Position numbers and translations under genes: made by a program
The notes under the pieces: model-generated
Database searches by the model: none
What the model saw: only the letters and a program-made list of their open reading frames with translations
Told to the model about the DNA's origin: nothing
Assembly (NCBI RefSeq): GCF_003144115.1
Contig: NW_020311999.1
Coordinates: forward strand, 80,239-144,238
Direction of reading: 5' to 3'
DNA length: 64,000 bases
From: Tilletiopsis washingtonensis
Lineage: Eukaryota; Basidiomycota; Exobasidiomycetes; Entylomatales
Shown: positions 1 through 64,000 of the stretch, in pieces
How the letters are laid out: each line of letters starts with the position of its first letter
Position numbering within the stretch: the first letter of the stretch is position 1

Positions 1-1709
1 GGGCAAGGGAGTGAGGGTGACGAAAGAGATGGTCGCAGCGGGCTGCGTGGCGCTGCCCTTGCTGCTTTCAACTGCATCGCCAAGCAGCAGAGGCGTCCGT
101 CGGCCCGCCTGTGCCCCCCGATTGCAAAGGAGGCGCCGATGGCGCGCGCCCGCCTTCTTTTGGGGCGCGGCGCCAGAGGCCATTTGCCTCTTGCTCCCAC
201 TCCAACTCGTGCACGCCACTCTGACGCATCCCCCACACAAACAGAGCTCAACGCCGTGCGCGTCGTGCACAAGGAGCTGCGCGGGCCGGGCGACCACGTG
301 GCGGCGCTGCTGGTGCGCCTCATGCGCTCCGCCTTTGACGTCGTCACGCGCTATCCCTCGCACGCGGCCAAGTTCCCCGCGCTCAGCGAGGCCGCTTCAA
401 GCAGCGACGTAGCAGTGCCCAACGACGGCGCCGACGCCTCTGCGGTGCGCCCCACGCGCCGTGCCATGCGCGCCTCGCAGGCCGGCGGCGCGCCCGAGGC
501 GCTGCCGCTGGCGCAGCTGCGCAAAGAGGGCCGCAGCTTCGCGCCCGAGCAGTGGCTCGTGCGCATCGTCTTTCTCGAGACGGTCGCCGGCGTGCCCGGC
601 TTTGCGGCGGCCATGGTGCGCCACCTGCAGAGCCTGCGCCTGCTGCGCCGCGACGGCGGCTGGATCGGCACGCTCTTGGAAGACGCAGAGAATGAACGCA
701 TGCATCTCATGGTGGCGCTCAAGCTGTATGTGAGTAGAGAGAGTGGATGCAAGCGCTGTGACGACGCTGATCCCCCTCCTACCCACAGCGCCCAGGCATC
801 TTCATGCGAGCTATGATCGCCTCTGCCCAGGCCGTCTTTACCGCCTTCTTCTCGGCAATGTATCTCGTCGCGCCGCGCGTGGCGCATCGTTTCGTGGGCA
901 TTCTGGAGGAAGAGGCTGGTGCGTCCCCCCTTTCCCCCCCCCCCTTTCTTCTGCCTCACATCGCTGACCACGTAACGTCTAGTCCTCACATACACCAACA
1001 TCCTGCGCGACCTCGACGCGGGCCGCCTGCCAGAGTGGGAGACGTTCCCCGCGCCGCCCATCGCCATCAGCTACTGGGGCCTGCCGCACGACGCCAAGCT
1101 CAGCCACGTCATTCGCGCGCTGCGCGCCGACGAGGGTGAGTGGGAAGCGAGAGAAGAGGGGGGGGGGGGGGGGGGAAAGCGCCCCCCCCCCCTCCCCCCC
1201 CACCTCCCTCCGCGATGGCGATGTCGCAAAGACTGACGCGCTGCCCCTCTCGCCCTGCCTCACCCAGCGAACCATCGCTTCATCAATCATTCTCTCGCCT
1301 CGCTCAAGTCTACCGATTTGTGCGTCCCCTCCCTTCCCCCTCCCTCCTTCCTTCTGCTGAACTGTCGCGCGCCCACGCAACCAACAGCAATCCCTTCGCA
1401 TACGGCAACGCGCCCGCCGCGCTGCGCGGCTCCACATGGGGGCTGGAGCGCGACGAAGCACTGGCGTACTTTGAGCGCGAAGATGCCAAGCGGCGCCGCG
1501 CCAACGCCGCGGGAGGCGCGGGCGCGGGCGCGCCGAGGGCCGAGGGCGCGGCGGAGCGCGATGGCGAGCTGCTGCGGCTGCAGAGCGCAAAGGAGCAGCT
1601 CGCCGCCGACGCCGCTGATGCCCTGCATGCTGCCGCCGAGAGGCTGCCCCACGAGGCGGTAGCTCGCGGGCAGAGCGAGAAGGCAGACGTCAAGAGCGTG
1701 CGCCAGTAG
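1..1709 (+). CDS. AOX1: Alternative oxidase, 5' end cut by the window
   Basis: Mitochondrial ubiquinol oxidase that passes electrons from ubiquinol straight to oxygen, bypassing complexes III and IV. Proposed exons are 1-10 (tail of an upstream exon), 245-729, 789-918, 983-1135, 1268-1319 and 1388-1709, and the frame stays open across every junction. The di-iron ligand motifs appear in order: [26 protein letters not shown] and ADEANHRF. The start and mitochondrial presequence lie left of the window. After the last ligand motif there is an unusually long, Ala/Arg-rich tail of about 100 residues. Intron 919-982 is very C-rich, and intron 1136-1267 contains a G18 run facing C runs. The gene converges on the WDR70 gene. 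Confidence 0.92.
1158..1201. repeat. G18 run facing C runs inside an AOX intron
   Basis: An uninterrupted run of about 18 G (1158-1175) is followed six bases later by runs of 11 and about 8 C. The transcript could fold into a near-perfect G:C hairpin, and the DNA could form a quadruplex. It lies wholly within the intron at 1136-1267. Confidence 0.85.
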
Positions 1710-1925
1710 AAGGCGCTGCCCCCCTTCGCAACGCCGTCCAGCTACTCCCTCTTCTCTCCACGTTCCCCCCATCGCCCCTCCCCTCTCTAACCTCGCCTCG
1801 CCTCATGTCTGATACCCTCTCTTCGTCGCACGAATTCACCACTCCTTCTGATGCTGGTATCGTCGATTGTTGCTCTGCTCGGGCCATGCCGTCGGCACCG
1901 CCGTCGCCAGGAAACGTCGGGTCCT

Positions 1926-4701
1926 TTACTTGTCGCCCTCGCCCTCCGCCTCGCCCTCGTCGGCGTGCGCCGCAAACACGGGCTTGGGCTGGTTCTTGGC
2001 CCACGCGGTGGTCCATTTAGGATCGGACGTCGCCTTGTCGGCGTACTTGAGCAGCGCCCTGTTGCGAGCAGGGAGAGAGCGTGACGGGAGGGGGGAGCAA
2101 GGGAGGAAGAGGCGTCAGCGAGAAAAGGTCAGCATGCAAGAGGAGAAGGAGAAGGACACGCACTCGCGAGGATCTTCGTCGCGCGTGTTGCCCTGAGGGG
2201 AGGGAATATGATCAGTGTCAAATGTGGAAGGGGTCCATCGAACAGCCGGCCCCACGCTCCCTCCGAGCTTCCCCCCCCCCCCTCCGCCCTTTTGTTTGTC
2301 ACTTGCGTGGGCTGACTCCTTCGGCTCCGCTTCCCCTCCTCCCGCCTCGCTTCTGTACGTCGCTTCGCGCGCGACCATCCACACCCTCGCTTCTCCTGCC
2401 ACGCGTCACCTCCTCACGCTCTCCTGCACTCACGCGGTAGATGTTCTGCACGACGTGCTGCGTCGCCGCCGCGCCAATGCGGCCGCCCTTGCCGGGCCCG
2501 CTCATCGGGCGTTCGGGCATGCGGCTGGCGTGCGGGTCGGCGCGCATCTTTTCCATGCGGCGCTTCTTTGCCGCCTGGCTCATGCCCATGCCTCTGTCCG
2601 CCGCATTCTCCGCGCCCGGCGTGATGACGGGCATCTCGCCAAAGCCCTCGAACGTCGGGCGCACCTTGGCGCGCTTCGCCACGGCCAGCAGCGCGCCGCG
2701 GCTCGACTTGTGCGCGTCGAAAAAGACGCACACGGAGCCGAGCGACGTCGAGGCGAAGAGCTGGTTGATCTTGGGCGCGTAGACGAGACGCACGACGGAC
2801 GTCGCCTCGCCGCCGCCGATGGGGATGCGCCGCAGCGGCGCCAGATCGTCGCGCGACAGCACCTCGATGGCGCCCGAGGAGAGCAGCGGCGGCGCCTCGC
2901 CGCGCTCGGCCGCCGCCTCGACGGCAGCGCGCTCCGTGGAACGCTCCGCAGACGTGCCAGTCAGCAGTGTCCGCTCGTCGAGACTGAAGATGAGGCTCGT
3001 CTGCGCGTACTCGTTGCGCAGGCCAGTGCGCACGGCGAGGGGCTTCTTGAAGCTGCGCGCGTCCCACAGCTTGACCGAGTCGTCGCCGCCGCGCGTCGCG
3101 ATGGTGCGGCCGTCGCGCGAAAAGGCAATCGCCGACGTCTCGGTGTTGCGTTCGTGCGCGCCCTCGATGCTGCTGCTGGGCCGCGCAAGACTGCTGCTCG
3201 TGCTCCACAGATGCAGCGCGCCGTCGAGACACGCGGCGCCCAGCGTGCGTCCGTCGTGAGACACGCCCATTGCCGTCACCTTGGTGCGCGTGCCTCGCTC
3301 CTTGCTGCGCACCACAATGACGCGCGCCTGCTTCTGCTTCTCTTCCGCGTGCCAGAAGCGCACCGAGCTGTCGGCGCTGGCGGTGAGAAACGTGTCGGGC
3401 TGCGTCGGGTGCCACGCGCAGGCCGTGAGTTCTGCCACGTGGCCGTTCGTGTTGTTCATGTCGCGGATGTACGGATCGCCCTTGCGGAACGTCGCCAGCT
3501 CGGCGCCGTCGCGGTCGAAGAGCTTGGCCTGCGCCGTGCCGCTGGCGACGAGCAGCTGCTCGCCCGAGGCGCTCCACGCCACGTCGTGCACCCAGTACGT
3601 GCCCGCCGGCTCAAACGACTTGAACGGCCGCAGAGACGCCGTCATGCCGCCAAAGTCCCACAGCTTGACGTCGTAGTCGAGGCTGCCCGTCGCGACGCGT
3701 GCGCCGGATGCGTCGACGGCGAGCGCAGAGACCGGCTGCCGCAAACAGGTCAGCCACAACGAGTCAGCCACGGTACAGAGCGGGGAGGGGAAGGAACGAA
3801 TCAGTACTGGCACGGCAGACCGAGGCTGCGAGAGATGGGCGGCATGCGCTGCGAGGCAACGTGTGCTGCGAGCTCGACGACGTGACGAGATCGACATGGC
3901 CATACACAGCCGGCACCGACGTGCTTCTCCACAGCCGCGCCCGACGTGCAGCCTCGCTGCCGGCGCCGAGCTGCTCCTTTCGCGGCTTGGCTTCAGCCGC
4001 ACCTGGCCCGCCTGTGCAGCCTGGCATGCCGTGCACGACGCACATGCGCAGCACACGCTCGGGCATCGCGCTCAGTCGGGATGCGATGCGATGCGCGACG
4101 CCCTGGCCAGAGCGCGGGCTCGCGTCCTCTGCCCCTTCGAGCTGCAGCACGCAGCATGCGATGCGCCAACACCCCTGCTGTCGGCTTGGAACCCATCGAA
4201 CGGGGGCAGCATGTTCCATGCCCACGCCATCGCCGCAGCCGCCGCTTCCCGCCGTCCACTCACCTTCGTGTGGTCCTTCAGCTCGACGCACTGCGCCACG
4301 GGCAGGCCGAGTTCATCATCGCCCTGCGGCTCCGGCCCCAGATCAACACTGCCATCGCTGTCGTCGTCGCTCGCGCCGCCCTGCTCGGCCGCACGTCGCT
4401 CGGCCTCGCGATTCGCCGCGCGCTCGGCGGGCGTGAGGCCGTCGTCCGACTCGTCGTCGTCGTCGTCGCTCGCGGCGGCAGGCCGTTTCTGCGGCCCGGA
4501 GGCGGGCCGCATGGGACCTCGGACCGCCGGTGCACTGCGCGCGGCGGCGGCGGTGGGCGAGTCCCAGGCGATGCCCTGCAGCGGTGCGGCGCTGCTGCTG
4601 CTGGACGCCTCGGGCGCCGCTCGTGGGGCAGCGCCCGGACGAGGCTTGGCGGCCTTGCCGAAGGACATGGGCATCATGGCGCGCAGTGCTTCTTCGTCCA
4701 T
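1926..4701 (-). CDS. WDR70: WD40-repeat protein of the WDR70 family
   Basis: Nuclear WD40 protein. WDR70 homologues are linked to Cul4-type ubiquitin ligases and chromatin at DNA breaks. Exons read 4701-4264, 3735-2434, 2192-2164 and 2058-1926, giving 633 residues against about 650 in animals. The first exon is acidic and ends in the family signature leading into the propeller (ELKDHTK, then VSALAVD and DYDVKLWDFGGM). The central exon carries the WD repeats. The tail has the family pieces ALLKYAD and NQPKPVF near the stop. The third exon is only 29 nt. A promoter-side CpG-poor island starts about 220 bp upstream of the ATG. WD geometry alone could fit other families, but these end signatures favour WDR70. 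Confidence 0.87.
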
Positions 4702-6044
4702 GGCGGGCAGAGCGAGAGGGTTGGTGGGCTGAAGGTGAAGATGTTGCGCTGCGCTGCGCCGAGGAACAGAGCGACGCGTGGTGTGGTGGGTGAAGGCGGA
4801 GCGTGGTGCCGAGAGGACAGGAGGAGGGCGCAGCAGTGGAGGTCGAGGCGGCACTTCTCTCGTGCGGCAGGCGCTGGCGGGGGCGGCGCGCGACTCCCGG
4901 CGCCTCACTTCCCCGCTGTCGCAGGGGCATCCCTGCCCCCTGTCCTCATCCTGCAGCCCCCTGCTTGGGCAGGCTGTCAGTGTGCTTCTGGGCAAGAGGA
5001 TGGGATGTTCCCTCTGCATTGCTTTGCTTGGCTGGGCTAGGCCTGCTGGGCAGGCACAGGCAGAGAGAAGGGCACACTGCAGCAGCAGCAGGTGAGTGTC
5101 AGAGGGAGACTGCATAGCTGCATGCTGACTTTTCCCTACAGGATGAGCAGCCTGGGGGGGACTGCTGAGCAGAGCAATCAGCAGGAGTAGCAGGTGAGAG
5201 CTGAGCATCTAGTGCCTTGGACCACAGCTGACTTGATCTCCTGCAGCCACCTACAAGCTCTGAGCTGGGCCACTTGTGCTCCAAGCAGAGCCAGCAGGTG
5301 AGCAAGTAGCCTGCTATGCAGCAGACTGTCACTGACCTGCCTTCTTCTGCAGTGAGCTGCAGCAGATACCCCTGTTCCTGTTCCCTCCCATGTCACTTCT
5401 CCTTGGCTGCAGCAATGGCACTTGTCTACCTGAGGGTACATGCAAGCCTTGGCCTCTGTTACTGGTGCTGCTGTAGAGAGCTGCACTGACCCAGAAGCAA
5501 GTGTGATGCTGCACAAAGCAGCAAGCATCATTCATTTGTCCTGCAAAGCATGCCCTTCTTGGCCAAGCTGTGGGCTGGGCAGCTGGGCACTTTGATGCAG
5601 CAGTGTGGTGCATACCAATGGGCATTTTGGCTGGCTGTACAGCCCAGAAGAGCAACTTGAAGCAATGCAATGGCGCTGTCAGCTGCACTGGCCTTGGCAA
5701 AGTCCTGCTTGACAGCTTGCATGCTGCAGTCATGCGCAGGTGCCAGCAACTGCAGGATGGCGGGCTCTGAGTGCTCCTCTGCAGCTACACTAGCAGTACT
5801 GTGCCCTGTTAGCAAGCTCTATGCCCAAATGGCTCTGTTTTCATGCCAGCATTCCTGCAGCAGAGCAGCACAGAGCACCAGATAGCAGTCAAAGAGTGCC
5901 AGGCCACCACACAGCTTCAGCAAGCTGTACAGGCTCTGCAGGGCTCACGGCAGGCTGTCTGACGCTCTGCGCATGTCAAAAGCAGTGCATAAGGGCCTGC
6001 AGCAAGCCCTGAGGCCTGCCAGGCTGCCTGAGGAGTGCAAAAAG
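4702..6044. other. WDR70 upstream region passing into CpG-poor sequence; no gene seen
   Basis: The first 220 bp have host composition and should hold the WDR70 promoter. From about 4925 CpG nearly vanishes and the sequence becomes rich in CAG, TGC and GCA words, with several CAGGTGAG junction-like strings. Short open frames exist on both strands, but none resembles a known protein or shows a convincing exon chain. Confidence 0.6.
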
Positions 6045-6090
6045 CAGAGGAGCAAAAAGAGAGCAAAAATGCCACAAAAGGCAAAAAGTA

Positions 6091-6188
6091 TGACCAGCAC
6101 GGGGCTCGAACCCGCAACCTTCAGATGTACAGAGCATTGAATGCTCGTAAATCGTAGTCTGCTGCGATGCCAATTTCGCCAACCGGCC
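6091..6188 (-). tRNA. tRNA-Arg(ACG) with a 25-nt intron, left copy
   Basis: The cloverleaf reads 5' to 3' on the minus strand. The acceptor is GGCCGGT pairing GCTGGTC (with G-U pairs), the D stem is GCGA/TCGC with an AATTGGCA loop, and the anticodon loop is CTACGAA interrupted after A37 by a 25-nt intron. The T stem-loop is GCGGG-TTCGAGC-CCCGT and the discriminator is A. Pair 27:43 is a G-A mismatch. It is transcribed outward, away from the element centre, and a T-run follows on the transcribed strand as a Pol III stop. Confidence 0.88.
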
Positions 6189-6442
6189 ATATTTGATGTT
6201 CGGCTGGAAAAAGGTTGCGTACACAAATCTGCTGCATTGATCATCAGAATTTGTGTGATAACTTGGTCCGTACAGGCAGTGGGGAGCTTCTGGTGAAAGA
6301 ATGGAAGGATTTGAGGCAGCACTGGCTGATCTCTGCAGATGTACCCTACCCCTTGACACTAGGCTGCTTGACTGATGCACACTGCATCTGTCTTTCACCT
6401 GCCAAAGTCTCAGCACAGCTTGTTAGAGCCACTGCTGTGATA

Positions 6443-6602
6443 CCTGCGCCTGGCCCAGACAGCAGGCCCCTCCTGTTGCTGCTGCCTGTCTGCAAGCCCT
6501 GCACAGCCCATGTGCCACCTGGACACCTGTAGCACCTGCAGCACATGCCTGGCAGCCAGGCAGCAGCAACAGGAGCAGCCTGCTGGCTGGGCCATGCGCA
6601 GG
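6443..6602. repeat. Near-palindrome nested in the left arm
   Basis: The stretch beginning CCTGCGCCTGGCCCAGA at 6443 is the imperfect reverse complement of the stretch ending GGGCCATGCGCAGG at 6602. The stems are roughly 55 bp around a centre near 6522. The single strand could fold into a long hairpin. It resembles a small foldback element lodged inside the arm. Confidence 0.75.
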
Positions 6603-6833
6603 CATGCAGCTGCAATGCATCATGGGTGGCACATGCACTCCCAGCACCTGGGCTCAAGCAGGCTCAGGGCAGAGCAATTGCAGGTCTGGCCCTCATGCTG
6701 GCTGCTTGACACAGTGTAGCAGATGCTGTCTAGCAGGTCTGTATTGAAGCTCAGTGTGAGACTCAAATGGCTAGTGAAGCTGCAGCACTGTTACTGCATT
6801 GCAAAGCTAGCTGGTGTGGACAGCAAAGGCCTT

Positions 6834-6976
6834 GATGCACTTTGCTGGCACTTCTGTTGAGCTGAAGAGCTGAATGATGCATGATACAGCATGGGCTAGA
6901 CTCAGTACAGCTGGATTTGTGCCAAGAAAAGGCACATGCGCGCTGTAGTTCTGCTGCAGGTGTATCTGCTGCAGCA
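6834..6976. repeat. Diverged subterminal repeat, left partner
   Basis: It aligns in inverted orientation with 9443-9575, sharing strings such as GTTGAGCTGAAGAGC, ACAGCATGGGCT and GCATGCGC-type words with many differences. About 115 bp of unshared sequence separates it from the end of the perfect arm on this side. Confidence 0.7.
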
Positions 6977-7158
6977 TGTACAGTTTTAGAAGTGCTCAAG
7001 CAGCTGGCAGGACCAGTGCAGATCTCCCTGGTGACTTGTGGAGACATGGCGCAGCTTGGCCAACCTGGTGCGCACAGGCTCAAACTGCCACACTGGGTTG
7101 CGCAAGGAGCAGTGCAGGCCAGCAATAGGGCAAAGAGCAAGAAGACGTGCGGCAATGA

Positions 7159-7929
7159 ATGAGTGTAAGCATGTTGTCAGCCACTTCTGAGCTAGGCAAT
7201 ATCATGCAGGCAAGTGCCTCAGCTGCAGCTGACAGTATGCGCTGCACTGCAGCAGATCTGGGCACTGGACCAAGCACACTTGCCTGCAACCAGGCCTACA
7301 TGGATGTCCTTCTGAACAAGAAGCCATTGTCCTACCTGCGCACAGAAGAACGCCAGCGCGTCCTTGCAGCCCTGCCTCCCAACATGATGGTCACACTGCC
7401 CTACAATGACATTGTGCACAGTGCAGGCAGCATGCTGCAGCTGTGCTACAATGAGGCCACCAAGGCTGCGCGTGTAGGGCGCAATGGCAGCAGTGTGCTT
7501 GACCATTTCATTCTGCATCTTGCCAACACAGGCTGCCTCAGGCAGCACTACAAGATCAATGTCACTGCCAGCCTCAATAGCCTGGCAGGCACACGGCATA
7601 TTCACCCTTCAGCCTTGAGGCTAGACAAGCCAGTTGCAGTATCCAGACAAGGACAGCAGGTAAGTAGCCAGCCTGTGGAGCTAAATACTGCAATGCACCT
7701 GATTATGCTTTGTTGCCAGACAGGCATGAATCCCTCAATGACAAAGAGCGCCTGCCAAACCCAAGAGCAAGCGTGTGGCGCAATGCTGCCAAACTCAGGG
7801 GCTCACAGCTGCTCTAGGCGCACAGCAGCAGCATGCGCTTGGTGCATATGCAGTCTGTTGAGCTGCTTCCTTTTCACTGCGCCTGCAACTGCCTCTTTGA
7901 GATCACTGGCAGGCTTCTCCCTATCCTAA
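7159..7929 (+). CDS. Unrecognised open frame inside the inverted-repeat element
   Basis: A 256-codon open frame that I do not recognise. Its first two thirds (residues about 1-170) are balanced in composition, with runs such as LSYLRTEERQRVLAALPPNM and LDHFILHLANTGCLRQHY, and look like real protein. The last third is Cys/Ser-rich and low in order, so a splice near a CAGGTAAGT at about 7660 may end the true exon. Codon use is CpG-poor, unlike the host genes. It points towards the opposite open frame at 8564-9529. It could be an element-encoded protein, but no catalytic motif is visible. Confidence 0.4.
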   Translation: MSVSMLSATSELGNIMQASASAAADSMRCTAADLGTGPSTLACNQAYMDVLLNKKPLSYLRTEERQRVLAALPPNMMVTLPYNDIVHSAGSMLQLCYNEATKAARVGRNGSSVLDHFILHLANTGCLRQHYKINVTASLNSLAGTRHIHPSALRLDKPVAVSRQGQQVSSQPVELNTAMHLIMLCCQTGMNPSMTKSACQTQEQACGAMLPNSGAHSCSRRTAAACAWCICSLLSCFLFTAPATASLRSLAGFSLS

Positions 7930-8563
7930 TCTTCAGGCGCCTGCTGGAGCTGGCTTTGACCTGAATTGCTGCTGCCCATGCTTACAGGCCATGCTCTCTA
8001 GAATGTGCGCGCAGCCCCAGAGCGCAATTCAAGGCAATTGGGCATCTCCAGCCCATGTTGGCTGCACTCCAAGCCCTCAGACAATCAATGGTGCTGGTTA
8101 AGCCTTAAAGGCTCAAGTGCAGTAGTCAAAGTTTGTAAACATGCAAGACCAAGCCCCTCTCACTCCAGAAGCGGCTTGGGGCGCACCAGTGCATGGCCTG
8201 CAAGCAGCACATCCCACATAGGGCCCTTCTTCATCTTTGTCAGTGTGCTTGTGCATAGGGCTGCAGCCTCAACAGCAGCAGCCTTGTTGTGGTGGGTTGG
8301 ACAGATGTTGGCAGCCACATGCTTGATGAGCTTTGTTCTGTGGTCAAACTTGTATGGAAGCTGTTTTGTCTACAACACCAAGGTCTGCCTGCAATTGACA
8401 AGCCCAGGCCGCTTGTGAGTGCCATCTTTCTTCTTCTTGTTTGCCACCTAGGCCATGAGCTTCCACTGCAGCGCGTAGAGAATGTACAGCAGCGCAAAGT
8501 TGCAGAGGCTTGCATTGGACCAGGCCATGATGGGCACTGCAAAGATGTCTGTCAGCAAGGAGC

Positions 8564-9529
8564 TCAGCCAGCATGCTTGAAGGCGCGCAAGGCATGGCTG
8601 TGCACTGCAGACCTACCAGATGTGAAGTAGAGAGAGCGCAAGGTAGGATGCAGTAACTCATGTATCAGGTGTGCTTGCTGCAAGGACAGAAGTGAGCGTG
8701 AGCAATGAGCAGGCAGGCAGCAGGCATATTGGCCTGCTGAGAGTGGCAGCACAGCTAGACGTACCAATGCCTTGGCAGGCCTCAAGCAGCAGGGCAAGGA
8801 TGTCACTGCTGAGCAGCAAAGGGTGCCTTGGCGGATTGCAAACAATGCAGCAATGCTCTTGCGCTGCACCTGGCAGGCGTGTGGTGATGACTGCACCTTG
8901 CTGCAGGCAGCTACAACAAGAGGTGCCTGATGCAGAAGCTGCGCCAGGCAGTGCGCAAGATGCATGAGCTGCGGGTCAATGAGGTAGAACTTGTTGAACT
9001 GGCGTCCAAACAAGCCGGCCTGGCATGGAGTTGAGGAACACTCCCTGCATGAGCTCTGTGGAGGGCACAGTGCAAGTGAGAGAGCAGTGTTTGGCCTGGA
9101 GGGCATACAAAACAGGCATGCAGAAGGGCGTGCAGAAGGGCAGGCAGGGCAGTGAGCACCTGGGCAATGCAACTTGCTCTGACAGGCCCGCTTGCTGCAA
9201 TGAACGGGCTGACAGATTAGATGCTGCAGCAGCGCAATGCACTTGTCACGGACAAAGCCGTTGATCTGGTCAAGACAGTTGTACAAGGCTTGTCTGCTGT
9301 GCTGGCCAGCTGTGGGTCTGTTGGCCAGGCCTGCAGTGCGCAAGGCATAGCACCCAGCAAAGCCCCACCAGGCATCTGCAGGGACAAGTACCATGCTGTT
9401 GGGCACAAAGTAAGGTGCCACTTCCTCCTTGTTGCCACCAGTGCAGCGCAGCAGGTACCCTTGCAGCAGGACTACAGTGTGCGCATGCCTTTCCTTGGCA
9501 TGCAGCTGACTGTCATAAGCCCAGCCCAT
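8564..9529 (-). CDS. Unrecognised open frame inside the inverted-repeat element, opposite strand
   Basis: A 321-codon open frame starting just inside the right arm. The N-terminal part (HAKERHAHTVVLLQGYLL, then NSMVLVPADAWWGFAGCYAL) reads like folded protein. The middle is Cys/Pro/Ser-rich and may include unspliced intron. A further coding-like stretch lies downstream on the same strand around 8450-8550. Its first coding block is the partner of the diverged repeat at 6834-6976, where the left copy looks decayed. A TATA box and a GTAAGT donor outside the right arm (10263-10369) point into this strand. Function unknown. Confidence 0.4.
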   Translation of the reverse strand: MGWAYDSQLHAKERHAHTVVLLQGYLLRCTGGNKEEVAPYFVPNSMVLVPADAWWGFAGCYALRTAGLANRPTAGQHSRQALYNCLDQINGFVRDKCIALLQHLICQPVHCSKRACQSKLHCPGAHCPACPSARPSACLFCMPSRPNTALSLALCPPQSSCRECSSTPCQAGLFGRQFNKFYLIDPQLMHLAHCLAQLLHQAPLVVAACSKVQSSPHACQVQRKSIAALFAIRQGTLCCSAVTSLPCCLRPAKALVRLAVLPLSAGQYACCLPAHCSRSLLSLQQAHLIHELLHPTLRSLYFTSGRSAVHSHALRAFKHAG

Positions 9530-9575
9530 GCTGTGTCATAGACATTTCTGCTCTTCAGCTCAAAAGAAGTGCATC
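9443..9575. repeat. Diverged subterminal repeat, right partner
   Basis: Inverted and diverged partner of 6834-6976. It overlaps the 5' part of the minus-strand open frame. The contrast with the adjoining perfect arm is abrupt at position 9628. Confidence 0.7.
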
Positions 9576-9694
9576 TAGAGCACCTTGTCAAGCAGCCAGG
9601 ATGGGGGCCCAGCCTTCAACGGCAGTTCCCTGAGCCTGCTTGAGCCCAGGTGCTGGGAGTGCATGTGCCACCCATGATGCATTGCAGCTGCATG

Positions 9695-9854
9695 CCTGCG
9701 CATGGCCCAGCCAGCAGGCTGCTCCTGTTGCTGCTGCCTGGCTGCCAGGCATGTGCTGCAGGTGCTACAGGTGTCCAGGTGGCACATGGGCTGTGCAGGG
9801 CTTGCAGACAGGCAGCAGCAACAGGAGGGGCCTGCTGTCTGGGCCAGGCGCAGG
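9695..9854. repeat. Near-palindrome nested in the right arm
   Basis: Same foldback as at 6443-6602, carried in the other arm. It is centred near 9775 with stems of about 55 bp. Confidence 0.75.
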
Positions 9855-10108
9855 TATCACAGCAGTGGCTCTAACAAGCTGTGCTGAGACTTTGGCAGGT
9901 GAAAGACAGATGCAGTGTGCATCAGTCAAGCAGCCTAGTGTCAAGGGGTAGGGTACATCTGCAGAGATCAGCCAGTGCTGCCTCAAATCCTTCCATTCTT
10001 TCACCAGAAGCTCCCCACTGCCTGTACGGACCAAGTTATCACACAAATTCTGATGATCAATGCAGCAGATTTGTGTACGCAACCTTTTTCCAGCCGAACA
10101 TCAAATAT

Positions 10109-10206
10109 GGCCGGTTGGCGAAATTGGCATCGCAGCAGACTACGATTTACGAGCATTCAATGCTCTGTACATCTGAAGGTTGCGGGTTCGAGCCCCGTGC
10201 TGGTCA
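10109..10206 (+). tRNA. tRNA-Arg(ACG) with a 25-nt intron, right copy
   Basis: Identical to the copy at 6091-6188 but on the plus strand, so it is also transcribed outward. The intron lies after position 37 of the ACG anticodon loop. A T5 Pol III terminator follows at 10210-10214. With both copies intact there is no sign that either is a pseudogene. Confidence 0.88.
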
Positions 10207-10252
10207 TACTTTTTGCCTTTTGTGGCATTTTTGCTCTCTTTTTGCTCCTCTG

Positions 10253-10882
10253 AGGAGGGACAACTTACTTGGTGGGTTGGGATGAGGAGTAGAGGGAGGC
10301 TTGAGCTTGAGGATGCTTGAGGTGGTGGGGGGAGGAGAAGAGTGGCAGGCTGGGGGCCCCGCCTTTATAGGGAAGAGGCAGCAGCCAGGGTCCAGGGTGA
10401 GTGTGCAGCAGCTGCCTCCACCTGACTCCGCAGGCAGATGAGCAGAGGCTGAGCAGCCAACCACAGGCCAGCACAGGCAGGCAGGCAGCAGGAAGGGTCC
10501 AGCTGCAGAGCAAGAATGGGTCACAGATGTGGGGCCAGGCTGAGTCATGGCCTCCACATGCTGACATCATACAGGCAGCACACAGGCGGAGTGCCTGCAG
10601 CAAGCAGAGGGCAGCAGGGGGCAGGGAAACCGAGCCAGAGAGGTCCCAGGAGCATTTGGCTGCAGGGAGTCTCGCGCGGCCCCGCGACGCGCCGCCCGCG
10701 CCAGAGCCGCGGGATCGCGGCGCGCGAGATTCACGTGCGTGCGGGGGTGGAGGCGCGCGGCCAGCGACACAGGCGGCGTGCCTCGCTCGGCGCTGGCCGC
10801 CAGCGCTGACCCGCTGCGCCTTGCGTTGCTCTTGCACCACCATCCCGATCCCCGCATCGCCCAGCACCACACATCCCGCACC
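10253..10882. other. CpG-poor flank of the element, then SCP2 promoter
   Basis: 10253-10670 is CpG-poor and has no coding-like frame. Its minus strand carries a promoter-like arrangement described separately. From 10670 the host GC-rich composition returns and should contain the promoter and 5' leader of the SCP2 gene. Confidence 0.6.
10263..10369 (-). promoter_or_regulatory. TATA box and first-intron donor reading into the right arm
   Basis: On the minus strand TATAAA lies at 10369-10364. About 95 bp downstream a CAAGTAAGT junction puts a GTAAGT donor at 10268-10263. GTAAGT is not the donor style of the host genes here (GTGAGT or GTGCGT). A transcript would pass through the right arm, antisense to the tRNA, towards the open frame at 9529-8564. 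This is inference from two motifs and their spacing. Confidence 0.35.
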
Positions 10883-12111
10883 ATGACTGCGCCGCCGCCC
10901 AAGATCACGTCCGACGCCGAGCGCGCCCTCGCCTCCGAGACGGGGCGCGAGCTGCACTGCGAGGGCTTCGAGTCGAGCCGCGTGAGTTGCAAGGCGGGGC
11001 GTGTGCGAGGCCGCCTCGGACAGGGCTACTGCACCCGTGCTTACGCCTCCTTCGCCTCAGATCTTTGCGCTCTCGGCCGCGCTTCTCGCGCAGCCGCTGC
11101 CGGGCGGCATGACGCCGCGCCGTCTGATCCGCAGCATGAATGCCATCTTCCTCTTCATCGTCTCGCCCACGTCGCCGCTCGACCCGACGAACCCGCGCAC
11201 GCGCCCGAGCCGCAGCGGCGACGCCCACGGCGGCGGCGCACTGCGTCCGGCGCTGTGGTACGTCGACATGCGCCGCAAGGGCACCATCGGGCGCGGCCAG
11301 CCGCCCAAGACGCTGCTGGGACGAAAGCGACGCGCAGACGTCGTCATTGAATGCCGTGAGTGTGCGCCGAGGGAGTTACGTGAGAGCGGTGCAGAGTGGA
11401 GCACTGGGGCGAGCGGACGTGAAGGCGGGTGCAAAGGCGGCCGCGGTGCGAGAGCCGCTGCAGGAGGTGTGCGAGGTGGCGCGCATCAAGGAGGTGTGCA
11501 AGGAGAGGTCCATGCATGGAAGGTGTGCGTGCGGTGCGGGCCGTGGCTCCGCAGAGGGTGGCACGGGCAGCGAGAGAGGAGGACGCTCGGCTTGTTGCCT
11601 CGTGCGAGAGTGCCACAGCAGCACGGCAACCGCGCTCGACTGCGGCCACTGTCGCATGCTTGTGCTCGTGTACGCTCCCTCACCACACTCCCTCGCTCAC
11701 TCGCTTCTACTCCAGTCGACGGCGACCTCGTCGACATTGCGACAGGCAAGAAGCACGCGCAGAAGCTGTACAACTCGGGCCGCGTGGGTATTGCCGGAGC
11801 GACGTGACGGTTGACGCGCCGAGCTTACATCTTCACCCTCAGATCAAGGTCAAGGGCGACCTCGACAAGGCGCTGCGTCTGGCCACTGTGCTGAGGTGTG
11901 TCCGACCCTCTCTCTTGCGCACTTCGCATCGCTGACGTAGAGATGCGCCAGCCACGAGCGCTCGAAGCTGTACGGCGCCGCGCCCGCCGACGCCGCAGGC
12001 AAGGAGTTTGGCGTCAAGATGCCCGCCGCGGGCAACGACGCCGCCAACGAGTACTCGGACGGTGCGCCGGCGCCGTACAGCGACATCAGTCCCGCTCGCT
12101 CGCGCCTGTAG
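10883..12111 (+). CDS. SCP2 sterol-carrier-like protein with peroxisomal C-terminus
   Basis: Lipid-binding SCP2-domain protein of the type of yeast Pox18. Exons are 10883-10981, 11061-11355, 11716-11783, 11843-11895 and 11943-12111, joined in frame. The domain core shows WYVDMRRKG, then DVVIECLDGDLVDIATGKK, HAQKLYNSGR and KVKGDLDKALRLATVL, as in the family. The protein ends Ser-Arg-Leu, a type 1 peroxisomal targeting tripeptide, so it probably works in the peroxisomal matrix in fatty-acid handling. The second intron is long (360 nt) for this window. The start chosen is the first ATG of the open frame, in the context CACC-ATG. The exact ends of the short exons are the least certain part. Confidence 0.85.
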
Positions 12112-12320
12112 GCAGCATTTTGGCGTTCGTGTGAGACTCGGAATGGCATGGCTCTGATGTGACGAGTCGACGGATGTGCATGGAGGAGGCGCGCGGCGCA
12201 CGGACGCCAGGGTGATATGCGCGCTGCCTGCGCGCGCGCGCGCGTCGCCGGCCTGTCTTCGCGACCACCACCACGCCTGTCCCCGCACTTGCTCGCCCGT
12301 CCCCGCACTTGCTCACAGCG

Positions 12321-14078
12321 ATGGCCTACCGCGCACCCGTCTCCTCTCTCTTCTCCTCGCTCAGCGCGCAGGCAGGCGCATCGCTGCAGCCTTCTGCGCC
12401 GCCGCCGCCCGGGCTGGCAGCCGCCGAGGCACGCACGCTCTCGCTGCTCGCTACGCTGCATGCTGCGTCGGCTGCGAGGAGCGCACTCGCAGCTGCGGGA
12501 CCGGGCACCGTCGCGATTGCCGCATGCATCGCTTGTGAGAGGTGAGTGTGCGGCGATGTGCGACGGGTGGGGGCAGGAAGAGTGCTCGTGGCAGGCGCTG
12601 CGTCGCGCACGGGTGGAGTGCCCGTCGGGCTTGAGAGCAGTGCTCAGGAGCTGTGGCGGCGGCTGGCAATGCGCTAGAGCGGCGGACAGGTGACGTGAGC
12701 AGCCGGACATATCTTCAGAAGCGCTTGGGCCGGTGAGGAGGAGCAGAGTGCTGGTGCGCTCCGCAGGCAGGCGTGCATCGCCCAGACCGCGATGGCGCTG
12801 CAGCGAGCCCTTGCTGGCGAGGCGGCGGCGGTGACGGCCGCTAGCTCGCTCCACGGGCCGGCGTGTGCTGTGAAGCGGCCAAGGGTCAATGCGGTGCCAG
12901 CGATGCCGGGCGTGACGTGGCTAGCGGCGTGCCGAACGTCGAGGGCCCTGCCGGCAGAGCGCCTGGCTTTGACGCTGCGCATCGGCGGTACCAACCTGCT
13001 GCCGGTGCGCAAGGGCAGACGGAGGGGGGAGCGCGGGAGGATGAAGCGTCGGGAGAGTGGAAAGCATCCGGCGGAGAGGCCATGGAAGGACCGTGGCACA
13101 CCTTGCGGTTGTTCCTCCATCCCACCTTGCGGTTGCCCCTCCGTCCCACCTTGCGGATGCCCCCTCCACCCCACCTTGCGGTTGCCCCTCCACCCCACCT
13201 TGCGGTTGCCCCTCCACCCCACCTTGCGGTTGCCCCTCCACCCCACCTTGCGGTTGCCCCTCTACTCGGCTGACTTCCGACGCAGCCTGCCGCAGCCGAT
13301 CCCGCAGAGCGCCTTCGAGAAGCAATCCGGCCTGCGTCCTGCCGCTTTTCGCGCCTCGCTTGCCGAGTTGCGCTCCGTGCTAGCACAGACTCGCGCATCA
13401 TCCGCAGCATCGTCGCCGCGCACGCCCAGCCGCAGTCAGCGCGGCGACGATGCTAGCGCTGCGAGTGGGAGCAAGCGGCCCGCAGAGGACTCGCCAGAGG
13501 AAGACAGGAGTCCAGCGGCGCTGAGGGCGCGCGCAGCGGCAGTGCAGAGCGGCGCGGCGTGGGGGTTGCAGCGCAGTGGGAGTGCGGGAGGCAGCACGCC
13601 AGCCACGCCGTCCAGGGCAGAGGCGAGAGCGCAGGCAGCGGCTCCGGGCTCTCACACGACGCCGACACAATCTCAAGGCTCACGGCAAGCCGACAGCGCC
13701 GCCAGCACGCCTCGCAGTGTGCGCTTCGGTCCGAGCGACGCCGACGAGGAGCCGCAGACGCCCTCGCGCGGCGCCGCGGCAAAGACGCTCTTCGCACCGC
13801 TGCCGCACACGCCGTCACGCGGCTCGCGTCTGCGTCCGACCGAGGAGCTCGACGATGACGAGTCGCGCGACATCGACGAGCCGCAATTGGCTCCTCCAGC
13901 CGACGACGGCGAGCGCGAGTATGCATTTGCACTGTATCCGCGCCTGCGCGAGGCCTGGATCGATGATGGGCTGGACGCTCGCATCGAGCACTGGAAGGCG
14001 CGCCTGGCGAGCTCACGTACGCTCGAGGAGGGAGAATGGGGCGCTGATGGGTGGGGAACCCTGCCGCTGGCGAGTTAA
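12321..14078 (+). CDS. Unrecognised protein, weakly ORC6-like, with a minisatellite intron
   Basis: Preferred exons are 12321-12541, 12719-13004 and 13296-14078 (429 residues). The helical N-terminal part includes VAIAACIACER, which recalls the cyclin-like region of Orc6. The last exon has SAFEKQSGLRPAAFRASLAELRS, then a disordered Ser/Pro/Arg region with several TPSR motifs typical of CDK or basic-directed kinase sites, then an acidic end (EAWIDDGLDARIEHWK). Both ends of the 13005-13295 intron are in phase 0, but this stretch also stays open if unspliced, and then adds an HPTLRLPL-type repeat. An Orc6 assignment rests on pattern and length only. Confidence 0.55.
13101..13264. repeat. Minisatellite, about seven copies of a 24-bp unit
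   Basis: The unit is CCTTGCGGTTGCCCCTCCACCCCA with a few substitutions in the first three copies, and the later copies are almost identical. It lies inside the proposed intron 13005-13295. Since 24 is a multiple of three and no stop arises, copy-number change would keep the frame if the intron were retained. Confidence 0.9.
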
Positions 14079-14339
14079 TCAATCGTTGCAGCGCACACAG
14101 AAAGGAAGTGGCAGACGCGGAGGGGTCAAGTGTTGCGGGGCGAGGGAGCGGGGCGCGAGTGAGAGAGAATGTTGCGGGAGGAGGAAGCATTCCGAAGCGG
14201 AGGGAGTGTCGTGAGGAAGGGGGTCGAGAGGTCGTAAGGACGGTGAAGCTAGCCAGGGGGACGTGGCGTGAATCGGGACGCGCGCTGCTGCTGAGCGCGT
14301 CGCGGAGGCAACTGCTGCTGCAGTGAGATGCTCCTGCTC

Positions 14340-17300
14340 CTAGCTGGCAGCGCTGTGCCGTGTCGTCGCACTCGACTGCGTCGAGGGACTGACAAGCACA
14401 TAGCGAAACGGCGGCGGGTGCGGCCCCGAGTGCGGCGGCGTGCTGCAGCGGTCGCGCCCGGAGAGGTCCCACAGGCTGCTCTCGTCGAGCTCGCCGTCGG
14501 CCGACGAGTCGTCGTCCTCGTCCGTCGAGTCGCCGTCGCCGCTGCGGATGCACTCGTTTGACAGGTAGCGCACGGCGGCGTGCGAGAGACGACGCCACGG
14601 CGCGGAGAGATGGTCGTGCGCCGTCACGTCGCGCACGTCGAGCGCCCGCTGCTTGCGCAGGGGTCGAAAGTGCGCGCGCGACTCGACGAGAAAGACGCCA
14701 ATCTGCTCGAGCTCGCGCGGCGGCTGAAAGACTGGGAGGCGAGGGCGTCAGCGCTGCCGCAAGTTCGGAAGGAAGATGCGACGTGCCAGTGGGGCCTGCA
14801 GTGTTGGCTAGTGTCGTGCGGGTCGCTCACCAGACAGCAGGTACTCGCACAGGCTCCCGCCCGTCCACGTCTGCCGGCTGTGCAGGACCGCCGTGAGCGC
14901 CTGCTCCTCGAAGCGCAGCTGCTGCTCGAGCGCCTCGGCCTCGTCCACGGACAGGCTGCCGATGCTGGCGCGTCGCTTCTCGAGCGCCTCATCGAGCGGA
15001 TCCTCGTGCATGTCTTCGCAGGTGCCGATCCTCGCCTCGGGAATCTCGGCGACAGGCAGCAGCTTGCCCGTGTATGTCCCGCTTTGCCGCCGCGCGTCGT
15101 CGGGCGACCACACGCTCGACATCGACGTATTGTGCCCCTCGCCCGTCGACCAAAACGAGTCGCGGCGCGTTGAGCTTGCTGGCGAGGACACGGGTGAAGC
15201 ATAGTGCAGAGGGGCTGCGCTTGGTGGTGAGGCAAACGATTCGCCCGTAGCCGAGGCGAAGCTGAGGCTCGGCGGTGAAGCGCACTGACTGGGTGCCGGC
15301 GCAAAGTGAACGCTCGGCGGTGAGACTCGATGCACGCTTGACGCCTCACTCGGAGGCGAGCCAGGCGGCTCAATGACTGGTGCTTGCGTGGCGCACTGCA
15401 CGCCCTGCGAGAAGCGTCCCGCGTGTACTTCACGGCCGTGCAAGAGCGAGGCGGGTGCCGGAGCCGCCGAGATTCTGCTGGCGACGACTCGCGCAGTCGC
15501 AATGACGCCGGGACTGTCGCCGCACGACAGGAGTGATGCGCTGCCGCACGAAGCCATCGAGTTCCGACCAGAGGCCATCGATCGTCTGCTGGAGGTCATC
15601 GAGTCTCTGTACGACGCGCAAGAGGGACTGCCGTGCGAGGCGCCAGAAACACTGCCGCACTCGCTCTCGACGTCCGAGTCGCTCGGCCGCACAATGATTG
15701 CCGGCGTGTCGCGGAACACGCACGGCTCCGACGATGTGCGTGTATGCGCAGCCATGCTCTTGCCGTGCTTGGCGCTCGTCGACACGCTCTGCGGCGGCGT
15801 GTACTCGTCAAGCATCGCGGCAAGGTCGAGCGGGGCGGACGGCATGCGCTTGTGCGTCGGCGTGGCGCACGGCGTGTCGGGCGCGGTCGGCCCCAAGCCG
15901 AGCTCGTGCAGCAGCTCCGGGCTGAAGCTGGGCGGAGGGACGTGCGCAAAGCCGACGCGCAAGTCGACGTGCCGGGGCATGCTCGGCGGGACCACGCTCG
16001 GAGGGAGTGCCGCAGAGGTCGTCGACGGTGCGGCCGCAGAGGCGCCGTTGACCCGCTTGGTGAGGTCCAAATCGCTCACGCGCGGCCTCACCGCCCGTCC
16101 TCCTCCCATGCGCACACGGCTTGGCGGGCACGGAGATTCTTGCACGCCGCTCGGCGTGCCGGGAGTAGACACCATGTCGAACGCCACGGCCGCGTCATCG
16201 ACATCAAGCGAGTCGCTGCCGTCGGCCGGCGACAGACGAATCGAGGGCGTAGGCACGGGCGCCAGGCTGGAGTCCGCGTGCGAGGGCCGCGGAGGCCAGG
16301 TGAAGCCGGATGAGGCACTGCCGCGCTCATTGTCGTCGTCGTCGTCCGACTCGTCCATGAGCCCGTCGATGAGACTCTGCAGATCTGCGCCATCACTTGC
16401 GCCAGAGCTCAGCGTCGAAGTGTAGCTGAGGATACTCTCGCCGGTGGTGCTGGAGCGTCGCGCAGAGTCGCCGTCGTGCCAGTGTGGCCGCAAGTAGACG
16501 TCGTCACGCGCAGGCGACGCCTCGCCAAAGCTGTCGAGCAGCGAGGAGAGCAGCTCGGTCGCCTCGCTCGCCAGGCTCGATGATGTATCGCGTGCACTGC
16601 TCGTGCGCTCGCCAAGGTCGTCCCAGTCGCACGGCGTCACGCCGCGGTCCGCACGGATGTCCTCCCAGCTGTGAGTGTCGGGCCACTCGCGGTCCGGCTT
16701 GATGGTGAACGCCGCCGAGTTCGGCGGCGTCGGCAGTGGTTCCTGCGGCGGGTCCGAAGGCGGCGCCGACGCCATCGACTCCTCTGCGACATACAAAATT
16801 GACGACGACACCGTCTGCACACTTGCCACCGTGTCGTTCCTCTCGTGCCGCTGCTCGCCGCGCAGCACGTTCAGCTCTTGGCTATCGCACGAGCTGACCG
16901 TGCTTGCGCGACTACGCCTCGCACGAGGAGGAATAGGCAACGAATGAAGAAGGAGCATGGCCGCGTTCTTGTCGAGCGGTGACTGAGCGCGCAGACTCGA
17001 GGAGGGCGATGCGGCTGTTTGCACGAGCGCCGGGACGGCCGGAGCGCGCTGCAGTGGCGCTGTAGGAGGTGCTGTTTGAGGAGGCCCGGCCTGCGTGGGC
17101 GTCGGACTGCGCAAGTCTCGCTGCGTCGGCGTCGGACTACGTACGTCTCTCTGCAGTAGCGGCGCACTCCTCGGTCCGCCGTCAAGCACGCGCTTCGGGC
17201 CCTCAATTGTCGCGCTCCTCGGCCCTTCGAGGCTCGTATCGCCAAGGCGCAGCGGCCGGAGCCAAGGCTTGTCGTCTCCGGGCGGCGGAGAGGCAGACAT

Positions 17301-19562
17301 GGCACGCGTCGCGGCTGCGCGACGCTCGCTGAGCTGTGCACGCGCCGAGGCACTGCGAGTGGAGACCCAGTCGCTTGCCACGGGCACAGGCGCAGGGCCA
17401 AGCACGTCCCAGCTGGGAATGGCGGGGCGTACGTGGATGCTCGAGGTGCCTGGCGCGGCCCGGACTGAGGAGAGAGCGTGAGCAAAGGCATCGGCAGGGT
17501 GGATATTTTGAGCTGCTCACGCAAGTCGATGCTGCGCGACGCTCTCGGCACGGGCTGTGTGCGTCCAGTCTGCCGCAGCAGGTCCTCGCTCCGTCGTCCA
17601 GCCAGCGTTGGGAGCGTGGCGAACCATGCCGTCGCACTTGTCTGCTCTGCTTCCGGCCCTTCCGCTGCATTGGACACCGTGATGAGCTGCTTCTGCCGGC
17701 CGATGCGCAAGCTGCGATTCCACCACGCCGCCCTCGACGGCGGTGCCTCCGTCGGCGGCTCCTCGAGTGCTCTGCCGTTCGGCGCCGCTGCGAGAGCCCA
17801 CGCGTCAATGCCAGTGCCCAACACGTCGAGCCAGCTATCTCGAATGGCCACATCTTTCCTCGGTGCGTTGCCAGGCAGCAAAGCACGGTGAGAGAGGAGA
17901 TGTAGTCGTCGAGGAACGGGCGCAGCGCGTGTCGAGCCGCGAGGCGGAGAGACTGGAATGGCTCGGGCGGCGGAGATGACGCGACGACGGCCTCCTGGCG
18001 TGCGAGCGGCGCTACTGGTGCGACGACGACGAGAGGGAGTGGCGGGGAGCGGCTTGTTGAGGGGAAGAGGAGGCGAAGAGGGCGGAGAATCGTCGATGTC
18101 GACGTCGGCGTCGCGAGCAGAAGGAAAGGAGACGCTTGCGGCACTGCCGCCGCTGACAATCGTGGCGGTGCTCGCCTGCCGACGACGCGGCCATCGCATT
18201 GAGCCCGAAGGACGCGGCGACGTCTCGTCTGCGCCGGCAGTGGTGTCGCTCGAGGTTGGAAGCGGCGGCACGAGTTGCGCACGAGAGGACTTGGGCCTGG
18301 CAGCGAGAAGAGAGAGTCAGTTGAGCACGTCATGCGGGCACACACGCAACTCACAGCAGCTTGCGCAGATTGCCGATCGACGCTGCAGAGCGCATCGTGC
18401 GCAATCCACCGCTGATGGCTCCGCGACGAGGTGGCGAGGCGGCAGCGCCTGGAACAGCGAGGGAGCCGCCACTCGTGTCCGCAGTCGGCACCGTACTCCC
18501 CTTGCGTGGCACCTGCGTACTGCCCTTGCGCATGCGCGCCAGTTTGCGCAGCGCATCGACGCCACCGCCCCTGCGGCTTGCCGGGCTCTGGCTGAAACGA
18601 CTCGGCAGAGGCTGCGCGACGTGCAACTGCGACTGCTCGTGCGGCGAGTGCGCAGACCGTGGGGCATCGCGTGGCGGAGTGCAAAGGCCAGCTGTCTCGT
18701 TGAGCTCTGCAGTGGCAGAGAGAAGACGCGGACGAGGCGCGCTCGGCAGCTTGTTGAGCAGAAGCTGAGCGCCGACGGCACTGTGCGTCGAGAGGGAAGA
18801 GGCGGGGCGACTCGAGGCACGGTCGCTGCGCTGCGAGAGGGCGGATGTAGGACGTGCGAAGGGATCGGCGTCGAGTGGCAGACATGACGGCTCAGGCGGC
18901 GGCTCGGTGCGCGAGAGCTGCACGGATCGACGGAGCGAGGCGATGCGCCCGAGCGTGCCGCCACCGCCGCTGCTGCTGCCCGATGGCGGCGAAGCGATGC
19001 GACCGAGGGCAATGCCATTGCTAGAAGGCGGGTCCGTCCAGAACGGACTGGCGCAGCGCGATTCGGGGCGCATACAGTCGCTGTCCGTAAGCCAATCCGG
19101 CTCACAGCCATTCGAGGCGCCGACGTAGAACGGCCGCGAGATGCGCTTGCCGCGCACCGACTCGCACGAGGCGCGACGGCTGTGCTGCGGCGAGGCCGTC
19201 GACGTCGTGCTCGCCTGCGGACTGCGCGAGGGACGCTCGCGACTCGTGGTGCCAAACGACTCGTCGAGCGTGCGCAGCAGGGCGCGGGTGCGAGTGCTGG
19301 CCTCGGAGCGCAGCGAGTCGAGCGAGGCATCACCGACGGTGTCGCTTGTGCCGATGCTTGCGTTGCTCGCGTTGCTTGTATCGCCGACCTCGCCGCCGCC
19401 GCCGCGGGGCACACGGCTGGCCAAGCTCCTGGTCAATCGCATGGGCCGCGAAGACGGCAGCGTGCTGAGCGGTAGGCGGCTCGCAATCGAGATGCGCGCA
19501 TGCGGCGCGGAACTGTGCGACGTCGAGGAGCCGAGCGTGGAGCCGCTGGTGGGGCGCTCCAT
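14340..19562 (-). CDS. Large Ser-rich, mostly disordered protein of unknown function
   Basis: I do not recognise this protein. Exons read 19562-18355, 18296-17521, 17464-14831 and 14731-14340 and give 1669 residues in one frame. Most of it is Ser/Pro/Arg-rich with many basic-directed phosphosite strings (RRASCES, RRASIGS, RSPTPTQ repeated twice, RMPSAP). Two parts look folded: around exon 2 (RDSWLDVLGTGIDAWAL) and the C-terminus (EALEQQLRFEEQALTAVL, CEYLLSVFQPPRELEQIGVF, HAAVRYLSNEC). It ends with an acidic patch and a Ser/Thr tail. This resembles kinase-regulated scaffold proteins of cell polarity or signalling, which is only inference. A second in-frame ATG 120 bases upstream (19682) is possible. 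The chosen start follows a pyrimidine-rich CTCTCC leader. Confidence 0.7.
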
Positions 19563-21171
19563 CGTGTGGAGAGGGGAGGAAGTTGGCTGACCAGGCGAGA
19601 AGGGAGAGTGGGGTGGTGGCGAGGTGGCAGGCGGCCGTGCGAGGACGGCACTCTCGACGGTGCGCAGCAAAAGTGTGCTCACTCGCCTCGCCCGTGCTGT
19701 GCTCTTGCTGACGCACGCACGGTCCTCTCAGAGAGCACATCGACGCTGCGCATCGGACCCTGCGGGAACAGCACACTCTGACGTGAGATTTGAGAGAGAG
19801 AGGAGCTGCCGAGGTGCTTTGTGTGGCGGCGCGAGGGCGGTAGATGATGCTCTCTCTCGAGCCGGAAAGGAGGCCGCCGTGCTTGCGCACGCCGCCCGCG
19901 GCCCGCACTTCGGAGTGCGGCCTTGAGTGGAGATCGCTGCCCCCTCGACAGCATCTCCGCCGCCGAAGTCGGAGCCGAGTCCATCCCGCATCTCCCTTCG
20001 GAGCTGCCGTCTTTGAAGGAGCGCAAGATCCGCGTGACGGCAGTGAGATGCCCCTGACGAACGCCCGTTCTCCTGCGCAGCTTCGCTCTTCCCTCGCCTC
20101 TCGGAGCGAGATGACGCTCGCTCTGCTGCAGCTGTGCGGCCCGCGGGATGCCAGGTGATGTCGAAGAAGCACGAGTGGCCATGCCGAGGGCAATGTGACC
20201 TCGCGTGCGAGGTGAGAGAGGCAGCGCACGCGCCGCGCCGCGAGGAGGCGAGAGGACACGCGGCAGGCACGTTCGCCGTCCAGGGGTCGGCCCGGTGAGA
20301 GCTCTTCCTCGCTTGCGCATCAGCGCAGGAGAGAGGCAAAGGCGTGCGAAGCATTCTGCCCGGCTCCTGCTTGCCGCACGAGCACCGTGCTTTTTGATGG
20401 ACGCTCAAGAGGTGTATGCGCTCCCGGCTGAGCACGCAGGAGGCGGACGAGCCTTGCACGAAGAGCGCGCCAGACGACCAGCGGCCAAGGTCATGCCGAA
20501 AACAGGCGGTTGCCATTCCTGTCTCAGCGAACATGTCGCCTTTCTCTGCTGCGACCATGAAGACACCGGAGAAAGCCACACACTGACGCTTTTGGCAGCC
20601 CTCGCTTCCCGCTGCGGCATGCGGAGCCGAACGACGTGCCTGCGTCTCAAGAGGGGCTGCGGCGCGGTGCCTTGCGAGACTCTGCCTCCTGTGGCGGGCC
20701 TCCAAAGGACAGGAGCCGCCTCTCGCGCGTTCGCCGCCACCCTCGTCAACACCTTCACTACTCACGAGGATGGATCTGGCTGCGGCCGCTCGCGCTGAGT
20801 TCTCCATCCTCGCTGCTACACCTGGCCGCGCATTCAGGCGGCAGCCGGAGAAAAGAAGGACCTCTCTGCGAGCAGAGTGGCCCCTCGGCCGACCCAAGCG
20901 AGCGGCTCAGGGGCAGCCGCGCGAGCCGCGGTAGCCGAGAGTGCCAGGCACGAAGAGGTACGAGATTGGCATTGCAGCTGGCGTGATGACGGGGGCCGCA
21001 AGTGATGTGAGGGTGCGGAGCGAAGCCGGTCGCCGTCGCGTTGGCGGGCACTTGCCCTTGGCAGTGGAGCCGCGGCTCGGGCTTACGTCAGCAACTTTTT
21101 GCCCGCGCCTCGAAGTCTCGCTCCCCGCCCGCTTCTCGCCATGCTCCGCACCCCCACACCACACACACACC
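19563..21171. other. Divergent intergenic region; no supported gene
   Basis: 1.6 kb between two genes that diverge. Long open frames exist on both strands because stops are rare at this GC content, but their products are Arg/Ala/Ser-rich without family resemblance. GAGAGA/CTCTCT tracts and GTGAGAG strings suggest leader introns. Both promoters should lie here. Confidence 0.6.
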
Positions 21172-23554
21172 ATGGCGCCTCGATCCCCCAAAGGCCCCGC
21201 CGCGCGAAACCTCTCCTTCGAGGCCGGGCCCGTGCCCAAGTTCCTGCAGTCGCTGCACCGCCAGGTCACCGGCGCGCGCTCCGGCGGCGGCGGCAAGACC
21301 GAGTTCGACGAGCTGCTCGGCACCTCCTCGGCGCGCGGCGACGGCGGCGCAAGCGGCGACGACGATGAGTTTGAAGGCGCGCAGGTCGTCGTGCTGAAGG
21401 AGGGCAAGCATCTCTCGCGCGAAGAGGCGCTCGCCAAGCCTGCCGAGGCCAGTGCGAGCGGCAGCGGCAGCGCCGACGCCGAGGCGAGCGGCAGCAGCGC
21501 GCCCGCTGCCAGCTCCTCGGCGGCACGCATCGCATCGGCCGGCAGTGCGCCATCGAAGAAGCGCCGCGCTGCCATCGACGATGACGGCGATGCTGGCGCA
21601 GCAGCGGGAGAGGACGGCATGGACGCGGCACGCGCCGTCATTGCGGCGAGCAAGGGCGGCAAGGAGAAGAAGGAGAAGAAGGACAAGGCGGAGAAGAAGG
21701 ACAAGAAGCGCAAGAAGTCGGCCATCGCCATTCCGGCAATGGCGATGGACGGCGACGTGGAGGATTTTGAGCGCGCCGGCGCCGCAAAACAGGCCGGCGA
21801 GCAGCACGAGGGCGAGTCGGACGCGGCGTCTGGCTCGCAGAAGGCGGCGGGCGAGGGGGACGCAGCGGCAGAGGAGGAGGAGGTAGAGGCCATCTCGCAC
21901 AAGGAGATGCGGAAACGGAGAAAGCTGGAAAAGGCAGCTGCGCGCTCCGGCGTCGCCGTCACCAGCGAGTCGACGAGCGCCGCTGTAGGCGCGGCTCCTG
22001 GCGTCACTGTGACCGCGCCACTGCCCGGCTGGGCACCTCGGCACGCCGCAGCGAATGCGGCTGCTGCGCCGCGCACCGGCCACAGCCTGTGGATCGGCAA
22101 CTTGAGCTTCCGCACGACCACGGACCGGCTCAAGGAGTGGCTCGCGGAGAAGGGCCTCGAGGGAGTGAGCAGGGTGAACATGCCTGCGGGCGCGAAGAGA
22201 GGAGAGCACAACAAGGGGTGAGTCTTGCGCGCCTCGCGACCGCAGCAAACGACTACTCGCTGACGTGCCGATCAGCTACGCGTACGTCGACGTTCCCAAC
22301 GCTGCGGGCGTCACAGCCGGCGTCGCGCTCTCTGAGTCGCATCTCGACGGTCGTCGTCTGCTCATCAAGGCCGGCTCCGACTATGAAGGTCGTCCAGCGC
22401 TCGACGCCACTGCTCTGGCGCTCGCGCAGACTGCCTCGGCCACTCCCGTCGATGGCGCAGTGCCAAAGCAAGGCCGCACGGGTCTGACGAAGACGGCGCA
22501 GAAGATTCTGCGCGCACAGAAGAACCCGCCGGCACCGACGCTGTTCGTGGGCAATCTGTCGTTCTCGACGACCGAGGCGGGCCTGAGAGAGCTCATTGAG
22601 CGCTCGGCGCGCACGCGCGAGGAATGGGCTAGCAAGCGCCGCCCGAAAGAGGAGCGCAAGAATGAGGAGCCGGGCAAGGCTGCTCCAGCGGCGGCAGCGG
22701 CGGAAGGCAGTGCCAGCCCGCAGCCTGAAGCCGCGGCCGGCGATGCAGCCGACGAGGGCAAGCCGCAGGAGAAGAAGCGCAAGCGAGAGGAGAAGGAGAA
22801 GCGGGCCGAGGGAGAGATCAGAGGTGCAGGCGTGCGCAAGATCCGCATGGGAGAGTTTGAGGATAGCGGGAAGTGCAAGGGGTGAGTGTGGCCTGGAGAG
22901 CAGCTACGAGATGGGCAGAGACGGGCGGTGGATGGAGGCGTGTGAGGACGCAGTCGCCTGCCCCGCACGTTTGTGCGCGAGCGGCAATCGACTGCACGGG
23001 AGCAAGTCTGGCGGCAGGGGAGGGCTCGAGGGCTCGAAGTTGCTCGCCTCTCGCGCTCGCCGCCTCGAAGCTGACCCTCTCCCAGCTTCGCATTCATCGA
23101 CTTCCACAGCCCTGCGCACGCCACAGCCAGTCTCATCGACCCGCACAACTACATGCTCGACGGGCGCGAGATCAAGCTGCAGTACGCCGGTGCTGATGCC
23201 GTGCGACGCGGTGCGCCCAAGGGTGCCAACGCCGGCGAGGGTGTTAAGCCGTGGGAGCGACCCGGCTACGTTGCGCGGCCACGGCCAGCACGCACGCCGT
23301 ACGCCGCTGATGGCGATGAGGAGGCGCCGGCGCCGCGTCTGCCGCCGCCGAAGCCCTTCGACCCCGACGCGCCGCTGGAGAAGAAGCACAAGGAGACGCA
23401 GGAGGAGCGCAAGGCTCGTCGTGCGCTCGAGGCGGCCAGAGGAGGCGGCGACAAGCGCCGTGCCAAGCCTGGTGCGGCGCTCGCGAATGCGCAGCGTGGA
23501 CAGACGGGCATCGCGGAGGGCGCGCCGCAGGGCAAGAAGGTTGTCTTCGACTAG
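21172..23554 (+). CDS. NOP13: Nucleolar protein with two RRM domains, Nop13-like
   Basis: RNA-binding protein probably acting in nucleolar pre-ribosome assembly. Exons are 21172-22217, 22276-22881 and 23086-23554 (706 residues). A Ser/Ala/Lys-rich N-terminal half with a long Lys-rich stretch (KEKKEKKDKAEKKDKKRKK) precedes RRM1 (SLWIGNLSF, then YAYVDV) and RRM2 (TLFVGNLSF, then FAFIDF). After RRM2 come YAGADAVRRGAPK and KPWERPG, as in fungal Nop13 relatives, and a basic tail. An acidic/basic insert of about 90 residues splits RRM2 between its two RNP motifs. Both introns cut the Gly codon just before each RNP1, in the same phase. Other two-RRM nucleolar proteins (Nop12 class) are the alternative. 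Confidence 0.8.
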
Positions 23555-23762
23555 GCAGAGCAATGCAGAGATGTGGCAAACAGGAGCGGAGGAGAGGTGA
23601 CGGGAGAGTCTCATTGCATCATGCATGGTGTGTAGCGGAACGGTGTAGCGGAGCGATGTAGGGCAGAGCGGGACAGGAGCGAGACTAGAGAGAAGAGCGG
23701 CAGTGCCACGGACCGGGTGCAGGGAGTGCACCGGTGCCGCACAGCAACAGGGCGCACGGCGC

Positions 23763-25414
23763 TCACTGCGCCTTCTTGGCCGCGTCGCGCTTCGGAGTCC
23801 AGCCAAAGTACGAGCGCAGGTAGAAGCGCACGAAGAGGACGATGAGCGGCAGCAGGTAGAGGAGGTTGAGGTACACCGCGAACACTGCGCCCGTCGAGCC
23901 GACGCACGGCACGCGCCCGTTGTTGGCCTCTGCCGCCGACGCCAACGCGGAGCGCACGGACGCGGCGTCGGTGTGGTAGGGCGAGAGCGAGAAGAGCGAG
24001 TCCTTGACGAAGGGCGTGCTGGAGTTGCGCGAGAACGAGGAGGCGAGGCCCGCGGGCATGCCAGTGGACGGCAGCGCCATGTCGGGGAACGCAGAGGGGC
24101 GGTACGTGACGACGAGGTACGACATGGCGACGCACCAGCCGAGCACCAACTAGAGAACAGAGTGCGAGAGGGTCAGCCTTTGCTCTGCGGCACGTCACGC
24201 ATCAAGCGCTGTGCGCTGCCACGCACCTGGGTGATCTGCATCGTCGTCAGCAGCTGCTTGGCAGCACGCGGCACCTTGAGCTTGAGGCACGTCAGGCTGT
24301 AGAAGAAGTACATGGCCGTGTGCACGATGGCGTTCCACGAGGCAAAGAGCTGGATCGGGCTGCCGAGAAGGGTGTGAGCGTGCTGGGCATGTGTGGGACG
24401 CGCGGTGCTCGAGGCAAGAAGAGGCGAAGCGTGCTGAGCCGAGGCTGCAGCACCGCAGCCCGCCTACCACACACGCTCCTCTGCCAGCCCTGTCCCTCCG
24501 CGCTTCTCCATCTGCACTCACGTAGCCGAGTAGCGCACGCCCGCCCACATGGTCCACATGGCGCCGGCGTGGTGGTAGCTCTGCAGGTTGCTGACCTTCT
24601 TGCCCTTGAGCACGAGGATGATCGAGTCGACGACCTCGTAGCCCTTGCTGAGGTAGAAGAGCCAGGCGATGAGGCCCAGCGGCGCCAGGTGCGGCGTGTG
24701 CGACTCGGGCGCGTGCATGGGCACGGAGCAGAAGGCGGCCGTCCAGCCTGAGGAAGGAGAAGGTGTCAGCGGGAGAGTCAAAGGCAGGCTAAGGGCTGCA
24801 GTGCGCGAGGGCCCTCCGCAGCAAGAGGCCGCACATGCAGCCGCCACGCCGAAGCTCGCCTTGGCCTCCACGTCTTCCTCCCTGCCTCCACGCCCTTCTC
24901 CCGGCTACTCACCAGCCGCGCCTCCGGCCGCCGTGCCCTGAGCAAAGTAGTGCGCGAGGTGACGGATCATGCTCTGCGCCTGTGATGCAGAGAAAGGCGA
25001 CAGTCAGTGCCCGGACGCATGCATGGCTCGCCGGATGCACGCACCGTCCACAGCGAGTAGATGCAGAGGAACGCATTGTGTGCAAGCACGGCACTCGAGA
25101 GGCCGTACGTCTGTCAGGCGCAATGGCGTCAGCTGTCTGCCGCCGCAGCGAGCACCTCCGCTTGCTGCGCTGCAACTCACCTCCTTGACCAGATCCCTTG
25201 CCGGGCCGTTCCGCAGGCGCTTGTGGTTGGCATGGTGCACGGCAAAGATGTACACAACACTGACGGCCGCGACGCTGAGCGGGTGCAGCGTGGCCTGCCA
25301 CACGCCCTCGCTGATGCCGAGCCCGTGCGGCACGGCGGGGTAGGGCTGCGTGGCGAGCTTGGTCCACAGCGACGTGTGTGCCGGGTCGAGCGGGAGCGTG
25401 GAGAAGAGCGACAT
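23763..25414 (-). CDS. Fatty acid elongase, ELO family
   Basis: Membrane 3-ketoacyl-CoA synthase that condenses malonyl-CoA with long-chain acyl-CoA in the ER. Exons read 25414-25181, 25110-25045, 24979-24913, 24747-24522, 24359-24227 and 24149-23763 (370 residues). Family motifs are YEVVDSIILVLKGKK, the histidine box region LQSYHHAG, and NAIVHTAMYFFYSL. The box is QSYHH rather than the usual HxxHH, a variant known in some elongase branches. The chain has several hydrophobic segments and ends in a basic tail, KRDAAKKAQ, where Lys at -3 and -4 resembles an ER retrieval signal. A 130-residue segment rich in Ser before the last membrane span is longer than usual. Confidence 0.88.
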
Positions 25415-27942
25415 GGTGGAGATGGTGGAGAGAGGCTGGGGTGCGGCGGGGCCGCGACAGCGCTGTGGGTCTCTTAAGGCGCCCAGCACCTCCAAGGCGC
25501 AGACAGATGTCCGGCCGCTGCTCGGCGCTCGGCCCTTTGCTCAAGAAGCGGCACGAGCGGACGCTGATTTGCCGCCGAGCCCGCAGAGAGGGGCCAGGGC
25601 GCCGGCCATCAGTGTCACTGTCCCCATCTTTTCGCGCGCCAGCTCCGGCGGAGGTGGGCCCGCCCGCTTGGCCTCGCCTCGGCCTCGGCCTCGGGCCTGC
25701 ACCCCCCACAGGCACGAGAACAGACGTGCAGCAGCGACCCCGTGGCCGGCTGCAGCCCTCAGCAACGACAGCCAAAAGCGGTGCAAGCGCAAATGTCCGG
25801 CGACTCCGAGCGCGGCGTGCATGGCTCGAGCGGCGCCACGCTGCAGGGCTGCAGGTCAAAGTCAAAACGGTGCAGAGCCGCGGCGTTCACTGCGTTGCTC
25901 TGCTGCTGCTGCCTGCTGTGCTGCTCGTGTGACCGCCACAGCCGCCCGCCAAGGCTTCGAATTGGGCAGGGCGGCGCAAACGCGCAGTGAAGGCAAGGCG
26001 GCCAGCCTCGACGCTTTTTTCGCGCCACCGCGCCGGCTCGGGCGTCTGGCGCGCGCCGAAGCCGAGCGCGTGCGGATCGCCGCCCCAACAGAAAAGCGCG
26101 CCGCGCGGCGCTGCCCCCTGAGAGCGCAGGCCAGAACACGCGTCATGGGGGCCCGTGGGACAGCCGCCAGTGGCGCGCCGTGGCCGAGGCGTGCTGGACC
26201 CGTGCCGCAGGACGGCGGGTGGCAGCGCTGATGCGAGGGAGACGCTCGGCGCTCGTCATGCGGCGGCAAGCGAGGCGAGGCGAGCGCGCCGACGCTGCTG
26301 TCCTGCGCCACCCCCTGAGGCGGGCCTGCCGGGGCGCGCGAGTGGCGGCGGGACCAAACGAGGGCAAGGCGGGGCCGGATTGACCCCACGTCTGCGCGCT
26401 GCGCATCACCATGTGGGCACAGCGGTGCAGGTGCCGGCAAACGGTCAAGCACGGCCTGCAGCTTCTTGATGCGGCGGCGTCTTGTCGCTGCGCGCGGCGT
26501 GGCCGAGCTGGACGAAGAGCGAAGCGGAGCGGGCATGACGACAGGCGTGGGAACAGCGCGACGGCTGCTCCTCGTGGCCATCTGCAGCGCTTCGTGCTGC
26601 GCCGGCGCAGAGAGGAGAAGGGTGTTTGAGAAGCTTTGACTGCCGAAATACAGAGGGTATCGAGCTGAAGCTGTCCCCTGTTTTTAAGTCAAGCAGAAGC
26701 TACTGGAAGCAAGAAGGTGGCGAGCCAAGAAGAAAAGAGCACAGCTCATTGACGCGCATACGCCCGTCCGAGTGGCAAGTCCATCCTCCTCCCTCAGCGG
26801 CAGCGTCTTCAACACTTGGCGCACCTCAAAAGATGCTCCTTACAGCCTGGGAGCCTCGGATCCTCACGTAGCCAGCCAGTCGTCACCTGCCTACGCCTTA
26901 AAGTCCCGTTCATGGCGGCCACGCACGTCACGTGCAAACCTGCCCCTGAAGAAAGGCGCGGGATTTGAACCTCGGCGCGAAAGCTGGCGCGCGGGAGTCT
27001 CGCGCAGCCCCCGCGAGCGAGTCTGCGCCCGGCACTCCTCCACTCAGGCCAGGGCCGCTGCTGCTGTGTGCTCTCGAGGCTTGACCACCACCTCAAGCAC
27101 GTCGAAGCGCCTCAGCGCCATCAGCTCACATGCAATACGCGTGGGCGCGCTGAATGCAGCGCATACATCTCCTCATCTCTCATGTCGGCGCTGCGAGAAG
27201 CTGCTGTGAGGGCATCAGCGTGCAGGCGCTCAGGGCCTGCCTCTGGACGAGTGGCCGTTCACACGCGGCGGCGGCATCCCGTCGCAGCACTGTCCAGAGA
27301 CGCCGCGTTCCGTCAAGTGCTGGACCTGGACCGCCGGACTCGACAGGAGTGAGCCGCCGGCGTGCTCTGGCTTGCCGCCGCGCCGCCGTGCGAGGGCCGG
27401 CGGTCTGCGGAGAGGCTCATCGCCTGCGCGCGAGAGAGGGCTGGAGGGCAGGGGCAAAGTGGGGTAGGCAGCTCCATCGCACGCCGCCAGCAGGCACGAG
27501 ACCATCCTGCTGCCCCTCGCAGCCGTCCATCCCGTGCGCTGATGCGTCCCATTCGAGCGCCGAGGGGCATAATGCCGGAGCACGCAGTCCGCCAGTACGG
27601 CCTCTCCAAGCCGGAGCGAGTCGATGCTCGCCCTGAGTAGCAGCCGCCGGGTTCATGCACCACGCCAGCAGCAGCGTGCAGCTGCGAGAGGCGCTGCCTC
27701 CGGGCGAGGTACCTATCGACCTCCAGCGGCACGGCAGGCCGACACAAAGCTGGCCTCCGGACTCCTTCCCGATGCCGACGCCTCCTGAGCCACGCTAGAG
27801 TGGTCCTTCGCCCTATCAGCATGCAGGGCGCTCCCCACATCATGTGCCTGCGTCTTGCGAGACAGCTGGCGCCGTCGATCTCAGATCTGGCCTCACGCCA
27901 CCATCTCCCGTCACCCTCTTCTCGCACCTCTCGTGGCCCAGC
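25415..27942. other. Gene-poor 2.5-kb region
   Basis: It separates the elongase gene from a plus-strand membrane-protein gene, and both promoters must be here. 25415-26600 is extremely GC-rich with long overlapping open frames on both strands but no protein resemblance. 26640-26770 is a short A-rich patch. Near 26950 a GGATTTGAACC string imitates a tRNA T-arm but no cloverleaf forms. Nothing else was supported. Confidence 0.55.
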
Positions 27943-29668
27943 ATGGTGTGGATGCCCGGCGCGCTGCCGAGCGAGCCCGCCGAGCAGGTGGGCTATGTGA
28001 TTGACCTGTACAAGTGAGTCGTCGAGCGTGCAAGGCTTGCGATGCGAGCGATGCACTGCGGGCCCGTCGCGTAGCAGCGCCGTGCACTGCTTACCTTGTC
28101 GCAGCCGCTCCGGCCCGATGATATGGACGAACTTCATGTGCCTCGGCTTCCACATCGGCACCTGGAGCACGCACTTCACCACAGAGTGGGTCGACTGCTC
28201 GTCATCGTGTACGAAGCAGCGGCGCTCACGCAGCACATTGGTCTTTCTCACAGCTGGCAGGTGCTGCGCACCCGCGGCCCTAACAAGTTCGCCTACTTCA
28301 CTGCTCGGTGAGCAGCACGCAAACGGCACAGCCAGTGCTGCGCTGAAGATGTACACAGGCTGGCAACGTTTGCCGCGCTCCTCACCGGCTGCGTGCTGGG
28401 CACGTACGGCGGCGTGAGCGAGACGGCAGGCAATGTGCTCATCAAGGTGAGCGCGCGAGACGGTCCTCCGCTGCACTTGTGCTGAGCCAGCCAGACGTAC
28501 TGCGTGCTGCTGGCCACGAGCATCGCCGCCGTCAACGCCGTCCTCCTGCTCCGGACGCTCGCGATCTGGAACGACCGCTGCTGCGTGCGCTACCTCTGCA
28601 TCGCCGCCTGGCTCGCCACAACGACCATTCACATGTGGCTGGAGCTGTGGCTCCTCCGCGCGGCACCCGGCCCACTGCCCGGCATCACCGTCGTCGGCAC
28701 GCGCTCCGTGCGTGGGGGCTACGTGCACATCGTGCCATACGTGTGCTCGCTGGCGTTCTGCAGCGTCATGACGGCCTTGACGTTCGGCGGCGCACGAAGG
28801 AGTGCGCCAAGTCTGGGCGCGCTCGAGCTGCTCAGACTGCAGACGCCCAAAGGCGCCCGCTCGCAGCGCGGACAGATGCTCATCCACCGGCTGCTCAGCG
28901 CGCATTTGCGGTACAACCTGGTGAGCAGAAGGGGTTGCATAGCAGAGCGGAGGAAAGGAAAGCCTGGCCTTGCGCTGACACGTCTGCTAGGCCGTCATGG
29001 GGCTCACCGCCGCCGTCGCCATCCGTGAGTGCCGCACACCCCGTGAATGGTCGACACTCGCTGACGCTCTTGCAGTCCTCGCGCTGCCCGGCAAGCGCAA
29101 CCTGCAGTGCGTGCCGCTGCCCATCTTTGTCGTGTGCACGTCGGCCGTTGCGTGCAACATGGTCCTCCACACGCTGCGAGGCCGTCAAGTCGTGCACTAC
29201 GAGCAAACGATGCCTGGACCAGCAGCGCCGCAGCGCCACGGCCTCTCGCGGCACGACTCGCCCGACAGCAAGTCGTCGGGCGAAGCGTCGCACAAGCACG
29301 AGCTCGACGTGTGCTCGCTCGAGCGGCAGGACTCGCAGCAGACGTTCGAGATCATCGAGTCGCGCGAGGCACACGTGCACTGCCGCACCTGCTGCTGCGC
29401 CTTCGAGCCGCTCACGCTGCCGCCGCCATTGACCTCGCTTCAGCGCCGGCCAGTCGACTTCATCACGCGCCAGCGCGGCTTCGACGACATCCAGACGCTG
29501 CCGGAGCTGTCGCTCGACCACTCGCCCGGCTCGCTGCCGGAGGGCGTGCTCGACGCGCCCACCAGCCCGCAGCTCTCCGTGCGCGTGCTGCGCGAGGTCA
29601 CGACGAGCGTCGAGCGCTGCGACGTCACCACGAGCGTCCAGAGGCGCGTCAGACACAGCACCGACTGA
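27943..29668 (+). CDS. Fungal multi-pass membrane protein of unknown function
   Basis: Seven exons (27943-28013, 28105-28185, 28254-28307, 28359-28446, 28495-28920, 28991-29024, 29076-29668) give 448 residues. About seven hydrophobic segments fill residues 20-270. The family-like pieces are TDWQVLRTRGPNKFAYFTAR, the aromatic/charged RTLAIWNDR loop, and a long hydrophilic C-terminal tail rich in Ser/Asp with HCRTCCC. The arrangement is typical of the large basidiomycete families of seven-span proteins of unknown role, often described as receptor-like. The ATG at 27943 was chosen because it opens directly into the first segment. Function not known. Confidence 0.7.
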
Positions 29669-29986
29669 GGAGCGCCCTCACTCTTTCCCTCCTCCTCCTT
29701 ACAGCAGCCCCACACTTTCCTTCCTCACTGCGGCGCGTCCTGCGCCGCCCCTGTCCCTGCCGTCATCCGTCTATCTATACTGTACCCTCACTCCCTGCCT
29801 GCGCCTTCTCAGTCTGTACCCTTCACTGTACCCTCAATATCAGCGACGTGTCCAGAACGATGCAATGCGGCGCGAGTACAGATGATGGCGGGGTATCGGT
29901 GCGTTGAGAATAGAAAGAGAGGCGGAGCGCAGGGCGCGAGCGAAAGGGTCGGGCGACGCCGATGGAGAGTCCCGCGCCTCCATGCC
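29669..29986. other. Convergent intergenic spacer
   Basis: About 318 bp between the stops of two convergent genes. It contains C/T-rich stretches and a TATCTATACTGTACC region, and presumably both 3' UTRs. No gene seen. Confidence 0.7.
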
Positions 29987-31622
29987 TCACTGCCGGCGGA
30001 AGCGAGTGTCGCGCGCATCGCCAGCATCGCGAGCGGCGTCCATCAGCTGACGCGGTCGCTGCCGAGCATACGGGCTGCGGCTCGCTGGTGTCAAGCCCGA
30101 GGCGACGGGAATGTGGCTCGTGCCAGCGCCGAAGACAAACGGCGCGGCGCGCGACGGTGGCGTCGGCGAGGTAGGGCTGAGCGGCTCGGCGCCGCCAGCA
30201 AAGGCAAAGTCGACCTGGCTGGCGGAGCGCAGGTGCATGTCGCCATTGCCGCGGCCCGAGGTAGGCACACGAGCGGCACTGCGCGACAGCGAGCCTTGCG
30301 AGTAGCTTGGCCCCGCGTAGCCAAAGCGCTGCGCCGATGCAGTCGGCTGCGGCGGCGTCGAGGGCTCCATGCTCTCGTCGGGCAGCAGCTCGGCCTTTGC
30401 CGAAAGGGCTGCAGAAGAGTCAATCTCACCCTGACGCAGTGGTGGCCCAGCTGCACTCACCCTTCTGGCCCTCGGCAATCATCGCCTCCATGCGCTTGCT
30501 CATGCGCGACAGCTCATCATCCTCATCGTCCTCGTCCTCCTCCATGCCATGCTCGGGCGCCGTCTCGAGCGCCGGCGTGACAGGCGCGCTGCTCGACGCC
30601 GTTAGACTCTCGGCGCTGGGCCACGACGGCGGCAGCGGGCGCGTGATGGAGCGCGCCGAGCGGCTCGAGGGAAAAGCGGGCCGCCGGCGCGTGCGAGAGA
30701 GGTACACGTGGGTGGACGAGCTGCGTGTCGGCGCGGAGGAGGCGGACGATGAGGCTGACGGCGACAGGGGAGGAGCAGTCGAGGCATCGCTCCGCAGCGC
30801 GCCTGGCGGAGACTTCTCGTCTTCGCCTGCTTCGCGTGCCGGCTGTCGGCCCCATGAGCTCCAGAGAGAGTAGGCGGTAATCGCCTGTGGCAGTATCAGC
30901 GACGCTCTGTCGAGGTAGGCATGGATGCTACTCACCGCTGCGCCGGCATACAGCGCCGTGTTGAGCGCGCCCGACACGATCGCTCCCGCCACGCCGCGTC
31001 GGCGCTTCGTCGCCGGGCCCGCCGCCTCATCCTCCAGGCCCTGGGCGTCGCCGTCGGCGAGTGCGCCGCCGGCCTCGAGCTGACGAGCGCGCGTCTGTCG
31101 CTCTCGCGCCTGTGCAGCAGCTGCGGCCTGCGTCGCCTGGGCGCGCGTGAGCGTCTCCCAGGCGCCGGCGCCGCGAGGCGACGTGTGCTCGCCCGCGGCC
31201 GAGGTGGTGGCCACGCCGCCGTCTGCGCTCGACGCGACGCTGTAGCCTGATGTGGAGCGCGTGGGGCCGAGACCCACGCGCGACGGCCCGGCGGCGTCCA
31301 GGCCATTGCTGTAGCTGCTGCCGCGCGCCATGCCAAACGGCAGGCTGTGCGTACTGCCGTAGCTGGCGCCGTAGATGGCCGAGCCCTGCGAGCTGGCGCC
31401 GTAGCTCGTCGAGGCGTGCGAGCCGGCGCTGTAGCCTGCTGCGCCCGGCAGCGTGCCAGGTGCAGCGGGCTGGGCGGCCAGCCAGGCGCGCTTGCGCGAC
31501 GAGCCCTCGCCGGGCGTGAGCGGTGCTGCGATCGGTGCCTGCTCGGTCTCGGCGGGCGCAGCGCGGTAGGAGGGATGCAGCGGGCCCTTTGGCCGGCGCC
31601 GCACGGGATACGCGCCGGACAT
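29987..31622 (-). CDS. Hypothetical protein with one hydrophobic segment
   Basis: Unrecognised protein of 527 residues from exons 31622-30461 and 30408-29987. The N-terminal third is Ser/Ala/Gly/Tyr-rich with GASYGS-type repeats. A coiled-coil-like stretch follows (residues about 160-190, Arg/Gln/Ala), then KRRR and a hydrophobic stretch GVAGAIVSGALNTALYAGAAV that could span a membrane. Next come a Ser/Pro region and an acidic run EEDEDDEDDE just before SRMSKRMEAMIAEGQ. The C-terminal exon is Pro/Ser-rich. The KRRR next to one hydrophobic stretch suggests a nuclear-envelope or ER protein, which is inference. Confidence 0.65.
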
Positions 31623-32221
31623 GGCGGGCGTGGCGAGATGGAGTGGAGGTCGCCGCCGCTGCGTGCAAGGAGCGGCGCCGCAAGAGGCCGGTGCAGGTGC
31701 GCGTGCTGCGGCGCGTGCGGCAGGTGTGGGCGCAGGAGAGAGACGGATGGAATGTGAGGCGCGGGATGGTGGTCGTCGTGTGGAGAGAGAGCGGCGCCGT
31801 CAGCGCAGCCTGGTGGCCATGCTGCGCGCGCGGCGCCAGCGTCCAGCAGACGCGTCGCGGCGCCCACTCGACTCTTACTCTCTTGCCTCTCACCACCACT
31901 ACGCGCCCGCCTGCAGCGCATCAGCACGCACCTCGTTGCGCCTGTTCATGGCTGCCGCCTGCCGCAGCCTCTTTTGTGCCGCTCGCACTGCATGCACTCT
32001 CTTCACAAGAATCAGATTGCTCAGGGCGCCGGCGCTCGGGCTCTGGAGAGGGGTGGATCTCGACGGGTATGGGTCATGAGAGAGAGAGAGGAGTACCACA
32101 GGCGCAGTGAGCATGGGTATAACGGCATCTGGACGGTCACGGCATGACAGCGGCCTTGGCAACATTGTCTGGCGTCTTCTTTGGCCGCGCAGTATGATGG
32201 CGGCGTCCGGGCACAGCAGCG
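31623..32221. other. Promoter region of the gene at 29987-31622
   Basis: About 600 bp between two genes on the same strand. GAGAGAGAGA at 32080-32090 and pyrimidine-rich stretches are visible. It holds the 3' end of the next gene's transcript and this gene's promoter. No gene seen. Confidence 0.6.
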
Positions 32222-33292
32222 CTAGTCGCACACGTTGTACTCGCACTTGTCGCGCTCATGATGCGGATCAGCGCGGCTTTTGCAGTGCTCGCAGTGCTGT
32301 CGGCGGCCGCAGTACTCGAGCTCGAAGTGCTCGCCGTTCCACTCCATGAAGCCCGGCATGAGGAATGCCGTGTCGCGAGGCGCCGGAGAGGGCGCGCCGT
32401 CGTGCTCGAGCGCGACGAGCACGCGAATCTCTCCGGAGGCGACGGCTAGTTGGTCTTCGTCGAGAGGGTCTACCAAGTCGATGGACCATGCCTCGCGGGG
32501 CGAGCCGTGCGGAGCGAGAGTCTCGCAGAGGCGCGTGATGAAATCATGGCAGATGTTGGGACCCACGCCCAGGATGCGCACCGTGGCGTGGTGAGCGGAG
32601 CACTTGGGCCCGCGGCCCACGTAGCAGGCAGCCTGACCATCGAAAGCAAGGGGCATGGCTTCAAGTAGCAGCTTTCTGTCGTTCGGCGTGCTGATGTCGA
32701 GCACGCGCCGCTTGCCAATACCGTGAATGTGGAAGGTCGCTCCCTCGGCAGCGCTCGTATCACCGTCACCTGCGCGGCGAAGGAAGTCGAGCAGGCAGCG
32801 CCGGGCTGTGATGATGGCGCGACCTCGCAGCGTCGAGTCTCGGAGGTCGAAGTTGTGATTGAGCAGCTGGAAGCGACTGACGCCCGGCGGAATGACGGTC
32901 AGGCTCGGCCTTTGACGCTCGTCTTGGAAGGGCGGCATCTCGGCCCACGGCACGGACGGCGTGACTGCACAGCGCTTCGAACTTTTCCAGAAGAGGTGGG
33001 GGTATTCTGTGATGGGCTCGTCGGCGTTCAAGTGCGCGACGGAGGCAGATGTGTTGGGATGCGCATCAGAAGGAGGCGACTTGTCTGAACTGAGCGCGAC
33101 GTCGAGCTCGATCATATCTGCGCCAGCAGAGCGAAGGGTGTCTCCCATTGTCGTGTCCGTCGACTGGGTTGCCGTGGCGGCGCCACGGGTAGATGCGGTG
33201 GAGCTTCGACCGCGCTCGCGGCTGCCACCGCGGAGGTAGGGCGAATGACGCTGCACGGTGATGCCTGAGGCTGGCCCAGTCTTGCGAGGCAT
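32222..33292 (-). CDS. Protein with a C-terminal Cys/His cluster, possibly an old LINE ORF1 relative
   Basis: Single-exon open frame of 356 residues from the ATG at 33292 (an in-frame ATG at 33346 is possible). The centre looks folded (AIITARRCLLDFLRRAGDG, FHIHGIGKRRVLDIS, AHHATVRILGVGPNI). The end reads MPGFMEWNGEHFELEYCGR followed by a CxxC-x6-H-x4-C cluster, and the protein stops 6 residues later. This recalls the zinc-knuckle end of ORF1-type proteins of Tad1-like LINEs, but there is no reverse transcriptase beside it and the frame is intact. It could therefore be a domesticated gene or an unrelated nucleic-acid-binding protein. Low certainty on function. Confidence 0.55.
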   Translation of the reverse strand: MPRKTGPASGITVQRHSPYLRGGSRERGRSSTASTRGAATATQSTDTTMGDTLRSAGADMIELDVALSSDKSPPSDAHPNTSASVAHLNADEPITEYPHLFWKSSKRCAVTPSVPWAEMPPFQDERQRPSLTVIPPGVSRFQLLNHNFDLRDSTLRGRAIITARRCLLDFLRRAGDGDTSAAEGATFHIHGIGKRRVLDISTPNDRKLLLEAMPLAFDGQAACYVGRGPKCSAHHATVRILGVGPNICHDFITRLCETLAPHGSPREAWSIDLVDPLDEDQLAVASGEIRVLVALEHDGAPSPAPRDTAFLMPGFMEWNGEHFELEYCGRRQHCEHCKSRADPHHERDKCEYNVCD

Positions 33293-34548
33293 GGTCTGGC
33301 GATGCGAAGATGTGGTGAAGAGACTGAATGCGAGCCGCGGCACCACGATGATGAGGGTACTGGAGACGGCGGCTCGCTCAGAGCAGATGAGGCAAAAAGG
33401 GGCGAGGTCCGTCTACCCCACATGCGGCGCCTGATGCTGTGAGACAAAGTGGACTGAAGTGAGTAGTCGTGTCTCGCTCGCTCTGGCGTCCCTTCATTCG
33501 TTCTACAAGCGCAGTGTGATGAGAGTTGGAACAGTCTCGTGCTGGAAGGGAGTTTCGGAGTCCGTGAAGCCAGAAGAAAATGATCGACGAGGGCGAGGTG
33601 GCAGGATGAAGGGCAGGAGACGTTACATTCTGAAGAGAAGAAGGGCGTGGTCAGACGTCCGTGAGCACTGAGTATATGCCGGGGGCTCGAGCGGCAATGC
33701 TGCACCTGGGGGCTCGAGCGGCAATGCTGGGGGCTCGAGCGGCAATGCGGGAGGCTCGAGCGGCAATGCGGGGGGCTCGAGCGCCAGCACTCGACTCGAC
33801 TTATCCCCCCCCGCGCTCGACGTGGTGCCGCTATGGCGCGCGGCGCGCCCCTTTGTCGCTGCGCAGCGCCGAGCCCGCCTCTGCTTTTTCACCATATCCA
33901 CCCTATGGCCGCAGCTGCGGCGTCGATCTACTGGACGGGAGCGACTATAAGGTGCGCCGCGTGAGTAACCGTTGCACTCATACTGCGGCGCGTTATGGCC
34001 ACGCTGGAGCGCTGCGTAGTCTCGCTGCCCGTCAGCGCTGCCGCGTCTTGACAGGCCTGGCGATCGCTGTGCGCTATGCGCGCTGTCTGTGAGTAGCGGC
34101 GCCGCAAGGCCTTGCTATGGGAACAGCGTCGTAGGGCACTGCGTCGCTGGTGTATCAGTCGACACCGGGGCGTCGGGTGATCGGCTCTGCGGTTGGGCAA
34201 GCCATGCCGCTTGCCCAGACTTTTTGGCTCCTCTCCCCCGCAGCGCTGTGCGCTCGGGAGTGTCTCCCCTTGCTGTAGACGATCCCTGTGTACTGTACGC
34301 TTGCGAGAGCTGTGTGCTGGCGCCCCTTACGGGCGTCAACGAGGATGGCCGTGGCCTGACCAATCTTGTCATACCTGTGCCATCGGCACCCAGCACCGTC
34401 GCCCACAAAGGTCGGGGGGTGGTGGTGGTAGACAAGTATGGGGGGAGGGGGGGCTCGAGCGCGCCATGTCCCAGTGGAGGGCCGGCGCGCAGGGAGAACA
34501 CAAATATGAGTTTGTATACAGTAATGAAGGACGAGATAACATCAAGGT
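33293..34548. other. Gene-poor region with minisatellite, upstream of tRNA-Val
   Basis: It contains the promoter of the gene at 32222-33292, a minisatellite (33681-33788), and 700 bp of mixed composition with small open frames on both strands that I could not match to anything. Composition is less extreme in GC than the neighbouring genes. Confidence 0.55.
33681..33788. repeat. Minisatellite with a 21-bp GGGGGCTCGAGCGGCAATGC-type unit
   Basis: Five units of about 21 bp (the first 27 bp) with GGCTCGAGCGGCAATGC as core. The last unit is degenerate. A single related GGGGGGCTCGAGCGC string recurs near 34450. Confidence 0.85.
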
Positions 34549-34643
34549 GGCTGGATGGCGCAGCGGCAGCGCGCATGCTTAACAGAATACGGCAGTTCGC
34601 CAATTCACGCATAAGGTCGTCGGTTCGATCCCGGCTCTAGTCA
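34549..34643 (+). tRNA. tRNA-Val(AAC) with a 23-nt intron
   Basis: The acceptor is GGCTGGA pairing TCTAGTC, the D stem is GCGC/GCGC, and the anticodon loop is TTAACAC with a 23-nt intron after A37. The variable loop is AGGTC, the T stem-loop is GTCGG-TTCGATC-CCGGC and the discriminator is A. A T5 Pol III stop follows at 34647-34651. As in the tRNA-Arg genes, pair 27:43 is a mismatch with A43. Confidence 0.85.
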
Positions 34644-34867
34644 ATCTTTTTGCCCTTGCGGCACTTGGACCCCCTTTTTGCCCCCCACGCGTCCGCCGCG
34701 GCCGGCGCTGCACCTGCCTCCGCTCCACCACCTCCTGCACGCCGCCGCATCAGCCACTCGCTCGCCTGCGCCTTGCAGCGCCGCACACTGCCGCGCGGCG
34801 CCTGTCTCTGCGCGTGCCCGGCGTCCCAGGAGACCTCCCGCACCGCTCCACCTCTTCCCGCACAGCC

Positions 34868-35370
34868 ATGGGCAAGCGCAGCAAGTCGACGCGCACGCCG
34901 GGCGCGGGGCGCAAGAAGGAGGTGCTTGACACCGTGTTCACATGTCTGTTCTGCAGCCAGAAGGTGCGTCCCGCACAGGAGCAGCGTGGGGCGGAGCGAT
35001 GTGTGGTGAAGGGGCACGTGGCGCAGGAGCAGTGCGCTGCAGGTCCGGCAAGCTCGAGACGCCCAAGTGCGGGTGTCGACGAGCCACTGTCACGCCGTCT
35101 GCGGCCAGGCGTGCGTCCAGCGAGGAAGCACCTGTCTGTGCCAATCGCTGCATCCTCACCAGGCGCCACTCTCCTGCCGCTTCGATGAACGTGTCGCTGA
35201 CTCTGTGCCAGGCCGTGTCGTGCAAGATCGACGACGCGACGCGCATCGGCTACCTGAGCTGCGGGCGCTGCGGTCAGAAGTTCCAGTGCCAGACGAACCC
35301 CATCATGGCGGCCATCGACGTGTACTCCGAGTGGATCGACGCCACGGAGGAGGTCAACACGGCCGACTGA
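34868..35370 (+). CDS. ELF1: Transcription elongation factor Elf1
   Basis: Small zinc-ribbon factor that binds elongating RNA polymerase II on chromatin. Exons 34868-34963 and 35212-35370 give 84 residues, the usual family length. MGKRSKS opens a basic tail, the ribbon cysteines are CLFC and CGRC, and the family end IDVYSEWIDATEEVN is present. The intron of 248 nt splits the ribbon between its two cysteine pairs. Start and stop are unambiguous. Confidence 0.95.
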
Positions 35371-36106
35371 GTGTAGAGCGGAGATGAGCGAGAGGGTGAG
35401 TGTGCAGGCGGAAGCATGCCGGTGGGTGGGAGCGTGCTGGGCGGGAGTAGATGGCACGAGCGCTGGCAGGCGACGCAGCGGGAGGTACACCGCGTCGAGA
35501 TCGTGCTGGGCGCAAACGTGCTTGACGGCAGCGTACTGCGCAGCAGCTGGCAAGGCTCTGCGGCGGCGTGCAGCGTGCGCAGTGTGGAGCAACAGGCCGA
35601 GAGCTGGCAGCGAGCAACGGCATCGACGCCCGGGTGGAATGCAGCGCCGCTCTCTGCTGGGCCTTAGCGTTGCGCTGTTCGCAGCCACGATGCAGCGCAG
35701 ACCAGCTACTATGTCAGAGAGACGAGAGAGCGTCTGTTCTGCTGCGCAAACGTCGGCACCGAAGTGATGCCACTGGCGTTCGCACGTCGCCTTCGCTGCG
35801 CGGACTGCACGCACCACCCGCGCCGCAAACGACGCTCTCGCTCTCGCTCTAGCACTTGCTTTGATCTGACTTTCATTTTTCATGAGCAGCAGCGGGCCTA
35901 TATCACATCGAGGGAGTGAGGCAGATCGAGCGAGACACGGCAGGAGGGGCAAGGGAGGCACGGGACTGATTTGGTGTTGATGAGCGTCGCGACAACGCTC
36001 GGTGGGGGGTGCAGGAGCGAGGCCGCAGATGTAGTAATGCAGAATGAGACACGAGCAGAATAGGCTGAGACGGCGAGAAGGAGGCAAGCAAGAGGCGGGC
36101 AGAGCA
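35371..36106. other. Convergent spacer between ELF1 and homocitrate synthase
   Basis: About 740 bp, unusually long for a convergent pair in this window. Small open frames without resemblance to proteins. A CTCTCGCTCTCGCTCT tract lies near 35838. No gene supported. Confidence 0.6.
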
Positions 36107-37602
<1,496 letters not shown>

Positions 37603-39320
37603 CGTGACTGGGAGATGGGGTCAGCGGCAAGCTTTGCGGAGGGAGGGATGCGGTCCGGCAGCAAGAGATCGGCCGAGGCGTGCGGTGCGGCAGGAGCATA
37701 TAGCCACACCTGCCGCGCGTAGCCAGCAAGGAGCAGCGCGATCAGGCGGTCTCTGCGATGCAGGCACGCGCGAGCGCCCAACGAGAGCGCGACGTTGTGC
37801 GGCGGCAGCAGCTCCTCGCGCACCCTCCACCTGCGAGCCAAAGGCGATTTGAGGCAGGGCCGCGTGATCCAATTTGCCAGCTATGCGCCTCGACGGAAAG
37901 ATCAGGCCTGGAGAGGCAGACAGCGTCGCAGCCGCGGCGATACGCCCTGGCAGAGATGGGCCAACTGGGGCTGTCGCCGAGGACCGCAGCACGGCAACGA
38001 GCGAGATGGCACTGCCGACGAGCTGTGCTGGTGGCTGTTGCAGTGGTGGCGAATGATCGCTCACATCTCCCTCTCCATCGCGCATGCCTGGCAGCTTGAT
38101 GCCCGACGGCGGCGCGAGCAAGTCGTGTGCGATGTGCGAGAGACGGCGCGCGGCGCGCGACAGATGCTGCGGCAAGCGTGGCATACTTACGCTGGTGAGA
38201 GAGAAAGTCGGAAGAGAGAGAGTCGAGTGTCGGGTGCAGGTCTGATGCGACGATGCGATGCAGGTGTGCGTTGATCGGGCAACGCAGGCGGGCGAGATGG
38301 AGTGTGGGTGTGGGTGGGAAGAAACGAGGCCGGTCGGCGATGCGGCCTGCTGGGCCTCGGGCGGCGGCGGCGGCACCGCACCGCACCGCAGCGGCCGCGC
38401 TCTTTCTGAAAGGCGCCGGCGTGTGACGCGCCGCCGCTCGCTCACCGCCGGCCGGCCGCCGCTCGCCGCCTGCCTTTTTGCCCGCCGCGCGGTGATGCGG
38501 CAGCGCGCGCGGCGCCACCGCCCGCCCGCCACGCCCGCCAGAGTGACTCGGCGCTTGTGGTGCGGCGCACGTGACGTCCAACAAGGCCAATCCCGCCGCG
38601 CCGCATTTGAAATCGAGCCGCGAATACAACAAGCACGGCGCGTCTGTATTCGGCCGGCCTGGTCCTCTCTCGATGCCAGGGGGTGGCATCTTCAGCCCAG
38701 GCCTGCTCTCCCCCTGATGTTGCTGTGATGCGACGTTTGCCGCCAAAATACCATGCATGGAAGTAGACAGGGTGTGACAGACAGCTGAGTGGGAAGGACT
38801 GCTCGGGGCACGCTGGCTGCTGGTCAGGCGGCTGCAACTGGGCTACGCGCGCTGCTGAGGGCCGTCCTTTGAGCGTGCCCTCTCTCCAGCAGCAGCCAAG
38901 TCCTGCCGCTGCAGTCCTCGCATTCGGAGTCTCTTGCTCTCGGCCGAGGAAGCGTGGGAGTGCATCGGGTGCATATCGGGGCCTCCATCGTGCAGCCTAG
39001 GCGCCGTGAGCGGCGGACTTGGCTCGCCAGGGCAGCAGCATGCTCGTCTACACATGCTGGCGACACAGGCCTCAAGGGTGACGCGAGTCATTCATTGCTC
39101 GAGCGCCGTGCAAGTGTGTGTGTGACGGGCCAGGTAGGTACATGGACAGGTCGCCGGCATGCTGTGTGCAGCGCCGGCGGGGCATGGTATGGGAGGGTAA
39201 CAAGTCAGAAGGAGCCGAGCCGGTCGTTAATCCGTCGTTAAGGGGAAAGATGAGGTCGTGTCTATGTTGGAGAAGAGGTGCAGGGTCGCTGCCGCAGCGG
39301 CTGCGTTGGATGGCTGCCCC
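37603..39320. other. Upstream region of homocitrate synthase; no gene supported
   Basis: About 1.7 kb. The homocitrate synthase promoter must lie here, and a GTAAGT-like junction on the minus strand near 38190 may mark an intron in its leader. 38300-38560 is almost pure GC with GGC/GCC runs, and 38850-39250 has more mixed composition. Open frames are not protein-like. Confidence 0.55.
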
Positions 39321-42300
39321 TCAGCTGCCGCCGCTGCCCTCGCGATCCGGGTTGGCGACGAAGAGCTGCGCCTTGGGCACGAGGCCGTGCGTGACGCGCG
39401 CCTTGCTGCGCGGACTCATGGCAGAGTCGCCCGTCGAGGCGCTGCCGCTCGTGGCTGTCGGCGAGGTGCCCTCGTCGGCAGGGCTGGCAAGCGGCGAGGC
39501 GAACAGCTGGCCGTCGGGACTGAGCATGCCGCCCTCGAGACGCTCGCCTGTCGCTTGCCGCTCGCCCGTCGCCTGCCGCTCGAACGCCTGTACACGCTCG
39601 CGCACACTGCCGCGTGCCGGCGGCGGCGGAGCATGTCGCGCCATGGGGCTCAGCGGCGCCGTGAGCTGCGGGTTGGCGCGCGCACGCTTCGTCGTCGCCG
39701 GCGTGATGCTGGGTGCGTCCGAGGCGGTGCGGCGGCGCGATGGCTGGCGCTGCGGCCGCGAGGCGAGTGCCGCTGGCTCGGCCGGCAGATCAGAGAGCAG
39801 GTCGGAGGGCGACTCGACGAGCGCCTTGTACGGCGACGGCGCGCGTGCGACGTCCAGCGGCTGCGACGAAGAAGCAATAGCATACATGCCGTGCACGGTA
39901 TCGACCGACGGCAGCTCCGCCGACGAGTCGTCCTCGAGCACCGTCTGCATGGCGGCCCAGTCGTCCGGGCCCCACACCATGTTGCCCGGCGTCTCCTCGG
40001 CGTCGGACTGCGTGCGTTCGCGGCGCGTGCGCCGCGTGTTGGCGCGCGTCAGGCTCGCCTCGCTCTCGGCCGTGCTCGTGGTGCGCCGGCTGCTGGCGGT
40101 GCGCGTGCGCTGCACCACATCCATGCCCTGCAGCTGCGCCTCGAGCACGGAGCTCGTCGCCGTGCGCACGCTCTGCAGGCTTGCCGCCGAGGCGCCGTAT
40201 GCGTTCGACATGCGAGCCAGCGCCGCAGAATCGCCTGACAGGCGGCCCTGCTCGTCGAGGCGCGCAGCATCGTCTCCGAACGGATCGGCCTCGCGGATGG
40301 CCGAGAGCTCTGGTGCCGGCGCCGGATCGCGGATCGGCTCGTCGGCGCGCGGGCCCGTCAGCATGCGCCCCGAGGCGCTGCGCTCGAGGAAGCCCTGCCC
40401 GACGATGCGGTCCCACCACGTGGCGCTGCGCTTCATGCCAGTCGCCGGACTGGCGCGCGGTCCGGCCGGTCCGCCCTGGCGGCGCGAGTGCGAGGCGTCG
40501 GAGAAGGACACGACACCCTCGTTCGACGACTTGCCGCCAGAGACGGTCGAGTGGTCGTTCGACGGCCCTTCGTCCGAGTGTGCGTCGTCGGACAGCATCG
40601 TGGCGTTGCGCGCCATGCGCGTGCCGACGCCGAGCATGACCTCGTCCTCGAACGGCGACGTGACGTACGTGTCGCCGCCGCCCATGTCGCTGCGCCCGTA
40701 CGTCTCATCGCCGGCGCCGCGGCCCATGTCGCCGAGCGACAGGTCCTCCTCGACGTCGTCGGCATCCAGCTTGCCGCACGAGCGCTCGCGCACGCGCTGC
40801 GGGTAGAAGAGCTCCACGTCGTCGACGTCGTCCACAGCCGAGGCGCGGTGCGATGCGGCGCGTGGATGCCCGTACTCGTCGTACACGTCCTCGTCGGCCA
40901 GCATGTCGAAGCGCTGCGTGCCCGCGGCGCCGCCGCCGAGGCCGATGCCGGTGAGCATGGCGAGACGCTCGCGCAGGTGCGGGCCCGAGCCCTCCATGGC
41001 ATGGCCCACGTTGCCGGCGGTCCACGCTGCGGCTGCATTGGGCCCTCTCGGCGGAGGCGGTCCATAGCCCCATGCGCCGCCCTTCTCCAGCATCTGCACG
41101 TCGTCGTCGCCGCTGAGCAGCCCCGCGCCGCCGTCGCCGGAGCGGTAGTAAGAGCCGCTGCTGCTCTGGCGCCGGCGGTATAGCACGTAAGCGCCGCCGG
41201 CAATGAGCCCAGCGCCGATGAACGCGGCGAGTACGGCGCCAGCCTTGGCGCCCGACGACACGCCGCCCTTGCTGCCGACGTCGGTCGGTCGCCCGGAGCT
41301 CGTAGGCTCGCCAAACGGCCGGCCCTCGCTGGGCGATCCGCCGCCGTCGCCCGCATCGCCCGCGCTCGAGCTCGAGCCGTTGCCGCCCTTGCCCTGCGTG
41401 CTGCCAGACTTGGCCACATCCGGATCCGGCACGTACGTGCTGGCCCAGCTTCCGCCCGTCCACACGCCGTTGCTCATCTGCATGAGCGTGCCGTCAAAGA
41501 CGTGTGCCGTGGTGTCGGCGGCATTGCCGCCCGTCCAGCCAAAGCCGAGCACCACCTGGCGGCCATATGCCACTGCGGCGTGGCCGTAGCGCGCGCTGGG
41601 CCCGCCGGGGCTCAGCACCTCGGTCCAGCACGGCGGCGTGACGCTCCAGTCGAGCACCCAGGCATCGCCGTACGCCTGCGACAGGTCGGCCGAGGCGCCG
41701 CCGTGCATGAAGATGCGCTTGTGCGGCAGGCTCACGGCGACATGTCCGCGACGCGGCGCTGGAATGGCGCTGCTCGAGGTATTGGCTCCCTCGGTGCCAA
41801 TGAGCGACCAGCTGCCGCTGCGCGTCGAGTACGCGGCGACCGAGTCAAAGCCGTGCGCTGAGCCATTGGCGTCGAGGCCGCCAAGCATGAGCAGCGTGCC
41901 GTCGCTCAGCAGCGTGGCTGTGCCGTCGACGAGGCTGGCACTCGGCGCAGCGAGCGACTCGAAGCGAGACGCATCGTCGAGCGCCCACGTCTCGGGCAAG
42001 TACAGACTCGAGCCGTCGTCTTTCTCGCCGCCGACGAGCCAGACGTTGCCCTTGGCATCGGCATCGGCGGCATGGTATATGCGGCGCATGGGCTCGCCCC
42101 AGCCCGGCTCTGCGCGCGTCCAGGCCGCGTCACCGAGGCTTAGCACGTACGCCGAGTCGTTGTTCGTCTGGATCGGCAGCGTGCCGCTGGCGTCGCCGCC
42201 AAACGCGAGCAGGCGGCGCGCGCCGAGCGGCGAGAGCGAGTGGAAGGCGACGGCGGGCGCGCCGCTCGTGTTGAGCGTCTGCCACGGCGCTGCGGCAGGC

Positions 42301-42641
42301 GCAAAGGGCTGTGCGAGGTCGAGGGTGAGCACGTCGGGCGAATTCGGCGCGCCCGTGTAGGTGAAGCCGCCGCCATTGATGCCCTGCGTCTTGCCGCCGT
42401 GCACGACAAAGAGGCTGTCGACGAGCGCGGCGGCCTGGCCCCATCTGCGCGCGACGTGAGTGGTGGATGCGATCAGACGGTGCAGTGCGACTCACCGCGG
42501 AGCGACAGTCGTGGCCGGCGCCGTCTGAGCAGCTGCGCCCGCTGCGAGTGCCAGGCCGCACAGGGCGACGAGGCGGGAGCGTGGCCGCCGCCGGGCCCGC
42601 GGCGGCGCGCAGCTGCTGGGGCCGGCTGCGGCGCCGAACAT
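39321..42641 (-). CDS. Kelch-repeat protein with one transmembrane span and long cytosolic tail
   Basis: Probably a cell-surface or secretory-pathway protein, 1089 residues from exons 42641-42496 and 42444-39321. A hydrophobic leader (LVALCGLALAAGAAAQ, residues about 24-39) looks like a signal peptide. The luminal half has kelch-type blades: LFVVHGGKT, RRLLAFGGD, VWLVGGE, LLMLGGLD, RIFMHGGAS and QVVLGFGW. A Gly/Ser linker leads to a single span (AGAVLAAFIGAGLIAGGAYVLY) followed by RRR. The tail of about 600 residues is disordered, with Ser-rich phosphosite strings and an acidic GPDDWAAMQTVLEDD piece. Kelch/galactose-oxidase-like membrane proteins of this layout are common in fungi, and some act in cell polarity. 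A direct repeat (RQATGE twice) sits near the end. Confidence 0.82.
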
Positions 42642-43286
42642 GGCGTGTGTGCGCAGCGGTGCACGCGGAGTGTGGAGTGCGGATGGGCGAGAGGATGTGC
42701 AGGCGGTGTGAGGGGATGTGAGCGGTGCGGGATGATGGAGGAGAGCAAGAAGGCTGCAGCCGTTGCGCTTGGCCGCTGCAGGTTCACGCGCGCATCCACG
42801 CGGCGCGGCAGCGCAGCGGGAGGCCCGTCAGGAGCAGCGCGCGCGTCAATTTACCCCTATACCGTCCCGATGCAGCAGGTGCCGCTGATGAGGCCCTCGC
42901 CCTCGTGGGAGCGCGCCTGAGCGCAGCCGCCGCCGCAGCAGCACAGACACCGAGCCATCTGCTGCTAAGCATCAGAGCTTCACAAGCATGGCATGAGGCT
43001 GTGGCAGGCGAGCTTGGCGAGGCAGCGAGGAGCGCGGCGGTGCCCGCCTTGGCGCGCAGGAGCTGCTCCCACGCGGATCCGCCTCCACCTGGCGCCGCTG
43101 GCTCGCGCTTACGCCGCGTGGCGGTGGCGCTCCCCGTGCGCCGGTAACATCTACGCGCCCTCGTCCCGACGACGAGCAAGCAGCAAGCAACAAGCAAGGC
43201 GGCGCCACGCAAGAGCAGCCACTCAGCCACGCCGCAGCTCGTCTCGCAACACCGCAGCACGCCGCAGCAGCACACGCACACGCGAC
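42642..43286. promoter_or_regulatory. Divergent promoter region, kelch gene and AlkB gene
   Basis: 645 bp between two divergent starts. It has GC-rich leader sequences on both sides and a slightly more mixed centre around 42850. No gene seen. Confidence 0.6.
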
Positions 43287-44554
43287 ATGGCCGAGCCGCG
43301 CCGCAGCTCGCGCCAGCGCTCGCTCGTCGAGATGCTCGCGCCGCCCAAGCGCAAGGCTGGCGACGGCGATGGCGAGCTCGACGCGCCGGCAGCGCGGAGC
43401 AAGCGTGTGACGATGGGGGTGAAGGCAGAGGACAGCATCAAGGATGAAGAGACATCTGCAGCAGTGAAGCACGAGGACGCCTCTGCGCCGGGCAGCAGCA
43501 GCAGACCCGCCCTCGACGCCCCTCTGGTGCCCGTGACGCGGCGCGAGTTCGTCGAGCGCTACCGCGTCGAGGGGCTAGGCGGCGCCGAGGTGTACTACAT
43601 GTGTGTGGCGCGGCTGTGCATAGCTGAGGCGCTGCTGACTTGCGTGCCCGATGCAGGCCCGACTGGATCGACGAAGCGACGGCAGAGCGCTGGCGCATCG
43701 AGCTTGACGCGCTGCCGCAGTGGTACCGGTGCGTGGTCGCGCTGAGCGGCTGCGGCTGCCCAGATGCTCATTCGGCGATGGCAGCCCGCATCTCACGGTG
43801 TATGGACGCACAATCCAGCAGTCGCGCCACATCGCCGGTACGCCTCGTCGCTGCCGAGGCCCCTGGCGTATGTCTGACTTTGACCTACCGCAGCCTTCTC
43901 GACCACGCCCGGCCTGCCGCTCAAGTATAGGTGTGTCTCTCGGCGCCGTCCACAGCAGCTTCCTGACCCACAAACTGACACATCGCAGCGGCCATCCCGT
44001 CGAGATGCACTCGCCCTTCCCGCCGCTGCTTGCCGACATTGCCGCGCAGCTGGCGACGCCCGAGTGCCTCGGCGCCGACGTGCACTTCAACCACGCCATG
44101 CTCAATCGCTACGAGGACGGCAGCGTGTACATTGGCAAGTGCGTGCCCGGCCGTCGTGCACGCCTCTGCTGCCATGCTGACACTTGCACTCCTCAGGCAC
44201 AGCGACAATGGTGAGGCTGCGCGAAGCAGGCACGTCCCGCATTGGAGCTAATGCACTCCTCTCGCAGTGGAAAATCAAGTCATCGTGACCGTCTCACTCG
44301 GCGCGCCCCGTCTCTGGATCATGCGCGAGCGGGCCCCACGCGGCGCAAAGAAGGACGCTGCTGCCAACGACGAGCTGCTCGAGAAGCGCTGGCGGCTCGC
44401 CTCTGGCAGCGTGCTCGTCATGCAAGGCGACGTACAGCGGCGCTTTACGCATGAGATCCCGCGCGAGCCAAAGAAGAGCGCGGGATGGGAGCGACCGCGC
44501 ATCTCCATCACGTTCCGACAGCTCGTCTATCCTGATGCACCGACGAAGCGATGA
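43287..44554 (+). CDS. AlkB-like 2-oxoglutarate/Fe(II) dioxygenase
   Basis: Oxidative demethylase of alkylated nucleic acids, closest in layout to ALKBH2/3. Seven exons (43287-43600, 43657-43728, 43764-43837, 43894-43930, 43989-44138, 44197-44210, 44268-44554) give 315 residues. A basic, Ser-rich N-terminus with KRK leads into the core: LTVYGRT, FNHAMLNRYEDGSVYIGKHSDN with the His-x-Asp iron ligands, VTVSLGAPRLW, the late iron His in RRFTHEIP, and RISITFR with the arginines that bind 2-oxoglutarate. The iron-binding HSD triplet sits in a 14-nt exon. This short exon is required to keep the frame. Confidence 0.9.
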
Positions 44555-44619
44555 CGGACCACGCGCGGCTCTCTCCAGTGATCCGGCACTCTGCACCCTT
44601 GTACTTGTATGCTCTCCAT

Positions 44620-46161
44620 TCATTTCAGCTGATTCCGTTGGCGTTTCTGAGCGGAGCGAGGTCAGCAGAGAGCAAGGCGCTGAAGCCTTGCCAGCCTCAC
44701 CTTGAACCGCTCCATGACCGCCTCGTCGCTAGCCGTTTCCCGCTTCCCTCCTCCGCGCGACGGCGGCGCCACAGGCGGCTCGTGGCGCAATGCCGGCTTC
44801 GGATGTCCAGCGGCCTGATGCAGCTCGACAGTGTCGACTTGCGCGTTGAGGTGGCCCTCTGGAAAGTCGGCCACGCCGCCCATGCGGTCCGCGTGCTCGT
44901 CGGCGGCGCGCGCAGCCTTGAGCGCTTCGGCATCCGACTGCGCCGATTGATGTCCTCGGAAAACTGCAGACAGAGGTCAGCCGGCCTGCGATGGGGGGCG
45001 AGCGGCCACGAGGGAAACGACGAACAGCGAGTAGACGCAAGCATCTCGTCCTCCTCGTTTCGTTGCACGGCGCCGCGTCGAGAGTGCGCCTCTGCGAGCG
45101 CGCGCTTGGCCTGCTCCGTCTCGCTGATGTTTTTCAGGCGCGAGCTACGCACGGGGACATCATTAGCTGAGGGCAAGGCCGACTGTCACGCGCTCGAGAG
45201 CCACTCACTCCATGCCCAAATCGACCTCCATCACGCTGTTCAGCAGTGCGCTACTGAGGCCCTGCTCGCTCTCCTTCTCCTTCTTGCCCTTCGCCTCGTC
45301 CTGCAGCACGCGATAGCGCTCCGCAATGCGGAACAGCTCGTCCTCGGCATCGCGTCCGCCAATGGCTCGAGCCACAGCCTCGGCACTGGTGGCTCCGCTG
45401 CTGCTGCTGCCTGCACCGCCAGCTGGCGCTGCGGCGGCTCGCCGCGACGCCAGCTCTGACTCGATGTAGGCCATCATGTGCGCATCGACATCCACGGTGC
45501 CCGTCTCGCCCTGGAAGTTGTTGGAGCGCACGAGCTTGCGCGCTGCCGTCGTGTCTTCGTCGTCGCTGCAAGAGCAGAGTCAGCAGAGTAGCGGCGCCAC
45601 GAGCAGGGACGAGGCGAGAGCACTTCACGCCAGCTCTGCGGCGCAGCCTTGCCAAAACGCAGAGTTCGCACGTAGCCCGGCCCTCGCTCGCTGCTTCACT
45701 GCCCTTTCCCTGGCATCAGGCCACATCACTCACCTCTCCGCCGTCGCCTTGCTCACGAGCCCGCCGCGCTCCATCTGCAGGCGCCACTTCTCCTCCTCCG
45801 TGTCGCCGGGCGCCGCGGCCTTCTTGTCCTTCTTGCGGCGCGCCTCCTTTGCGCCGGCATTGAGCTTGTCGAGCGAGAGGCCGCCGGGGCGGCGCGTGAG
45901 GCTGCGCAGCGCCAGCAGATCGGCGACGGAGAGCCTGGCGAGCGTGTCAGCGGCGGCTGCTTTGCTCGCTGGCGCGCCAGCCACTCACTCCTCCTCTTCG
46001 CCGCGTTGCGCTGCGCCCTCCTCGGCCTGCGGCTTCTCCTCGGCCTCTTCGCTGCCGCGGCGCGCGGGCTGCACGCGCGAGCCCGAGGCGACGGGCGCCC
46101 TGCGCTTCTTCTTGAAGAGCACGGGCGCGGCTGCGGCTGCGTCTGCGGGCGGCGAGGACAT
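44620..46161 (-). CDS. TLS1: HCA59/Tls1 family splicing and telomere-silencing factor
   Basis: Nuclear protein related to human C9orf78 and fission yeast Tls1, which affects spliceosome function and telomeric silencing. Exons read 46161-45989, 45934-45734, 45565-45209, 45144-45026, 44963-44701 and 44646-44620 (379 residues). Family marks are SNNFQGETGTVDVDAHMMAYIE, VDLGMDSRLKNISETEQAKRALAEA, and the end VMERFK followed by KRQR. The junction at 45026 uses a GTTCGT donor, the only one that joins MLASTRF to the next exon in frame. The last exon has nine codons including the stop. The gene ends 65 bp from the AlkB gene on the other strand. Confidence 0.88.
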
Positions 46162-46360
46162 GGTGGTGTGGAGGAAGGAAGGAGCGAGGCACGGCGCTCA
46201 ACAGGCGGCCAGGCGCGCGCGGCGCCGCGGCCCGACTCCTGCCCGCCGTCACGCCACGCCGCCGTGAAGGTGCGCCAAGCGCAGCGCTCCACGTCGGCCC
46301 TCGCCTCGCTGCACCGCTCCGCACTCTGCTCCGCACCACCACCGCGCCCCTGCTCCTGCC

Positions 46361-48510
46361 ATGTCTGCCGCGCGCCGTGCCAACGACGCACAGGACGCGC
46401 AGCCGCTGCTCGCCGACGACGCTGCCGGCGAGCCCGACGTGCGCTTCGCCATCGACGACGAGTATGCGCTCGCCGACGAGCTCGATGCCGACGGCGCACC
46501 CAAGTACCCGCCATCAGTGCCGCCGCCGGCGTACGGCAGTCTCGGCCTGGCCCCGCCGCCGCCCGGCGGGCGCATCGCCGCCTGGCTGCGAGCGCATGAC
46601 ATCGACCTGCCGCAGCCCGACTGGGACGCGCCGCGCCGCGCATGGCGCCGCCTGTACGCCGCCGTGTGGCGCCACATGCCGAGCAGCCGCATTGCCGTCG
46701 CCGGCTGCGCCCTCGCCGCCATGTGGCTCCTCATCCTCACCACGGCGCCCAGCGTCGACATGGCGCCGCAGGACGACGGCGGCTGGTGGGCCGGCATCGG
46801 CGACGTCGAGATCGACGAGGTGAGTGCGCGGCAGATGCGGACCGCAGCGGGTGGAGGGAGGGGAAGCGCAAGCGCGCGAGAGAGACAGGCGTGCCGAAGC
46901 TGCAGCCCAGCTGCCAGCGCCCACAGCCATGGGATCGTCATGCCGAGGCGGACACGAGGAGAGCGCTGCGCCTCCAGCCGCAGCTGCTGACCTCCCTCCG
47001 AACAGGACCTCTCGCCGCTGCCAGCCGCGCCCGAGCCCGTCTCTGGCGACGGGCACATCGTCGAGGCGGCGCAGTGGGCAACGCCGCACTGTGCCGTGCT
47101 GGCCTTTGGCGGCCGGCGGCCCTTCTGCCGCACCAGCGTCGCCTTCAACCTGACGTCGCCGCAGGCGTTCGACACCGACGCCTCGCTCTTCCTCTTTGCC
47201 GACCCGCTGCGCGCCGCCGGCCTCAGCGACGGACGTGGCAGAGTGCCCGGCGCAGTGCGAGTGCGCCGTGGAGAACAGGGCACGCCGCCGAGTGTGCGGA
47301 TCGAGGCGAGATATGAGCGCGGACGTGCACAACTGCTGCGCGAGGCGCGCGTGGGCAAGATGAAGAAGGGCATCCAGAGCGAGGGCGTGGGCATTTACGT
47401 GAGTGCAGGGACGGCCCGGCGAGGAGGCGCATTGCACGGTACTGCCGTTGCTGACGCTTGGCCGCAGACAAATCCGCTGCCCGACCGGCTCGCTTCGCGC
47501 CTGCCGCCGCCGCTCTCGTTCGACATCGAAGTCACGCTGCCGGCGCTCTCGCGGCTGCCTGCTTTTGTGCTGGAGAGCGCTGCGATGGACTTCTTCCTCT
47601 TCGCACCCCTGCCGCCATCAGATCCGCGCGCCATCATCTTTGCCGACGCGCTCGAGCTCGAGGCGGGCTTGCGCGCGGCGCCCGGTCGGGAGCCGCTATT
47701 TGGACGTTTCGAGGCGCGCGCCGGCGATGGCAGCGTCGTGCTGGGTGCGCCGGGCGTGCAGAGCATCGGCTATGCCCTGCTGCGCGCCACGAGTGGTGAT
47801 GTCGTCGTGCGCGGCCCGCTGCGGGGGCCCGTCATCGACATCCACACCGACAACGGCGCCGTACGCGTGGCAGAGGGCGGCGAGATTGCCGCGTGGAAGC
47901 GCGCCAGCCTCGACTCGGACAACGGCGCCATCACGATTGAGAAGGGCGGCCTCGTCGGCGCGCCCGAGTTGCATGCCACCACGGGCAACGGCGAGATCAG
48001 CGGCGCCGGCATGTGGCAGGCCGTGAGTCGAGTATCCTGCCAGTGATGACCTTGACGCTGCTGACGCTTTTGCAGAACGGCACGATGCAGCTCAAGAGCA
48101 GCAACGGCGCCGTTTCTGCGCTTGTCGCGCCCATCACAGCCTCACCTGCGGCCACGCTGGACTTTAGCGCGCAGAGCAAGAACGGCGCCGTGTCGCTGCG
48201 GCTGCTCGACTTTGCATTGCCGCTGGCGGTGCGCGCCGCCGCTCGCACAGAGCTCGGCTCCGCGACGCTGCATCTGCCGCGCAACTACACTGGCGCATGG
48301 GCCATTCACGGCAGCCGCGGCAGCACCGACGTGCACCCGCCGCCGCCGACCGCGGCCGGCGCGCCCGTGCGCAAGTGGTCCAGCGAGGGCCGCCAGGAGA
48401 CGAACACGCACGTCTCGGAGCGCGGCCGGATCTGGCTCGAAGGCCAGCCGGCAGACGGAGAGGCAACCGTCGACAGCGGGCAAGGTGGTGCGCACCTTTT
48501 CGTCGCCTGA
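46361..48510 (+). CDS. Membrane-anchored protein with beta-rich repeat domain, fungal unknown-function family
   Basis: 613 residues from exons 46361-46819, 47006-47398, 47468-48022 and 48076-48510. The N-terminal 115 residues are cytosolic-looking and Pro-rich (PPPAYGSLGLAPPPPGG). A single span (IAVAGCALAAMWLLIL) follows, then about 470 residues with repeated short strands of the type DIHTDNGAVRVAEG, LDSDNGAITIEKG, ATTGNGEISGAG, LKSSNGAVSAL and QSKNGAVSLRL. These NGxI/V-centred repeats resemble the right-handed beta arrangement of adhesin-like (DUF4097-type) domains and are common in basidiomycete proteins of unknown function. It is probably a type II membrane protein. Role unknown. Confidence 0.75.
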
Positions 48511-48930
48511 GCCACGCGCCTTGCCCTACTGCCCTGCCTCTGCCACCTTATCAGCACCTCTAGTCCACTCATTTGCCCGCGCGCCACGCGCCTGCCCCCT
48601 TTCAGCATCGTCCCGGTCCCGCATTCCCCCACGTCACCCTCATACAATATACACCCGTCCTCATCCTGCGCGAGAGGCGTGTCAGCACGAGTGGCATGCG
48701 GCATGGGCGGCGTGCACGAGCGAGCCTCAGCAGTATCTGATTCAGTCCGCATGCGATCCCCGGGCGCTGGTGCGTGAAGCACGCCCCGCGCGAGGTTCGG
48801 TGGGCTATCCGTTTCTTGTAGTGCAATGCACCTCATCCCTGGCCGTGCGCGTGCGTCGCGGAGCTGCAGACTCACCAGGCGGAATGCGTGCGTGCAGCGG
48901 CCAAGCACTGGCCCAGAGCATGCGGTGACA
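48511..48930. other. Convergent spacer
   Basis: 420 bp between the beta-repeat gene and ARL1, which converge. It should hold both 3' UTRs. Short C/T-rich tracts are seen near 48585 and no gene. Confidence 0.65.
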
Positions 48931-51498
<2,568 letters not shown>

Positions 51499-53703
51499 AT
51501 GACGAGCGAGTCGAACCCCATCGTCGTGGCGGCGACGCTGCCCGTGCTGCCGCGCAGCGAAGAGCGTCGCGATGCAGATGCTGCGCCCTCCTCCACACCC
51601 TCCGACACGGCCTCGGCGGAGAGCATCAGCGACAAGCACCTCTCGGACGCCAGCGAGCGCACCTCGATTGCCGAGCAGCGCCTGAAGCCCACCGGCGAGG
51701 GCCTTGCCGAGTTCGCACCGGCACCGGCGCGTCTGGTGAGCTTCGCCCAGCGCTGACTGCCGCAGTGGTCTTGCTGACACTGCCCCTCACCAGGCCGATG
51801 TCTTTCTGCCCAAGTCACGCCGCGCCAATCCGGACCTCGATGCCTGCGCGACCCAACGCTCCGTCTTCGACGATCCCATCCAGGCGCCGCACCACCTGCC
51901 GCCGCCCGAGTACGAGAACTTCAAGAACTTCGACGTCAATCTGCGCTGGACGTGGCGCGAGGAGAAGGCCGTGGTGCGCATCATCGACTTTCGTGTGCTG
52001 CTCGTCGCCTGCATTGCGTTTGCCAGCCTCAACCTCGACCGCAACAACCTCAGCGCAGCCAACTCGGCGGGCATCTTGCCCGACCTCGGCCTCGCGACGA
52101 ATGACTTCAACCTCGCCACGACGCTCTTCCGCATCAGCTTCTTGGTGAGCATCACAGCGAATCTCCGGCTGTGTCTGAGCTCATCGTTTCTGCCTTCAGT
52201 GCGCGGAGCTGCCCGGCCAGGTCCTTTCGAAGGCCATCGGCCCGGACCGCTTCATCCGTGAGTGTCTGGGCCGCCCGCCGACAGACGCTCTTGCTCACAC
52301 GAGCTTCTCTCACAGCGCTGCAGATGGGCGCATGGGCGATCATCACGCTCTTCCAATTCTTCCTCACCGGCCGCACCTCCTTCCTGATCTGCCGCTGTCT
52401 GCTCGGCCTGGCGCAGGGCTCCTTCATCCCCGACCTGCTTCTCTGTGAGTCGCACTTGTGCGCTCATCGAGACACACCCGCTGACCACTCTCGCAGACCT
52501 TTCTTACTACTACAAGAGCAACGAGCTCTACCTGCGCCTCGGCCTCTTCTGGTGCACCATGAATCTGACGAGCTTCGTCTCGAGCTTCTTCGCCTACGGC
52601 CTCATCGCCATGGGCGGCGTCGGCGGCAAGGAGGGCTGGCGCTGGCTGTTCTTCTGGGAGGGTGCGTTGCTTCGCTCTCACTCCGCCTTTGCTGTGCTGA
52701 CCCACGGCCCAGGCGTCCTGACGCTGCTCATCGCCATCGGCGTGGCCTTTGCCATGCCGCCGTCGCCGTCGCAGACGCAGCGCAAGTGGGACAAGAAGGG
52801 CTTCTTCGACGACCGACAGGCGGCGATCGCCGTCACGCGTGTGCTGCGGGATGACCCGGGCAAGTCGACGATGCACAACCGCGAGGCGCTCGGCTGGCAG
52901 AACTTGTGGGTGCAGCCGTGTACAGCCACGGCCGTGCTTGTCCTGACTTGCTGTACACAGCAAGACGTCGCTGCTCGACTACCACATGTACCCGATCTGG
53001 GTGCACGGCCTGCTCTTCGGCATTCCCTCGTCGCCCGTGCAGCAGTACCTGACGCTCTCGCTGCGGCGCCTCGGCTTCTCGACGCTCCTGACGCAGGTGC
53101 TGAACAGCGTGCAGTACCTCGGCGCCATGGTCACCGGCATCGGCATCGTCGTGCTCTCGGAGCTGCTCGACAGCCGCGCACTCGTCAGCGCCGCCGAGGA
53201 CCTCTGGATCCTGCCGTTCCTCGTGGCCATCTTCAAGCTGCCCAAGAACCCCAAGCCGTGGACGTAGTGCGTACCTGCTGCACGATGTCGCGCTCGTCAC
53301 TGCTGACTTGTGCCGCTGCAGCTTTGGTCTTGCCACCGTGCTGCTGTCGAACCCCTACGTGCACCCGATCCAGGCCGCCTGGATCTCGGCCAACGCCGGC
53401 GACGTGGGCAACCGCTCGCTGCATGCCTCGTACTACAACATGATGGTGCAGGCCGGCAGCACCATTGCCGCCAACGTCTACCGGCAGGACGATGCGCCCG
53501 AGTACAAGCGCGGCAACACGGCGCTCATCGTCATCGCCTGCACCAACATTGCCCTCTACGTCGGCAGCCGCTTCTTCTACAAGACGGTCAACGCGCGCCG
53601 CCAGCGCCGGTGGGACGCGATGAGCGAGGAGGAGCAGAAGCACTACCTCGCCACGACGAGCGACAAGGGCAACAAGCTGCTCACCTTCCGCTTTGCCTAC
53701 TGA
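51499..53703 (+). CDS. MFS transporter of the anion:cation symporter (Dal5/Seo1-like) family
   Basis: Plasma-membrane permease with 12 predicted spans, 605 residues. Exons are 51499-51735, 51794-52144, 52200-52257, 52316-52444, 52497-52661, 52713-52909, 52965-53263 and 53322-53703. The family signature is clear: [59 protein letters not shown] and FLTGRTSFLICRCLLG. The Ser-rich N-terminus of about 100 residues is cytosolic. Fungal members carry allantoate, nicotinate, pantothenate, biotin precursors or peptides, and the substrate cannot be told from sequence. The exon at 52965 uses a CAAG acceptor, the only in-frame choice. Confidence 0.88.
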
Positions 53704-53835
53704 GCGCCGCGCATCCCGCTGTCCCTCACGCATGTCACCCTCACGAGCCAATAGACCTGTTCGGCACGAATGACGATCGCATTTCCCAGTCCGGCTTTCT
53801 AGTGTCCGTGCAAGCGTGACGCGCGTAGCTGTGAC

Positions 53836-55288
53836 TCAGGGCTCGTTGCCAATCTGCGGCGAGAGAGTCAGCGCAGGCGGGCGTATGGGGCCTCTCCACA
53901 CACCTCCTTGGCGAGGAACTCCTTCCACTCGTCGGCGCCAAAGGAGCTGCCGATGCTGCCGTTGACGAGACCGTCCCAGACTGTGCAGCGTCAGTCGATC
54001 GCACGCACACCACACTGCACACACGCTCACCAGCCGTCGGCGTGACGTGGATGCCTGCTTGCCGCGTCAGCCGCCGCCTCTCTGCTTCCACACAGCGCAC
54101 ATACCGTTCTGCCGGCCCATCTTGACACACCACTTGACGTCAGACACACACGCGCTACCGGCGTTGCCCTCCTTCTCGACGCGCAGCAGGTTCTTGATGG
54201 CCTGGCCCAGCGGCAGGCCCTTCTCGGGCGCCTGCAGCAGCGGACGGCCCGTGTGCACGCGCGGCGCCTCGCCCAGCGACGAGATGACGAGCGAGGCCAT
54301 CTCTGCGCGGATCTGCCGAGCATGCGTGAGCGCCGGGGTAGCGGAGCAGATAGAGCGAGGTGTGCGCTTGGCGGTTCTGGCGGTCTCGCAAGCATTGGCA
54401 TGCTAGATGCACGCTGCCGCGAGTCATTGCCTGCCTCTCACTCTGGGACAAAGCCGAGTCGCAGCACTCGGCTTGCCTCCCCTCCTCTTCAGTCCCTCAC
54501 TGGCTCGCCTCGGATCGCCATGCCTCGCCTCGCCTCGCCTCGCCTCCACACACTCACCTGGTCCGCATTCTTGTTGCGCGCCGGGCCGTCAAAGTAGCTC
54601 TCCTGCACCTCCATGAGCTTGCGCGCAAACACCCACGCCGCATTGTCGTCGGCGTTGCACAGCTTCGTCCACTCGGCGTCGTAGTCCTTGCCGCTGCCGC
54701 GCGGCGCTGCCAGGCGCGCCACGGCCACGGCTGCTTCGCAGAGCTGCGAGGCAAGGTGAGCGGAGATACACAGGCAGGCCAGCGGGGCATTGTGCGCTCT
54801 GCAGGAGAAGACCTGCGCTCTGCTACCACAGAGATAGGTCTGCTGCCTCTTGTCCTCTCGAAGTCGCTGCAAGAGAGCCAGGCGTGCCGCCTTCTCGTAG
54901 GTGGCCCATCGGACTGTAGCTGACATTGCCTTGCAACTACAGAAGTTGATCACTGCCTATTGTCCTCTTGGACCCGCTGCAGGTCTGGTGTGTCGCCGGT
55001 AACTCATCCTCCTGCCACTGCCGCTGCCGCAGCGCCTCTCGCCCTCCTCTGTCGGCGCGCACTCACCAGCGGCGCCGTGCTGTGCCACGGCTGCGGGTAG
55101 GGGCGCAGCAGCACGCGCACCTTGCCCGCGTACTGGCCGCCGGGCATGACGAGCGGCAGCAGGTGCGTGTCGACGCCGCGGAGCTGCTTGGCGCTGAAGG
55201 GGCAGGTGAAGTCGAGGTAGAGCTCGAGACAGTGCGGCGCCTGCGAGTCGCCGATGGCAAAGGGACGCAGCTGCGGAGGGAGCGCCAT
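53836..55288 (-). CDS. DsbA-like thioredoxin-fold protein
   Basis: Thioredoxin-fold protein of 244 residues from exons 55288-55067, 54743-54558, 54312-54105, 54054-54031, 53980-53904 and 53853-53836. The active-site region is LYLDFTCPFSAK, so a CPFS motif stands where oxidoreductases have CxxC, and only one cysteine is present. This argues against a classic disulfide oxidase. Other family pieces are QPWHSTAPL, WVFARKLMEVQESYFDG, VKMGRQNG followed by HVTPT, and WDGLVNGSIGSSFG near the end. The first intron (323 nt) is lower in CpG than the host. The second contains a small CTCGC tandem repeat near 54515-54545. Substrate unknown. Confidence 0.82.
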
Positions 55289-55516
55289 GGCGGGCTGGAC
55301 GTACGGGTGGTGGTGGTGGGAGACGCAGAGGCGAGGCGAGGGCGGCACTGCTGCATCTGGCTGTTGCCTTGCTTGGCGCAACGGGAAGTGGCATCGGCAT
55401 CAGATGGCGCAAGCGAGGTGGAGGCGCACGGACGCACCTTCGCGGTGTTCAGAGGCGCGCGACTCTTCCTCCAAGTCCGCGCCAGACTTTCTCTTCTCCA
55501 CCACCACACCACAAGC

Positions 55517-57513
55517 ATGCCCGTGCCCACCGCCGTCGCCGCCTCGTCGCCGGCCTTCGTGCAGGCCGCACAGGCGCTGCCGCCGCTGCCCGCCCTCGCC
55601 GCCGCGGCGCCGGCGACGCGCGCCGCCGCCCACGCCGCACGCACGCGCATCCGCAGCGACGCCGCCATGGCGCACTGGCGCGCCTCGGCCGCTCATGCGC
55701 TGCTCGAGCGCTTCCTCGCGCGCCTCGCCGAGGCAGCCGTGGGGCACGCCACGCAGCTTGATGCCGGTGCGGGCGGCAGTGGCGCGACCAGCAACGCAGG
55801 CAGCAGCGCAGAGACCTTCGACGGCATCGCATGGGTGCTCGGCCTGCTCGCCGAGCTGGCACGCTGGACCGACGAGATTGCGCCGCTGCAGAGCCCGCAG
55901 CGCTTCGGCAACCTGGCTTTCCGCACCTGGGGCGCCCGCTGCGAAGAGGTGCGCGCCGCAGAGGCGCCGCAGCTGGCACTCTCCGCCGCGCTGACGCCCC
56001 TTCTTCTTACAGCGTCTCGAGGCGCTGCATGCCCCGCTGCCAGCGGCGCTTCAGCCGTACATCCCCGAGCTGGCGAGCTACCTGCGCGGCGCATTTGGCT
56101 CGTGGGTGCGCCTCGACTATGGCTCGGGCCACGAGCTGGCGCTGCTCGCCTGGCTCTGCACGCTGGCTCGCCTCGGCGCCTTTGGCCGCGGCGCGCTGGC
56201 CGAGCCGCCAATCGACGAGAGCGCCACGGCCGAGCCGCAGGCGTGGGAGCGTGCGTTGGCTACGCAAGTGGTGCCGGCATACCTGGCACTGGTGTGGGGC
56301 CTGCAAGACCGCTATGGCCTCGAGCCCGCCGGCAGCCACGGCGTCTGGGGTCTGGTGAGTGGCTTTGCTTTGCCCTGCCACAGCGAGGCGCTCATCGAGG
56401 CTTGCAGGACGACTATCACTTCATCCCATACGTCATCGGCGCCGCACAACTTCGCAGTGAGCTCTTTAGCATCTCTGCACCCTCTCCTGTTGCTGATGAC
56501 GCGCCCCAGACCAGAACAGCTACCTTCCGTCATTCATCGCGGCCGTCTCGGCTTCGTCCGACCGCTCGCCGCGCGCTTTGCTGCAAGAGCGCGCCTCTGC
56601 GCCCTTTGCCAACCTCCTCACCAGCTCCGTGCTGCGTATCCACGCTCTGAAGCGTGGCCCTTTCCACGAGCACTCGCCCATCCTCTCCGACGTCTCGCGC
56701 ACCGTGCCCAACTTTGCCAAGGTGGCCGCCGGCATGCTGAAGATGTGGCGCGCCGAATGCACGGGCAAGCGGCCCGTCGTGCAGCACTTCGTCTTTGGCG
56801 GCGTGGGCTTTGTGTGGGATGGGCCCGAGCCCACCGACGAGGAGGAGGGCCGCGAGGGCGCTGAACGGACGGCGGCGACAGCACGAGGCGCTCCGGCTGG
56901 CACCTCGCTGCCGCCGCTCAACGCGCAGCGTCCTTCCACTATTGCACCGCTGCCAGCGCAGCGCAGCGCAGTGCCCGGTACATCGTGGAGCGTCTCGCGT
57001 GCGGCGCAGTCGCATCACGCAGCAAGCTCTGCAGCTGGCGCTCCGACGATGGCAGCGACGGGCGCTCCGTGGGCTCGTGGCAACGGCGCTTCGTCTGCGG
57101 CCATGTCGCCGACGGGCGCGCCGTGGGCGTCGTCAAATGGCTCGTCGCAGGCACGCACCTCTGCGCCGGCGACCGCGCCGCGAGCGCACAACACCGGCTT
57201 CGTCCCGCTGCCGCCAGACTTCGACGCCTCGGCACCGGCGCAGAACACCTCGCGGCCACCCGCGACAGCGCCGCGCGCCCACAACACCGGCTTCCAGCCT
57301 CTGCCGCCGGGCTGCGATCCAGCACAGCCCAACGGCTCTCCGGCGCCGGCCTCGGCGCCCGACACTGCGTCCTCGATGCCGGCCACTGCACCCCGCGCGC
57401 ACAACACGGGCTTCACGCCGCTGCCAGCTGGCTTCGACGCCATGCCGCCGCCCAACCTCTCCAGCGGCGCGGCACGGCAGCGGCCGCTGCGACGCGTCGA
57501 GGATGGCGAGTAG
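55517..57513 (+). CDS. RRD2: PP2A activator PTPA (Rrd/Ypa family)
   Basis: Peptidyl-prolyl isomerase-type activator of PP2A-family phosphatases. Exons are 55517-55948, 56013-56354, 56408-56456 and 56510-57513 (608 residues). Core motifs are RFGNLAFRTW, LDYGSGHELA, DDYHFIPYVIGAAQL, NQNSYLPSFI, VSRTVPNFAKVAAGMLKMW and HFVFGGVGF. Catalytic-core length is normal. After it comes an unusual tail of about 220 residues with three copies of a PATAPRAHNTGFxPLP unit (about 57160-57450), absent from ordinary PTPA proteins. Whether it is the Rrd1 or Rrd2 type cannot be told. Confidence 0.92.
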
Positions 57514-57764
57514 CAGCCCGATGCACGCTGATGTCACACGTGGCGAGGCGTGAACAAGGTCGTGAATGCTGCACAAGTGTGCGGGTAGGTGGACAGAGGT
57601 GACGCGAGAGAGTGGCCCGTGGTCGTGAAGGTGAAGTCGAGTGATGTGTGATGTGCGAGGCTGGACGGAATGTGTGAAGGCAGACGACGATGCGCGAGCC
57701 CGGAGAGCGATGCGTCTGAGCTGCGCCGCGTGAGGCTGCTGATGCTGTGACAGCGTTGGCGCGT

Positions 57765-59315
57765 CTAGCCACGGCTCTTGGGCGCCTTGCGCTTCGGCTT
57801 GACGTCCTGCAGCTCGCCGTCGTCGTTGAGCTGCGGCTTGACATCCTGCTCCTCGGCAGCCGGGGGAGCACTGCCGCTGCCGCTGGCAGCGCTGCTGCGG
57901 CTCTTGCGCGGCGCCTTGCCGCCCGTCTTCTTGGTAGCCATGCGCGGCTTGACGTCCTCCTCCTCCGGCTGCTCGAGATCCTCCTCGGGCTCCGGCTTGG
58001 CGGCGCGTGCGCCCTTCGACGATGACGCACTAGCACGACTCTTGCGAGCCTTCTTCTGCGGCTTGGGCGACTCCGCCTCGCTGTCCTCCTCCTCCTCATC
58101 GTGCGAGCCATGCGTGTCCACCATCTTGCCGCGTGCGTTCGACTTGCTCGCACGGCTCGGACGCGTCGAGGCGGGTGCGGCAGCACGCTTCTGGGCCGGC
58201 GCACGCTTGCGCTTCTTGCTGTCCTCCTCCTCGCTGCTGTCGGCAGCACTGAAGTCGCTCTCAGCCTCGTGCGACGACGGCGAGAAGGCGCCCGCGTGCG
58301 CCTCGGACTCCTCGTCCGACGACGCGGCCTTCTTCTTGCCCTTGGCCTTCTTCGCCGGCGCCTTCTTGGCGGGTGCCTTCTTCTTCTTCGACGCCGAGTT
58401 GACGTGCGGCTTCTCCTCGATCTCCGAGTCGCTCTGGAACGCCGGCGACGCCGCCTTGCCCTTCTTCTTGCGCGGCGTCGCCTTCTTCTTGGGCGACGCG
58501 GATGCGCTTTTGCTGTCCTCGTCCTCCTCGCCCGACGCCGGATCCGGCTTCTTGGCCGACTCGGGAATGTCGGCCGGGTCGACGGCGCCCGTCTCCCACG
58601 CAGTGCGGATCTTCTGCTGGTCGTCCTCGTTGAGGTCCTCAAAGCCGTCCTGTGTGGTGCGTGAGTCGAGGAGCACAGTCACGACAGAGCAGATCACTCA
58701 CCAGGTCCTCGGCCTCGGACAGCGAGTTCTTCATGTTGGCCAGCACGCGCGATGTCACGCAGCCCCAGTGGCGCCAGGCCAGCGTCGTGTTGCCCATGAT
58801 CTCGACGACTGAGACAGGGAGCGTGAGCGTGTGCGATAGCGTACACATGCGGCGACGACGTACCGGTGCCGAGACGCTGTGAAGAGCGAGACGATGCGAA
58901 GCGTCAGCAGAGTGGACGGGCAGAGCGGGGCCGGCCAGCGCATCTGCAGACACGCGGACGACGAACGTTCCACATCGAAACGAGCAACGTAGGCAGACTC
59001 GGCGATAGTTTCCCTGCAGCCTGGCGCGCCGCAGCGAGAACCATGCGTGCCTGTCGCCACTTGCACTCAACCCCAGGCCGCAACGCACTGCGCCTGCCCC
59101 TGCCCTGCGCCCTCCCCGGCAGCCCCCCCCCCCCCCTCTTGACGCGCCCCACTCACGAGCATGCTCTTGCCGATCTTTGTGCCCTTGCACGGCTGCGGGC
59201 CCTTGCACCCGGCGCGGCCCGCCTTGTCGTACTCGATGCGGTACGCTGTGCGCGCGACGAAGCGTGGATGTCAGCGGTGCGCGCGGGCTTGCGCAGGCGT
59301 GCAGTGCGCACCCAT
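57765..59315 (-). CDS. PARP-type zinc-finger protein with acidic/basic tail
   Basis: Nuclear DNA-binding protein of 365 residues. Proposed exons are 59315-59312 (ATG plus one base), 59245-59157, 58876-58864, 58808-58702 and 58649-57765. The PARP zinc finger reads YRIEYDKAGRAGCKGPQPCKG, then HWGC after TLAWR, and ends SEAEDLDGFEDL. The finger binds nicked or broken DNA in relatives. No PARP catalytic domain follows. Instead there are about 270 residues of alternating Lys-rich (AKKAPAKKAKGKKKAA) and acidic runs, including four DVKP motifs that resemble SUMO sites. Exon 3 is 13 nt. The four-base first coding exon is inferred from frame and splice sites and is the weakest part. Confidence 0.82.
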
Positions 59316-59657
59316 GCTGTGTGCGCGCGGTGGCGGCGACGGTGTGGGAAGGACGACGTGTGCTGATGAGTGAGACTTGCTGCGTGTGCTGGCTGCGTGG
59401 ATGGACGTGGATGGAAGGCAAGAGCGCGGCAGCGAGGCGCCGGGTCGTCCGAGGCGTGGCCCTGCTTCTGACGACGCGCATCGCTCGCTGCTCCACTTTG
59501 GCATCTAGAGAGGCAGCGTGGGAACAGCACGTCACGCCCGACTCCCGCCAGGCGCCGCGACTTTTGACGGAGCGCGGCACCAACACCTCGCCGTCCTTCT
59601 CGCCATCACCACGGCCGCCCTCTGCACCGTCCCGCCGGTGCCAGCGCACTCTGCGCC
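59316..59657. promoter_or_regulatory. Divergent promoter region, PARP-finger gene and LAS1
   Basis: 342 bp between starts. If the short first exon of the minus-strand gene is wrong, its start could lie inside this region (another ATG is at 59504). Confidence 0.55.
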
Positions 59658-61661
59658 ATGCGCCTGCCGCGCCGCACGCCCTACACGCACGCCGCGACGC
59701 TGCCGCGTCTGCACGCGCTGCTCTACCCGCGCAGCGCGCACGCCGAGCTCGCCTCCTCCTCGTCCGCCTCGCCCTCCGACGCCGCAGCCGCCGGCGTGGC
59801 GCTCGTGGCGCTGTGGCAGGCGCGCGGCGCATGTCCCGCTGCGCTCGAGAGCTCGGCGGCCCTGCGCCGTGCCCAGCTGCTCGACAAGCTGCTGGCGCGC
59901 CACATGGCCGACGCAGAGGGCGCGCGCAGTGCCTACGCCCTCGCACTCATCCGGTGGGTGTGACGTGCGGCACGAGGCCAGATGCACGTCTGCTGAATCT
60001 CTGGCGTTGTATCTCACACTCCCGTCGTAGCTTCGTCAATGCCCTCGTCGACGCTCACCAGACGGGCATGTACGCCCAGAGCATCGCGCACATCGCCGCA
60101 CGCATCGGCCTGCCGCTCTGGTTCGTCGAGCTGCGCCACGCCGCCACGCACGAGGAGCTGCCGAGTCTGTCGGTGCTGCGCGAGGCGGCTGCGGCGGTGA
60201 GTGGTGCTGCCCCTCAGTAAGCCCCGGAAGTTTGCTCACGCTCATCTTCCGCAGGCGCTCGACTGGCTCGACGTGCACTTCTGGACGCCGACGCTCGCCT
60301 CGCTCATCTCGACGCCAGCGCGGCAGCCAGCGAAGCGCGCCTCGTTCCTAGCGCTACCTCCGGCGCCCTTCTCCGCTCCCGACGCATCCGCAGCGCTGCG
60401 CACCGCGCTCGTCGGCTACCGTGCGCTGGCCAAGAGCGTCGTGCGCGACGAGTCGCAGCGCGGCAAGCTCAAGGGCCCCATGCTCAAGCTGTGTCGCGAG
60501 ATTGAGACGCTGGCGCGCGACCTTGAGCTTGGCGCTCATGTCGTCGGTGGCTGGGGCGTGCGGCGGGCACGGGAGGAGGAAGAGGAGGAGATACTGGACG
60601 ATGAGGACGAGGAGGCGCGGGTGGAAGAGGAGGAGGCGGAGAATAGCTGGAGCGCGCTTGTGCAGGCGCTGCTCGAGCCGGGCGCGCTCGTGCCGCTGTC
60701 CAAGGCGTGAGTAATGCTCAAAGTAGATTCAGAAGCTGATCAGCTGACGCTGGGCGCAGCAAACGGCCGGCTGCCGTCTCCGGTCAAGTAGCGCAACTGC
60801 CCGGCCCACTGGGCGAGCAGTGGCGCTTCCTGCTGGAGCACCTCTCCAGCGCGCTGCCCGGCTTCTCGACCGCACTGCAGTATGCGCTACTGGCGCGCAT
60901 CAGTGACGGACAAGGCGAGAAGGGCACCGGCAGCTATGCGCGCACCGTCTGCGCATGGCTGCTGCACCTCGTCGAGGCCGAGACTCGCTCGCAGCGCGGC
61001 AGCGATGCCCACGACGACCAAGCCGCACGCATGGCTCGGCGATGTCTGCAGCGGCCGTCTCCTACGTACGTGTCCACTGCGCAGCGTCGGCTTGCCCATG
61101 CTGACTCCCCTCGCGCGCAGCTCTCTGGCAGTAGCTAGGCAGCTCTGTGCTGGGCGACCAGCGCTGCAAGCACAGCTGCAGCCGCTCTTCTCCACGCTCG
61201 AGGCCAGCGGCTTCCTCTCTTCGCACGCGCAGGCAGTGCCGGCAGTGCCGCCAAGCGATGCCTCGCATGACATGCAGCTCGACGTCGCGGAGTCAGCGGC
61301 GGCGCCAGCGCCGAAGGAGACGGGCTACGAGAACGCCTTGCTCGAGATGCAGGCGCGCTTGGCTGCGTTGCGCGAGGTGCGTGCGTCGCTGCGCTTGCCT
61401 GCAGACCCACCCACTGACTCTCTCTCCCAGCAACGAGCAGCAGCAGAAAGCGCAGCAACTGCAGCGGCAGCACCTGCGTCGCCCGCCGCGCAAGAGCAGC
61501 CTGGAGCAGAGGCAGATCCATGGGCTGCCGTGCCCGGCTGGTCATCTCCGCCGGCGGACTGGACGCCGGCGCCGCTCGGCTGGCCGCTTGATGCGGCCTC
61601 GCTCGTGCTGCTGCCAGCTGACGAGGCGCTACGGGCGCACGTCGTGCACCTAGTGCCCTAG
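59658..61661 (+). CDS. LAS1: Las1, pre-rRNA ITS2 endonuclease subunit
   Basis: HEPN nuclease that cuts ITS2 in 27S pre-rRNA together with the Grc3 kinase. Exons are 59658-59953, 60031-60196, 60255-60706, 60760-61065, 61121-61376 and 61431-61661 (568 residues). The HEPN catalytic motif Arg-x4-His is present in ELRHAATHEELPSL, preceded by VDAHQTGMYAQSIAHIAARIGLPLWFV. An acidic stretch near residues 285-310 (EEEEEEILDDEDEE) and a C-terminal WSSPPADWTPAPLGWPLDA match the family layout. The last intron (61377-61430) is 54 nt, free of stops and in phase 0, so its retention would only insert 18 residues. Confidence 0.9.
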
Positions 61662-61716
61662 CTGCAATTGTACATCCGTCACATTTGGCTTCCTTTCTCT
61701 CCTCCCGGCCCTGCGC

Positions 61717-63321
<1,605 letters not shown>

Positions 63322-63431
63322 ATGCGCATTTTGCAAGAGAGATGGTCCGAAGGAGCGGGCAGGGGGTACAGGTGACGCGGATGAGAGGAGAGCAGCAGCA
63401 GCGGGCGGGCGGGCAGAAACATCACGCTCCT

Positions 63432-64000
63432 TCATGGCGCCGCCGCCGTAGGCCGCGCTGCTGCCGCCTCCCCGGCGGGCGCTGCGGCATCCTCGGGCGC
63501 CGCAGCCGGCGCCGGCTGAGCCTCTCGCGCCTGCAGCCACTCGGCAAGCTTGCGGCGGCGAGCCTCGCGCTGCGGCTCGGCCCGCCGCTCGCGCGCCTCG
63601 AGCGTCGCGGCAGGCAGCTGCCGCACAAACGTGTCCGTCGTGCCGGCGCCGTAGAAGAGGCGGTAGGTGTTCATGCACATCTGCAGGCAGCAAGAGTCAG
63701 CAGTGCTCGCCGTCCGCCCACGCACACGAACGCACCTTCAGGTCCAGCTCGTTGCGCGCAATGAGCGCGCCGCCGCGCGGCACCTCGACCTCGGCCTCGT
63801 CTGCCTCGGCGGGCGCACTGCGCTGTAGGAAGGGCGGCGCAACGGGCGCTGGCAGGCCCTCGGTGGGCGTGTGCAGCACGTAGCTGGCCGTGTATTGTGC
63901 CCAGCGCTGCTCTTTCGTACGCGGATCGCCCAGCGTCGGCTCGTCCTTGGAGAGCATCTGCAGCAGCAGCTGCCGGCTGCCGGCCTGCCACTCGACGCGG
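63432..64000 (-). CDS. Hypothetical protein, N-terminal part beyond the window
   Basis: C-terminal part of an unrecognised gene. Exons read from the window edge (64000) to 63736 and 63680-63432, with 170 residues visible. Readable blocks are SRQLLLQMLSKDEPTLGD, QRWAQYTASYVLHTP, LIARNELDLKMCMNTYRLFYGAGTTDTFVRQLP and a charged coiled-coil-like ARERRAEPQREARRRKLAEWLQ, followed by an Ala/Pro tail. It could be a small mitochondrial or ribosome-associated protein, but I have no firm match. Start and upstream exons are outside the window. Confidence 0.6.

Follow-up and report, generated by a model that had tools for sequence, protein, structure and literature searches.

How did a complete tRNA-Arg(ACG) gene come to lie in each arm of a long, perfect inverted repeat in the genome of the basidiomycete Tilletiopsis washingtonensis? 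The genome measures 18.7 Mb at about 68% GC. Its base composition and intron-rich tRNAs could have suggested an alga, but the best matches in a protein search were from Exobasidiomycetes; a record labelled as a plant among those matches (Adiantum nelumboides, 62%) is probably a contaminant, and the protein of Tilletiaria anomala is no more than 55% identical. In what follows, "the window" denotes the whole 64,000-nucleotide stretch analysed here. Within it, positions 6045-6669 and the reverse complement of 9628-10252 agree at all 625 of 625 bases, which confirms the two equal-length, matching arms recognised in the first-pass annotation, and the length of the match excludes chance as the origin of this identity. 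The arms enclose an inner segment of 2958 bases (6670-9627), and in their immediate outer flanks identity drops to 19 of 100 bases. The features of the locus are collected in Table 1.

Table 1. Features of the inverted repeat and its surroundings, in window coordinates.
Feature	Position	Strand	Evidence or remark
CpG-depleted, low-GC island holding the entire inverted repeat	4940..10640 (edges approximate)	.	CpG counts per 100 bases
Left arm, perfect inverted repeat	6045..6669	-	625/625 versus 9628-10252, reverse complement
tRNA-Arg(ACG), 17-base intron, outward (left)	6091..6188	-	Rfam RF00005, 38.1 bits; ARAGORN acg; CpG o/e 1.09
Local hairpin, left arm	6440..6605	.	62-base stems, 85% complementary, 42-base loop
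Diverged continuation, left arm	6670..6726	.	17/57 differ from 9571-9627, reverse complement
Left-only 121 bases between the two diverged blocks	6727..6847	.	Alignment; blocks overlap by 9571-9572 on the right
Further diverged inverted homology, left	6848..6972	.	76% to 9448-9572, reverse complement
256-aa open frame, inner segment	7159..7929	+	No known domain; single copy in genome search; two relatives, both source JGI
Further diverged inverted homology, right	9448..9572	.	76% to 6848-6972, reverse complement
Diverged continuation, right arm	9571..9627	.	Alignment with 6670-6726
Right arm, perfect inverted repeat	9628..10252	+	625/625 versus 6045-6669, reverse complement
Local hairpin, right arm (same as left)	9692..9857	.	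Stems and loop as in the left arm
tRNA-Arg(ACG), 17-base intron, outward (right), identical to left copy	10109..10206	+	Rfam RF00005, 38.1 bits; ARAGORN acg
Pol III-type T-stretch run, 3′ of right tRNA to arm end	10209..10252	+	Sequence; mirrored at 6045-6088

Two tRNA genes in perfect arms beside diverged homology

Both arm tRNAs score above the Rfam cut-off. ARAGORN reported no tRNA in the window when run without introns, and with introns allowed it called both as tRNA-Arg(ACG). The sequence CTTTTTGC starts at the third base past each gene, and transcription is predicted to run outward from both; TTTTTGC is present within 60 bases 3′ of the tRNA in 39 of the 44 tRNAs found in the genome. These results bear out the earlier description of an intact, intron-bearing, outward-facing tRNA-Arg(ACG) with a Pol III stop in each arm. 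A genome search with tRNA-Arg(ACG) as the query matched the two arm copies only, and viral contigs held no exact match to the tRNA pattern. Each arm also contains a local hairpin, which accounts for a set of microRNA-like Rfam matches; these were rejected, as they fall far under their gathering scores (best 41 versus 84).

The perfect inverted arms flank 3 kb of inner DNA containing an open frame. One reading offered in the first-pass annotation was a mobile element for which the tRNA may serve as a shield. Several observations nevertheless make it very improbable that the locus is a transposon whose 625-bp terminal inverted repeats carry a tRNA gene. Searches of the organism's own genome with the arm, as had been proposed there, and also with the whole surrounding island and the inner frame found no further copy beyond those described here (counts being lower bounds). 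The sequences just outside 6045 and 10252 match over two bases only (AG), which gives no target-site duplication. A Pfam scan of seven selected island ORFs (unspliced, and mostly the longest) gave no match above cut-off and no transposase domain. Moreover, 70-76% homology continues inward of the arms, and CpG-poor DNA passes both of them; the arms therefore do not mark the limits of an element. As regards the inner segment itself, viral contigs provided no confirmed relative of the inner frame, and structure prediction for an inner 167-residue frame was uninformative (pLDDT 41).

The inverted homology extends inward beyond 6669 in the same register, with a sharp step in divergence at the arm boundary. 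The first inner block carries 17 differences in 57 bases and the second, after the left-only stretch, 30 in 125, such that 135 of 182 aligned bases are identical and 47 differ. At this rate of divergence the probability of zero differences in 625 bases is near 10^-81, which places the common history of the arms later than that of the inner parts. Mismatches of the TG/CA type expected from CpG decay number 3, against 0.4 expected, in one inner block (p = 0.007) and are absent from the other. The first-pass annotation had noted neither this in-register homology nor that the island is wider than both arms.

A perfect tract beside diverged homology is the mark of a conversion tract in duplicated gene pairs and palindrome arms. 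Such a tract, adjoining diverged homology in the same register as expected for inverted duplication followed by gene conversion, is present at this locus. The likeness to conversion-homogenised gene pairs and palindrome arms lies in the perfect outer arms and the diverged inner homology; unlike those systems, the structure here is small and the tRNA gene is its sole conserved cargo. We propose that a head-to-head duplication spanning the tRNA-Arg(ACG) gene and some 0.7-0.8 kb of DNA upstream of it would have given rise to an ancestral inverted repeat longer than the present perfect arms. Its inner parts would since have diverged by about a quarter, and the outer 625 bases, including the tRNA, may recently have been homogenised by inter-arm gene conversion. 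The second reading in the first-pass annotation, that of a structure built around a duplicated tRNA gene, is supported.

Other outward-facing inverted tRNA pairs are found in this genome: a Ser pair in C6 (244/250 identical, 13 kb apart, with a CpG o/e of 0.42 between the copies) and a Gly pair in C7 (140/149 identical). An outward-facing tRNA group in C15 was rejected as a third inverted case, with only a 52-base match between its ends. The existence of such divergent pairs, with 2.4% and 6% difference, together with the zero differences in 625 bases, would also fit recent duplication rather than conversion, with a new inverted copy superimposed on an older one at the same place. The inner blocks are in register with the arms, however, whereas a fresh independent copy would match by chance only, and we consider this alternative unlikely.

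The same comparisons bear on a possible assembly error, in the form of copying or collapse of one arm. The identical arms exceed short-read length, and some stretches elsewhere contain apparent runs of N that may be assembly gaps (L022 and a portion of L023 have a GC content near 0, and the self-alignment of C15 is broken). The 64-kb window, in contrast, contains no N; the inner flanks of the arms are related yet distinct and in register, the outer flanks are wholly different, and comparable pairs elsewhere are 2-6% diverged. An assembly artefact is improbable on these grounds.

A CpG-depleted island around the repeat

The repeat lies entirely within a low-GC island in which CpG dinucleotides are depleted. 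Counts of CpG per 100 bases run 14, 3 and 0 across 4801-5100 and 1, 11 and 20 across 10501-10800, and the CpG-poor DNA overshoots the arms by 1.1 kb leftward and about 0.4 kb rightward. The CpG o/e ratio is 0.07 at 5001-6044, 0.28 in the arms, 0.25 at 6670-9627 and 0.10 at 10253-10600, as compared with 1.12-1.20 outside the island and 1.09 within the arm tRNA. No 500-base bin with a CpG o/e below 0.6 was found among 120 random bins or among the 117 window bins outside the island. The TpG o/e is 1.47-1.96 in the island versus 1.17-1.28 outside, and the island thus displays both CpG depletion and TpG excess, as expected of methylation-decayed DNA.

The genome encodes DNMT1-like and DNMT5-like CG methylase genes, and passages of PMC7862722 link the DNMT1/DNMT5 pair to CG methylation in Basidiomycota. 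The island is most likely formerly CpG-methylated DNA that lost its CpGs by deamination. The DNMT1-like and DNMT5-like enzymes would have methylated the DNA surrounding the tRNA genes, and selection would have preserved the CpGs of the tRNA bodies while those around them decayed.

CpG-poor DNA and retroelements at tRNA genes across the genome

CpG-poor DNA adjoins tRNA genes elsewhere in the genome, with an upstream bias. At least 44 tRNAs were found (63 of 120 candidates scored). Of 43 tRNAs (L022, with no readable upstream DNA, was omitted), 16 have a CpG o/e below 0.5 in the adjoining 140 bases on the upstream side; on the downstream side 5 of 44 do, compared with a background of 3 in 420 random windows. 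At this cut, 11 tRNAs are CpG-poor upstream only, none downstream only and 5 on both sides; both arm tRNAs have one and the same upstream 140 bases, and counting one copy per inverted pair gives 10 upstream-only versus 0 downstream-only. Stricter cuts weaken the bias (10 versus 2 at 0.4, p = 0.04; 7 versus 2 at 0.3, p = 0.18). The random sample comprised 20 of 40 drawn positions (the first 20 minus two that overlapped the window, plus two from a second list), drawn from 18 of the 32 contigs. Low GC alone is not the source of the depletion, since among 52 random windows whose GC is below 0.62 only 1 falls under 0.5. The CpG-poor DNA upstream of tRNA genes sets in at a distance of no more than a few tens of bases; at L030 and L034 it is also found further out on the downstream side. 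Scoring of 47 of 681 5S candidates and 47 of 743 U6 candidates yielded a single gene of each kind, and neither has CpG-poor DNA upstream.

This one-sidedness could suggest that the tRNA pair acts as Pol III barriers against the spread of heterochromatin from the island, the inverted pair being kept for that role as at fission-yeast centromeres, where tDNAs described in PMC2040200 serve as barriers within inverted repeats. By the 140-base sequence proxy, the 11 of 43 tRNAs that are CpG-poor upstream but not downstream would agree with such a function. At the locus itself, however, CpG-poor DNA runs beyond both tRNA-Arg genes, as measured above, and L031, one of the 11, becomes CpG-poor again more than 150 bases downstream. 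A barrier role seems rather unlikely.

The upstream-sided position of the CpG-poor DNA is also as expected if Pol III-seeking retroelements landed there and decayed. The integrase frame of one chromovirus-type element, which lies in CpG-poor DNA (bins 0.31-0.89), is separated by about 1 kb from tRNA L030, on the downstream rather than the upstream side. A weak reverse-transcriptase match, under its family cut-off, is found on the upstream side of tRNA L011, at a distance of 400 bases, in a bin with a near-normal CpG ratio of 0.87. Among 33 ORFs scanned with Pfam (selected, and mostly the longest, from CpG-poor or tRNA-flanking stretches), 30 lacked a domain above cut-off, and of the remaining three, two were chromovirus frames and the third was a sub-threshold reverse transcriptase. 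Protein-level comparison of 17 stretches revealed no mutual similarity except among overlapping loci, between two Copia loci and between the related tRNA loci L011 and L012. Both Copia copies with long frames have a normal CpG content, and neither is located at a tRNA found here.

Integration beside tRNA genes is known for the retrotransposons Ty1-Ty4, Tj1, Tca8, Tyl, DGLT-A and TRE5 (PMC5911963, section 11 and Table 1; PMC5006619), and the hosts in that Table 1 are ascomycete yeasts and dictyostelids, with no basidiomycete among them. The CpG-poor DNA described here occupies the position that these elements prefer, upstream of tRNA genes; unlike in those systems, no element was recognised directly upstream except for the one weak reverse-transcriptase match. 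The island DNA probably derives from retroelements seeking Pol III genes, which would have landed upstream of tRNA genes and then decayed, leaving an old landing zone. Overall, we favour an inverted duplication of tRNA-Arg(ACG) with gene conversion, inside a methylation-decayed, CpG-poor island that would be such a landing zone, as the probable history of this locus.

Relation to known layouts

The nearest known layout is that of fission-yeast centromeres, in which tRNA genes lie in the inverted repeats (imr/otr) around a core and silent chromatin is close by (PMC2040200); the homogenisation of centromere repeats and the retention of tRNA genes as boundaries are discussed in parts of PMC6538654. 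The locus resembles those centromeres in that tRNA-bearing inverted repeats flank a core; unlike them, its arm is 625 bp long with one tRNA, and CpG-poor DNA passes both tRNAs. Because CpG-poor DNA adjoins tRNA genes on many contigs, the locus is unlikely to be a centromere. The claim in the first-pass annotation that the layout is undescribed holds for transposons and does not hold in general, given the tRNA-bearing inverted repeats reported in PMC2040200. In the titles and opening lines of abstracts covered by a literature search, neither this layout nor tRNA-linked, CpG-poor islands in basidiomycetes were described.

The repeat can be explained, but its surroundings are out of the ordinary. 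This compact, very GC-rich fungal genome has lost CpG almost completely in patches next to the 5′ sides of tRNA genes, and a footprint the size of a tRNA is spared. Should methylation data agree, this setting would offer a natural assay of the limits of methylation, of whether Pol III genes restrict it and of whether duplicated tRNA arms repair one another. A broader reading, which we put forward tentatively and hold to be doubtful as yet, is that tRNA genes of this basidiomycete anchor CpG-methylated islands of decaying retroelements on their upstream side, that inverted, outward copying of tRNA genes has occurred repeatedly within these islands, and that rescue by conversion protects the only tRNA-Arg(ACG) found from its mutagenic surroundings. 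If true, a basidiomycete would join the lineages whose mobile DNA settles beside tRNA genes. In the Ser pair, the right copy has lost its T-stretch and carries TG near the tRNA 3′ end at a site where the left copy has CG.

The inverted repeat and its tRNA genes

The two arms of the inverted repeat are identical at 625 of 625 bases, each carrying a single intron-bearing tRNA-Arg(ACG) gene followed on its 3' side by a Pol III-type T-stretch, as proposed in the first-pass annotation. Since the left gene lies on the minus strand and the right gene on the plus strand, both face outward. The outer flanks of the arms are identical at only 19 of 100 bases, and the two sides are thus unrelated. However, the repeat does not end at 6669, as had been supposed, because homology runs further inward in the same register directly inside the perfect arms. 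This inner homology consists of a block of 57 bases with 17 differences and a block of 125 bases with 30 differences (two right-side bases are counted in both), separated by a 121-base stretch found on the left side only.

Since a single age and a single rate cannot account for both the 625 identical bases and the 26% divergence of the 182 inner bases, the simplest account suggested by the sequence is an older inverted duplication, the tRNA end of which was later homogenised by gene conversion. A tRNA-Arg(ACG) gene with ~0.7-0.8 kb of upstream DNA would have been duplicated in inverted orientation, and later conversion between the arms would have homogenised the tRNA end. Every feature that could be checked agrees with inverted duplication and conversion. 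The nearest layout is that of the tRNA genes within fission-yeast centromere inverted repeats, as described in PMC2040200; repeat homogenization at centromeres is discussed in PMC6538654.

The alternative put forward initially, a transposon-like unit with tRNA-bearing terminal inverted repeats, fails on each feature that could be checked. A genome search, in which counts are lower bounds, returned no second copy of the arm, the island or the inner frame; no target-site duplication surrounds the arms; and the 7 island ORFs scanned contain no domain above the cut-off. Two relatives of the inner 256-aa frame were found, each with JGI as its source. One was seen to differ at a single residue; the other (P0002) is 87% identical over 131 residues and diverges after that. 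The inner DNA is therefore present in other sequence sets, but nothing indicates that it moves. Two of the P0002 differences, an Arg-Cys and an Arg-His replacement, could arise through CpG loss. A candidate 5' splice site lies in the frame at about 7660. Each arm includes a 166-bp local hairpin with stems that are 85% complementary, which gave weak scores, far under the cut-off, against microRNA families.

Features of the window and of contigs C6, C7, C18 and C22 of the source genome
Feature	Position	Strand	CpG o/e	Remarks
WD40 gene	2299-4071	minus		flanks island
Outer left segment	5001-6044		0.07	
Arms	6045-6669, 9628-10252		0.28	
tRNA-Arg(ACG), left	6091-6188	minus		intron-bearing
Arm hairpins	6440-6605, 9692-9857			
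Inner segment	6670-9627		0.25	
256-aa frame	7159-7929	plus		
tRNA-Arg(ACG), right	10109-10206	plus		intron-bearing
Outer right segment	10253-10600		0.10	
Other intron-bearing tRNA	34549-34643	plus		
tRNA-Ser(GCT) pair (L051, L052)	C6:841288-854830	outward		250-bp inverted repeat, 244/250 (97.6%)
tRNA-Gly(GCC) pair (L019, L020)	C7:755960-756484	outward		339 bases apart
Chromovirus-type element (L056)	C7:513473-516766			gag, integrase, Tf2-like SH3, chromodomain; in CpG-poor DNA
Copia element	C18:434162-436129			long stop-free frame, 1241 aa
Copia element	C22:1586-3553			long stop-free frame, 1837 aa

CpG loss and its likely cause

The genome comprises 18.7 Mb in 32 contigs. Among the 120 of 351 matches listed for the WD40 protein, the best named relative is from Exobasidium rhododendri (62%), followed by further exobasidiomycetes and other basidiomycetes; these also include a 99% match with JGI as its sole source, and one plant-named record that we took for contamination. 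The island is not merely GC-poor (0.55 versus ~0.68 elsewhere in the window) but CpG-depleted too, with CpG o/e of 1.12-1.20 around it and TpG o/e of up to 1.96 inside. Its edges, near 4940 and 10640, are sharp and lie beyond both arms. CpG o/e reaches 1.09 in the arm tRNA versus 0.13 in the arm minus its tRNA, and 8 of the 13 CpGs per arm fall in the tRNA, with 3 more no further than 85 bases from its 5' end.

Both a DNMT1-like and a DNMT5-like protein are encoded in the genome. The best solved relatives of the former are DNMT1; the sole solved relative of the latter (7r76, E 3e-74) is labelled Rad8 and corresponds to the Cryptococcus Dnmt5. A review ties CG methylation in Basidiomycota to DNMT1 plus DNMT5, and links methylation in fungi with transposable elements (PMC7862722). 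Given both genes and this link, CpG methylation followed by deamination is the natural, and likely, cause of the island's CpG loss. TG/CA mismatches mark CpGs lost on opposite strands; the 125-base inner block holds an excess of these (3 versus 0.4 expected, p 0.007), and the 57-base block holds none.

CpG-poor DNA at tRNA genes across the genome

Scoring 63 of 120 candidates yielded 44 tRNAs. In 140-base windows at a CpG o/e cut of 0.5, CpG-poor DNA was found upstream of 16/43 and downstream of 5/44, compared with 3/420 background windows from 20 random loci. At this cut the CpG-poor side was upstream only in 11 cases, downstream only in 0 and both in 5, and the upstream-only to downstream-only counts were 7:2, 10:2 and 12:0 at cuts of 0.3, 0.4 and 0.6. 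Further out, CpG-poor DNA lies on the downstream side at tRNA loci L030 and L034, and on both sides at L031. Where upstream DNA is CpG-poor, depletion comes close to the 5' end of the gene, with CpG o/e of 0.51 over the nearest 20 bases and 0.14-0.26 past 60. Low GC alone is no explanation, since just 1 of 52 random windows with GC <0.62 fell below 0.5; 500-base bins with CpG o/e <0.6 numbered 0/120 at random loci and 0/117 in the window outside the island. A further intron-bearing tRNA in the window has CpG-poor DNA on neither side, and such an island is therefore not present at all tRNAs. A putative barrier function of tRNA genes in this genome generally is possible, but CpG-poor DNA at the inverted repeat extends beyond both tRNAs.

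The 44 tRNAs include two further outward-facing inverted pairs, Ser on C6 and Gly on C7. With the tRNA-Arg pair included, all six paired genes belong to the class with CpG-poor upstream DNA (6/16 versus 0/28 others, the latter including L022, which is without upstream data; p 0.03 with the pairs counted as three events, not six). The Ser copies lie 13 kb apart, near both ends of a 13-kb stretch with a mean CpG o/e of 0.42. The right copy is without a T-stretch terminator, carries TG near the tRNA 3' end where the left carries CG, and seems on its way out. The Gly pair is identical at 140/149 positions (94%), including a common TATA-like upstream stretch. The motif TTTTTGC occurs, often repeated, within 60 bases 3' of 39/44 tRNAs, and looks like a shared way of ending Pol III transcription, with reserve terminators.

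Retroelements as a possible source of the islands

Ty1-Ty4, Tj1, Tca8, DGLT-A and TRE5 elements insert upstream of tRNA genes, as described in PMC5911963. Recognisable elements at CpG-poor or tRNA-flanking stretches were few, comprising one chromovirus type, whose integrase frame ends ~1 kb downstream of L030 (called Leu), and one reverse-transcriptase match, below the threshold, located 400 bases upstream of L011. No domain above the cut-off came from the remaining 30 of the 33 ORFs scanned in such stretches. Of 17 stretches compared, the only ones alike at the protein level were overlapping loci, the two Copia loci and the related tRNA loci L011 and L012. Retroelement graveyards are favoured as the source of the islands, with perhaps an even chance of being right. 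The two Copia copies are 94% alike at the protein level over 1100 residues; both are CpG-normal and lie away from the tRNAs found.
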